64,000 nt of DNA from Thozetella sp. PMI_491 (taxonomy: Eukaryota; Ascomycota; Sordariomycetes; Chaetosphaeriales; Chaetosphaeriaceae): the NCBI GenBank assembly GCA_021432635.1, contig MU270031.1:622118-686117 (forward strand). The letters are read 5' to 3'. Below are positions 1 to 64,000 of the stretch, one piece after another (the stretch's first letter is position 1; every line of letters starts with the position of its first letter). Under the pieces are notes generated by a model. That model saw only the letters and a program-made list of their open reading frames with translations. It was not told the origin of the DNA and did no database searches. Made by a program: the position numbers and the translations under genes.

Positions 1-3000
1 CCCTCCAAGACGGGACGAGATTGTATCGAGGATATTGACCCTCGAAACACCAGGAACCCTACAAGAGGGGCGGCGGTTGCGGGTCCAACGGAGCAAGTAC
101 TCTGTACAGCACTGGGGACGATGTTCACGGCCGTACGGCTATAGAAGAGCACGTTATAGAGGGCAGGTGCGGGCAAGGTGGATAGCTTTGATGATGCCGG
201 CACTCTCGCCTGCACTGGGCGTGTAAGAGAAACCTGGCTATTCTCTCCACCCCGATTGTGCTTGGGCGACGAGTCTGGGCATCGGCGGGACATTTGCCCA
301 CGTCTCCCCACCGCTCCCATGCATGAAGGACCCTTCTGGGGCCGGACGGGGTCATCGAGGCGAGGAATAAACTCTTTGTCTTTCTGAGCCGGCCGGGACG
401 GGGCAGTCGATGCACGCACTGGCATCAATATTTCCATAATGTGGAGCCGGAGGCTGGTTATGGACCCGCAAGCCGGACGGGCGCCCACTGCCGTGTTTCG
501 ATACCCTGCGATTGACACAAGACGACTCCGTGGCCTTCGATAATTCTCTTTTTACCCTGATTCTCGACGGGGCATTTTCGCTCGTGTTAGCCATCGAGGC
601 ATTGACGGTGGCCATTCCAGGCCTGTCACGAGGCTGGGAGGAGGCGAAGATAGGTGGCGCATGATTGGGTGACGACGTTTCCTCGCCACGCGATTTATGC
701 CTTCCTCGTCCCATCTGTACGGAGCCTTGCTCGAGGCCGCCGTTCGTAGAATATCGGAGGCTTCCCTAGCAGAGATCATTCATGCGACGTGCGCACAATG
801 CGGGATGGCAACGATAGAGGGGAAGCAAATGAGCTAGGAGAATGGGAGGCCTAAAGGTTCTGATTGGTTGCTGCCTCTTGGGTAGTCATTATTCTCCGAT
901 CGGGTTTGCTCCCGATTGACCTCCACAGTTGCTCTTCCGTAGCCTCGCGCTAGCACCCGACACGAACAAAACTCCGACGCTCGAGAGGAGGGCTCGGAGG
1001 GGGACTCAGGGCCAAAGCACCGAGCACGCTAAGGGTACAGCAGCCTACGGACTCCCCAATCCGCGCCGGCTTCGGCCGAGCCCTCCCCCCTGTGGGCTGC
1101 TAGACGATAAGGTACCTAAGCTTTGCTAGCTAGTACAGTACAGTAATAGCTCGAGTAGAGTAGCTGTGGTCCGGGCACTGCTCTGTAGCTTCTAGGTGCG
1201 TGCTGCGTGCTGATCGCTATTGTACTCGAAGCTGACATCATGCACGGCGAAGATCAGGGCTCGAAAACGCTGTACGATTCTGTGGTTCACTTCCTCGCCA
1301 AACAAGACCTCGGGCTGCTCGCCCCTGCCTGGGTCGGGCAAACGAAATGACTGTCGGCGCTCCTCCTTGCTCCTGAGCATAGACACCGAGCGAGGGCGAG
1401 TTGTCATTTCTCAGTTATCGAGTTCGAGCCCCGGCAGCTGGTCTTGCCCCGGAGCTTCCATGAGACCGAAATTCATTATCCCTCGTGGACCTTTACCCGT
1501 CCGATAGCGAAATGAGGCCCAATGCTGGTGGACATCTGGGGTCCTGGCGGCCGTCGCATCCATGATGCAACTCAAACCCCTCACGTGCGGGAGCAGAATA
1601 TTGGAGCACACGGGGGACGACGGGGACCATCCCTTATTTCATTCTTCCCTTATCGTCGGTGGTGGGTAAAGGCATCCGGGCGCCGGGGCGGGCGGAGCGC
1701 CTCTCTTCAGGCCTCTGCCGGTACCCACCACACAAACTGCTAAGCTCATTGACACTTTGACACTTCACTAACCACCAGCCGAGAGGATGCTGCGGCGCGC
1801 CAGCTCAACACCAATGACGGCGAGGCACCCCTTCCTGCATGGCTATCGCGAAATCGATATCTGTGCGGGAGCGGCAGCCTCCACTCGTCGCAGCGCTCTT
1901 GCAAGCTCCGTTCCCCTCGGGGACCTCCGGCTGTTGCGCCGACCGATGTGACAGTTGTGCGGTGGCAGACCCTGTGCACGCCACAGGCCCGCCTTTTTCT
2001 CAGTTGTGCATAATCACGGCCAGGGTCTCTCGGAGTCTGAGGGCATTTATCGTATAGGCAGGAAGTGTCGATAATTGCCTCTCCCGGCGAGAGGCCCAAG
2101 GCCGCCTTGTCTGCGATCCGGTCTCAGCGGCACCGGGGGGGGCGCGCGGGGGTGGAGGGAAGGCCGGGGGGGACGGAGAGACTCCATGAGCTCGGGCGGC
2201 CAAAAGTGTAGCAGACCAGACAGAGTCGTTTGGTGCTCTGCAGTGTCTTTGGGCTTTCTTCTAGAACTAGCTGCTAGTCTCAGAAATGACCTCCCACGCA
2301 CGGTCTTCGTACTGGTCCAGCTCTTACGTACAGAGGGGCACCGGTGAATGGGCCAGAAACTACTGCGGAGTTGGTGCATACCGGTTGGAGCTGCTTGACT
2401 CTCGAGCCCCTTGAAGGAAGCGGGGTTCCGAATGGCCTGGCGGAGTGGCGCACCAAGCAAGCAACTCCCAATGACTTGCACGATGCGGACAAGGACGTTC
2501 GATGAGATGGGCTTCGGCGTGAGCGAAGGCCAAAATGATGATTGTCATGCTCCAAGAGGGCAATGCGTTCTCAGCTAGGGGGGGGGGGGGGCAACGGAGG
2601 ACACCACGCGATCGGTCAAGATCTACCAATCGTAAGGCTAAGCTGACGTTGAGGTTTGCCTCTCTGGCGGGTTTCTCGTGGCAGTTTTGCCCCCTAGCTC
2701 ATGCGCCTGGCGGGAGGCCAGAGCAGAGAACATAGAAGCGGTTTGAACGGTGGGCGGGCGGGACCGCTGCAATTGAGCTATGGCTATTTTTTGTTTCTTG
2801 TGTTTCTTAGGTACCTCTTTCTCTCTTGTGCCGTTCTTGCCCCTTCCAGGCCCGGCACTGTTGTTAGCTCCGCCGCCTCCCGTCTGAAATCCCTCGAAAG
2901 GAGACGAACGTGGAGAGGAGCCGAAACGAAACTCCCGCTTTTGACAAACACTCTTCCTCCCGACGTGCAGCAAGACGCCGGCGGCCCAGCAGTAGAGCAC

Positions 3001-4205
3001 CAGCACCGGTGGTTATTTTCTGCACCTACTGCTGCACCCCAGCTGAACCAGATGCTGTTAACAATTTTAGGCAGAGCCACGCAGGGCAGCAGCCAGGGCC
3101 CGGGGGTAAGAGCGGGGCGGCGTCTTAACAGTGAAGCGATATAGACAAGCTTGGTGTGGGACCCTTGCCGTGAAGCTGCGGGGCCAGACGCTAGAAGGCC
3201 CCTGCCACCTCGGTACGTACCAGACCATGTCAAGGGCCTAAGCGGTTTCACACTTCTCCGCCATGCATTTTGTTTCTCACTACGCTTCTATGGTCCGCCC
3301 GAGGTACCAAGGGGCCCGGCCATGCTCTTTTCGGGTGCTGGCCCGACCCTAGGCTACCTCGCCCCGCGCTTTGACTGCTGTGGCCAGCCAAGTACCCGTG
3401 GAGACTCGGCCGGGGGCATCAGATACTTGAGGGGGACAAGCCAGGCACAACAGCACCCACTACTCAGTACTTTTCCCTCTTCTCGACCCCGGCCCTCTGT
3501 CTCAGGCCCCTCTCCTACTCTTGTCACCGTCGTATTCTCTCGAGGTCGGCCTGGGTCCCGAGTACCTCTCTCAAGCTCTCCCTGCTCTCCCACGCCGGCC
3601 CAGTCCCTCCGGTACCTAGTCTGCTTCTGGTGTCCAAGAGAACACTCGGGCGTGGGTGAGATCTGCCAGAGTACGAGCTGCATGCGCAGGGCCAGGGGGG
3701 GCCTCGCTGCGCTTGACGAACCTCACACTGTCCTGCACCTGCGTCAGGGAGCTCGACAAGCTCCAGTCCCAGCCAGGACTGTGGGCAGCCCCGTGAGAAG
3801 TAGTCCGGTGTCACCATTGCCTCCCTTGTATGGCTTACCATCGCCCCTTGTCTCTGCTTGTCGCCTCTTCTTTTTTTTCTTCACTTACCCTCTTTCTTCC
3901 ATCCCCTGCTCGCCTTTTCCATCAACGGGGGGCCCTGGTTCGGCGCAGCTAAGCGACCTGTCTCGCCCCTACTCCGTTCCTGGGTCACCACGAGTCTTGA
4001 CATATATAGCTTGAACTACATCTCTTCAGCCTATGATCCCGCCCTACCAAGGATATATTGAGGGACGCATATACTTGTTTCTTCTCGACCGCCCTGTCCC
4101 TGGGTCTTATCCGCCACTGCATCACATCTCCCGGGCCATCCCATCAACCCTCTGCCCCCCCCGCCTGCCGTGTCCCCCCCTCCCTTCCCCTGTGCGATCA
4201 GACCA
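1..4205. other. Gene-poor stretch upstream of the Uds1 gene
   Basis: I recognise no gene here. Open frames exist on both strands, the longest being 287 codons at 3151-4014 (+), but they are proline-, arginine- and serine-rich, overlap one another and show no domain. The stretch holds a G run near 2580-2591, one GTACAGTAC word at 1133-1141, a pyrimidine-rich tract around 3840-3920, and a TATA-like element near 4001. The right end is probably promoter and 5' leader of the Uds1 gene. Confidence 0.5.
4001..4010 (+). promoter_or_regulatory. TATA-like element upstream of the Uds1 gene
   Basis: A CATATATAGC word lies about 195 bp before the chosen ATG at 4206, after a pyrimidine-rich tract. This spacing fits a core promoter with a leader of about 150 nt. 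It is inferred from sequence only. Confidence 0.3.
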
Positions 4206-6567
4206 ATGGCACACATTGTTAGCTGCATGCTTGAGGCAGAAGAGGATGACTTCTCCCTAAGCCTCAACAATTATATAGCGAAGGCCGTCACCCCGCAGAC
4301 CTCCAATGAATCGGTAGGTGCTCTCATGCAACCACTTAAACTTGGACCTCTCTTTCCCTCACCACCTACACTTCACACAAAGATACTTACACCTCTACCC
4401 TCCAGCTAAACCGAGGAACTTCATCGCCATCCACGACAGATAAGTCGTTTGTCTGGAGGATGCACCAACCCGAGAGGAAGTACCAGCTCTTCCCCAAGGA
4501 CAAGCAGCCCGCTGCTGCCGCGGGGAAGTCCTTGGACCCGGAGCAGGCCTTCGCCCACGCTATGGGCCAGAACGGAGAGAAGTCGGACAAGAGTAGCAGT
4601 GGAAGTGGTCTGCGGATAAGGATCAAGGAGCACAACCTCATCCGGCGACGCAAGGTCAGCGTCCCGGAGCTAGGACCTATGACGACGGTCCAAGAGGTTG
4701 CCATGGACTCTCGTGAGTATCTCAGCTTGGGCCCTGCCTGTTTGCCAACGGAAGCTGACGGTTTCTACCTAGCCACTATTCCAGGACGTCCTCCTCTTCA
4801 TGAGCGGTCCATTAGCGCTCCCGGCCACTCGTGGAAGGGCAACCACCTCGTCGAGCACATGATCCAGCCCAAGCAGCAGACCCTGGACGAAAAGGCAGAA
4901 CTCACTTTCGGACGTACCGCAACCCCCGACTCGCCACGGAAGGCACCCGAACCTCGTTCGCCCAAGAGCCTCGCGCCTCTCGTGATCCCTACGCAGAACT
5001 CACCCGCACCCCGTCTCACTCGCCAGCTTTCCCTAACTCGCCTTCGATCGGGCAGCACGCCTTTGGAGCCCCTTCGCTCTGCACGCACTGACGAGTCGAG
5101 GACCCCTTACACTCCCATGTCCGCTGCTCTGACTACTCCCATGTCCGCCGCTCTGACCACTCCCAAGTCAGCTGCCACTAACTCTACCCTCCCGACGCCT
5201 CTGTCCGCCCCCATCGAGGCCCGATCGTCTCCCAAGCCATGGGAAAAGTCGGCCAACCACGCCTTGGTTGGCACCCCGAAGGATACTATCTCGGAGGCGT
5301 CGACAACTCCTAGGGCTGACCCGGAGCCCAAGAGTGCCTCAGCTGTTGGACACGGACACCGCCGAAACCAGTCCGAGTCTGGAAGCATCATGGAGCGTGG
5401 TCGGCCGAGGAAGAGGAGCGAGACTAGCCAGGTCACCGGTCTGAAGAGGTCGGCGTCCAAGAGGGCTAACAGCGCGGAACGCCGGGCATTCGAGCACTTG
5501 CCCAAGGGCTGGAAGGCTACCGATTCGGTAAACATGTTGAGCCAAGATGAGGTCTCCTCAATCCGGAAGCAAGCCTACCAGCAGGCCTCGCGCTTCGAGA
5601 TCCTGAGGAAGGAGGACGTCGACAACCTCTCTAGGGTGAGCTCCCTTTTCCTTCTCTCTAGTGAGGAACCGTGAACAAGTCTAACCTTTTGCAGGAGCTC
5701 CGTCAGCTAGACGAGCGAACCGAATATCTCCGTCGCACTTACACCTCTCTCCGGGCGGGGCGCCGCAACCTCCACACTCGCATATGCCAGTATCTCCGCT
5801 CCCCGCGCACTGCCAAGTTCAGCCATGAGTCGATGCTCAAGCAAGAGGAAGCTCTTGCCGAGCTCGACGCTTCCATCGACGACTGGGTCACCAAGCTCGA
5901 GCAGGCTGAGAACCGCCGCACTCGGGTCCGCCAGAAGCTCCTGGAGCACGTTGCCGCGGCAGTGACCCTTCCCGCCTCCCCTGGCGGGAACGTGGTCGGC
6001 TCAAGCGAAAGCTTGCAGCTCGCCATGGGCATCCGCTCCCCTGGCAACATCTCCACCCCACCTCGCAGCCCGACTAAGACTTCCTACACGCACACTCTCT
6101 CTTCCTCCCCCTCCCCCCAGCGCGTTGTCGCCCAGGTCCCATCCACCATCCTCGAGCAGCCACTGTTTGAAGAGGCTGCCATCGGCCTCGGCCTCGGCAG
6201 CGCCAAGGAGGCTGGCTCACCGCGGACTACTCTGCGCCGCGCCGAGACCATCCGTATCTACGCTGACAATGATGTCTACGCCCTCTTTGCTGACGTCGAG
6301 AATGAGATCACCAAGATGAGCGGTGGCGACATTGTCTTCAGCAAGGGCTCGTCGCCCATCTTGTCGGAGGGTGAGCGTCGGCAGCTCCACCGCGCTCAAA
6401 GCCAGGAAGTGCTCAGTGGCAAGGCCCTTCTCGTCGAGAAGGAGAAGAAGCCCGAGGCTAAGAAGCCTGCCACTCCCCCGCCAACCACCACACACACCAA
6501 GAACGATAGGGAGGTCTTCCTCACCAACGCTGTCTTCCGCCCCGAAACATCGGTTTTGGCACTTTAA
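4206..6567 (+). CDS. Uds1-domain (up-regulated during septation) protein
   Basis: Four-exon model: 4206-4313, 4406-4712, 4773-5635 and 5695-6567, giving 716 residues. All junctions are GT-AG and keep frame. The C-terminal half carries a coiled-coil block at about residues 393-515, beginning LSQDEVSSIRKQAY and continuing with heptad-like ELRQLDERTEYL, which I recognise as the Uds1 domain named after fission yeast Uds1. The N-terminal half is Ser/Pro/Thr-rich and probably disordered, with a tandem TPMSAALT-type repeat encoded at about 5110-5175. The family is linked to septation and cell-cycle expression but has no known enzymatic role. The ATG at 4206 was chosen because it opens a frame that splices cleanly; an in-frame ATG at 4170 is possible. 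The second intron has two in-frame acceptors, 4772 and 4784, differing by four codons. Confidence 0.85.
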
Positions 6568-6743
6568 TTTCGCCCAAGACCAGACCCTTTTTACATCCTT
6601 TTTTCTTTTTCTTTTAACACTTCACCATTCTCATCCCTCATTAGCCAAGCCTTCGACGTCTTGACGACCTTACGTTCATTGAAGAAAACGACTCACGGCC
6701 GACCAACGCACACAATCATTTGAGCATCGCATTGCCATAGCAC

Positions 6744-6766
6744 TTTTTTTTTTTTTTTTTTTTTTT
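6744..6766. repeat. Poly(T) run, 23 nt
   Basis: An uninterrupted T run lies about 180 bp past the Uds1 stop codon. It may be part of the 3' UTR or simply a homopolymer microsatellite. Confidence 0.9.
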
Positions 6767-9134
6767 CCACCATACAAGTCAAACATAACTTGCCTTCGAT
6801 ACCCATTGGCGACCATCGCCTCATTACATGAGGGAGAGGGCCCTTCGCAGCCCCGCCTCCATTTCAATGCATTATTCACCTTTCTTTGTCTTTATCAAAA
6901 CTACATCATCTTGTTACACTGGTGTTTGGAGTGGTGCATGGTTCAGCATGGCAATACCTGCCTGCTTGCTTTTCATCATTTGTTTCAATTTCTCATAGTC
7001 GCAGTTGCGATGCGACTATCTCATCCTTCTCATACTCTACTGCATGACCTGTCGGGAGGCGATTACGTCGGCCTCGGCAGTTGTATTCCTACTTACTTTC
7101 ACCCACATATTACCATGCATTATTATTAAGGAGTTTTCTGTATTGCTACCCCTTTTCACAAAACACCCTGGGAACTAGGAGGAATCAAAAGAGAATGGAA
7201 CAGGGGGGAATCCCCCCTTCGAAGGGAGGAATTGTGGACAGCTCGCCACCCTCCAAAGGGCAAGGCCGCGCATATTCGCATCGGAAGCCGAGGAGGATGA
7301 GACCCGCAACGGGATCGCCACCTCGTGCCTCTGGGTATGCATCTCAGGGATTGGTGGTTTGGAACAGAAGCAATGGCCCCAAGATCACACGAGGTTGGAT
7401 GGCAGCCAATAAGCTGTTGTATATATTCACTCGGCATGCATTTGCTCCGTGCTTTCGCTTCACACCAATTGAGAATGCTTCTACCCAGTCAGCTCCCACC
7501 GTGCCCAGTCACTAAGGCAAATATGCCACGTTCTATCTGGTGATACAAGATCCCTTGCCGAATGTAAAACCGACAGTCCACTGGCACCCGAGGGAGGCGG
7601 CGGGGTGCTAGTTGACGTGCAGGTAGATAATGAGGGGGCGCATGAGATAGCAGTGCGGCGCCCTTCGACCGCCTCTCGACAGAAATACCGACGCCATGCA
7701 TGCCCAGCGACGGGCCACACCTTCCCTGACTCGACGATCCTATTAGAGTTGAGTATGGCGATCAAAAAAAAAAGCTTAACGGAACGGCCGCCCCTTGGCC
7801 GCTAGCCTCATACCCCATATCTCCGCCGCCTCTAAAAATGGCGACCGAAGAAAAAGTGCTATACAGAAGACACTAGCCCCCTCCTTGCGTGCTCTCAGGG
7901 ATTGTTTCTATAGCTTCTAGGCTTCCCACCCGTCCCGTCCACACCATCTTGACGGTTCTCGCACGCCATGTCACCAACCACATCACACCCCACGAGTCAA
8001 GATAGGGCCTCTGCGAGACCCAATCAGTGCCTCTCCCCCCCCCTTCCCTTCAGGAGCTGATGCAGCAGCTTTGGGCGGGTTTCCATTTTCAACTACCGTC
8101 TATCTCCCCCTCTTTGGGACCAAGGTCCAACGTGCATGACGCCTCTAGGCCGCTCGGCGCTTTTGTTTCAACCCCCCTCCCACCCCACCCCGTGACGCCG
8201 CGCCGTTCGCGGGCAGGGAGGGGGGCGGAAAGATCCTCCTCCGTACCTGGGGACCCTCCGGAGCGTGGCCGTGATGAAATGACGCTGATGGCGGCGCCCT
8301 GTGCTCGCTCAATTGCCGTGGCCAGATGCCGCCAGACGGCGCGGCCATGGAGGAGTGAGGCACCTTGAGACGACGTAACCTCACACGTGGCGTATCATTC
8401 GCCGCGTTGCCCGCCCTGTGCGTGACGACATCTGGCTGTCGAGCGAGTCAACGGCCGCCAAGGATGCCTGGGCTTAATACTCATTCTCGGATCGCCTCCG
8501 GGGTGAACGGGCGGCGGCGGCGTCATCTGGCGTTGCCGGATGGGCCCTGCCTTGGCCCGACGAGGTTAAAGCTCGTCCGTTAGGCCCAGCCAATAGAGTA
8601 ATAATAGTCGCCCTCGCGCGCCGGCTTGGCATGTGCTCTGCGCCAACTGCACATCTAATATCCACTCGTGTCTAGCGGGTGGTGCTTGGGACTGTGCGCT
8701 CAGGAGCGTCGGTCTTGGATCACCCCCGACTGGACCATGCAACCGCGCCGTTCGCGATCCTCGCGGGCGATTCGCCCCGGAAGACTGACTTCGCCCCTTG
8801 GCGCCCATGTGCAAGGTATGCACAATCGCTCCTAGCTGAGGTCATCTCGCTCGGGTGCCATGGTGCGTTCGCGGACGGCGAGCCAAGCACGCATGTGCCG
8901 CGTCTGTGATTCCTTCGAGATGACCTAACCAAATATTCCCGAGGACAACGGCCCTCTGGTGCCGTCATCGCCGCGGCTCGTTTCTTGCGCACCTGGACCG
9001 CGGGCCTTCTTGCCGTACACTCTCTGCGCCCTTCGCGATCTTTCTAAATCGAGCATGCACACGAAAACGGCGGCTTCCAATATTGGCCAAAGGAACCCAT
9101 TAAGGCTCGGGCACGGCAAATCCTTCACCCACGA

Positions 9135-9174
9135 TCTCGCGGTCTCGCGGTCTCGCGGTCTCACGGCCTCACGC
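9135..9174. repeat. 8-bp tandem repeat, TCTCGCGG unit
   Basis: Three exact TCTCGCGG units (9135-9158) are followed by two decayed copies, TCTCACGG and CCTCACGC. The decay is by C to T or G to A type changes. Confidence 0.85.
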
Positions 9175-9591
9175 TTTCACGGTCCTCCTGCACAGAGCAA
9201 GTATTCGTGGCCCCCCTTATCGCCTTGGCTGTCGAGAATTCGTTCCAGCTCGCAGGACCATGCCGCCCTGCTCGGAACTTCTTGCTTTCTCGACGTCAAG
9301 CCGCTCCCTCCACTTCGCATGCGACTCCCCGTAGCTTTTCGGTCCGGACTTCGCGACTTGCTACTCCCCAATAGACTTGCGCTCACTCGCTACACGGGAT
9401 GGACGGCCGCCACGTGCGCACCTACCAGGCCCAGGTGGCTTAGTGCCGGAGCGGTGGCGACGGCGTGTTTGAGAGGGGCGCTTGAAGCCCCCCAGGCCCG
9501 GAGCTGGACTTGGGGAGGGCCTAGTGCAATCGATTTCCTTGGTCCTTATCGCGTCTCAGATGTCGTAACCTCCTAGTGAGCTGGTGCTACC

Positions 9592-9618
9592 GGGCACGTT
9601 GGACACGTTAGGCACGTT
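9592..9618. repeat. 9-bp tandem repeat, RGRCACGTT unit
   Basis: Three head-to-tail units GGGCACGTT, GGACACGTT and AGGCACGTT, each containing CACGTT. Confidence 0.8.
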
Positions 9619-11116
9619 GTAGCGTGCCGGCTGGGCGAGGCTAGTGGCTCGTCCAAAGTTGGCAAAGCAGCTACTGTCAGATCTAAAGAGTCCAGGGCAG
9701 CTCGGACTGCTCTGGCCAACAACCATCCTGTTTCTCCTCCCTCACATCGAGCATGGCCACGCAGGCAGGACCATGAGACGACGCCAGGACGACGCAAGGA
9801 AGCCTTCGAGGGGATGGGAGCACGAATCATCTTTGAATCCTGGTGCACGCAGTTGTCAGCGCCCGTATGTGGGTTTCGCTCAGCGATCTCTTATCGTAGG
9901 CAACAACTAATGGCGACGACTCGCCCTGGAAAAGCATGGTGATTTGAACGTTTTAGAGTACAGCAACCCCCCCAGCTAGTCCCGATTTGCTCACATTGCT
10001 TTTTTTACTTTGGCAAACTGGATATACTTGCTCTCTTGGGGGCGACGCCCGTGGAGGATGCTACCCCAACAGAACAGCGTCAGTAGTACTTCAGCCACCA
10101 AAGCTGGGGCTATTTTAGCTTTAGGGCGTGAAAAATGACAGGCGCACTGTGTATGCAAGAGCCGACAGGGGCATCGAGTAAGTCTATCAAAGAGACGACT
10201 AGCAGCTAGGGAACGTCAGCCAGCCCGCTTCGCCCAAACATTGCTTCTCCCTCGTGGCGGTGGCGGTGGCAGCGGAGGTCATGCCCGAAGCGGCCACCGC
10301 CTGGGGAAGAGCTGTGAATACCCCTTCGTTTCATTCTTTTTTAGTCATAACCTCCCTTCCCACATTCCGCACCCGTCCCCGTTGCCTGCCCCCAATACGA
10401 GAACTCGAGCTGGCACCCGGGCCCTTTCATGGTCCTTGCGGCAGCCTCACCACCAGCATGCTCATCAGCGAAGGCCCGTCGGAGACACCGATGGTTTTGG
10501 GGTACAGGTCTGCTAGGTTGATCGGCATGCAGGCGACACCTAGGGCACGAAGGTAGAGAGACTTGGTAGTACAACTGACGAAGTAGGACCGAGACACTCC
10601 GACAACGTCGTATTGAGCAACTTGACAGGCGGCTTAGCACTCAGGGGAATGAAGGCTTGTTCAATTTTTTCTTTCATCCGGGTTGGCACCGTGATACATT
10701 TGAAGATAGAGAGGTCCCGTGATAACCTGTAGACAACAAGACGGAGATATTAAGTCAACATCCTATCTTCAACCCCGCCACGTGATGGATGGTCGGCTGC
10801 CAGGACAGAAGTCCAGTAGCCGACCAAGTTATCTGCTAGCGAAGAAGATAGTGTGGGCGTCCGATTTGCAGTATTATTTTGTAAATATGTACAAGCAAAG
10901 GAGGTGTCGGCTTTATAGACAGGCAGGTCTAGCTCGCGGTGCTATCACATCGCCCCTGACCTCGTCCGTAACCTTATCCCCCCTCGAGTAGAAGTTAATT
11001 ATATAGATAAGAATGATGTGCACCGCAAGTTCCTACCCCCCAAGCCATTGCGTTCCAAGAGCTCTCTCCCCTGCCCTTGGTATCCTGTCATCCATCATTA
11101 CGTTCATCACATAGCC

Positions 11117-13790
11117 TCACGACGTCTGAATCTTCAAGGTCTGGACGAGCGGCAGCTTCCTGCTGCTCGATCCAACCGAAAGTGTATAGTCCCCGCTCTG
11201 GAGACTCCATTTTTGCGCTGCCACATCCCACACGCTCAGGTCTCGTCGCGTCAGGTTGAAGCTGATGGTTTGGCTCTCGCCGGCCTTCAGGAAGGGCTTT
11301 TCGAAGCCGCGCAGCTGCCGGATGGGCGTTGAACCGCTGCCACCACCCGGAAGCGTGACGTACAGCTGCGCGACCTCGGCACCGTCAACGGAGCCAGAGT
11401 TGCCTACCGTCGCGGATGCGCTCACCACGACGTCCCACAGGTCCTTCTGTCCTCCCATCTCAACCGGCCCGGAGGGGAACTGTGCAATGGATGCGTTGGG
11501 CTGCTTGGTGACGGCCAGCCCGCTGTAGTTGAAGGTTGTGTAGCTTAGGCCAAAGCCGAACTCGTAACGCGGCTCGATGTTGGCAGCATCGAAGTGGCGG
11601 TAGTCGATGAAGACCCCCTCAGTGAAGTTGCTCTGTGGGAAAAGCGCAAACTGGCCCTCGGGCAGGCTAGGCCCGAGCAGCTTCCCGTAATCGCTTTCAC
11701 TCTTAGCCACCGTATAGGGGAGACGACCGCTGGGGTTTGCGTTTCCGTAGAGGATATCGACGAGCGCCTTGCCAGAGTCCTGGCCCGGGCCATGGGCGAA
11801 GATAATGGCGGTGACATTGGGATGATCGACGAAGGCGTCGACGAGCCGGATTCCGGCGTTGTGAATGACGACAATGGTGCTGTTGCATTTGTTGGCCACG
11901 TTGGTTACCAAGTTGTCCGTATAGCTGTCATGGGTAGTCGACCGATCGTAGCCCTCGCTCGCCCAGGCATTGACGAGCACGATACAAGCCTCGGTGGTCG
12001 GGTTCACGGCTGGGTTTTGGCTATGGAGATCCCAGTAGAGGGCGGTGCCGTCGTCATAGGCCTTGTTCACGAGGGCGTCGAAGGGTGAGACCGCCAGCGA
12101 TGGGGACGAGGCCCCGGAGCCGCCCCCCATGTAGATCGTCCCATTCTGGTACACCTGCATCTGCGAACCGTCCCAGTCAGGAGACAGCGAGCCACCGGTG
12201 TAGGCGTCCGGGTTCTTGGCTGAGTAGCCGAAGATGGACAGCAGCTTAGGAGTCTTGAGCGGGAGTGAGTTATTACTATTCTTCACCAAGACATGGCCTT
12301 CAACGGCGCCTTGAAGAAGGATCGGACGATCATCGGGGTTGCGTGCGTCGACGGCCACGTGTCCTGCCGAATAAGAGGCGGGAAGACCAAACCCAGGGCT
12401 AGGGAAGTCTTTATCCTGGCCCATGAGGTACCAGGAAGCAAGGATTCTGCACAGAGTTAGCTGGCGGCAACGCACATACAGTCGGCGTGTTCACTACGGA
12501 CCTGGTAACCATGTCGTCGATGCGGCTCTCAGATACGGAGCCGTTGTTGACAGCCAGCGTCAGGTTGGCATCCCAGAAGCCAAACGAGGACGGCATCGCC
12601 ATATCCAGACCAGCATTAGCAGTAGCCACGCCAGCGTGCTGGGCCACCCAATCTGAGACGACGAAGCCCTGGAAGCCCAGCTCGGTCTTGAGGAGGCCAT
12701 TAAGCGTCTTGCTGTTGGCGCAGCCATACGAGTTATTGATGCGGTTGTACGAGCACATGATGTTGGCGCTACCGGCTTTGACGGCGTCCTGGAAAGGCCT
12801 GGTGAACGGTCAGCTTCCGCGCTGTAACTCTCAAACGAGGGGATCATCAACGTGTACTCACCAGAGGTACAGCTCGTGCATCGTTCGGTCATCGATGTTA
12901 GCTGACACAGACTGAGCGTTGCCTTCGGGGTTCCGGTTCGTTTCCTGCTCGTTTCCAATATAATGCTTGGTGCTAGTAATGACCCCAGCGCCTTGTATGG
13001 CGGCTACGGTCTCTTGGACAAGGGCGCCAGACAGGTAGGGGTCGACAGAGAAGCCTTCCCAGTTGCGGCCGCTCAGGACAACGCGGCCGACCGGACCGAT
13101 GACGGGGCCTAAGAGAACGTTGGCACCCTTCTTTTTGAACTCGCCGCCCATGCCTGCACCACGCTTGCCAGTGAGATTTTTGTTCCAACTGCGACGCTCT
13201 GTTGTCAGTTCGTGTATCGAGCAAGAGGGGGTGCTTGGGAAGAGTAAACATACCTGGCACCAACATGGATGCCACTCGGCCAGGAGCTGACGAAATCGGT
13301 GCCACGAAGACCGTTCCCAGCATCACTTAGGCATAGACCAGGGAATCCCACACGACTAATGCCAGCAATATAGCCCACGCAGCTGGTGTTGGAACTGGCG
13401 CCGCCGGTTAGAGTCACCTATACAAACGAATTAGCAACCTGGTGGCACATCATCCGGTCCTCTGACTGGCCCTCTGACAACCCTACCTTCTCTTCCAGGG
13501 TCAATTTGGCCACAAGGGCCTGTGCTTTGGCGAATGCCTCCCCCCAGTCGCCGGTGCCGGTCATGTTGGCTACACAATACCTGGTTAGCATACACCAAGG
13601 GCTAGCGGGTTGCAGTGAGCTGGGTCAACATACGAGAGGGATATACCGGCTCCGACTGGCCGTAGAAATATGTGTCACTGGTGATGTTGACACCGGTAGA
13701 AGGGGCTTCGGTGGCCTGGGCATTTGCACCGCTCCCGTGAGGCAAGGCCGCCAGCCCGGCAAGCCCAGCGCCGATGATGACGAGCAGCAT
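11117..13790 (-). CDS. GH3 family beta-glucosidase, N-terminally anchored
   Basis: Six-exon model on the minus strand: 13790-13634, 13569-13487, 13417-13254, 13188-12862, 12798-12502 and 12446-11117, giving 785 residues from the first ATG not followed by an in-frame stop. It hydrolyses terminal beta-glucosyl residues, probably cellobiose or glucan oligosaccharides, outside the cell. GH3 signatures seen are [35 protein letters not shown] and the nucleophile motif GFVVSDW (Asp about 293), then a C-terminal fibronectin-III-like domain beginning near [10 protein letters not shown]. Residues 1-26 ([16 protein letters not shown]...) form a hydrophobic segment that could act as a signal peptide. The open frame continues upstream to an ATG at 13952 through a TGA at 13859-13857 (separate entry). 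The last intron uses a weak GTCCGT donor. Aspergillus-type membrane-bound GH3 enzymes are the closest comparison I know. Confidence 0.88.
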
Positions 13791-13952
13791 GACGACGAGC
13801 GCGGCAACACCTCGCTTAGTCCGGAGGAAGGGGAAGCGTTGCTTAAGGCCGGCTAGTCAACTGGACTTTGCTGGGTCAACGTCTGAGTCCGGGGGGCGGA
13901 TCGAGGCCACAGGGGTGGCTGTGAGGGGGGCACGCTCTTTTAAGCTCGACAT
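13791..13952 (-). other. In-frame upstream extension of the GH3 gene with UGA CUA G
   Basis: Reading upstream of 13790 in the same frame gives an ATG at 13952-13950, 31 codons (starting MSSLKERAPLTATP), a TGA at 13859-13857, then LAGLKQRFPFLRTKRGVAAL running directly into the hydrophobic segment. The hydrophilic tail, basic cluster and membrane span together look like a type II membrane protein. The stop sits in TGA CTA G, the known strong readthrough context. Alternatives are a 57-nt intron (13910-13854, poor GTGGCC donor, CTAG acceptor), an upstream ORF plus initiation at 13790, or a nonsense mutation. Confidence 0.55.
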
Positions 13953-16900
13953 ATTCGCCTTCTGTTTACTGGGCTACTGCCGGAGAGAGAAGCGGGCAAT
14001 CCTGGTTTCTTCCAATGACGTCCAAGTTCGGGTCGAGATGCTCCGGGCTGGGCCAACTTCCTGATTCCTCTCTTCAGTCCGACCTCACACGGGGAGACCA
14101 GAGAGGAGGAGAGGGGTCTCCGAACGGTGAGGAGTCTGTACGTGAAGATGATTCGGGCCTTCTTTGTGGAGATGCGCTACCGCGACTCGCTCGCGCGTGT
14201 ATAGCAGGTCGTTTGTGCGTGCGGAGAAGCTCGCCTTCCTTAGTGGGCCAGCAGCAGGTTGAGATGATGGCAGGCAGACCTAGGAGAGGGGTAGTGGTGG
14301 ATTGGGGAAGCTCTCCCTTCAATGACGACGGTGATGGTGCGGTGGACGGCGGAGATGGCTCGATACGAGCTCGCTCTTCTGGCTGTCTGCCGATTGACGA
14401 TGCCGAGAATTGGGGTAGCAGTGACCCAACAGCCGAGCAAAAGAGAAAAATACGCGTGAGATCGAGAGCAGCGATGGTATGTGTGGTCTTGCTGCCCGGT
14501 GCGGAGCGCGAACGAGGGGATCCGGTTTGGAGTTGTGGATATGGGTAGCACCGAGAGGTTAGATTGCTCTTTGATTTCAGCTGCGCGGGCCGGGTTTTTG
14601 ACACTTGCCCGCGCATAAACTCGCAGACGGGAGACCAGATCAACACTCGGTTGGCTGGGCAGGCGACCGCCACGGCATGGCCCCTGCACTTTCCCGGGGA
14701 AGGCTAGATGCCCATTGGCCCGAGCCTTGCGGGGAGATCTGGGGGAGAGGCGCCCGCACAACCCACCTCCACTGCGAAGCCCACCACATCCCCCGACATC
14801 CCCGGATCAAGTCGCTGTGGTGCCTATGTGCCCATCGGTGGGGAGCTTAAAAACAGGCTAGTCAACCCGGAGAAACACTGCAGCTGATGTGTGAGTGGTC
14901 GGGAAATACATGGGGGATGATTTTTGTGATTTTTCTTTCTTTTTGTCCCTCTCTTTCTTTCCCCCCTTCCTCTAACGGAGACAAGCTGCCGAGAGAGGGC
15001 GGCGTCGATGGTCTCTCCTCCGTTTGTCCTTAAGAATGTGCTGGCAGAGTATTTGCTCCGCCGTCCCACTCTTGGCAGGCGGTCAGAACTGAACCGTAGC
15101 ACCTTAATGCACAAGTACTCTACAGCTGTGATATGTACGCTATCGGCAGTTCCTCGTCCCATAAACTCGGACCCCCGCAGCCGCCAAATAGGAAGATGGA
15201 CCACACATCCGGGTCCATCATCCGGGTTCCCCCATGCTGGGACTCCCACTCCCTCCCGCTGCCTCCATTATACAACTAGATTAGATGGAGTCGTCCCGTT
15301 TTCAGATCTCAGATTGCCGAGGGCCAGGCAGCGTGGGCTGAGACATGGGCCTCGGGTGTGTGGCGCATGGCCAGCAGATACCGCATAGGGAATCAATTGA
15401 GACCTGCTAACTTGTGAAGAAGCTCGAGGCTGTCAACAGCATAGTCCTGTTTCATGGAAATGCCTAGGATCCCTGGTTTAGCAACTGCCGGCTAGCACCA
15501 CGTGGGAGCCACCAACGTCCGGCTTCTGCTGTGGGGTTCTCTGGATCTCGCCGAGAGAGACGCCGCTGTGCATCCCCCGCCGCCGTTTGGTACGATGGGC
15601 ACCTATCTCCTGTTGATCGTACTCGTATTAGAGCCCTGCAAACATTTTCACTGTTCATTTCCTCGCTCATTGCCGGCCTTTCGTCAAACGAGTTGCCTGG
15701 CGTCATCTGAACCCACCTCATCGTGGATCTTCCGCCTTGGCTACCACTGCCCCCTTCAAACCTGCCTCTGGCGCCTCTTCATGCGCTTTGCGGCTTTTAT
15801 GGCATCATGGCCCCGTTCCTTACCGGAAGCGAACCTCGGCATGGTACCCCATGAACCCAATAGCGGCTAGCATCGAGATAAATGAGAAGGCGTGCGAGAT
15901 AGTATCACCATCTAGACCTGAGCGTAACGGCGATTAGGGTGAGTATCACGTTGTCACCTTAGACCAACACCGTAACGGGCAATAGTTTTACCGAGACAAG
16001 TCACATTTCACCCCCCCTACAAAATAGAAGACTCGCCCTTTCCGCAGCTCTCCTATAGCCAAGAATGTTCACCCTATGACTTACAGCTTACCTTTAGCTA
16101 TCGTGGACATCACGGAATCTTGGGCCACGATGCAACGACGCCGAGGCTTTCAGGGCGTGCAACGCGAGCAGCTATGTAATGTATCATCGCGCTTCCATCC
16201 TCGACGATGGACCAATGCGATGTCTACACCTATACTTGCTGATGGCCAAGAAAAATAGAAGAAATTGAGTTAATGGCTTCTCGCTGTCCGTGTGGTCGCC
16301 TCTCCCAGAGAACATACGGGCTATGAGAGAGCCAGTTTACGCAACAGGCTCTATCGCACAAAATGTGACGTATGTGTGTTAATTATATTTGTTAGATCAT
16401 CCCTCCAGCCTCCTCATCATCATAGCATGATATCTATCTATGCCGGGCTCGCTAGGAGGGGACAGGGCGTTGACATGCTCATGTTCGTCAATCATCCTCC
16501 TCCTCACGCGGCTGAACTAGCTTACACCTTTTACAAAGGCAATCTTCCGGTCCTTCCTTCCATGTTCATGAGTCCTATTCTTCTGCCGCGGGGCCCCCAG
16601 GCCGCTCGTTTCTCCAAGATCCAAGTTGAGCAGGAGAGCGGGAACGCTGAAGGACTAGATCTCTTTAGGTGGTGTGGGGCGCCGAGAATGAATGCGTGGC
16701 AAATCCGCCTGCTGTCCGCTTGCAAGTCAGTCAGCCAGCCAGCCTGGTGCTAGCGGCTCAATCTTCTGTGTCCGGGTATGAAATGCGCAGCAGTGCCAGC
16801 GGTTGTTGGTTCCCACAGCGGGGACTGGAATGCCTCGTGCCCGAGGCACCAATAACAAATATAGACAATAGGATGCGAATCGAGTAGATAATATACAAGG

Positions 16901-17164
16901 AACAGGGTACCGGTTAGGTTGGATATCGAACGGGTGCGGGACGCAAAGAATGCGGAGGAATGAGGATCAGAGAGTAGATATCGAGAGAAGAAGAGAGCGC
17001 GTGGATCATAATCGATAGATATAGACCGGGTATCCCAAAAAAAATTGGAAAGGCGTTTCGGTTCCCAGAGGAAGGAGCTTCGCTTCCGCAAAGCGACTGA
17101 ACCCAGATCTGGGGCGTAGACACGAGATGAAGCGGCCGACAGGTAGCAACCGCGGTAAGCTGCC
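13953..17164. other. Intergenic stretch between GH3 and gna-2
   Basis: The left end is the promoter of the beta-glucosidase and the right end is the 3' flank of gna-2. No gene recognised. Overlapping antisense open frames at 14015-14761 lack any domain and look fortuitous. The part from 15900 to 17100 is more AT-rich than its surroundings. Confidence 0.5.
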
Positions 17165-18607
17165 TTAAAGAATGAGCTGCTTCAGGTTCCGCTGAATGAT
17201 CATATCCTGTACCGAGGTCATGGTGATCTTGAGCAGGTTCGTGTCGGTCGCGTTGGTGAAGTGTCCGTAGATCTCCTTGTCTGGATTCCGGTTCAGAGCC
17301 CTGAACTTGTCCATGAAGTATTTGCTGGTTTGCTTCCAATCGTCCTTGGGCCCGTGGTAGTCAGTGAAGCCGTGGTCTGTTATCGGGCTCTTGGCCAGTT
17401 TCTCCTTGAACAGATCCATCTTGTTAAGGAAGAGGATCAGGGCCGACTTGGTGAACCAATGAGAGTTTGCGATAGACTCCCATAGCATCAGGGCCTCGTT
17501 CATTTGGTTCTAAAGGGGGTTGGTGTCAGCACACTATTCCCCCGTCCCCCGCCTTCTCCATTTGCATTGGGCAGGTTGCGCAGGGGTTACTCACGCCGTC
17601 CTTGTCCTCCACCAAGCATTGGTCGTACCCAGAAATGGCCACCAAAAAGAGAAGGCAGTTGACGTTCTCGAAGCAGTGGATCCATTTCTTCCGCTCGGAT
17701 CGTTGGCCACCCACATCGAACATGCGGTATGTGAGCTGCCCCAGATCGAACACCGTCTCCGTGATACCCGTAGTTCGTAATCGGGAGCGCAGAAGATCCT
17801 GGTCGGTCGGCACGTAGGCCTTGTCCCACACGCGATCCAAATCCTCGCAGAAACTGGGAATGTCAGCGCCATCTAGTTTCACTGCCAAGCAGACACGAGT
17901 TTGGCTGAAGGATTCTGGCTTACTAGTCGAGGTTGTCGTGCAGCGCAAACTCGTTGCCCTTCGCAATCGCCTTCTTCACTCCGCCATCGGCCCAGATGCT
18001 CTTGATAGGGTCGAGGAAGTCCATGGGGAGAGGGTCGTTCGCGCTGATCTCGTAGTCCGACATGATATGGGCCATGTTTTTCTGTTGTCTTAGTTAGCGG
18101 ACCTGTGTCCGATATCCCATGGTTTAGCTCCGCCTGCACGCGCGCCGATGCAGAGCTTTCCTCCCGGATATAATGATTTAGACTTGCCTCGTTCTCTTCA
18201 TTATCGAACTTGATGTCCAGCTCATTCATCGCGTCGAAGATCAGGCGGAAGGACTGCACAATGTTGTTGAACACCACGGGCTTCCATTCCAGCTTCTCGC
18301 TCTTGCTGAACCCTTGCGAGTAGATCAGCTTCATCTGCTTGAGGACTGTTGACTTTCCGGATTCGCCAGCGCCTGTGTGGTAGCACCATCGTTAGCCTAG
18401 CCGTTGCGTGCATCCCGAATCGCGTCGATGTGCATGCGGGTAGGAGGAGGAGGAGGAGGGGGAGGGGGATGATTAATCGTGCGTACCGAGCAGCAGCAGC
18501 TTCACCTCCTTCGCCATGCGCTTCTCGTCGGCACGGATGGCCTTGTCGAGCTCGCGCGACCGGGCAAGGCCGGCCTCGTCGTCCTTCTCGCGACTGCCGA
18601 AACACAT
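17165..18607 (-). CDS. gna-2: Heterotrimeric G-protein alpha subunit (group II, GNA-2 type)
   Basis: Five-exon model: 18607-18487, 18372-18188, 18081-17924, 17853-17595 and 17509-17165, giving 355 residues, the usual size. It binds and hydrolyses GTP at the plasma membrane, coupling receptors to cAMP and growth signalling. Seen motifs: P-loop GAGESGKST at about residues 41-49, split by intron 1; the arginine-switch region [25 protein letters not shown]; and NKMD, followed by FTNATDT and C-terminal NLKQLIL. The N-terminus is MCFGSREK: Gly2 for myristoylation is absent, but Cys2 could be palmitoylated. These features and my memory of Neurospora GNA-2 place it in fungal group II. The second intron begins with GC in the context GAG|GCAAGT, so it is a GC-AG intron (18187-18082). 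Confidence 0.93.
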
Positions 18608-21600
18608 GGCGACGACGAGGGCGAGGGATGCAAAAAGAGATAGAGTTGGAGCCGGTCGAGGTCGCCACCCCTCTTTTGTTTGTTGGAGATGTCGCGGGCG
18701 GGGGAGGACGGTAGTTTCAGGTGAAACTCTGTGGTGGAAGGTGGGCTGGGAACCGAAGCAGCCGAAAAGCTAAAAAAGTTCACCACGCGGCTCTCCAATT
18801 GATGGGAAACGCCGCTGAGCAAACGGCACAACGCAGCCAAGAATAGATGACCCGGCTGGAGGAAACCGAAAAAAAGAGACGGTTTGGAGAAGTAGGGGGG
18901 GCTCGGGCGGGCGCGCGTCGACTAAAAACCCAAGCGAGGTTTGGGCTTTTTTGTTGTGGAAGAGGGCGAGGAGGAGCTCGTGACCGCGAGGTTCGAGTCC
19001 GGGGCAATCGGAAGGGGAACAGTTCGTCGAGGCGTTCGTGTTCGGCTGGGCCGCTGAGGGTGGGTAGGCTCGCAGGTGTTGCGCCTCACTCCATGAATGC
19101 CGCGCTTCTGCCAAAAGTCAATCGATACCTGCGGGCTGGCGAGCACACCAGATTGTTGGTCAGACCAGAGAAGATCAGACGAAAGCGGGACAAAGGGGAG
19201 GGGGGGACCGAGACGGGGGCAGGAGGGGGACGAACCCACACCCAAAGATCCAAAGCCTGTGGTGCTTTGAGGTACCTTTGAGGTTCAAGCAAGGCGCAGG
19301 CAGGCCACAAGGGACGGCAGATAGAGACGAGGGCGAAACGAAGAGCTGGGAAAGGAGAGGTCACCGTAGTATGGAAGACGACGAAAAGGGCCCAAAACAT
19401 TCAAAACGCAGTCGCATGGACGGCAGGCATCCTGGGCCGGGGGGGATGCAGGCCTGTACAGGGAGTTATAATTATCGAGTGCTAATGAGCGCGATGCAGA
19501 GAGCAGCTGCAGGCGCGCAACGGGGCTCCAGCAGTCCAAGAAGCCCGCTGTTAGGGGATCGCTGCGATTGCAGGGGCTGGTCCGAGCGACCTGCAGGTAT
19601 CTCCAACCCTCGCTCGGGCGCACCGGCCGTGTGAATCCGGCCTCGAGGGTACAAAGCCGCGCCCTGGTACCACCCCCTGGCCGCTCTCATGGCGCCACGG
19701 CTGGCCTAACAGCCTAGTTGTGCAAGTGTAGAGCCACCAGCCTAGGACGGTACCAGCCAGCCCCAGTATTACCACATGGCCTGAGGACCGCCGATCCTAA
19801 CAATTTGGTCTCGCAAAAGGAAAAGGATCCTTCCACCAGGCCTTCCGCGTACAGTCATTCGCTGCCGCGGCCGACACCTCTGGGTCTCGACTCTGTTCGG
19901 TGTGCTTCGGACACAGTCGTTTATCTCACAACATCCGACCACACGACCGAACCCATTTGTCCTCCTCCGTCTCCCTCGTCTCCCCCGCTCCCCTGCCCTC
20001 CCCGCCCCAGGCTCGGCGGGCTGGGGAAGCACAAGAGACGACGTCAGAACGGCCCCAGCGGCTGGGGGCCGGAGGCGTCAACCGTGGCCGGCCGCCCACC
20101 CACTCACCTAACCTGGTCCTCAGCGCCGTGCGCCACCAAGACCTGCACGCATTGGAGGGGAACCGGATGTCCCTGCGCTCAGAGCGGCTCTACGGATACG
20201 TAACAGCTGAATGGTAAGGCAGGGGGGAGGAGGAGGGGGGGCCGGAGGGGAAGGTGCAATAATTACATACTATGTGGTGCACGGCCGTCGGGTCCTTGCG
20301 CAATCGGCAAAGTTGCACGCGCAGTCCTGTTTCGTAGAGTTTATGGGCAGCCAAAAGCATGCCTGGATGTCATGCGTTTGTTGACTGACCATCAGATCCC
20401 ATGGCAGCCCACACCCCCCCGACTCTAGAAAAGGGATGGAAGGGGGGAGGGGGGGGAGGCGGGAAGCAGGGGGTTTGCAAATGTCTAGATGACAGTTCAT
20501 GGAGCCGTGCGATCGACATTGTAACGGTATTTGGTTTTGTGGTATTTGCCTTCCTTCCTCGGCCATGGCCCCCTTTTGGGACTTCTTTTAACTTTTCTTT
20601 TTGTTTTAGACTTCCTCCACCCGGTATCCTTTTTACCTCGTAGCGAAAGCAAGTCGAACTCAAAGGCCCTGCTCCAGCGGTGGGTACAGCACCTAGCCTT
20701 CCGCGGTCCACTGCTGCGTATCCCACTTTCCCTCTTTTTCGCCTGCCTACTTCAACGGCACCAATAACAAACCCCTTCTCCTTTTACGATACCGTTGCGA
20801 CACTCTGACCCGCTAGCCTCTCTGTCCGGCCCAGCACTATGCCCTTCCTGGTGCAGGCACCACAGGAGTCCCTGCGCCGCGAGATTGGTCTCGGCCGGCT
20901 TTGCTAGTGGGGCTCGCGGATGCGTCCCGCAAGCACAGACACAGCTGCGTCCTCTCGGCGAGCCGTTTCGCTCGAATACATGTACCCGATAGGAGCGCGG
21001 CACCGCCTAGGCTACCGCCCTCGCTGCCGAGCGGGCGGGCGACTCATGGACGAGGCAGTGGCGCACCGCCCTGGGACACACGGACGCGTTCGCTGATTTG
21101 CGACTCTGCAAGCACACAGGGTTCGGTCATAGGAGCCACTTGCAGAATTTGCAAGCTGCAGCTGAGCAGTCTAGCTATGCAGGCAACACTTGTTCCCCGG
21201 ACCCCCGGACGAGGGTCGCGCAGCTGGGCTTGTCTGGGCTTGCCTGCTCACCTGTATACAGACAGATATTGCCGAATCGTTTGGACACGGCACTATGGGG
21301 CAGTAATTCCTCGTCAGGATGTCTATGGACCCTCCAGCGAGCCCCGATGCAGCATGGATCGCCAGCCCTTGGCGGGGACTTGGTGGATATCCACGAGATC
21401 AGACAGGGCTCCTTCTCGTTGACCGGTCTGTCTTGCTACTTACCTAGCTGGGCTTGCGTGGTCGTCCGGTGTTTCTCACGAAAACCGGCGAAATACCGCG
21501 CCGCGCGTGGGCTTCTTGGCATCTCATATCTCTCAACAACGGGCGTGTGCTAAGGTCGGTACGTGCCGTGGATCCGCGGACGCTTCTCCGCAGGCCTGCA

Positions 21601-21775
21601 AGTCGTAGAAACATGGCGCGGTGGGCGTACTCAACACAAGGCAGAAAGAGGCACGGCGGCGGCACGAGGCAGAGAAGGATTTGCACACCCAAGACTCCTA
21701 TGCCCACCTACCCCCTTCGTTCGCCCGTGGAGTCGTGCTTAGCCAGACGGGGGGCCTGGGAAGCGTCCAGACCAG

Positions 21776-21812
<37 letters not shown>

Positions 21813-23692
21813 TTTATGTTGCGCAAATCCATGAACGACCCGGCCGCCTTGGGCGCCTGTTACCCATAGTCCGAAGAGCCAGCGGGCCCGAAGCCGATCC
21901 TGATGTGGCAGACGCGAGCTCCACAGCCGCCACGCAGGTTTCACCTCCAATATATTGTGTTTCCTCCCGTGTAGCTCTCATTCGCCCTTGCACGGCTAGC
22001 CTCGAGGCCGAGGCCGGGGCCACGCCGAGAGACGGCATCTGCCGTCCTACCTTGCTCTTTGTAGCTGATGGAGAGAAATATGTACCCTGTAACCTGAGGA
22101 GCTCTGAGGATGGATCCCATCGTACCTGCCTGCCTACTTCGGCCTTGGCCTCGCGAGCAGCCTACCTGCCGAAATGCTATATAGGTAGCAGTACCGAAGA
22201 TACTGGGGGTATGGTAAATTCATTATTCAAATCTTTTATCGCGGCTAGCCCCCCTTGCCTCCCATGTCCCGGTTCGAAGGTCTACCAGCAGCCACTCCTG
22301 CAGCACTTCCCACGACACGTGCTGGCCAAAACACGGTTATGCAGTTTCGAGATGGCAGCGCGCCCGTCGCTATTACCTGATCGACCAAGCCTGCATGCGA
22401 CATCCCACGTGAGGTGCGCCAAGAGCGCAGGCATTCTTAGCATTCATTTGCTAACCGTTTTGTCTAGCGATGATGCAAAAAGCAAAATCGCTGCAGGGAT
22501 GCCGCCATGCGTCCGGTATATAGGTAGGTTAATATCATGTATCCGATACGATGTGATATAATCCGACTTGGGAGCGCGGGATGCGCTCCAGGGGTGCTAA
22601 GATATGCTTAAACTGCGCACGGAAGGCATAGGATGGTCTGCTTCTTTGCTTTTTCTAGATGACAGATCACCTGCCGAGCCCCAAAGCCCTCGAGTTCCCA
22701 AGTCGCCCCGAGGTTGGCGCCGACCAGGGCCTTCCCGGTCAGTTGGCCGGCTAAAAGGGACGCCCGTATCAGGTTGCCTGACTTTGATTTTTGCCAGCGC
22801 TTCAAGAGAGTGGGATGTCATCCTGAGGGAGGCGTAAATACTTGGTCCTCACCCACGCGGCAGTCTGGGCTCCAGTCAGCCTGACTTGAATCGCAAGTGC
22901 GCTTTGTGCTTAGATTAAGTTTCTTAAGTATGTGCAATACGGAGAGCCTTCCGACGGTGTCTGAGGCGTATATGTCCATGCGAGTCTTGATTCGGGACCG
23001 AGAGGCGCATCAACGATTCTGAACGCCGTGCATCCCTGCCGAACTGATGTTTTTGTACATGGCGACCGGAGAGCTCCGAAAAAAAGGGCAGGCGAATGTG
23101 GCGGCGGTGACTGCTACTTCGCAACCTTGCAGACACAGGAACGACTCAGATTTTGCTTTGAATCGGTACCTAGATAACAGAAGCTACCTACTGGGTAGGG
23201 AGAATTGCTTTCTTTTCTTTCAATTTGGCATAAGACTCTTCGGTGTGATGTGAGCTTCATGTGTTTTAGCTCGTCAAAGGCATTCCTTGGACGCGGTAGT
23301 TGGCAGTAGAACAGGGCAGGCCGCTCGTTGCTTGGTTTTGGCCACGCTCTCGTCTCTCCACATTGGGCACCATCAATTGGCTTAGAGAGTCAAATCGCTC
23401 ACCATCGGTTCAACCATGAAAATTTTTCTCCCTCCTGGCGGACAGACAACAGCAAAAGGCGGCCATTTTTATCGGCACTAGACCCGACGATTCTCCAGAA
23501 CTTAGACGCCGTCTCCCTCCCCATTCCCTCTTCCTCTACTTAATCTATTTCCCGACCAAGAAAACAGCACATCACTCGTCCCGTGCGCTGGCTACGATTC
23601 GCTCCATCTTGACAGCCCGCATCTTCTCGCGTTCGTTAGCAACAATACCCAGTCCCCTTTTGGTAAACTCGACAATATACCCATCTCGGAAA
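18608..23692. other. Long divergent intergenic stretch, gna-2 to spermidine synthase
   Basis: About 5 kb separates these divergently transcribed genes. No gene is recognised. The largest open frame (21905-22561, +, 218 codons) has no resemblance to a known family. A 32-nt T run lies at 21780-21811. A GGTTCGAGTCC word near 18991 resembles a tRNA B box, but no tRNA folds around it. The ends should carry both promoters. Confidence 0.5.
21780..21811. repeat. Poly(T) run, 32 nt
   Basis: An uninterrupted T run. On the minus strand it is poly(A), so it could be the tail of an old retroposed copy lying to its right, but no clear target-site duplication or element body is visible. It may be only a homopolymer. 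Confidence 0.9.
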
Positions 23693-25471
<1,779 letters not shown>

Positions 25472-25745
25472 GGCCTCTGCTGGTTAAGAGAGGAGCAACT
25501 TGTTTTCGGCCAATGCCATCCAAAAGACAGGAGTTTTGGTGCGAGAGGACATAGACTTATCATTGATGACATGGAATGAGTATTTTGCTCTCCAAGACAT
25601 CGAACGCCGAGGGATTATGTGCATGATGTGCATGAGCAGGCAGGTTTAATATTGCCTTAAGCATGGCAGAACCTAAAGGGACTAGGTTTAGGACCCAATG
25701 CTACCGCCTAGGGTTAACCATGACTTTACATACAATGGAGTGCGT

Positions 25746-26789
25746 TCATGACTCCTCTAGCTTGACGCCCTCTGCACTGACGTCGGGGTATACGTCAAAC
25801 CGACGTTGCGTCTCGAGGGGAATGTTCTTCCTTGTCTCGGCGATCTTGGCGCCGTCGAGCTCTGCATACACGATCGTCTCCGTTTCCTCTGCCTCAACTA
25901 GCACAGCAGCCATTGGGTCGGCAACCAGGCTGTGGCCCCAGGCGTGATAGCTCGCACTGGTGTCCCTGGCCGGGCTGCACAGAGCAACATAGAGCTGGTT
26001 GTCCATCGCACGAGCCTGCCCCTGTAGCCTCCAGTGCAGCGGGCCTGTTGTTGTGTTGAATGCACCGGGGTAGATCAGCGCAAAGGCGCCCTTCCTCGAC
26101 GCGATAGTCCCGAGTTCGGGGAACCGAATGTCGTAGCAGATGGCGATGCCGATCTTGCCATAGGGTGGCAAATCCACGATTGTCACCTTGTTGCCCGGCG
26201 ACAGTACGTCCGACTCGCGGAACGTAATCTTCCCCGGGATGTCGATGTCGAAGAGGTGCACCTTGCGGTGCGTGGCCAGGAGCTTGCCTTCGGGGCTAAA
26301 GGTGAGCGAGGTGTTGTAGTACGTGTCGCCTTTCGCGCCCGCGTCCGCCACCAGCTCCGGGAGCGAACCGCCTACGAGATAGGCGTTGGCCTCCTTGGCC
26401 ATCGCGGACAAGGCATGGAAGGTGGGGCTCTGCTCGGGCGTCGGCGGCGAGGGCAGCAACGTCTCGGCATAGGCGGGGAAGTAGTTGGTGCCATACGGCG
26501 AGTTGAAGCACTCGGGGAGCACAATGATCTTGGCCCCGGCCGCTGCGGCCTCAAGGACCTTGTCGCGGGCATGCGCGAGGTTGGCAGCCTTGTCGCTGCC
26601 GCTGGCGAGCTGAATGCACGCTAGCTTGACCGGCTGTGCAAGCGCGGGGGAAGACGACGTCGCCATCTTGCGGAAGCTGGCCAGGGATGAAGTGAGGGCG
26701 TGGCAGCGCCGAGGTGCGTAGCCGTTGTGCAGGGGAAGGAATGCCTTGGTGAAGGTCGAAAAGGTCCTCCACATGGCCGAAGACCGCAT
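25746..26789 (-). CDS. Omega-amidase / Nit2-like carbon-nitrogen hydrolase
   Basis: Single-exon gene of 347 residues. It belongs to the nitrilase superfamily, and its closest relatives are omega-amidases (human NIT2, yeast Nit3), which hydrolyse alpha-ketoglutaramate or deaminated glutathione. The catalytic triad is visible: Glu93 in VLPECFNSPYG, Lys176 in HRKVHLFD and Cys218 in AICYDIRFPE. The first 41 residues are rich in Arg, Ser, Thr and hydrophobic residues and lack acidic ones, as in a mitochondrial presequence. Met42 begins the conserved domain and could initiate a cytosolic form. Which of the possible substrates is used cannot be read from sequence. Confidence 0.9.
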   Translation of the reverse strand: MRSSAMWRTFSTFTKAFLPLHNGYAPRRCHALTSSLASFRKMATSSSPALAQPVKLACIQLASGSDKAANLAHARDKVLEAAAAGAKIIVLPECFNSPYGTNYFPAYAETLLPSPPTPEQSPTFHALSAMAKEANAYLVGGSLPELVADAGAKGDTYYNTSLTFSPEGKLLATHRKVHLFDIDIPGKITFRESDVLSPGNKVTIVDLPPYGKIGIAICYDIRFPELGTIASRKGAFALIYPGAFNTTTGPLHWRLQGQARAMDNQLYVALCSPARDTSASYHAWGHSLVADPMAAVLVEAEETETIVYAELDGAKIAETRKNIPLETQRRFDVYPDVSAEGVKLEES

Positions 26790-27291
26790 CGCGCGATATT
26801 CGGAGGGCGGGCACCGTCGGAGCAGGATGATGTTATCGCTGCCCGCAGCGCCATCGGCATGCTATCGGGGTGGGGTTGGGTGGGCGGCATTTTGTCCGCA
26901 TGTCCGCTTAGCGACCTCACCACGTTCACCCATTCCTGGGCGGAGCCGTCACAAGCCGCAAACAGGGGAGAAAATTGGGTGGGGCCGATCACCTATCATC
27001 AAAGTGGGCCAGCGGTAACTGCCTTGTCTTTGGTAGCTATCCAAGGTAGGTACTACATAGCTAAGCAAGGTAAGTACTAAGTATACCGAAATAATTTAGC
27101 AGCTGGGTTGCTTCCTTCCTGAGATCAGATCCCACCCGCTGATGAATCAAACAGGAATGACTCGGTGGGGATAGTTGCGAATAGGTCCCTGCCGTCCCAA
27201 TAAAGAAAACATCTGTGTCTGAGCACTCTCCTGTTCCTAGCCACCTAGTCTGCTTGTACGGATTGCGGGACTCAGCTTCCTCTAGGCCAAG
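26790..27291. promoter_or_regulatory. Divergent promoter, omega-amidase and unknown gene
   Basis: These 502 bp separate two genes transcribed away from each other, so both promoters should lie here. Around 27040-27090 there are AGGTAGGTACTA and AAGGTAAGTACTA-like words; no further element was identified. Confidence 0.5.
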
Positions 27292-29975
27292 ATGAATTGG
27301 ACCGAGGGCAACCTGGCTCGCCATTCTCGCGGCAAACTCACTGCCAAAATGGCGACGCTTTTGCGCCAGAAGAAACATTTCGCAAGGGCCCGATCAGGGC
27401 TGTGGAACTCAGCCGCGAGACATAGACCACCTTCGCTCATCGGTCCAAGCTCACCCCCCCACGTTAGACCACAACGCCCATCACTAGATGGCCAAGTTCT
27501 GTCCCCTTCTGCTAGGAAACGGCGGAAGCTAGACTCTGCCGTTGAACCATCGAGTGGCGAGTCAACCTCACTGCCGACGGTGAGCCGCTACTTTCGGCAC
27601 AGAAACGGCGGAGAACCGCTCGCAGGACACGCCAATCACTCTATTGAGGACGACTCCAGCAGCCTGAAGGAAAAACGACGCCGCCTCCTCATGACGGATG
27701 ACTGGGTTGGGGTAAAGACGCAGAGGCCGATGCCCCCCTTTGCCTTCACTGTCACGTCGCCCGGTCGAAGAATATGGAGCAAACGTCGCTACCAACCCAG
27801 TCCCAAGCCACGGCATATATTAGGTGGCCATTTGGATGATATCAGAAACGGTCAGGACCGTCAAGAATTCCCCAGCCTGCGGCATATTCGCATTCAGGTT
27901 GGAAGCCAAGAGAAGCGCCTAGGTGAAGGCTCCAACAAATCCAGCATCATCAGAAGAGCAACTCCGGCACCACTTCTGGGCGACCTCGATTTATCCAGCT
28001 CTTACCTTCCGAGTTCTAGCTGTAAGTAATGCTGTTGCATCGTTTTGGGGCCGGCACTGATCAATTGCATAAAGCGGTTGCGAAGTCTGTCGAACAAGAA
28101 GAAATTGGGATGGAACCTGCATACCAGCCCAGTCCCTCCAGCAGCGTCGATTCTACTCGGGAGCTTAGCTTAAGCGACCATCACAGACACATATTGTCAT
28201 CTTCTCCACTGATCATTCAGCCCGTCCCCCAACGCATCATGCGAACCGAAATGATTCGGGTCCGATCCGCAGAATCGGAGGTCGCATCTAGTACCTTAGC
28301 CCAGGTCGGCGCGCGATACTCTCCCGTACCACCGTCCCAAAAAGACGAGAATGAAGCCTGGAGGGCCTGGGTTCGGCCATCTAGCAGTCTAACCTTTGCT
28401 AATGACTCCTCCACCGATGGGCACGGTATTAGTCCTGGAATAAGTGAGTTACCCCGGAACAGCTTGGCCGGGACCCATGGACAGCATGGACGAGCGAAAG
28501 CCATCCATAGAGCGGTACCTAGTTGTAGTTCTCCAGATCCCTCTAATGGGTCGAGACACTCTCCAGATCGCGATCCTCTAGATGTTGGCTCCAAGTCCAC
28601 AGAGATTCGGTCCGACATTGGGAGCTCTGACAGCCCATACGACGGCCACGGGGCGAGCAACGACAGAATGTGTAGGTCTCCAGAAAGCCGCAAGAGTCAA
28701 AAATTAGCCGACAACGAGGATCGATGCCATTCTCCTGAGAGGCCCGCTAACGTGTTTGAGGTCTTCGGGGGTCAAAAGCTGTCCAAAACAATACAGGACC
28801 TATTAGACGAATTCCGGAGGGACCATACCAAGGCTCTATCCATAGCGGAGGCGTCTCAATACCGAATTCCAGGTGTTTCCGAACTATACGACTCGCAGAC
28901 AAGTCATATTGGTCCCTTCCCAACGGTGTTCTTAGATGGCTCTGGTTCTGTAGTTGACTTCAACAAAACAAATGTAGGGGTCGATGTTATTAGAAACCTA
29001 GGCAACCACACCGAGATCGGTGCCATTGCTCCTGAGAAAGGCCCCGAGGCTGCGCTTGGGGAAAAGCAGCAGAAGATCTTACTTGACCAACCTCCTGGAC
29101 TTACGCGTAGTCCGAGTAACAACATCGCGCACGAAGTCCCGGGTCCTGACGACGATCCTGATGAGGCGTGGAAGAAGTTTGTTTTCGCCGATGATTCCAG
29201 TGATACAATGGAGACCACTGCATTTGAGGAAGCAAGGCGGGAAGCTGCAAGGTTCCTAAGGCCGTCTAGTCCCGACGTGACTGCGTGGGGGGGCAGCAGT
29301 ACTGTCGGCGGAGCTCGGGATACTTTGGCCATTGGTTCGACTCGAGAAAGCTCCGACATGGAGCTCTCAGATTCTTGCGACACGGGCCCTGCAGATGTGG
29401 ATGCGTCACTGAGCCTACGAGCAACTATTGGGTCGCCGAGCTGCGCCTTCGAATCTAGCCCAGCCCTTGATGACAGGCTGGGCGATGACCCCCGCGTTAC
29501 ATGGGCCAACATGGGTCCAAGTACTGCTACGAATGCAGGAACAGCGGATCTGGAGGACGAACACCCCAGTAGTGACGCCCCAATATCAACGACCGCACAC
29601 TTGGGAGCCAGCGACCCCATTGAAGTGCTTTCAGAACTAGTATCGCTGCCCTCCATGATCGTTGAGCCCCCGCGATCCCCAGTGGGGGCCAACAGTTCGA
29701 TGGGCGGAGAAAAGGGGCCTCAGAAATTCTCACGGCCTAAGTTGTTCGTGGGAAGTAAATCTAACTCGACACCATCCAAGGCGTCGATCTCACTTTCAAG
29801 CTCTGTGAAAGTCCCGAGGAACCGGGGCCGACGAGGACGACCGAGCAAGAAGGCGCGGGAGGGGCGCCTGGACATCCAAGCGCTTCCGAACTACAAAGAC
29901 GATCCTATCGAAGACTTTCGGGAGGATGAGAGTGGTAGCTACCCTGGCCTCTTCGGGAGCCTCGAGATGGAGTGA
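27292..29975 (+). CDS. Unknown protein with AT-hook-like motif
   Basis: Two exons, 27292-28021 and 28075-29975, joined by a 53-nt GTAAGT...AAAG intron that keeps frame, giving 876 residues. I do not recognise a family. The N-terminal 100 residues are basic (RQKKHFARARSG, ARKRRKLD), which suggests a nuclear localisation signal. Most of the rest is Ser/Pro/Asp-rich and probably disordered. A tryptophan motif occurs twice: NEAWRAWVRPSSSLTF at about 334 and DEAWKKFVFADDSSD at about 603. Near the C-terminus (about 827-836) RGRRGRPSKK fits an AT-hook that binds the minor groove of AT-rich DNA. A chromatin or DNA-repair scaffold is a guess. The gene is divergent from the omega-amidase gene. Confidence 0.75.
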
Positions 29976-30886
29976 GAAGCGAAGGGAGGCAAGGGCTTTG
30001 GTCGCTGGACGTATCTCTGCGTTCAAATTCGATGGGGGCGTTGCTTAGCACTTTGCTCTGGGTCGGCCATGGCTGAGGCCAGCGTTAACTTTTCGCTCTG
30101 TACCTATCCGTAATTTTCTGACCTCGGCATATCGCCGAGCAATTCATTTGTCCCAGGTATCTCCCGTAACTCCCCCATCAAGGGGCTTCTTGTTCAGGAC
30201 AGAGGGCTGCTCGGGAAACGCTGTTTGTGTAAGTCCCACACTGTGATTCGTCGTCTTACCGGTTTCCGCGAAAGGGCTTTGTCAGCGCCAGTTACCACCA
30301 TGTTGCGATTCCGCTTGCTCGTCCTCCCTTCCCTAAACTTGCGAGGGCTTGTCTTTGGAGTTTCTAATGCTCGCATATAGACTCGGGGAGTTGCTACTTG
30401 TTAAGGCAGGCTTCGGTTCCTTCGCCTACGTAGGCCAGGGGAGAGGAGGCGGGAGAGGGCACAGGAAGGGAGGGAGTGCCGGGCCCTGGTGTTTGCCGGG
30501 TTGGCTCAGCTGATGATCATAGGCTTTGAGGGAGAACCCCTCTCGCAGGTGGGATGTTTGCGCGTGGGAGTCCATTCTCAGGACTTCCAGGGATGTGATG
30601 CCCAGGCTATCATGCGGTTGCGGGATTATTTCTCCACATGTCAGACGTGCGCGGCGAGAGGAGGCTAGAGATTGCGAAGAGGAGGCGGCGTAGAAATTCC
30701 CGATCAAGAATCATGTTGTCCGGAAAACCAAACAATGTCCACATGAGCAACAAGCCTAGCTGAGACGACCACGCGAGCCACGCATCTAACGCTCTGAGGC
30801 ATTTACCAGCTTTTGGTCATGACAGCTTGACAGCCGCGACGGGAAGAGTTACCTGGCTTGCCTGGTACGTCTCCCTAGTGCTAATT

Positions 30887-30904
30887 ATGTACTGTGCAGT
30901 ACAT
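30887..30904. repeat. Inverted repeat ATGTACTG-TG-CAGTACAT
   Basis: Perfect 8-bp arms separated by 2 nt. The arms contain GTACTG/CAGTAC, the same core as the GTACWGTAC words found upstream of the chitin synthase gene. Confidence 0.85.
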
Positions 30905-33222
30905 GGTAGCCGAGGAGGAGCCCCTCCATCGGTTGGTCGTGCGACATGCGGGGACCCCGATCCGGTTCCCCTGGTCGGGTCGGCGTGGTAGACGGGTAGG
31001 GCTCCCAAGGCCATGTGCAATTGGCAACTCGAATGCTTTAGTCAAATGCAGCTTGCGGGCCAATCACGGCGCGCTGATAAGAGCAAGCGACCACTGTGGC
31101 GCTCGTCCTGGCTATTGGAGGTCGCATGCCCAATTCGATAATAGAATTGGATACTTTTTACCTGATGACGGGGGCCCGACACCGGAGCGGAGCGCCGTGA
31201 GCAAACTATTTGGTAACAGGCCCTCTTTTTTCCTCTCGGCCGTTGCGCGACGCTCGAGGTTGCAGTCGGGGCGCGGAGCGCGCACGAGAAGGGATGAGGA
31301 ACATTGCAGTGGGAAAAGGGGGTGAGGCTGGTTCCCCCGGCGCTGGTCTGGCCTGCCGAGTATATTGCCTTGCATGAAGGAAGATGGTGTGGTGAGTGTA
31401 TTGGAGATTGGAGGGGGGTAACACGCAGCAACCGCGAGCGATAATGCGCCAGGCGGGGTACCCGTGCCCACGGTTGGGGCTGTTGGGTGTTGGGTACAAT
31501 ACAGTAGGTGCTGTAGGTACATACCTACCAGAGGTAGCTATGTACTGCAGGACGTGGCTTTACCCTAGCGTTTTGCACAGTGCTTCTTCGAGAAGGTCTG
31601 CGGGGTTTGGCTGGGTTTCCTCGAGGAGGTGACACTGGACGTCGCATAAGGAAGGGACCCTTCAAGACCATTGGCGCTTCGGACGAGTCGACATGCATGC
31701 CACTAAAAATTTTCCTCACTATCGAACCATTCCGCGTGCCTCTCGACGAGTGCCGCACTACATATGAATGAATTTTTTTCTGCAATGGGCACGCGGACGA
31801 CTTGACGGCCAGGCCGATTCGACCGTACTCAATAGGGCGGCATATCCATGTTGTCCCAGTTGCGGGGATGTTGTCACTCTTAGGGGGGGCAGTGGCGGCG
31901 CTGTCTGCGGGGCAACCCAGATTCGCAGATTCCGAGCGCTGGGACATTCTCCGTAGTGGACACCGGCTCCCCTCCGGCCGGGGGGGAAACTTCATCCAGG
32001 AACCAGCTATTACCGGAAGGCTGGTTCCAAGTCCACCATCGGCATCTTCATCGGCCCAATGAGCGGTGATCCAAACATAATACCAATGACACCGCACCAA
32101 GGGCGAATCGGGAGGCTCGAGTTTCTGGATGACTCGAGACGCTGCCCACCGAAAACAGGCAGACTAACCTAGTCGAAGGCCCCTTTGGCACCCCACGGCA
32201 GGATGGGGGGAGGGGAGAACCATGACCTCTGGACCCCCAAACTCCATCGACAGATCAACCGGGGGGCTAGGCCTGAGCCAGGAGGGACGGCAAAACGCAA
32301 ACCCTCGGTCACACCCCCCCTAGATGCCTGATGTGGTGGAAAGGTGGGCGCACGGGAAGTGGTTGCAGCCTCTTCCCGGGAGACGAGGGAGGGGAGATGG
32401 GGGGTTGGCAGGGCCTGAAAACTGCAAAAAGCCTCAGAGAGCTGGCACGCTATAGGTTCAGCTCTACCGGCCCCGATACGTGGCAGGACGCCTCCCCGTG
32501 GCAGCGCTCCGGCGGATGGGACCAGCCAGGCGGAAGCTCCTTATCTCGCAAGCGCAAGCGCGCTTTGCTTCTTTCTGCTGGCTCACCGTAATCCTGAATC
32601 GGGGGAGGGTCGGCCAGGTGGGCAGGTTAGGCATTGGGGCGAGTGCATTTTCGCAAATTACTCCGGAATCCAGCGGGCAATGGTCCGGCTAGCTCTAGTT
32701 GTTGCTTGTTGCGGTGAGCGCGCTGCCGCAGCAAGGAGGGTTCCCGCCGGGTCCCTCCTAGGGAGGGGGCCCTACATCGTACTGTGCCTCCAGACCGGTT
32801 CCGGGGCCGTCGGGAGCATTTGCCGCCTTTCTCGCTCGTGTTTCGGCCAGGTGCAAGTACGTAAAACAAACTGCGAGTATACCACCTTTCATCGGCACTG
32901 ACAGCGGGATGAGCACGGCAATGGGGGTGGGAGCGGCTGTTTGGGAGCTTCCCAGGGACAAAGAGAGCGATTTGCGTTGTTAATTCGGGAGAGTAAGGAA
33001 ACCAAAATACGACGGCGACTACTTAGAAGTCAAACCCGGCCGCAGTTGCCCCCCCGCAGCCAATCGTGGGCCCGCCCAATCCAGACCAGGCCACCCCACC
33101 TCTCCCACCCACCCAGTATCTGCGGACTAGTGGATCGCACCTGCGTCACTTGTCCTCCCAACCGGAAGGCAACAAGCCACAGACCAGCGCGAGACCAGAC
33201 CCCTGCTTCCCCATCGAGTTTT

Positions 33223-33301
33223 CTTATCTCTGGAGTCCCCTCGCCAGAGCTGGGAGAGACGCCTATCTTTGCTCTGTTCTGAGCGGCCGAATACATAAAA
33301 G
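33223..33301 (+). promoter_or_regulatory. Glutamine synthetase promoter: GATA words and TATA-like box
   Basis: CTTATC at 33223-33228 (reverse of GATAAG) and TATCTT at 33264-33269 lie 40 bp apart, and ATAAAAG is near 33295. Paired GATA sites are the known targets of the fungal nitrogen regulators NIT2/AreA, so nitrogen control would fit glutamine synthetase. Occupancy is inferred. Confidence 0.4.
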
Positions 33302-33479
33302 GACCTTCTACCTCCCCCACCGCTCTGGGCCTCTCCTCTCCTCCTCTCTTCTCCCTATCCCAAGATACCCTGTTTCCCGACTCGATCTTTGAATCGTACT
33401 CATTCATTGACGTAGCACACGTCCGCCGAAGCTTTCTAGAACACCCTTTCCCCTAGTCTCCCATCCAAATACCGCAAAA

Positions 33480-35637
33480 ATGGTCAGTTGGTCCTGCAGG
33501 CCCCCGGCCCCGCGCTCCGCAGGCGCTGGCGGACCCCTCCCCCTCCCCCTCCCGCAGTTCTGCTTTGCTAACAGGAATTCGCGTGACAGGCTGTTCCCGT
33601 CAGGACATACACGGAGAACGTGAGCAGCTCTCCGATGCGCCCAGCAGGCTGGGCGCTGGCCTATGGACTTCATGATGGGATTTGCTAACCACCCCCCCCC
33701 TTGATAGCTCCAGAAGTATCTCAAGCTGGACCAGAAGGGCTGCATCATGGCCGAGTACATCTGGATTGACAGCGAAGGTACGTTGTAGCCGACTCTACCC
33801 GGCCGTATCTTGTCGAGGCTCTTGGCCGGGCTCCCTCCATGACACGATCATTTGGCTAATCCTTTCCGGCTGCAGGTGGCGTCCGATCCAAGTCCAGGGT
33901 GAGTTTAAAAAAATATCCCTCCCCGGCTTTCCCCTAGCCCTGGTTTTGGCCTGTGTCTCTGTCGTCATTCCTGGATGTCTACGAAACTACGCCTCCTTTC
34001 TTGGCCTGGCCACCGTCCAAAAACCCGACGCAGTTCCAAAAATAAGGGCGAATACGATCGGGATGAGCGACCCCAGTTGCCCCCTCGGGCTAACCCTCAC
34101 GTGTCATGAGCGGCGAGCTCCCGGCTTTACCACGGCCGCCCCTGGGTTATCTCAATCCGAGGCTTGGTGGCTCGGCAATGAGCGCTACCCTTCTGGCTTC
34201 CTACCAATTCCGATCTCGCGCCCCTCTTTCGACCAGCCAACGTGCCCTGCGGGGAGCCAGACCCTGTTAGGACCCCACCAATTCTCAACCCCACCAGTTA
34301 TCGTGACTAAACCAAGAAGCGCTGATTCGACCGCGCCGTCGCCTGCCTGGACCCCTAAGAGCCCACCGCCCAATCGACGCTGTTCCGAGCCGAAACAATG
34401 CCGCCAATGCCAAATGCCGCCTTGTCCGCCAGTCTGACGTAGATACGAGGCCATCTGTAATGACGCCCAGAGACACGCCAAGACACTGGAGCCGGGATTG
34501 CCGTTGATCGCGCGTCGTGCATCCCAAGCCTTGGCCAGATCGCTAACTGCCGGTGGTTCTACAGACACTTGACGAGAAGGATAACAGCTACAAGCCCGAT
34601 GAGCTTCCTATTTGGAACTTTGACGGCTCCTCGACCGGCCAGGCCCCCGGTGACAACAGCGATGTCTACCTCCGGCCCGTCGCCGTCTTCCCCGACCCCT
34701 TCCGCGGCTCCCCCAACATCCTTGTCCTCGCTGAGTGCTGGGACGCTGATGGAACCCCCAACAAGTTCAACCACCGCCACGAGGCTGCCAAGCTCATGAC
34801 CGTCCATGCCGACCACAAGCCCTGGTTCGGTCTCGAGCAGGAGTACACCCTCCTCGACAGCTCTGACCGGCCCTACGGCTGGCCCGCTGGCGGTTTCCCC
34901 GCCCCCCAGGGCCCTTACTACTGCGGTGTCGGTACCGGTAAGGTCGTTCAGCGCGACATTGTCGAGGCCCACTACAAGGCCTGCCTCTACTCTGGCGTCA
35001 AGATCTCTGGCACCAACGCCGAGGTCATGCCCGCCCAGTGGGAGTTCCAGGTCGGCCCTTGCGAGGGTATTGAGAGTAAGCCTTTCCTCCCCACCTCCTC
35101 CTCTGTCTTCAATTGCTGACACAAATGGTGCAGTGGGTGACCACCTCTGGCTCGCTCGTTTCCTCCTCCACCGCGTCGCTGAAGAGTTCGGCGCCAAGGT
35201 TTCGTTCGACCCCAAGCCTATCCCCGGCGACTGGAACGGTGCTGGTCTCCACAGCAACTTCTCGACCAAGGAGATGCGTGTCGAGGGTGGCATGAAGTAC
35301 ATCGAGGCTGCCATCAAGAAGCTCGAGGGCCGCCACAAGGAGCACATCGCCGTCTACGGCGAGGGCAACGAGAAGCGTCTCACTGGCCGCCACGAGACCG
35401 GCGCCATCGACCAGTTCAGCTACGGTGTTGCCAACCGTGGTGCCTCCATCCGCATTCCCCGGGAATGCGCCGCCAAGGGCTACGGCTACTTCGAGGACCG
35501 TCGGCCCGCTTCCAACGCCGACCCCTACCAGGTAAGCTCCTATCCCGTCTACTTAGACTATTGCCACACACGATGCTAATTCACTTCGCCAGATCACTGG
35601 TATCATCATGGAAACTTGCTTCGGGGCTGCTGCGTAA
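33480..35637 (+). CDS. gln-1: Glutamine synthetase
   Basis: Seven coding segments: 33480-33482, 33590-33619, 33708-33777, 33876-33898, 34565-35075, 35134-35531 and 35593-35637, giving 359 residues, normal for eukaryotic GSII. It condenses glutamate and ammonia to glutamine with ATP in the cytosol. Conserved blocks seen: [80 protein letters not shown] and [13 protein letters not shown]. The N-terminus is [22 protein letters not shown]. The first coding piece is only the ATG, because the next bases, GTCAGT, serve as a donor; the acceptor follows a GCTAAC branch point. The 666-nt fourth intron is unusually long. The start is inferred from splice logic and family length. Confidence 0.92.
33899..34564 (+). 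other. Long intron of the glutamine synthetase gene
   Basis: This 666-nt intron, GTGAGT to TTCTACAG, is about ten times the typical intron here. It contains a chance open frame but no recognised gene or RNA. Confidence 0.75.
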
Positions 35638-37466
35638 GAGGACTCTTGCTCACATTTGGTCTGGTGTTCATGGAGGGATGAGATCGAGGACATTCTGACG
35701 CCTCCGCTGGATTGTGCGTTTTGAGAATCCGGGCCTATTCGGCTCATGTTATATAGAAAGCGTGAAAGCTACAACTGCCTAAGGAGCATTTTTTTTTCTT
35801 CGTGCCTCTCGCCGTCTCCCACCTACCCTCTCTTGAGTGCATGCCTTGCTCAATAGATTTTGGAAGGCCTCAAAGGTCTTCTGTGTGTCGTTAGAAGTTT
35901 GGGCTCGTTCCTGCCTAGCCTGGGCCAGGTGGGTTTCCTGCCGGACTGTCGATCATGAGACCCCAGCCTCCCAGCTTAGACCACGCCTGTGCCAACTCAT
36001 TGGTGCGGCGCCCGGTCGTCCCCCCGCATCTCACCTCAACGACATCATTGCGTCCCCAAATTGGTCACCTGGATCACGATCCTGGCTTGCCTGGCGAGAC
36101 TTCGCCTGTTGGCCGAAAGCGAAATTGATGCACCAGAGAGCATAGATCCAAGCTACGATGACTACTTCACGCCCTTTCTTTGTTTGTCTCTCGCAATGAC
36201 GTTGGTGTCGCATTAACGCGAATCGATACCCCGAAATCCCAAAGGTGCCACGCACAGCAGAGCAGTGTTATGCAAGCCTTGTTCGGACGAGTCTGTCTCT
36301 AATGGCCAATCCGAGGGAACGAGGGATCGGCGAGACGCATTCGAGACGACATGTCGTACTGACTAATGAGAGACATGGGCGGCGCGAGGAAGAAGGCGGA
36401 CAAGCAACAACAGCTGGGGCTCGGTTGACCGGAGCGACATAGACACAGACCCGAAGCGCAAGACCTCTTACCGAACGGGGAGGGAGCCGGACTAATGGAT
36501 ATTTCGCCCTCTAGGGTTTTCAACACGGGCGACAGCCACCTCTTCCCCCATTGTCTTGGGCTCTTTTACTACCCGTTTCCCCTTATGTGTCACAAGAACA
36601 GGAACAGCAATTGGCTGTAGTCAATCCGCTGAGACCTGGCGGTCGTCATGCAAGGCAATTTGTCCTACGTGGAGGCTTGAGACGCGAGTCAGCGACGAGC
36701 TCGGAGGCTCTCGAATAACGAGTATTTGGTGGTGTCACCCCTAATGCAGTCACACAATTGACACCCAACACCTGCCAACCATGTTGAGGGTATTCACACA
36801 AAATGCACCCACCCAAGCTTGACTGGCCCTGGGGTGTATCCTGGGTTCCTAGGGCGTATCGTATAGATAAGACTAGCTTTGTGGGAGGAGAGAGAGAGAG
36901 ATCCTATTATCTTTTTTTCCCCTTGCCACCGAGAATGGAGAGCTAGTCTCGTACTGCTTTCCCTAGACACCGTCTTCGAGGGCTCATCTCACGATGGGGG
37001 TTAGGGTTGTATATGAAAATAGGGGTAATGTAAACAAGAGTTTAGCCCCGGGGCTTGTTGGTCGCAAGCGGCTGCTACCTGATCAGTGTGTATGATGCTT
37101 GGCGATGAAGAGTGTAAGGGACTACGTCCAGTATATGTTCATAGAGCCATGGAATGTCACTGACCTTACCATACCCTTGGGAGTGATTCGACTAGTGTCT
37201 TGCTAGCGATGCGCGGTAGGTCCGTTTATACAATCGGAATAAGAGCATTTATATTACGCAGCGCCCCTGGTTCGAGGTAGCGCGGGGCTAGTTTTCTCTG
37301 TGCCAGGAGTAGCTGGCAATGTACGACGAGCCAAGGGTCAAAGCTGACATCAGCTCACAACACGCGGACCCTCCTGGCCCAATCCTGCGCATATCCGAAA
37401 TGGCCAACTCCACGGTGAACAACGCTGCAGGTATGCCTGTTTGTTCTGATCAACTCCGGATGCAAA
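35638..37466. other. Intergenic stretch after glutamine synthetase
   Basis: No gene recognised. It holds a short (GA)n tract at about 36887-36901 and a single TTAGGGTT word at 37001-37008, about 460 bp before the 2EXR gene. The last 600 bp are relatively AT-rich. Confidence 0.5.
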
Positions 37467-38291
37467 ATGGTCAACCTCAAGCCCGCAGCGTGCGCAGCGA
37501 AACCTCTGCCCTCCCTGCCAGTCGAGCTGTGGGAGAAAATCTGGGATGAGGCGCTAGCTAAGATCGGCCCAGTTGTCATCGTTCCCTTGTTGTCGAATTC
37601 TGATGACACTGCGCAACTCCGGGATAAGGATGTCAAGATCTACGGCTATTCAGACATTGCCAAATTCTCGGGCATCTGCTCATCAGCTCGCCACCACATG
37701 CTGCGGCGGCGGCAGCATTGCATGACCCTAGCTCCGGCCCAACCGCATGAGGATGATAGGCACATTTACATAGACTTTTGTGCCGACATCTTTGTACTCA
37801 ACTCGCTGAAGGACCATATGACGCCTCTCATCGCGGCATTCGAAACTAGGTACGGCAGCCAGTCCGGCTTCACGCGGTCGGTGCAGCATGTCGCCATGCC
37901 GTCGGCCATGCTGCGCCGGCTAGACGGCGTAGCCTCGTGGCAGACGGAATTCGAATGGCCCAGTGCGATGCCGCTGCTCCACACCTTCACCATGACCCTG
38001 GGCGCCGTCGAGACCCAACACGACGCCAAGTCGCTGCGGGAGTACGTCATGGCCGGCACCTCGGGCGACCTCCCTTACAAATTCTGGACCCAGGAGCCGG
38101 AGAAAACCGGAGGGCACGCGGGCAAGTTTGGCGTCGATGGAGTCTATATTGATCCCGAGACGTATCGAGGGGGCAAACTTCTCCTAGCACACGCCGACCC
38201 CGGGTTCTGCTTCTACTTCTGCACGCCCATTGCCCCAGGCACGCTGCTGCCTCGGGTGAAGATATGGCAACGAGGCCTCGAAGTGGAATGA
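37467..38291 (+). CDS. 2EXR-domain protein, function unknown
   Basis: Single exon, 274 residues. Residues about 15-30, SLPVELWEKIWDEAL, match the 2EXR/F-box-like opening common in large expanded families of filamentous fungi. Residues about 97-107, RHIYIDFCADIFVL, match the second conserved strand of such proteins. No enzymatic motif is visible. An upstream exon cannot be excluded, but the ATG has an AAA-ATG context. A decayed relative lies 180 bp downstream on the opposite strand, so this looks like a local pair of a lineage-specific family. Confidence 0.7.
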   Translation: MVNLKPAACAAKPLPSLPVELWEKIWDEALAKIGPVVIVPLLSNSDDTAQLRDKDVKIYGYSDIAKFSGICSSARHHMLRRRQHCMTLAPAQPHEDDRHIYIDFCADIFVLNSLKDHMTPLIAAFETRYGSQSGFTRSVQHVAMPSAMLRRLDGVASWQTEFEWPSAMPLLHTFTMTLGAVETQHDAKSLREYVMAGTSGDLPYKFWTQEPEKTGGHAGKFGVDGVYIDPETYRGGKLLLAHADPGFCFYFCTPIAPGTLLPRVKIWQRGLEVE

Positions 38292-38471
38292 TGTGGCAGG
38301 TTTCAAGTTCGAATGTGGCTTGGCACATATTCGGCCACGACACAAGGCTTTTTTGGCTTCGCTCGATGAGTTTGTGCTACGAGCAATAGCAAAGTTGTTT
38401 AATAGAATACCCTTGGTTTTTTGGGTTGGTGTTTTTTTTAAAGCACCTAGCTTACTTGGATATATCTTGTC

Positions 38472-39262
38472 CTATCTTCCCACCTCCTGACTGCTTCCTG
38501 GGGCTCTCCGCTGCCAGAACTTAATGGTTGGAGGAGTGACACGGCGATTCTCGCCTTCCTTCGGATAGTACCAACCGCCAGATACTTCATGAAGAAACCT
38601 TATGATAGGTTCGGGGGGGATCATTTGTCTTAGTGGCCTATCAACTGAGGTGAGTGCACCGCCAATGTTTTGGGAGCCATCTGATCGGTGGAATACGGTC
38701 TGCAGAAGCGAGGCTGCGTCTTCGGCGTCTTGGATTTTGCTTAGAGTCAAGGTGACGGTTTCAAGGTGGCGCGAGTAGTGCCGGTTGCAATTGGCCAGGC
38801 TGGATTCCGATACCGAATCACCAAGCCTCAGACCTCTCTACTCTATCACCAACTCTCCTGGATACACGGCGAGATGACGGATCTCAGGGCTGTAGCGCCA
38901 GCCACTATGATCGGGGCTATGGGCAAGCGCGAGCCTCTGGGCAACTGGATTTTGAGATCGGCGACGACGACAGTTCGAGACAGGTTGAGTTGAATATAGA
39001 TCCGTATCTGAGAGTCATGGTCGTGAAGGATCTAAAAGCAGTCTGGGAGCACTCGGCATCTCCCTTGCCATGCCTCGCGGCATGTAAGCGCGAGGACAGA
39101 CCGCCGGGAGTGGCCGTACGGGACGATGCTCGAAGACCGAAAGGTTAGCTCCCCCCCGGTTTGGTGCGGCATGACGGCCACCATGGGACCAATATCCTCA
39201 AAGACTAATTTCCAGATGTAACTCCGGAGCTCGAATGGCAGGGTGAGGTTCCTTGAGGTTCA
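38472..39262 (-). pseudogene. Decayed 2EXR-domain gene
   Basis: The minus strand reads TLPFELRSYIWKLVFEDIGP from about 39242, then VLALTCREAWQGRCRVLP, a TAG at 39034-39032, then SQIRIYIQLNLSRTVVV, the usual 2EXR order of LPxELRxxIW, CREA and IYINxxRD blocks. Near 38880 the frame shifts to SPEIRHLAVYPGEL, a second TAG lies at 38840-38838, and SRHLETVTLTLSKIQD continues to a stop at 38472. The open frame begins only after a TGA at 39262-39260 with no good ATG. No intron with normal signals removes these stops. At least four defects make it a pseudogene, though a partly spliced transcript is not excluded. Confidence 0.6.
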
Positions 39263-39828
39263 CGGATACATGGCGATCGTGGTGTGGGGGCAGTTCGCGG
39301 CAGTAGCAGGTCGCGGCGGTCAAACCCCTCCTGAATATTATAGAATAGAGGTGACATGTATTGAGAAATAGTTTATTTTTTGGCCAAGATAGAAGCACCA
39401 ATATTGGGATGCAGCGGGGGCGTGCAGCGACGTGCCGCAGTGTCGCCAGTTGGTGTCGATCCGGCCGCAGGGACGCCTCGGCAAGTCAGAAATCAGCATT
39501 TCGAGCTGAAAAATCCCTAGACATAGCATGGACTCTAGAATAGTCATAGAGAGTCTAGTAGCATAAGATAAATCCTCAACTGCTATCGGATCTTTAGGAG
39601 TCAGATTTATGGCGGTATTTTCCAAGTAGGCGGTTAGCACAGGATGTATCAAAGAGGGAATCAGATGGCATGGTTGAAGTGGTATGTCACAAACTAGCGA
39701 CTACCTCTCAGATCTATAAAAGAATACTAGAATTAGGTCATCTCCATAGGCTTCCATCATAAGTAGTGCATGTAGCTGCAGTATTGTTCGCCCTACGCCG
39801 CATCTTAAGCCTACTCGCAAATCGGTAC
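39263..39828. other. Intergenic stretch between pseudogene and small conserved gene
   Basis: AT-richer than average. A 104-codon minus-strand open frame at 39338-39652 has no recognised domain. It may be lost 5' sequence of the pseudogene or chance. Confidence 0.45.
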
Positions 39829-40446
39829 CTACGAAATGACCTCTTTATTGTCTAGAATGCTCCATGTTGGAAGTCTGCTCATGTCACAGCGGCTTGCATA
39901 TCTTCCGCTGGCCACCTTGCCATTGACGTAGTCCAAGCACGCCTCCTGGACCTGAGCAGATTGCACCAGTGCCGACTCTGAAAGCAGCTTTCCGTCCGCG
40001 TGGATGGCTTCCAGAGCTCTTTCAAGCCAGACACGGCACCGAAAACTGGGATCATTTTGGACCACTGGAACATTCTCGAGGATACGCTCCAAATGTGCCT
40101 TGTCCTTTACTTTGGCCACGAGCACACGTGCTAACATGTCGGGCCGGTGCCGCACCTCCGTGATGTCGATGGCCTCGTAGACCCACGCTTCTTTGACTCC
40201 ATTCTCGGTCGGAACAAGAATATTCTTGACGCGATAGCACCTCCCAATTGGCCCCCCAGCAGTGGTGGCTGCCTGGCTGTCGCTCTCTTTCGAGACTAAC
40301 AGGAGAGACCAGTGATAGCTTGGGCGGATGGATAGTCAGCACACAGGGCGTCTCAAGCGTAGCCGAGTTGCATGAGCTTACGAGCCAGGCTGCTTTCGAC
40401 GGTACAGACCGATGTAAAGATTATACTTCGGTCTAAAGAGGTGCAT
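39829..40446 (-). CDS. Small conserved fungal protein with YHWSLL motif
   Basis: Two exons, 40446-40382 and 40318-39829, with a 63-nt intron (GTAAGC donor, GCTGAC branch point, CCAAG acceptor), giving 184 residues. The start MHLFRPKYNLYIGLYRR, then PGSYHWSLLLVSKESDSQ, resembles a family common in filamentous fungi that begins (K)xxLYIALYxR and has YHWSLLxGPK, followed by RYxVKN, VWVYEE, LLVRVLIAKV and a WVxxAL region. Here these appear as RCYRVKN, AWVYEAIDI, LARVLVAKVKDK and RVWLERALEAI. Function is unknown; the YHW stretch suggests a small globular domain. The first exon was found only from splice logic. Divergent from the glutaredoxin gene. Confidence 0.75.
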
Positions 40447-40782
40447 TGCGCCAAAGGACGAGAAGAGCTTGAGTGAATGGCTGGACTCCAAATCGACCCC
40501 TCTGTGCCGTATACTCCGTATCTTAGCTACCTACTGTAGGTACGCCTTCGGCTACGTGCATATTGTTATCGCGCTCGGCTATCCCCTTATCGAGTGACGT
40601 CAAAGGACGAACGCATTGAAAGCGCGCTAATTATTAGCACATGTTCGCATCCCGAGCTCCGGGAGCTTGGATTAAAAATCACCCATTGAGAATTTGCCAT
40701 CCTCTTGGAGTGCGACCCGATTTTGAAGTTCCCTTGCCGACCCGCCGCCAGACCCGATCCAAACTGCAGACCAACCATCAAG
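40447..40782. promoter_or_regulatory. Divergent promoter, small conserved gene and glutaredoxin
   Basis: These 336 bp separate two divergently transcribed genes. A CTACTGTAGGTACG word is near 40531 and TATTAGCACATG near 40633. Nothing decisive. Confidence 0.5.
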
Positions 40783-41509
40783 ATGTTTGCGCGCTCTGTC
40801 CTCTCCAAGGTAAGCCGGCTTTTCTTCCCATAGATATACACAATGCATGCCTCGTTTTCAGTTCATGCCGATTCACCTTGAGCCCTTGGCCTCGGAGGGA
40901 GAGAATCTAGCGGATGCTAACGCGCGCCCTGGCGCACTCTACAGAGCCTCGCCGGCGCCCCGTCTAGGCTGCCTGGCTTCACTGGCATGGCCGCCAAGCG
41001 CGTCGCTTTCCAGCAAATACCCAGCCCCATGCTGCAGCGCCTTGCCGACCGCCGCCTGCTCTCGGATCAGACACGCAAGGCCATTGACGAGGCCGTCTCC
41101 TCCGCCCCCGTCGTGCTCTTCATGAAGGGTACCCCCGAGACTCCCCAATGTGGCTTCTCCCGCGCGACTATCCAGATCCTCGGCCTGCAGGGCGTAGATC
41201 CGAACAAGTTTGCCGCATTCAACGTGTTGGAGGACGCTGAGCTGCGAGCTGGTGCGCATCCCCTCCCATGAAAGAGAGAAGGATATGAAGACCGCGGGGG
41301 CCAAGACTCAGGAACCAGAGCTGACAGGTGGAATCACAGGCATCAAGGAGTATTCGGACTGGCCCACGATCCCCCAGCTGTACGTCGAGAAGGAGTTCGT
41401 TGGCGGCTGCGACATCTTGGTATCGATGCACCAGAACGGCGACCTGGCCAAGCTTCTCGAAGAGAAGAAGCTCCTCGCGCCCCCCGAAGCCGCCGAGGGC
41501 GAGAAATAA
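40783..41509 (+). CDS. grx5: Monothiol glutaredoxin, mitochondrial Grx5 type
   Basis: Three exons, 40783-40809, 40945-41251 and 41340-41509, giving 167 residues. Grx5 carries a [2Fe-2S] cluster with glutathione and passes it on during mitochondrial iron-sulfur assembly. The active-site CGFS motif is in [10 protein letters not shown], with Cys about 78. Other family blocks are [33 protein letters not shown] and [13 protein letters not shown]. The N-terminal 50 residues ([21 protein letters not shown]) are basic and hydrophobic like a mitochondrial presequence. The C-terminus is a short acidic tail. Phases at both introns agree. Confidence 0.93.
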
Positions 41510-41855
41510 AAGGGGGAAGGGGAAAGGGGAGGAAGGAAGCTGATGATACCACCACTCGCTGAGGGCCTCACGGTGTCGAGAGAGCCGCATATCGTCGCGA
41601 CTAGGACTAGGCTCTGGTCTGCGCATGTACACTAACCCACACGGCATATACGCTGGTTTATGAGGCAACGGTGCAGGAATAAATACAGGCGCTCTATGGT
41701 AGACACAACTCTTTGGTTGCTCAGTGCTATGTCAGGTACATCCGAGAGAAAGAGAGCAAACGCGCGTGTGCACAATCCACATTAAGCAGAGGGGTATCCA
41801 GCGACGCAGTGTCTCGTAAAGGCTTGCTTGCTTGCCTACCTGCCTGCCTGCCTGC
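41510..41855. other. Convergent 3' flanks of glutaredoxin and GGT genes
   Basis: The two genes end facing each other 346 bp apart. The spacer holds a tetranucleotide microsatellite at its right end and otherwise nothing recognisable. Confidence 0.6.
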
Positions 41856-41858
41856 CTA
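41821..41858. repeat. Tetranucleotide microsatellite (TTGC)n(CTGC)n
   Basis: GCTTGCTTGCTTGCC followed by CTGC-type units abuts, and slightly overlaps, the stop codon of the GGT gene on the opposite strand. Confidence 0.85.
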
Positions 41859-43995
41859 GGCCGGGTAGGCAGCACCATCGCCGCGCTGGTCGCTCCCCGC
41901 GGACCACACTCCAGTCCCCTCGACCGTATCGACGGTCCAGCGGATGATCTGGCCCCTCCCGAACATGGACCTCTGCATGCCCGTAAGTACCTCCACCTTG
42001 TGACCCAGCTTCCGCAGGCCCTCGACCGTCTCCTCGGGCATCCCCTCCTCAACGTACACGTTGCGGTCGAACTTGTCCCCCTCGTCAGGCATGCCCGACG
42101 CGATGCACACGCGCGGGGCGTCGAGCGCTTGCTGGGGGTTCAGGCCGCCTACCACCTGGCCCAGCAGCACCTGCACGTGGCCCTGCGGCTGCATGAAGCC
42201 GCCCATGACGCCGAACACCGAATGCAGGCTGCCGTCGTCCAGGTTGGTCACCAGGCCGGGGATGATGGTGTGGTAGGGCCGCTTGCGCGGCGCCAGCACG
42301 TTGGGGTGCTCCGGGTGCATGCTGAAGTTGGCGCCGCGGTTCTGCAGCGTGAAGCCGCAGCCGTGCGGGATGATGGCCGTCCCGAAGCCCATGTAGTTGC
42401 TGTTTATGAAGCTGATGGCGTTGCCCTGCGCGTCCGACACGCTGAAGTAGACCGTGTCGCTACTGCGCAGCGCGGGCGACGGCCACGGGTCGCCGTGCCT
42501 GAGAATGTCGCTGGCCTTGTGCGGGTCGAACAACTTGGCCCGCTCGGCCAGGTACGGCTGCGAGAGGAGCTCGGCCGTCGGCACCTTGGTCTCGTTCGGG
42601 TCTGCTACGTACCAACTCGCGTCGGCGAAGCCGATGCGCAGCGCCTCGACGATGGCGTGTAGGTACGGCGCCGTGTTGTGGTCTTCGGGCCCGAAGGTCG
42701 GGATCTTGCCGTCGGCCTCCAGTTCCTGGAGCACGCCCAGCGCGATCAGGGCCACGATGCCCTGGCCGTTGGGCGGGTGCTCCCAGACTTCTAGGCCAGC
42801 CGGCCCGATTCCGGTGGGGGTTTCCATCTTGAGGTCGCCATTGGCGTCGCGCTTCAGGTTCTTTGAGCCCAAGCCTTGCCCTTGGAATTTGAGCCCGATT
42901 GGGTCGACTGGCTCGCTGCCCATCTCGGCATGATGCTTCAGGTCGTCTAGCTCGAGCAGGCCGCCGAGGTCGCGCGTGACCTTGACAATCTCCTCGGCGA
43001 TCCGGCCCGTGTAGAAGCCTTGCTTGCCCTCTTTGGCGAGAGCGCGGAACGTCTGCGCCAGGTTTGGGAGCTTCATGATGTCACCGGCCTTGGGTGCACG
43101 AACCCCGTCCAGCGCTGAAGGGTCGTCCTTGAGCATCTCCGCAAAGTTTGGCGAGGCCCCGCGGATCAAATCTTCTGAGCGTTGCCACTATGGATACATC
43201 AGCATGACTAGGTCCCTCGGCACGGCGAGCCGGCACCAAGTCCCTCTGGAAGGGGGAAAAGGGAAAGGAAATATCAAAGGAGCCAGGGAGGCTACTTACC
43301 GAAAAGGCGGTGATCTCAGACACCGGATACCCCGTCTCGCCGAGCTCAATGGCCGGCGCCAGGATCTGCTCCAGCGTCAGCTTCCCACTCCCGAAGCGCT
43401 CTACCGTGTCGACCCAGCCGGCAGCGGCGCCGGGGACCGTCACAGCGTGGATGCTCCTCGCAGGAAGGTCCTCGCCGTCCCCGAGCCCAAGGGCCCCTTT
43501 GACAGCGTCAAGAGAGCACTTGGCGCCCGAGCGGCCGGAGCCGTTTAGAGCCGACACCTTGCCGGTAGCGGCATCGTAGTACAGGCAGAACATGTCGCCG
43601 CCAATGCCCGTCGAGCAGGGCTCGGTCATGTTCATGCCGGCCGCTTACACAGGACCCAGGGTTAGCTTAGACAATCCTCTCCCCCAGGGGGGGCGAAACG
43701 GGGGGCTGCCATTTGGTCCAACTGGGGCGGGAGCACAACGTACCTACAGCTACGGCAGCATCCTATATGTTGGCATGGTCAGCGCATTGCTCGCGGTTAC
43801 ACGGGAGATGCTGGGGAGCAAGCCACTTACAGCAGCATTGCCCCCTGCATTGAGGATGTCGATACCGCACTTGGCGGCGAGAGGCTGTGTGCATGCCACC
43901 ACTCCTTTGGTGCTGTGGACGACACTTCTCCTACTAGGCCATTTTTGAAAGTTACCCGATGGAGGCGGGTAGACCGAGGGCGTCTTGAGCGGCAT
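41856..43995 (-). CDS. Gamma-glutamyltranspeptidase family enzyme
   Basis: Four exons, 43995-43831, 43762-43744 (19 nt), 43643-43300 and 43187-41856, giving 619 residues. The family is made as a proenzyme that cleaves itself before a threonine; the mature enzyme hydrolyses or transfers gamma-glutamyl groups, typically of glutathione. Seen: AGGNAADAAVAVAAGMNMTEP, STGIGGDMFCLYYD and VPGAAAGWVD in the large part. SSDTVYFSVSDAQGNAISF places the nucleophile Thr at about 421, followed by FGVMGGFMQPQGHVQ. The N-terminus (MPLKTPSVYPPPSGNF) has no signal peptide or membrane span, so it resembles the non-secreted YwrD-like branch rather than the classic surface GGT. Substrate is therefore uncertain. 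Confidence 0.88.
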
Positions 43996-44671
43996 GGTAT
44001 CACGAAGAGGACGGGAAAGACTCGAGGCAGAGGCGAAGACAACCAAAAAAAAATAAAACAGAGTTAAGGCGATCAGAAACCTATCGAGCGCCTTGGACGA
44101 GATGGCGATAGGTGAGGGGGGGTTGTAGTTAGGGCTCGGGCTTGTCAATATTAGGAAGGGGGGGGCTGAGAGCGCCGATGCGGTCCCGGAGCTATAAGCA
44201 AACTGCTCGTCGCAAAGAGGGGCAAAAACAGAGAACCGCCCAGCAAAGATAGCAAAAAAAGGTGGGCAAAAGGTGGGTAGGGAAGCCGGGAGCTCTCGGC
44301 CTCGGTCGCCGCTGGTCGAAAACCGGAGAGGCCCTTCCCCCACTAACTAGCATCGGAGGGTAGGTTGCATTGACCTGCTTGTTTCGGTGGCCTGAGCGAC
44401 GGACACCACCGCGTCGGCCACCCGAGCTCGTGGTGGCTTGCTATCCCGTTGGTGCTGGCCCCGAAATGGAAAGAGTGCTTGGTGGAGCGTTGTCAGAAGA
44501 TCCACGGCACCCACACCCGAGAAAACCGTTGTCTTGATCTCCACTACATCTCAGACAGGTCGGGAACTGGCCCGGGTCTGAGTCGGACTGCCTTTGACGA
44601 GCGTGTCCGTAGCGCCACCGTGACCTCAACCTGCCAGTCTCTACAGGGGACGCACCCCGATTTATGTCTCC

Positions 44672-44705
<34 letters not shown>

Positions 44706-45068
44706 GATTTGTTTTAACACAGTCACTCTGGTGACCCGGGATAGGATCGTCGAATGCAAGTCTGCCCTCTCCACATAGTTTTGAGCCTATCTTGGCACAA
44801 CATAGCACACAGCCCGGCACAGCACAGATGAGGAATTTCGTTTTGTCCATGTCATTTGGCTAGCTACCTATTCCGTTCCTAGCTTCTTGGCAGCAGCTCA
44901 CTGTTCTCTCCTTGTCGTCCCTTCCTGAACCCCCTCTCCCCGAACCCCTAGGGGAATCTACTTGTACAAATACAGCAAAGTGGTCGGGGCCTGTCGGGGA
45001 GGAGGGAAGGGGTCGTTTTACTCATACATTGTAACGACCGAAGGCGAAACTGCAGCCTAAGGTAGCCA
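43996..45068. other. Intergenic stretch between GGT and PNUTS-like genes
   Basis: Both flanking genes run leftward, so this is the GGT promoter plus the PNUTS-like 3' flank. It holds the (GA)n microsatellite at 44674-44703 and no recognised gene. Confidence 0.55.
44674..44703. repeat. (AG)15 microsatellite
   Basis: Thirty uninterrupted bases of alternating A and G, about 680 bp upstream of the GGT start codon. Confidence 0.95.
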
Positions 45069-48000
45069 CTAGGCGTGGCGGTAGGTGCACCGGTCGCCCT
45101 TCGCGCACTTGCCCTTGAGCCAGAACGAGCATTGCTTCGTTCCAACCTTGCTTGGATTGACGGCGCGAGAGGGTTCCGAGTCTTCGCCCTCGTCGGTTCC
45201 GGCAGCGCCGCCGCTGCCGCGGTTGCGACGACCGCCGTGGCTGCGGTTTTGGCCGCGGCCCGTGCTGGCAGCTTGCTGCCCGTGACCAGCGTGCCCGCCA
45301 TAGCCTTCGGCGGATCCTCCGCGCATCATACCGCTGCTTGCAACGGCAGGTGCCGCCTGGTGCGTTCCCAGCTGCAGCTGAGCCAGCACTGCCTGCACGC
45401 CAGCATTCTGCTGCTGTTGCTGCTGCTGCATTTGCTGCTGCTGTTGTTGCTGCTGCAGTTGCTGTTGTTGCTCCTGCTCTTGTTGCTGCCGCAGTTGCTG
45501 TTGCTCCTGCTGCTGCTGGTAAAAGGCTCCGGCTGCCTGTGGGTTCTCTTGCCAGTACCGCACCCATGCTGCCGCATGATCCTCCCGGCTAGGCTGGGCT
45601 TGAGCCTGCTCAGCTTGCAGGACCGCTGCTCTAGCTGCTTCCTCCATTGCTTTTGCCTGGGCCTGAGCCTGTGCCTTTGCCTCAGTCTCGGCGTGAGCCT
45701 GCGACCGGATCTCCGCGATCACCCGGTTTTGCATCTCCAGAGGACGGTCCCTATTAAACTGCGCGACAAAGTTCTCTAGGGTATCGGCCGATTTCTGGAC
45801 CTCCGGGTTGGCGTAATCGTGGCGGCGCTGCGTTGTGGCCTTGGCTGGGTCATATGGATCGTTGACCGAATAGGGAAGCGAAGATTTGGGAATGCTGTTC
45901 CACGGGATGTTGGTCAACATGTCAGCCACTGCATTCCCACGAGCCATTTCCATGCCTGAGGCATTCCAGTCCACGGCCATCATCTTCTGTAGATAGGCCG
46001 AAAGATTGTTCGCGTCGATCGGACGGCGGTCGGGGTCGGCCGCTGTAGCCGTGGTAGGCGCTTGGGGTGGTGGATGGGCTGTCACAGGGGTGGGCTGGGT
46101 TGGACGCTCAGCGGGCAGTGCCATATTCTGGTTCTGACGGATGACAGCGTCCACCTTCTCCATCACGTTCTGATAGTCACCGAACACGGGATTAGCTTGC
46201 CGGTGTAGTGCGTGCTCGGCGGCCTTGCGGAGACCCTGCTGCTGAAAGTCCTTGTGGCGACGATGCATCTCATCGAGTAGGGGTGCGCCGGTGGGCAAGG
46301 GCCATTGTTCGGGCTGTTGGGTCGAGGCAGGACCGCTGGAGGCAAGAGTCGGGGACTTGGGCGTGGGAGGGATGTCCTCCTTGGAGGTGTAAACAACGGA
46401 GAGCACCTTGCTGTCGCGGTCCTCCATGAAAGCCTGCTCGGCTGTTCGGAACTGCTTGGGCCCGCCGCGGGTGGTATATGCTTCGCCTCGTGCGGCTGTC
46501 GCCAGTGAGCTGGGGAAGTCGATGGGAATCAGATCCTCGTAGGAGCGGATGTTGCTGAGATGACTCTCTCTGAGGGCTCTGCCTTCGTCCGTCTTGCTCT
46601 CCGAGTTGTCGATTCCCCAGGTCATAAAGTCACCCGGCTCTTCGTCTTCATGCCGCTCGAACTCGCGGACCTCGACCAGGCGATCGTCGCTTTTGAAGGT
46701 CACGCGCAAATTCTGTCGGCGGCGCTCTTCTTTGCGGAGACGGCGTTTCTTTTCTTCCTCCGTTTCCTCTTTAGCGGGATCGGCTGGCAGCACGGGGCCG
46801 CGACGCGTCTCAGTCTTCGGGTCGTTGATCTCATCCAGGAGCGATGCAAACTTGGATTTGCCGGAAGGCGGAGGCGCCGGCGCCTTTTTGACAACCGGCG
46901 GTTTGTTGCCCGTCAACGAAGACGATGTAGAGGACGAACCGGCGGCAGGCTTTGAGCCTGGTTTGGTAATCTCTAGTTTAGAGAAGTCCATCTTGGGCGC
47001 GGGCTCGGGCTTGACGGCTGGCTTTGGAGGATCGGAGGTTGGTGAGTCGGTTCTGGGCGCCGGTTTGACTGGTGCTCGCTTTCCTGGTAGCACTCCAGCT
47101 GCCGGCTTGGCTGTCGCCGTGGACGAGGTTGCGGGCGACTTCTTCACTGCCAGTTTAGCCGCCAGCGAAGTGGACGAGGATCTGGCAGCAGCCGGGGCTG
47201 GCTTGGTGGCGGCGGGACCGGATAGCGCAGGGGAGGAAGAAGATTTGGTGGCCCCAGTCGCTAGCTTCTTAGACGTACGTACTTCGGCGTCCTCCTCGCG
47301 AGGACGTTTCGTAGCGGAAGCTGATCGAACAGCACCGGTGGTGCCATCCGACTTCTTGCTTGGGCTGCCAGTCTTGGCACCCTTTTGATCAGCGGGCTTT
47401 GCAATTTGGCGGGGGGAGCCGTCTTTGTCCTTGTTTTTCTCAACCATTGCGAGAAGGTCGTCCAGCAGCTGGTTGACTTCGTCGTCGCCCCTTTCGCGGA
47501 GGAGCTTTACCTTAGCGCCCTCGAGTTTGTATTTTCCCTCGAGAAGGAATGGGGTGAGAGTGGTGAATCGACAAAGCAGCTTGAGAATTGTCTTGGCTAG
47601 CGATGAGTTGCCCTCGTCTTGGTTATTAAGATTCACGAGAACGTTGAGTACCGCTGTGGTGACAAGATTTTCGGAGCCCAGCCGTTGCAGGAAAGTGGAG
47701 TCTGGGAGATCGAGGCCGTATTTAATGATTCTCCGCAACTTATCGCTCGGTTCGCGCAGCTGCTCCCGCATCTTGGCGATGCCATCTCCTTTAACCGACT
47801 GAGGGTCCTTCTTCCGCATCCTCACAGCGTTCTTAAGTTCTGAATAGGCGGGGGTTTCCTTGAGGATAGTCACGGCACCTCGGATCCGAGCGGAGTAGTC
47901 GTCGAGCACCTTCTTCACGTACTCGGCGTGGTTGTTCAGAGCCGGGGGCAGAAACAGTTCAGCCTCGATTACCATATCCTCAGTCGCGGGTGGCTCCACC

Positions 48001-49787
48001 CGTCGGTAGTCTGGCTTGCTGTCGTTGTTCTTCGCCGACTGGTCGACCATGACGCGCATTAGCCATAGGCAGCCTTCCAGGAGGAAATAAGCGAGAACAC
48101 TTACGTAGGTTTCCCATCCCGGAATCTCACGCTTCTTGCCTTCTCCGGGAATAGCCCTCGAGTACCAATCCTTTGGGCGCTCGTTTACTTTCATTGGAAG
48201 AATAAGAGTTAGTACTAGCTGCCGCGGGTGGATGGCGAGGAGGCGGAAAATACCTTTATTAATCCGACGCAGTTCTACGTCTAAGAGTGCGTCTGCTTGC
48301 CGGCGAACATGGTCGTGTTCGGGATTGGGCGGGTCTTTCAAGTAGGCCTCGAGGTGCCGACCCAACACCTCGGCCAGCATCGGACCGCTAGGTAGCTTCT
48401 TGTACAGAGACTGGTCACCCTTCAAGACAGTTGTCGTGTATCTCATTGCAGGTCGAACAAGCTGCACCTCTGTATCTCCCATGACAAGATTGGCAACACC
48501 TGGCCAAATGAGGCCAAGGGCTTTGGCATCCTCTCGAAGCTTAGATTCCTCACGGAGGGTGGGGCGATCAGCCTCATTGGCGTTCGAAGGCGCAAAGTTT
48601 GGGATGCCGGCTACCGCGGTAGCTGAGCCCGACGCAACTGCCGATGTGTCTCCCACGCCCGGGTTAGGAGCAGCTACCGGGTGCGCTAGAGGAGTTGCTG
48701 CAGGAACAGAGGCGGGTCGAGCTACCGGGGGAGGGATGGGAGCAGGAATGGACGAGGTGGCGGGCACAGATCCAGCCTGCTTTCTTGTGGCAGCGATGCG
48801 TTGCAAATTGGCCTCGTTTGAAACACTATCAGGTGCGTGGGCTACGTGTGTCTGAGAAGGGGCATATTGAGTGGTTTGTTGTTTCTGGAAGGTTTGCTGC
48901 TGGAGCGGCTGCTGCTGGAGCGGCTGCTGCTGGATGGGCTGCTGCTGTTGCTGTTGAGCAAGCTGCGGCTGTATAGGTTGCTGCTGCTGGTGCTGTTGTT
49001 GAGCAAGCTGCTGCTGAATGGGCTGTTGCTGCTGCTGTTGAGCAAGCGGCTGCTGAGGTGGCTGCTTCTGAAGTGGCTGCTTCTGAAGAGCTTGCTGCTG
49101 GAGCGGCTGTTGGTGGATAGAGTGATGTTGGTGAAGGGAAGGCTGCTGGAGAGCCTGTTGATGCATGGCTTGCTGTTGGACTGGCTGACGCTGCAGAGCT
49201 TGGTGCTGGAAGGCCTGCTGCTGGAGAGCCTGCTGCTGCGGATGCGGCGGCGAGTGCTGTTGCTGCGCCGGCTGGTGCGCATTGATGCCATACCCATACC
49301 CGTTGGCCTGTTGCGACGCCGGGTTGCCAGGAACTTGGTTCGGAGCTGCCGCAGGTTCTGAGGGGACGAAATGGGCTTGCTGAGCATATGGCGACGGCGA
49401 CAATGTGTGGTTCGCCGCGAGCGGATTGCTATAATGGCTCGGTGAAGAATAGCCGTTCTGTGCTGGCTGGTACGACTGCCATGTTGTCGGCGTCGCTTGG
49501 GCCTGGGGTGCCGCATATGAGGCCCTCTGGTCGGGGGCATAGCCGAAGCTACCGATAGGGTTCTGGTGACCGGCATAGTAGTCATCCTGCTGCTGAGGCC
49601 AGCCTTGGGCGGCCGGGAGCGAATCCGGTTGCTGACCATAGAGACCGTCAAAGTCCGGGTATTGGCTCGCCTCCTGGGAAGTGAAGCTTAGGTCTCCTGC
49701 ATCGAACTGCTCGGCTGACCACTGCGCTGGGAACTGGCTTGGATCCCATCCGCCAGGGTTGCCAACGCCGTCCAGGTTCTCCGCCAT
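45069..49787 (-). CDS. PNUTS-like PP1 regulatory subunit, polyQ-rich, CCCH zinc finger
   Basis: Two coding exons, 49787-48254 and 48187-45069, split by a 66-nt intron (GTATTT donor, TACTAAC branch point, AAAG acceptor) that is in frame. The spliced protein is 1550 residues; the unspliced frame has 1572. Domain order matches PNUTS/Ppn1: a helical region at about 670-760 (DSTFLQRLGSENLVTTAVLN...KLLRER) resembling the TFIIS N-terminal fold, a PP1-docking RVTF at about 1007 followed by DDRLVEVREFERHEDEEPGD, and a C-terminal CCCH finger, CSFWLKGKCAKGDRCTYRH. PNUTS brings PP1 to the cleavage-polyadenylation machinery and RNA polymerase II at termination. Two polyglutamine blocks flank the core, and the segment before RVTF is Ser/Pro/Ala/Lys-rich. 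No paralogue is seen here. Confidence 0.82.
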   Translation of the reverse strand: MAENLDGVGNPGGWDPSQFPAQWSAEQFDAGDLSFTSQEASQYPDFDGLYGQQPDSLPAAQGWPQQQDDYYAGHQNPIGSFGYAPDQRASYAAPQAQATPTTWQSYQPAQNGYSSPSHYSNPLAANHTLSPSPYAQQAHFVPSEPAAAPNQVPGNPASQQANGYGYGINAHQPAQQQHSPPHPQQQALQQQAFQHQALQRQPVQQQAMHQQALQQPSLHQHHSIHQQPLQQQALQKQPLQKQPPQQPLAQQQQQQPIQQQLAQQQHQQQQPIQPQLAQQQQQQPIQQQPLQQQPLQQQTFQKQQTTQYAPSQTHVAHAPDSVSNEANLQRIAATRKQAGSVPATSSIPAPIPPPVARPASVPAATPLAHPVAAPNPGVGDTSAVASGSATAVAGIPNFAPSNANEADRPTLREESKLREDAKALGLIWPGVANLVMGDTEVQLVRPAMRYTTTVLKGDQSLYKKLPSGPMLAEVLGRHLEAYLKDPPNPEHDHVRRQADALLDVELRRINKGIFRLLAIHPRQLVLTLILPMKVNERPKDWYSRAIPGEGKKREIPGWETYVSVLAYFLLEGCLWLMRVMVDQSAKNNDSKPDYRRVEPPATEDMVIEAELFLPPALNNHAEYVKKVLDDYSARIRGAVTILKETPAYSELKNAVRMRKKDPQSVKGDGIAKMREQLREPSDKLRRIIKYGLDLPDSTFLQRLGSENLVTTAVLNVLVNLNNQDEGNSSLAKTILKLLCRFTTLTPFLLEGKYKLEGAKVKLLRERGDDEVNQLLDDLLAMVEKNKDKDGSPRQIAKPADQKGAKTGSPSKKSDGTTGAVRSASATKRPREEDAEVRTSKKLATGATKSSSSPALSGPAATKPAPAAARSSSTSLAAKLAVKKSPATSSTATAKPAAGVLPGKRAPVKPAPRTDSPTSDPPKPAVKPEPAPKMDFSKLEITKPGSKPAAGSSSTSSSLTGNKPPVVKKAPAPPPSGKSKFASLLDEINDPKTETRRGPVLPADPAKEETEEEKKRRLRKEERRRQNLRVTFKSDDRLVEVREFERHEDEEPGDFMTWGIDNSESKTDEGRALRESHLSNIRSYEDLIPIDFPSSLATAARGEAYTTRGGPKQFRTAEQAFMEDRDSKVLSVVYTSKEDIPPTPKSPTLASSGPASTQQPEQWPLPTGAPLLDEMHRRHKDFQQQGLRKAAEHALHRQANPVFGDYQNVMEKVDAVIRQNQNMALPAERPTQPTPVTAHPPPQAPTTATAADPDRRPIDANNLSAYLQKMMAVDWNASGMEMARGNAVADMLTNIPWNSIPKSSLPYSVNDPYDPAKATTQRRHDYANPEVQKSADTLENFVAQFNRDRPLEMQNRVIAEIRSQAHAETEAKAQAQAQAKAMEEAARAAVLQAEQAQAQPSREDHAAAWVRYWQENPQAAGAFYQQQQEQQQLRQQQEQEQQQQLQQQQQQQQMQQQQQQQNAGVQAVLAQLQLGTHQAAPAVASSGMMRGGSAEGYGGHAGHGQQAASTGRGQNRSHGGRRNRGSGGAAGTDEGEDSEPSRAVNPSKVGTKQCSFWLKGKCAKGDRCTYRHA
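45409..45521. repeat. C-terminal polyglutamine-coding tract
   Basis: A CAG/CAA-rich stretch on the minus strand, encoding long Q runs with interspersed R, E, L and M in the PNUTS-like protein just before the glycine-rich tail and zinc finger. Confidence 0.9.
48893..49260. repeat. N-terminal glutamine-rich repeat tract
   Basis: About 120 codons of imperfect units of the form QQQ-P/A-L/I/F in the PNUTS-like protein. The units vary by single residues (QQQALQKQPLQKQ and similar), indicating local duplication and slippage. Confidence 0.85.
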
Positions 49788-51084
49788 CAGGGGTAGTCCT
49801 GGCTGGAGTCACGTGGCTGGAGGGTGGTGTTAATGGGAGGCAAAGGATGAAGATACGGATAGATGCATATTGTGACAGAGATACGTACCAAAAGGCTCCC
49901 AAAGCTGCTGGAAAGGAGGTTACCGAGGTGAGGGTTCAAAGGGGACAGCAAATATGAAAGAATTATCCCGAAAGGAGAACAAGAGGCTTTCTCTAGCCCA
50001 ATCGGGGGCTATGAGGCCTTCCTCACACAATCTGGTGATGGAAGGCTGTCGTGGCTGTGGTTTGGTGATGATCCGGAGATGAACCGGATATAAAAATTTT
50101 CGGTGGAGGAGAGATTAAATTATCGGGACATGAATTTAACCGAATCTTTTGTGGGTCCTCTGTTCAGAGAACTTGGTCTGTGCACAGAAGCCTAAGCAGG
50201 GAATGAGCTATGCCTAACAGGGCTAGTGCATTTGAGTCTAAGACGGAGAGAATCAGCATTTAGCAAGTCGAAAGCTGCAGCAGCCGTGACAGAAGAATTC
50301 CAGTGCGACACAACACAGTCTCCCCGGGCACCTCGTGCCCGAAGGGAGAGAAAGAGTTCCTGGGAGAGCAGCAGCAAGCAGGAAGAGCAAAAAGGCCATT
50401 GGGCTTTGGGGCCATGGACATGGATGGGTTTGGTGTGGGCGGATCGGGGCGAGTGCTGCTTCAGTTTTGGTGGTGTTGCGGGGCATGCAACAGGTCGATC
50501 TGTCACTAACACAGCCCAAACAGGGTGTCTTGGGTGCTGTGAAGTGCAGGTTTGTTGGAGTTCGACGGAGGCCTGGGATCCAGTGTCGGACGGTTTGAGC
50601 AGACGAGCTTGAGACAGGCGAATCAAATTGCTGTATCCTTGATTCCTTGATGGACAGAAGATATTGCATTGACTCCCTTTGATTTTGGCGGCAGGCTTTT
50701 CCCACTTGGTAGGTGTGTTCGACTCCCGTGAGCCTTGTGCGTGTCCCCAGAGAGAGCGCTGGTGTAGTGGAGGGGGGCCAGCACCGGGCGCTGCTGGGTT
50801 CAGGGGGCGTCGGAGGGGGAGCTGCTGCACAGGCTGTCGCCAATCTGGCAGTTTGACTGGTCCCGCTCCTCTTCCGCCCGCCCAACCTTGCCCCGTCCTG
50901 GCCTGCCTGCATTGCCACACGCCATCTCTCCGAGGATGCGACAGACTGGGCTCTCAGGGAACAAATTAATCCTGCCAGACTGACTGCAAAAATGCCCGTC
51001 GCCTTGATATCTCGTCCATGACGGCATGGCATTTAGGCCATTATTCATTTTGCTGACCACCTGTGCTCCCGAGTCTGCCCTGGG

Positions 51085-51104
51085 TTGCTTGCTTGCTTGC
51101 TTGC
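51085..51104. repeat. (TTGC)5 microsatellite
   Basis: Five perfect TTGC units. The same unit appears at 41821-41836, and its complement GCAA at about 55429-55442. Confidence 0.9.
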
Positions 51105-53156
51105 TCTTCCGAACTGCTGTGCTGCTCTCCCAGCAAAGAGGCTATGCGCCGCGTGTTACTCATGCTCTCTCCGCCTCTCTGTCTAGGGCCTTTGCCATTT
51201 TTGATCTGCACCTCTCCCCAGCCTTTCCGCTCGCTGCTTAAAGTGCGCGGCATCCAGGCTGTACGAGAGGGCAGGACGGCATTCATGGAGTTGATGATAC
51301 GACAAGTGCTGCTTCATGATCTGAAGGGAGGAGGGGTTTGTATGCATACCCTTTTGTGATTGCCCACAGCGCGTCCACGTTTCGTGTCCTCTCCCTGCAC
51401 CGCAAAAGACTCGTCATCGTCCCCGGCGCTGGCAGCGGCGAGTGCCTGCTATGCCATCTCGGCGTGTCCCACGAGAGCTGGGACTGACAATCACAAGAAT
51501 AGCCAAGGGAGAGAGGGAAGGATACCGGCAGCAAAGCAGAGAAGAGGATGCCGGGCCCCAGCAAGCCAGCAGGCTTGATTGATCCTTAGTGGCTTAATGG
51601 CGATGCCTGGTCAATCAATCGACTTTACAGCTTGATCTAGAGGAGGCTGGAGTGTTAGATCGCGATGCGCGGCAAATGATCTAGATGGTTATGGCACTCC
51701 TGTCGATGGCTGAAGAGCGGGCGAGATGATGGGTGACGAAAGAACAACAAACGAAAGCATTGCTGGCACGAGAGAAAAGCTGGTCCTCGGTTTCGCACAG
51801 AGTGGGTCCCGTCGCACAAGGAAGGAATGACCGTGCTAACTGAAATTGGCTAGGCGAGACAGCCGGAATGATCGGAGCATTCGATTCCGTCTTCGTGTGA
51901 GCAGCAACAAAGGTGCCACACACCCAGCCACAGCCGTGTGTTGGCATTTCCCCTTCTTTCTGCTATTGACTGGGCGCGAGGCTGGGCTCACTTTGTTTGG
52001 GCAAGGGCCGTCTTGGTCTGTTAGGGCCAATCCGAACATCGCGCTCGTAGTCCTAACCGGGCGGTTTTGGTCTTAGACTGGGCGGACTCTTCTCATTATC
52101 TTGCTGGCCCATGCAAGCTTGCATTGGCCAGCCCATCTGGGCCATGTGGCCAAAGTCACTAAGGATGGGCTGAGGATTGAGAGCCCCATCCTAATGCGCG
52201 CCTTGCAGCCCAAAGTCATAGCCCATCACCGTGATCAACAACTCGATGCGATCTACTAATGAATCAAAACTGCGTCTCTTACTGTATCTCTTTACTTTGA
52301 TCGCGTATTATATAGACTCTCGCAGAGAGCCGAGTGCCCTAATGCAAGACCTTCCCAAGATGCCTAGAAGCAGCTTTAGCTTGGAAAGAGACACCCCCCC
52401 TCGCCTCTTTCAAGGGAACCCACAGCGGCTCGTGGGCTGAGACCATATCCGCCACAACTAATGGACACGTCCCGATCTGGAGGATAGAGACCCCTATGGC
52501 TCTGCACTCAATTGAAACAGTCTCGGATTAGGAACCCAAAGTCTGTACAAAGTAGATACCAAGGGAGTTAAGTTGCTAGGAAAACTCTCTAGGTGAGGTA
52601 GCCGAGGGTGAGCCTTGTCAAGAACTTCGGTAAGGTGGAAATGCTTAGATATAGATCGATGCTCCATGGGATAGCGGCAACAGTCTAGGAGAAATGTCAT
52701 AAGCCATGCCTGAACATGGCCATAGACCGTCTCACGGCTGTGTCGCCATTGCCCACCAAATCCACCGAGCCCTCAGGCCGAGCTCGTTCCACGGAGGGAG
52801 TGCTAGTGGACGCCTGCCTGGAGGCATGGGTGGCTTTTCGTAAAGAGGCATAACGCTGCATTCTCGATATAGAGTTCTGCCAAACACTAGGGCGCATTTT
52901 TGGCGGCTTTGGAGTTCCTGAACGGTGGGCCTGATGGGCCTATTGGGCGGGCTATGTGGAAGGCTAGATACGGGCTGGGCAGCGTCAACTGACTCTTGCC
53001 CCCCTCTTCCGTTCACGACCAGCCCAGAGGAGTTGTCGCGTCCTGAGATCTGGCCAAGAATCCTGGCAAGCCGCACAAGGCAGGATCAAGCCGGTTGCTT
53101 GAAGTCCTAAACGGGGATCACCGACAGCCGAGCCACGCGAGGTTCTAGAGAACAAT

Positions 53157-54992
53157 GTACAGTACATGGCATCGTACATATCCAAGTCCCCGAGTCTGCC
53201 CGCGCATCGAAGCCAAGTTTGAGAGCAGCTACTACGTGCATCAGAGAGGAGGGGTTGGATTCGACCGCGAGGCCCTCAGTTCTGTTCGTCATCGCGCTCG
53301 TCAAAAGCAGGAATTTCTCCAGATGCCGAGGCGATCGTCCAGTGGCCGCCCAGGTTTCCCTACACCACCACCACACTAGGACCCCCCAGGTTCCGGCGTT
53401 GGCCTACCCGTGAGCCGCCTTCAGGGATCTGGGGTCACGTTGACCTGCATGACGAGGCGATGCAGCCACGACGGCCAGGGAAGCGTGGGGCTTCTCCCTC
53501 CCCCAGGTGTGGCGGGTGAAGCAGTTAAAGCGACTGGCTGAGAAAGATCGGATGCCCAGCGTTCGGGTGTGCCACTTGTGGCTAAATGCTCGGGTCTATT
53601 TTTACGGATGGATGGGCGGTGGTCAGAGTGGGATGGCTTGGCCCAGCGAGTCCAAATCGAGACGCGCGGCAAAGGCGATGCCAATCCATCGTCCGGGGGC
53701 AACCTATTAGCATTTGTGATACGAGATGCTCTAATGTCGGACCAAGCTCGTCCTGCAAGGTACGGCGTGCCGGAGATGGGGACGGCGTGGTGGCGGGATT
53801 CGAAGCGAAGGAAAAGAAAAATGAGGGCCCAAAGTGAGGGAACCTACGGATCGTCGTTACTCTAAACATCAAACACCGCCCCCCCGGGGCCTGGGGAGCG
53901 TCCCAGCCAGAACCAGGCCCGAGAAATTTCCGCCCTAGGTATCATTCCGTTCCCCCATTAGCCAGGGAAAGAAAGAAACGGTGAGAGAAGAAAGCATCGA
54001 GGAGGAGGGAAACGTAAGCGGAGGGATGACACGACTGGTCGGCCGCTGCATTGCTGTTCACGCAATCCACAAAGCTCAGCCTTCAGGCGGGCTCAGGTAG
54101 CCTCGATAGCGTTGATGGGCTGAAGGCTTTTAGCCTTTCCCTTTCCTCTCGTCGTTTGCTGGCTTCCTCGCCTATCCTGCGGTCAGCCCATCCGCAGGCA
54201 GCGCCTTGGTACTACTACGGACACGGGCGAGCCGGCGCAAATTGCGAACCACCACGCAGGATCTTTTGCTCGCTCTCTGGTGGGTTTTTTTTCCTATGTA
54301 GTATCCAGAAGATCCTGTTGATGTCGGCGACGAGTCCGGCACAGGGGACCCGGGTCTTCGCAATGTACTGTACCTCCCGTCCAAGGAACCCCATCCAACC
54401 CCTTTTTTTAACCCGCCAGCGCTTGGGCCAATCAGTGAGGTCCCCTACGGCATCTGAAGTGGAAGCGACGTCACCGCTAGCCTCTACCGTCACTGAAACA
54501 GCAGTCGCTCGGCACAGCCCCTTCAATTCGCCCACCGTACCCCTGCCACCCTTGTCAGTCCCCCCCATTAAGCTACCGTCATCTGGCACGAAAATCATCA
54601 GCTTGAAACTGCGACGCCGTCCTGCCGCCGAATTATTTTGCAGCACCTCCGCTGCAAAAACGTCCAAGCATTCTTTTCTAGGTTCCCCAACGCCCGCTAC
54701 CCCGAGTACAGTACGACCTCGACGACCTCCTTTTTGCGCCTTTGAACTAGCCCGCCCATCGTCGGAACCCATCGCATAGGGAGCTGCTGCAGGGTGATAG
54801 GGACCGCCCAAAGGGGAAAGGCAACAGACGAGACGAGCGCAGAAAAGGGGTTCAAACAACCGCCGAACCCACCAGGCTAATCGCGAGGGCAAGCCTATCC
54901 ACCAGAGAAACATCTCGAGCAGGCCCCCCAACAACGCACGGCACGGGCGCATCTGCATTCCAAACCGCGGGAGGCACTGAGCGGTACAGTAC
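53157..54992. repeat. Four dispersed GTACWGTAC words upstream of chitin synthase
   Basis: GTACAGTAC or its reverse complement GTACTGTAC occurs at 53157-53165 (inside the palindrome ATGTACAGTACAT), 54365-54373, 54706-54714 and 54984-54992. The last is 135 bp before the chitin synthase start codon. Candidate binding sites of an unknown factor. Confidence 0.5.
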
Positions 54993-55126
54993 ATTGACGA
55001 TTCGAGCCGATCGTCTCCCGTTCGCTGCCACCGCGAGCCACCACAGAGACACACACACTACTACCTCCCATCTCCACCCCCCTTCCTTTCGCATCTAGAG
55101 ACGTCGCCCACCATATCACAGGCACC

Positions 55127-58100
55127 ATGTCATATAATCGCCTAGGTTCGTTCCATCCCTTTGCCATCCCTGACCTTCGACATCATCACTCCTTCTCCTC
55201 GCTCCCTCCCCTCCCTCCCCTCCACACCCCGTCTCCCGTCCCCATCCGTGACCTACCCTCTTCCATCCCAACCCTCCACCAACAGTCACCACCTACCCTG
55301 CATTCCTTCTTCGAGGCGAGCCCCTCTTCTTCTTCTTCCCCAGATCCCCTCTCGTCGGTTCCTTCCTTTCTCAGCCAACAAAGGCGTCGGGCGCGAAGAG
55401 GACCAAAGGATACCTTGTTGCCAGGAGCAAGCAAGCAAGCAAAGCAGGACTCCATCGCATCCTACCTTTCGCTCGCGAACTGGCATCGCACTCGTTTTGC
55501 GACACCCCCTAATTAAGCTTCTTCTAATCACTACCGTCTGTAGACGACGACTACTACGACAATCGTCGCCCCATGGACAACCGCATGCACCGGACGCCCT
55601 CCCCGGGCCACCCTCTCCAGCATGGGTACCAGCTCGATGATAACCCGTACGGCCATTCCCAGGGAAACCTCGAGATCCCGATGGGCCCCGGCCCCGGACG
55701 AGTTCCCAGCCCGGGCGACTCTCTACACATGCAGACAGCGGTATGCTTCCACCTAACGACCCAGTGGCGACCTCGAGGCTAACCGCGTCGAACAGCAATC
55801 CGTCGAGAACTTTCAGGGCGGTCACGCATACGACCCTGGATACCACCCCGGCGCCGGCGGAGACTACGCTGTCAACCCGGAGCAGCATCACGATGCGTAC
55901 TACAACCAACCGTACGAGACCAACCCGGCCGACGGCCACCCCTTTAGCGACCAGCACGGCTACGACTACGATGACCGGCGGCCCATGCTGACCCATACCG
56001 ACTCGAAAGTCGGACAAACGGACGCATACCATGACGAACCCCACCAGGCGCAGCAGCAGCAAGGCGGCGGGATTAAGCGGTGGAAGACGGTGAAGCAGGT
56101 CCTGCTGTACCGCGGAAACTTGGTACTGGATTGCCCAATCCCGCCCAAGCTTCTCAACCAGATCCCGCACGGTGAGCGCGATGAGTTCACACACATGCGC
56201 TACACCGCTGCGACCTGCGACCCCTCCGACTTCTATGGCGAGAACTTCACGCTCCGGCAGAAGCTCTTCAGTAAATCCCGCCAGACGGAGCTCTTCATCG
56301 TCATTACCATGTACAACGAAGACGAGATCCTGTTCGCCCGGACCATGATCGGTGTTCTGAAGAACGTCGAGTACATGTGCAAGCGAAACGAGAGCAAGAC
56401 CTGGGGCAAGGACGCATGGAAAAAGATCGTTGTATGTGTCGTCAGCGACGGCCGCGCCAAGATCAACCCTCGGACTAAGGCGCTGCTGGCTGGTATGGGT
56501 GTCTACCAGGAGGGTATCGCCAAGCAGCAGGTCAACGGCAAGGACGTTACAGCCCACATTTACGAGTACACGACTCAGATCGGCTTGACAATCAAGAACG
56601 ACACGGTCCAGCTCACCACGGCCAAGCAGCAGCCTGTCCAGATGCTCTTCTGCCTCAAGGAGAAGAACCAGAAGAAGATCAATTCGCATCGCTGGTTCTT
56701 CCAGGCGTTCGGTCGTGTCCTTGATCCCAACATCTGCGTCCTCATTGACGCCGGTACCAAGCCTGGCAACAACTCCATCTACCACCTCTGGAAGGCCTTC
56801 GACCTCGAGCCCATGTGCGCTGGTGCGTGCGGTGAAATCAAGGCCATGTTGGGAACGGGTGGCAAGAACCTTGTCAATCCACTGGTTGCGACTCAGAACT
56901 TCGAGTACAAGATGAGCAACATCCTCGACAAGCCGCTCGAGTCGGCCTTTGGCTTCATCTCTGTGTTGCCCGGTGCTTTCTCTGCCTACCGTTACGTCGC
57001 CCTACAGAACGACAAGAACGGCCAAGGCCCACTTGAGAAGTACTTCGCGGGTGAGAAGCTCGAGGGTGCCGGCGCTGGTATCTTCACCGCCAACATGTAC
57101 CTGGCCGAGGATCGTATCCTCTGCTTCGAGCTTGTCACCAAGCGCAACTGCCACTGGATCTTGCAATACGTCAAGTCGGCCACCGGTGAGACTGATGTGC
57201 CCGACACCGTCACGGAACTGATTCTCCAGCGTCGTCGCTGGCTGAACGGTTCTTTCTTCGCTGCCATCTATGCCATCGCCCATTTCCACCAGTTCTTCCG
57301 CTCTGACCACTCCATCATCCGCAAGTTCTTCTTCTTCATCGAGTTCATCTTCAACACAGTCAACATGATCTTCGCCTGGTTTGCCATCGGTAACTTCTTC
57401 TTGGTCTTCAAGATCCTGACTACGAGTCTTGGCACCGACAACCTGCTTGGAAACGTTGGCACCATTCTCGGCGTCGTTTTCGAGTGGCTGTACGGTATCT
57501 CCCTGATGACCTGCTTCGTTCTGTCCATGGGCAATCGTCCATCTGGTTCCGGGCCCTGGTACACCGCCATGGTCTTCTTCTGGGCTATCATCTTTGTGTA
57601 CGTTGTCCAAACTCCTTTCCCTACATTCACGGAGCCGCGAAAACTAATGCCATTTCTAGGTACCTCATGTTTGCCGCCATCTACATTGCTGTCATTGCCA
57701 TCAAGACCGATCTCGAGAAGGGCTTCCAGATCAGCGACTTGTTCAAGAACCAGGTCTTCTACACGCTGATAGTGTCGGTCTTATCGACCTATGGCATCTG
57801 GCTGATCGCCTCGCTGCTCATGTTCGACCCCTGGCACATGATCACTTCGCTCGTCCAGTACATGCTTTTGTCGCCGACCTACACCAACGTCCTCAACGTT
57901 TATGCCTTCTGCAACACGCACGATATTTCGTGGGGTACCAAGGGCGACGACAAGGCTGCAGCTCTGCCATCCGTCAAGACGACTGACGGTAAGGGCAAGA
58001 CTGACCTACCGGACGAGGGCGACCTGAACGCCCAGTACGAGCGTGAACTCCAGGTCTTCGCCCGCAAGCCGGTCAAGGAAGTTAAGGCCCCGAGCGAGGC

Positions 58101-58374
58101 TCAGAAGGCTGAGGCGCAAATGGATTATTACAAGGGTGTCCGTACCGGTGTCGTACTTGCTTGGATGATCAGCAACTTTGGCCTCTGCGCGCTCGTCCTG
58201 TCTACCGCCGGCCTGGAGAAGGTCACGCCAACCACCGGCACCACTGAGGATGAGCAGGGCAAGCGGGCCACTATTTATCTGAGCGTCGTGCTGTGGTCCG
58301 TGGCCGTGCTTTCCGGCTTCAAATTCCTCGGCGCCATGTGGTTCCTCGTTGTGCGCATGTTCCGGGGTGTCTAG
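55127..58374 (+). CDS. Chitin synthase, division 1 (probably class I)
   Basis: Four exons, 55127-55145, 55544-55740, 55796-57597 and 57660-58374, giving 910 residues. It polymerises N-acetylglucosamine from UDP-GlcNAc and extrudes chitin across the plasma membrane. The N-terminal 170 residues ([16 protein letters not shown]) are Tyr/Asp/Pro/His-rich and cytosolic. The GT-A core includes [31 protein letters not shown] and [22 protein letters not shown], with catalytic EDRIL at about 510 and QRRRW at 550-554. About seven hydrophobic segments follow, ending in [16 protein letters not shown]. No myosin head is present, so this is classes [13 protein letters not shown] and the RMFRGV end favour class I, from memory of the family. 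Intron 1 is long (398 nt). The model is supported by phase at every junction. Confidence 0.93.
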
Positions 58375-59219
58375 AGACAGCCCCAATGCGTGCGGCCCGG
58401 AGAGCATGTGGCAAATTCAGCCCTGCTGAGGGATCGTTATGTGGAGAAGATTTTATGATTTCGTTTCGGACCCTGTCCTATCCTTTCGCCCCTTTTGCAT
58501 TTCTGAGCCTTGGTCGTCTGCTTGGTCCTAGATGGATATCGAGAGGCAGCGGTTGCTATCCGCACAAACGATGGATGGATCGGCTACGATAAATACCCCT
58601 GGAAGTTGAGAGAGTGCGTGCAGCCCGGCGAAGAGTGGGGATCGGATGTACACGCCGGCATAGATCGCGAAATCCTTGGTCTTGCCCGCGCAGCCAGGAC
58701 GCTCTGGCCAAGTCCGATCGCCCATCCGCCGTGTTTGAATGTAAATATAATGGTTCTCGAGCCGAGGGCGGCGCTATCCTTTGTTTGGAGGAGGATTCAG
58801 AGTGGCCTTGATGGCCCTCGGCTCACTGGCAGTCTGGTGACGGCCGTGATGTGTGACCTGAACTGGTTCGTCTAATGGCTTGTATTGCGAGATGCACCCC
58901 ATGGACCTTGGCGTTGGGCAGGTTGCCTTTTTTTACGACTTTGATATTGCAAGTAGCTATTTTAGATTATGACCAAGAAACATCATGCTTTTCTCAAGAA
59001 CATCTCATCCCGTGCTTCTGACTGTCAGTTTGGGATCAAAACCTAGCTAGCCGTGCTATTGCCCTTCGCAAGGTAATACATTCAAGAGGAAGACGCTAGG
59101 TATAGTCAGAGTTGGATAATTGGATTTGCCCTCTAAATCTATAGCCAATCCCTTTTCCCTGTATTATGGTATTGTTACAATATAGTGGCATGAAGTCGTC
59201 GCTTCTCTCAAGTGCGGCT
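58375..59219. other. Convergent 3' flanks of chitin synthase and mRF1
   Basis: The genes end facing each other. No gene or notable repeat seen; the right 300 bp are AT-rich, as expected of 3' UTRs. Confidence 0.6.
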
Positions 59220-60565
59220 TTACTTCTTAGATCCCCTGCTCTGAGCAACAGCAGCAGCGGCCATTTCGTCATCGATGAGCGCCTGGATATCTCTTTCGGC
59301 TTGCCACTCCCTCACGCTCTCGATCATCTTGTCGAGGCTCTCGCCGCCGGCTACCACCCCATCGATGTCGTGAGTCTCGAAGCCGGTCCGGTGGTCGGTG
59401 ACCCGGATCTGCTGGAACTGGTATGTCCGGATCTTGTCTCCGCGGGTGACTTGCGACTTGGCTAGTACGCTGCTCCGCAGGTTCCGCGCCGTCTCTTCGC
59501 GCTCCTCCCGGCGCTTCTGCCCGATGCGCGACCGCAGCAGCCGCCACGCGTCGGCGCGATTCCGCGTCTGCGACCGCGAGTCCTGCATGCTGACCGTGAT
59601 GCCAGTCGGCACGTGGGTCAAACGGATGGCCGACTCGGTCTTGTTGACGTGCTGGCCGCCAGCGCCACGCGCGCGCATCGTCTCGCTGCGCACGTCGGCC
59701 GGGTTGATGTAGAAGTCGCTCTCGGGGTCCTCGTGGTCTTCCTCCTCCATCGAGCTCTCGGGGAACGAAGGCAGCACCCACACAGCGACAGCGCTCGTGT
59801 GCGTGCGGCCCATCTTCTCCGTCGCCGGCACCCGCTGCACACGGTGCATGCCGGCTTCGCCGCGGAACAGGCCGTATGCGCCCGTGTCCTCCACCTCGAG
59901 CACGGCCTCCTGCAGCGCAACCTCACCCATGGATCCGGACTCCCCCGAGCTGTCCGACTTCTCGTACTTGACCACACGCATACGGTATCCCTTATACGAG
60001 CAGTACTTCTGGTACATTTGCACCAAGGAGTCTGCGAAGAAGCGCCCTTCCATGCCGCCGGGGCCGGGCCGGATTTCGAGCAGGCAGGGCATGCCGGCGA
60101 AAGGATGCTTGGGCGTCAGGGCGACGGACAAATTCTTAGCCAGGGTCTCCAGCTGGGCATTGGTCTCTTCGAGGTCGTCGCTGGCGAGTTCGCGCAGCTC
60201 GGCATCTTCGGACTGGAGGAGGCCCCGGAGCTCAGCGAGAGAGGCGTTGGCGGCGTCCCATTGCTTGAAGGCGTCGGCGACGCGCGCAATCTCGCCGATG
60301 CGCTTTCCCCGTTTGGCGTCGAAGTCGTCGGCGTTCGCAGCACTCAATTGCGCGTGCTCCTCGGAAATGTTGCGCGCGCGCTCTAGCAAAACCGGCGGGA
60401 GAGAGGACGCTGTAGCTGTAGGTCAGTACAATCTTGGGATTCAAGAACGGCAGAGGGCGGCGGTGGTGGGAACGAACCGGCTCTAGCTTGCCGCGAGAAT
60501 TGAATGAGAGGACGGCGTGTGGCTGCCCGCAGGCAGCTACGACACACCCATGGTGCCGCAAACAT
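59220..60565 (-). CDS. Mitochondrial peptide chain release factor 1
   Basis: Two exons, 60565-60478 and 60409-59220, giving 425 residues. It releases the finished peptide at UAA/UAG in mitochondrial ribosomes. The catalytic GGQ is in RARGAGGQHVNKTESAIR (G280-G281-Q282), where the glutamine is normally methylated. The codon-recognition region reads HRVQRVPATEKMGRTHTS. The first exon, MFAAPWVCRSCLRAATRR, is a typical mitochondrial presequence and is joined by a 68-nt intron that keeps frame. An acidic insertion (ESSMEEEDHEDPESD) precedes the GGQ domain. Divergent from the tryptophanyl-tRNA synthetase gene, with 431 bp between start codons. Confidence 0.92.
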
Positions 60566-60996
60566 GATAGTTGAGCATCGAGGTGCGTCGACGCAAAGTA
60601 TAAGCTGTAGCAAAGCTTCTCTGGCCTGCGTGTCAAGCTCCAGCGGGTCAAAGAAATTTTGTCTGCCGGAGCCACGCGACCCGCCCAAACGTCACCCGCA
60701 TTGACATAGCGTCTAGACCCATTACGGCTAGATGCAAGCTAGCTAGACTCTACATAGTAGGGTTAGGGGTTTGAACTTGCTGAAATCTGCAAGAGCTCAC
60801 CGCCTGCCGAGTTTGTTCAAGCCAGATGTCCTGCCCCTCCCCCGCCATCGTCTGGTCTGGCAGATTGGCTCAGACGTTTTGTGACTCAAGGTGTGCTACT
60901 GAGGGCACAAAACCCATAACCGTTCTTCTGCCCTCTACGACAACTGTCCCCCCCCATCCAGTCTTGGCCTAGTACAAACAATTTCAACTTACAGCA
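60566..60996. promoter_or_regulatory. Bidirectional promoter of mRF1 and TrpRS
   Basis: These 431 bp must drive two translation genes in opposite directions. They contain TAGGGTTAGGGGTTT at 60758-60772, a double telomere-repeat-like (TTAGGG) word. Such words are bound by Tbf1-type factors in ribosomal-protein promoters of some fungi. The functional link is inference. Confidence 0.5.
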
Positions 60997-63410
60997 ATGG
61001 CAACACCCCTCAACGCCGAGGCGCCCAATGAGTCGCCCGCCCCCGCAGCCACCAGCACGGCCGGCAAGCAGACGGTTGACCCTTGGAACGTCCAGGGAGA
61101 GGTCGGAGAAGATGGAGTGGTCAAGGCCATTGACTACAAGAGTAAACTCAGATGCATTGCTACATGTCGCCAAGCAAATGCTGACCATGGCCCGCAGAGC
61201 TCGTAGAGGAATTCGGTACCAAGCTCATCGATGATGCGCTCTTGGCTCGGTTCGAGCAAGTGACAGGCCACCGACCACACCGATTCATGCGACGAGGCAT
61301 TGTCTTTTCTCACCGCGACCTCGAAGCGGTATGTATTTCCCCGGCTGTAAGAAGTTCTTTCAGTGCATCGCTAACAATGCCCAGATTCTGAACCGCTACG
61401 AACGCGGAGAGCCTTTCTTCCTCTACACGGGACGTGGGCCCTCATCCGACTCGATGTGCGATTCCCTCACCATCTTCTCATGGGGATTACACGGAGAATG
61501 CGTGCTGATGCACATCTTCCAGGCACATTGGTCATACAGTCCCATTCGAGTTCACGAAGTGGCTGCAAGAGTATGCTTTGGCCCGCAGACTATCCCCGAG
61601 AGCATTGTCGCGTGACTGATCGTCTTATAGTGTCTTTGATGTCCCGGTAAGCCCTAAGCACTCATATATATGAAGCTGTTATGACAGGGTACACTTAAGG
61701 AGAGGCTAACCATGAAGGAAAGCTTATCATCATGATGACAGATGACGAGAAATGTGAGCGATTTCTCCCACGATTCTCATGGTTTCTTGCGGCAGAGCCT
61801 AACAGATGCAGATCTATTCTCGGAAAAGCGAACCATTGAGGAAGTCCAGGGATTTTGTAGGACCAATGTCAAAGACATCATCGCGGTAAGTTGACACGTC
61901 TAGTCGCTTCACGAGCCCATGCCTTCTTAGAACTGACAACATTTTGGCTACAGATAGGATTCGATCCCAAAAAGACTTTCATCTTCTCCGACTTCGACTA
62001 CGTGGGTGGTGCCTTTTACCGGAACATTGTCCGTGTCGCCAAGCACATCACCTACAACCAGGCCAAAGCCAGTAAGTAGCCTCGAGACCGAAAGTCGAGC
62101 CTTCGCTTACAGGAATTTGGCAGTTTTCGGGTTCAACGACTCCTCAAATATCGGCAAGATTCACTTCGGCTCGATCCAAGGCTCCAGTACGTGTTTTCGG
62201 ACCCCATCTCTCAAGCGGCGAGCCTAGGGGATGGGCACGGACCACCCCTAGCTTACCCCTGAGTCTCGATCAACATTGTCCACTCTGAGCGCTAACATCC
62301 AGCTACAGCTTCATTTGCGTCTTCATTCCCCCACATTTTCGGCGAAGACGAGAAGAAGACGACACAGTATCCATGCCTCATGTCGGTGGCCTTCTTACGA
62401 TGCGATTTGTGTGCCGAATCCGCTAACCCGGAACAGCCCCTGCGCCATTGACCAGGATCCTTACTTCCGGTGAGCAGATGCAGATGCCGTGCGCCTTTCA
62501 GAGAGATTTAGGCTGACATTTACTGTTAGGATGACTCGGTAAGATTCGGCGGCTATGCAGGAGACTTGGAGCACTAACACCTATAGGGATGTGGCGACCC
62601 GTTTGCATTTCGCGAAGCCATCGCTCATCCACGCTCGCTTCCTGGACGCGCTACAGGGACCGGGCAGCAAGATGTCGGCAAGGTTGGTGTGCCTATAGCA
62701 CCCACACAATAATAGATGCCCTACTTGCTGGGCCAAAACTAATACCGTGTGTAGCATTGATTCCTCGGCAATCTTCATGGGAGACACGCCCAACAACATC
62801 AAGAACAAAATCAACAAATATGCTTTCTCCGGCGGTCAAGAAACCCTTGAAGAACATCGGGAGAAGGGTGGTGACACGACGAAAGACGTCCCATACCAAT
62901 ACCTAACATTTTTCTTAGAGGATGACGACGAGCTTGAGCAGATTCGCAAGGACTACAGTATGCACTTCCTTCCTCTTCCTGGATAGACCAAGATAACTCG
63001 GCTCTTGGAATTATCCCCATTCCTGAAGTAACCCTGCCTCTTCCTGTGGTACTAATACGCGAACAGGCTCTGGTTCCCTTTTGACTGGCGAAATCAAGAA
63101 AAAGTGTATCGAGCAGCTCCAGATTTACGTCAAGGGCTTCCAGGAGAGACGAGCCCAAGTTACCGAAGAGATGGTAGACCTCTTCATGTCTAAGCGGCCA
63201 CTAGAGTGGAAAGGAAACCCCAAGGCGAACATCGTAGTGCCCGTTGTAGAGGATGGAGCTGCCGCGCCGGCATCAGGCGAGGGAGGTGACGGAAAGCTGA
63301 CCAAAAATCAGCTCAAGAAGATAGAAAAGCAGAAGCAGGTCGAGGCGAAGAAGGCGCAAAAGGCCAAAGAGAAGGAAGAAGCGGCGGCGGCGAAGGCAGA
63401 AGGGGCATAG
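60997..63410 (+). CDS. WRS1: Cytosolic tryptophanyl-tRNA synthetase
   Basis: Fifteen coding exons: 60997-61141, 61198-61328, 61385-61455, 61523-61570, 61631-61646, 61723-61753, 61812-61885, 61954-62071, 62124-62186, 62309-62381, 62437-62469, 62530-62538, 62587-62682, 62755-62957 and 63067-63410, giving 484 residues. It charges tRNA-Trp with tryptophan. Seen: [15 protein letters not shown] with HIGH at residues 117-120, [41 protein letters not shown] and KMSAS at 299-303. Phase agrees at all 14 introns. Exon 12 is only nine bases, coding the middle of RMTR. The C-terminus is a lysine-rich extension, [15 protein letters not shown], followed by Ala/Glu/Lys repeats. No mitochondrial presequence is visible. 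Confidence 0.95.
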
Positions 63411-64000
63411 ACTCCGACGCGAAGGTAGAACGGAGTTCCTCCTAGAAAGGGAAAGAGAAAACCCCCCAACACCAAAAACTTCAAAGATATGACCACCCAA
63501 CCCCGATCACTATAATCTACCCAAGCAGCTTCAAGCAGTGTATTTTCCCCCTCTCCCGTGTTCCCTTGTAAGAGAATGCTGCCGATTGCGGGGGCTTCGA
63601 GCGCATTCAGCTCTCTCGCCAAGCCCTGCCATTGGGGTGATCCGGCCCGTGGCTTGCGGCTATCGGCGGCGAGATAGCTTCTACAGGCGCGCCCATCGCT
63701 TGACGCACCCCGCTTATAAGAGCATCCAGCGCGAGACCACGCCAGCCCTCTTAGAGACATGAGCCTATCTCCTTCGCGATACATGCCCGCGGTGTCCGTA
63801 CTACCACATATTATCCTACTTCCCGCTTCCCAATTTAGCCTTCGTGGTCGTCGTCCTCCCTCTCTCTCTCTCTCTATCCTCTCACTCTTCCTCTAGCTGA
63901 AGCCCACTCGCATGACTCACACGTCCCAACCATTTCCTAGACCTAGCACCACAGTTGCAGGTTCTCAGATCCGCGACCAAAGCGACGTACGGATAGATTA
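63411..64000. other. 3' flank of TrpRS and unassigned right edge
   Basis: The 3' UTR of TrpRS is followed by a short (TC)n tract at 63861-63875 and pyrimidine-rich sequence. This could be the leader of a gene starting beyond the window; no coding sequence is recognised. Confidence 0.5.

Follow-up and report, generated by a model that had tools for sequence, protein, structure and literature searches.

A possibly leaky UGA CUA G stop codon ahead of the hydrophobic segment of a GH3 beta-glucosidase in Thozetella sp. PMI_491

In the 64,000-nucleotide stretch of DNA analyzed here (the window), the minus-strand reading frame of a putative GH3 beta-glucosidase is broken by one TGA, at 13859-13857, which is followed directly by CTAG (13856-13853). 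The account that we favor, with a probability of roughly 0.4, is that this UGA CUA G is leaky, so that the gene would yield a minor membrane-anchored beta-glucosidase beside a secreted form begun at AUG 13790. That readthrough at UGA CUA G is programmed, and decides at the N-terminus and in the secretory pathway whether the enzyme from one mRNA is anchored or secreted, is a proposal that we make more tentatively. Three other accounts, brought in below with the evidence that bears on them, are an allele carrying a nonsense mutation, an ordinary start at ATG 13790, and removal or change of the TGA in RNA; the likelihoods attached to all four are judgements rather than computed values and concern one genome.

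Results

Gene structure and genomic setting

Reading and translation of the minus strand gave an enzyme frame that starts with ATG 13952, continues for 31 codons to the TGA and resumes with the CTAG, which bears out the earlier sequence-only reading that the frame is open back to this ATG but for a single stop. The local stops in the frame are TGA at 14087, TAG at 13976 and TGA at 13859, and the next, at 13604, falls within intron 1. With the five inferred GT-AG introns (13633-13570, 13486-13418, 13253-13189, 12861-12799 and 12501-12447, minus strand) spliced out, 840 codons extend from ATG 13952 to the end, the terminal stop counted, and the TGA is the sole internal stop. The same splicing from the alternative start at ATG 13790 gives a product of 785 amino acids in which PF00933, PF01915 and PF14310 all score above their cut-offs, in order and with the frame intact. 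When this product was compared with PDB sequences, 77 distinct matches were obtained at E up to 0.001, the best being 6jxg (1.7e-175). The part of the gene downstream of the TGA thus encodes, as judged from its Pfam domains and intact frame rather than from a residue-by-residue comparison of the catalytic site, a whole GH3 beta-glucosidase of putative activity, whose body occupies 13724-11117. Ahead of this body, ATG 13790 and the remainder of a hydrophobic stretch (13790-13725) can be translated in two ways: the stretch resembles a signal peptide if the start is 13790, and a membrane anchor if it is read from 13952.

The gene structure fits the filamentous ascomycete host proposed from the sequence at the outset. 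The assembly that contains the window comprises 72.3 Mb in 157 contigs and holds no close second copy of the gene, the seven other matches being 40 to 378 nt long with 66-90% identity. The 87 N-terminal residues had just one other match in the genome (E 0.23), and a pattern scan of the genome-contig and viral-contig collections for relatives returned 23 and 1 matches, respectively, none of which was confirmed. Other genes in the window include a chitin synthase (55757-57766, plus strand) and a possibly organellar peptide chain release factor of the RF-1/PCRF family (59223-60422, minus strand). The only matches in a 1579-codon open frame (45072-49808, minus strand) are weak ones to CCCH zinc fingers at its end, none of which reaches the cut-off, and a 649-codon open frame (28026-29972, plus strand) has no Pfam match at E up to 0.001.

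Sequence context of the stop codon

The complete stop context is TGA CTA GCC. As in functional readthrough genes of the UGA CUA(G) type, UGA is followed by CUA, and here by the preferred CUA G. When every TGA in the window was considered, on both strands and in any frame, CTA followed 20 and CTAG followed 3 of 1656. An ATG-started ORF of at least 25 codons, closed by the first in-frame stop upstream of an ATG, was found ahead of 160 of the 1088 window ATGs, and ATG 13790 was the only one of the 1088 at which that stop was TGACTA.

The available passages of two papers document the claim, made in the sequence-only reading, that UGA CUA (G) is a context of high readthrough: the three nucleotides CUA behind UGA were enough to bring about readthrough in Ustilago maydis, activity of UGA CU(A) was seen in HeLa cells, and a G at +4 was remarked on for many of the genes (PMC4207609), while the high-readthrough motif is given as UGA CUA G elsewhere (PMC12233894). 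Passages of the latter also link U at -1 of the stop to lower readthrough in mammalian cells (PMC12233894). The base at -1 of the TGA at 13859 is U, which we count against readthrough. We likewise count against it that no notable stable RNA structure was found 3′ of the TGA in the 84 nt from the stop, where a structural stimulator was rejected on a z of -0.38. Nor do GAPDH and PGK, the two genes that served as the positive-control check, give any sign that the species uses TGACTA, because neither ends with it in this genome (TGA ATA and TAG, respectively).

The rarity of the context also bears on the account in which the gene normally has a sense codon here and encodes a type II membrane enzyme, the TGA reflects a recent substitution in the sequenced strain or an error in the assembly, and CTA G is accidental. 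We consider this account rather unlikely. It agrees with a single stop in an otherwise open N-terminus and with the translated appearance of the 22 codons between the TGA and ATG 13790; the genome moreover has no close second copy that could display another allele, so the assembly does not offer one. Against it, the CTA codon is rare (0.75% in 27 long open stretches from GH3 loci) and so is CTAG after TGA, by the count given above, and because of this rarity the CTA G context would have to be a coincidence. Mutation by RIP, which targets CpA, would be expected to yield TAA or TAG as well. The RIP ratios over the gene are ordinary (TA/AT 0.81; second ratio 1.15), and those over the 162 nt of 13952-13791 (2.0 and 0.89) rest on 4 TA versus 2 AT; these values are nominally RIP-like by the usual thresholds.

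Coding character on either side of the TGA

The ORF upstream of the TGA, MSSLKERAPLTATPVASIRPPDSDVDPAKSS (13952-13860, minus strand), possibly encodes the cytosolic tail of a candidate protein. Its codon score is weak, at -0.085 bit per codon (shuffle p 0.09), which places it near the 5th percentile of 556 coding windows; this weak coding signal is counted against readthrough. The codon training set consisted of 27 open stretches of at least 450 codons from GH3 loci, two of which overlap others in frame; these are open frames and not individually confirmed genes. The leader ahead of the ORF has a clearer property: in the 663 nt of 14615-13953 there is no ATG on the sense strand and there are 13 on the opposite strand. 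Dinucleotide shuffles of the leader (2000) contained 5.2 ATGs on average, and the share with none was 0.0035. Because these 663 upstream bases lack a sense-strand ATG, they fit the idea that 13952 is the first AUG that scanning ribosomes would meet.

The 22 codons downstream of the TGA, LAGLKQRFPFLRTKRGVAALVV (13856-13791, minus strand), comprise a basic cluster followed by the start of the hydrophobic segment, with a net charge of +5 over the first 15 residues and a mean hydropathy of 2.8 over the last seven. These two values were reached jointly in 0.00027 of 7469 dinucleotide shuffles of the segment that were free of stops, in 0 of 12122 stop-free windows of the shuffled leader and, among 32733 stop-free stretches sampled across the window, in 0.00006. 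The figures are descriptive, since the observed segment itself supplied the thresholds. Among the 1043 ATGs on both strands of the window that are preceded by 22 stop-free codons, 13790 alone has both properties, and an earlier share of 0.0023 of ATG draws consisted of this same ATG drawn repeatedly. That the charge and hydropathy test was devised after the sequence had been seen is counted against the readthrough reading. The codon score of the segment is 0.133 (shuffle p 0.018). On synonymous use alone, 0.19 of stop-free leader windows score at least as high as the 22 codons and 0.44 at least as high as the tail, so that synonymous codon use sets neither apart from leader DNA, which is again counted against readthrough. 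A search of papers found no match to the string LKQRFPFLR. Initiation at a non-AUG codon between the TGA and 13790 was rejected, as just two in-frame codons there, both AAG, differ from ATG by a single base.

On balance, the 22 codons look like the basic flank and membrane segment of a type II protein; as in known readthrough genes, the in-frame sequence after the stop is protein-like and carries a targeting signal or domain, and we infer that it is translated. The type II N-terminus proposed in the sequence-only reading accordingly stands in its basic and hydrophobic part and is weakened by the poor coding signal of the tail and by the secreted appearance of the clade to which the gene belongs.

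These observations can be set against an ordinary secreted enzyme that starts at ATG 13790, for which the TGA would be simply the first upstream in-frame stop, the peptide-like look of the 22 codons a product of chance, and the 31-codon ORF an upstream ORF or part of an intron in the 5′ leader. An ORF before a start is common, at the 160 of 1088 already given, and the synonymous codon use of the 22 codons is not separable from that of leader DNA. A TTGAC branch-like site, noted by eye, lies ahead of CAG 13862 with a spacing that resembles that of other introns, and donors in the leader score up to 1.9; a leader intron may therefore remove ATG 13952 and leave the start at 13790. On the other hand, a basic cluster with a hydrophobic extension is rare in non-coding sequence, the signal peptide would have zero residues between the methionine and the hydrophobic core, and the segment is similar to that of a type II paralogue, described next. 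We hold an ordinary start to be improbable.

GH3 paralogues

The GH3 family is large in this genome, with at least 49 exon-level and at least 74 protein-level matches, the former to PF00933. Among the 13 paralogue N-termini that were read, one on contig C44 (134-136 kb) is, by eye, a clear type II form and is uninterrupted. Under readthrough, the gene studied here would have the same layout, with a cytosolic tail, basic residues and one membrane segment ahead of the GH3 body. The C44 paralogue differs from it in having no interruption and a longer tail, and it sits on a different branch of the tree. An ungapped alignment of its segment LNGQKPRWSIKR with the codons that follow the TGA scores 44. 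This score was reached by 0.005 of 2000 segment-wise shuffles, an optimistic figure because C44 had been chosen for the tblastn match reaching furthest into the N-terminus, and by 0.01 with the tail added. The Aspergillus bglE type is a further type II membrane GH3 beta-glucosidase resembling the form proposed for this gene.

In a tree of 17 GH3 proteins over 690 columns, the gene groups with the paralogues on contigs C3, C9 and C34 with a support of 0.997, its pairing with C34 having just 0.39, while C44 groups with C39 in another branch, also at 0.997. Judged by eye, C9, C34 and C3 begin with ordinary signal peptides, unlike the gene, and belong with the PDB matches 6jxg, 4iib and 3zyz to the secreted members of the family that it shares; C9 also has the same intron 1 position. 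The distance from the signal-peptide start to a conserved YGxS-like motif is 26 to 33 residues in C9, C34 and C3 versus 40 from ATG 13790. Because this clade begins with signal peptides, a start at 13790, whose signal-peptide-like beginning had been pointed out in the initial reading, stays credible. Because the clade looks secreted and C44 lies elsewhere, the resemblance to C44 may reflect convergence or chance, or else an ancient common N-terminus that the others have lost, and a secreted ancestor of the clade is favored. In our estimate, the evidence from the clade against a membrane form and that from the C44 alignment in its favor roughly balance.

Two further features of the paralogues were observed. 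In the C3 paralogue (L048, 900-1560), the frame upstream of the signal-peptide-like start MKPSTFF... is open for more than 100 codons, with other ATGs, and contains a hydrophobic run, MHGRRDKEAIEPP...CKVLLLLAASSLSLLFF. It may represent an unrecognized longer form or a CT-rich leader that mimics one, and its alignment to the segment after the TGA did not exceed chance (0.27). Stops also interrupt several of the exon-level GH3 matches in L044/L061 on contig C39 and in further paralogues, one TAA on C39 being an example; these are probably introns read through by the search.

Splicing and RNA editing

A 57-nt in-frame intron with its donor in the tail had been suggested as another explanation of the stop, and was rejected: GT 13910 to AG 13853 spans 58 nt and shifts the frame. 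On paper, eight in-frame GT-AG pairs from four donors would remove the TGA, such as 13933-13853 (81 nt) and 13910-13842 (69 nt), with two of the eight spanning just 9 and 39 nt. The six GT sites in 13952-13860 have donor scores of only -4.9 to -7.8, and in a leave-one-out comparison 25 of 26 introns from GH3 genes of this genome scored above the best of them; the set comprised 21 introns from paralogues, found automatically and some of them doubtful, and the gene's own 5. An in-frame intron with a donor inside the tail was rejected on these scores, as none of the donors there resembles the ones used by other GH3 introns of the genome. A first exon from ATG 14616 joined at 13853 would also be in frame on paper, and was rejected as not coding-like, since its score of -0.287 bit per codon is lower than that of any of 87 coding windows.

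A-to-I editing, by which filamentous ascomycetes correct premature stops, favors U at -1 and hairpin loops, according to passages of PMC11156358. The A of the TGA at 13859 instead follows G and was paired with a probability of 0.68, 0.94 and 0.97 in three local folds, and editing of the UGA was rejected, as it has neither preferred feature. Premature-stop-correction genes of the Fusarium graminearum PUK1 type share with this gene an in-frame stop in an otherwise open frame; in the source passages, their stops are UAG with U at -1, as opposed to the UGA found here. Removal or change of the TGA in RNA, through a non-consensus in-frame intron or through editing in sexual tissue, is accordingly the account to which we give very little credence.

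Discussion

We propose that ribosomes would initiate at AUG 13952, translate 31 codons and in most cases terminate at the UGA. A small share of them would decode the UGA as sense because CUA G comes next, and would go on to translate the basic cluster, then the membrane segment and finally the GH3 domain; their product, of low abundance, would be a beta-glucosidase anchored in the membrane in type II orientation, with a short tail in the cytosol. AUG 13790 would be available to ribosomes that reinitiate or that pass over AUG 13952, and these would produce the secreted form with its signal-peptide-like start. In favor of readthrough we count the rarity of CTAG, the shape of the 22 codons, the C44 alignment, the ATG-free leader and the poor donors of the tail; to the points counted against it above is added the clade of the gene, in which C3, C9 and C34 look secreted and from which the type II C44 stands apart.

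In U. maydis tpi1 and pgk1 and in human MDH1 and LDHB, UGA is likewise followed by CU(A), as far as the source passages go (PMC10688622 among them), and the gene described here would, like these, place one enzyme at two sites. In the fungal cases and in MDH1 and LDHB, as those passages have it, a short C-terminal peroxisomal signal is added after a complete enzyme, whereas here the stop would lie close to the 5′ end, with almost all of the enzyme downstream. Control of membrane anchoring by readthrough at the N-terminus would be a new use of a known mechanism, to the extent of a limited literature search and with earlier cases in print possible. If the proposal is true, the use of the motif extends beyond C-terminal peroxisomal signals to the N-terminus and to membrane anchoring, and gene models that take the next ATG as the start can overlook one form of the protein.
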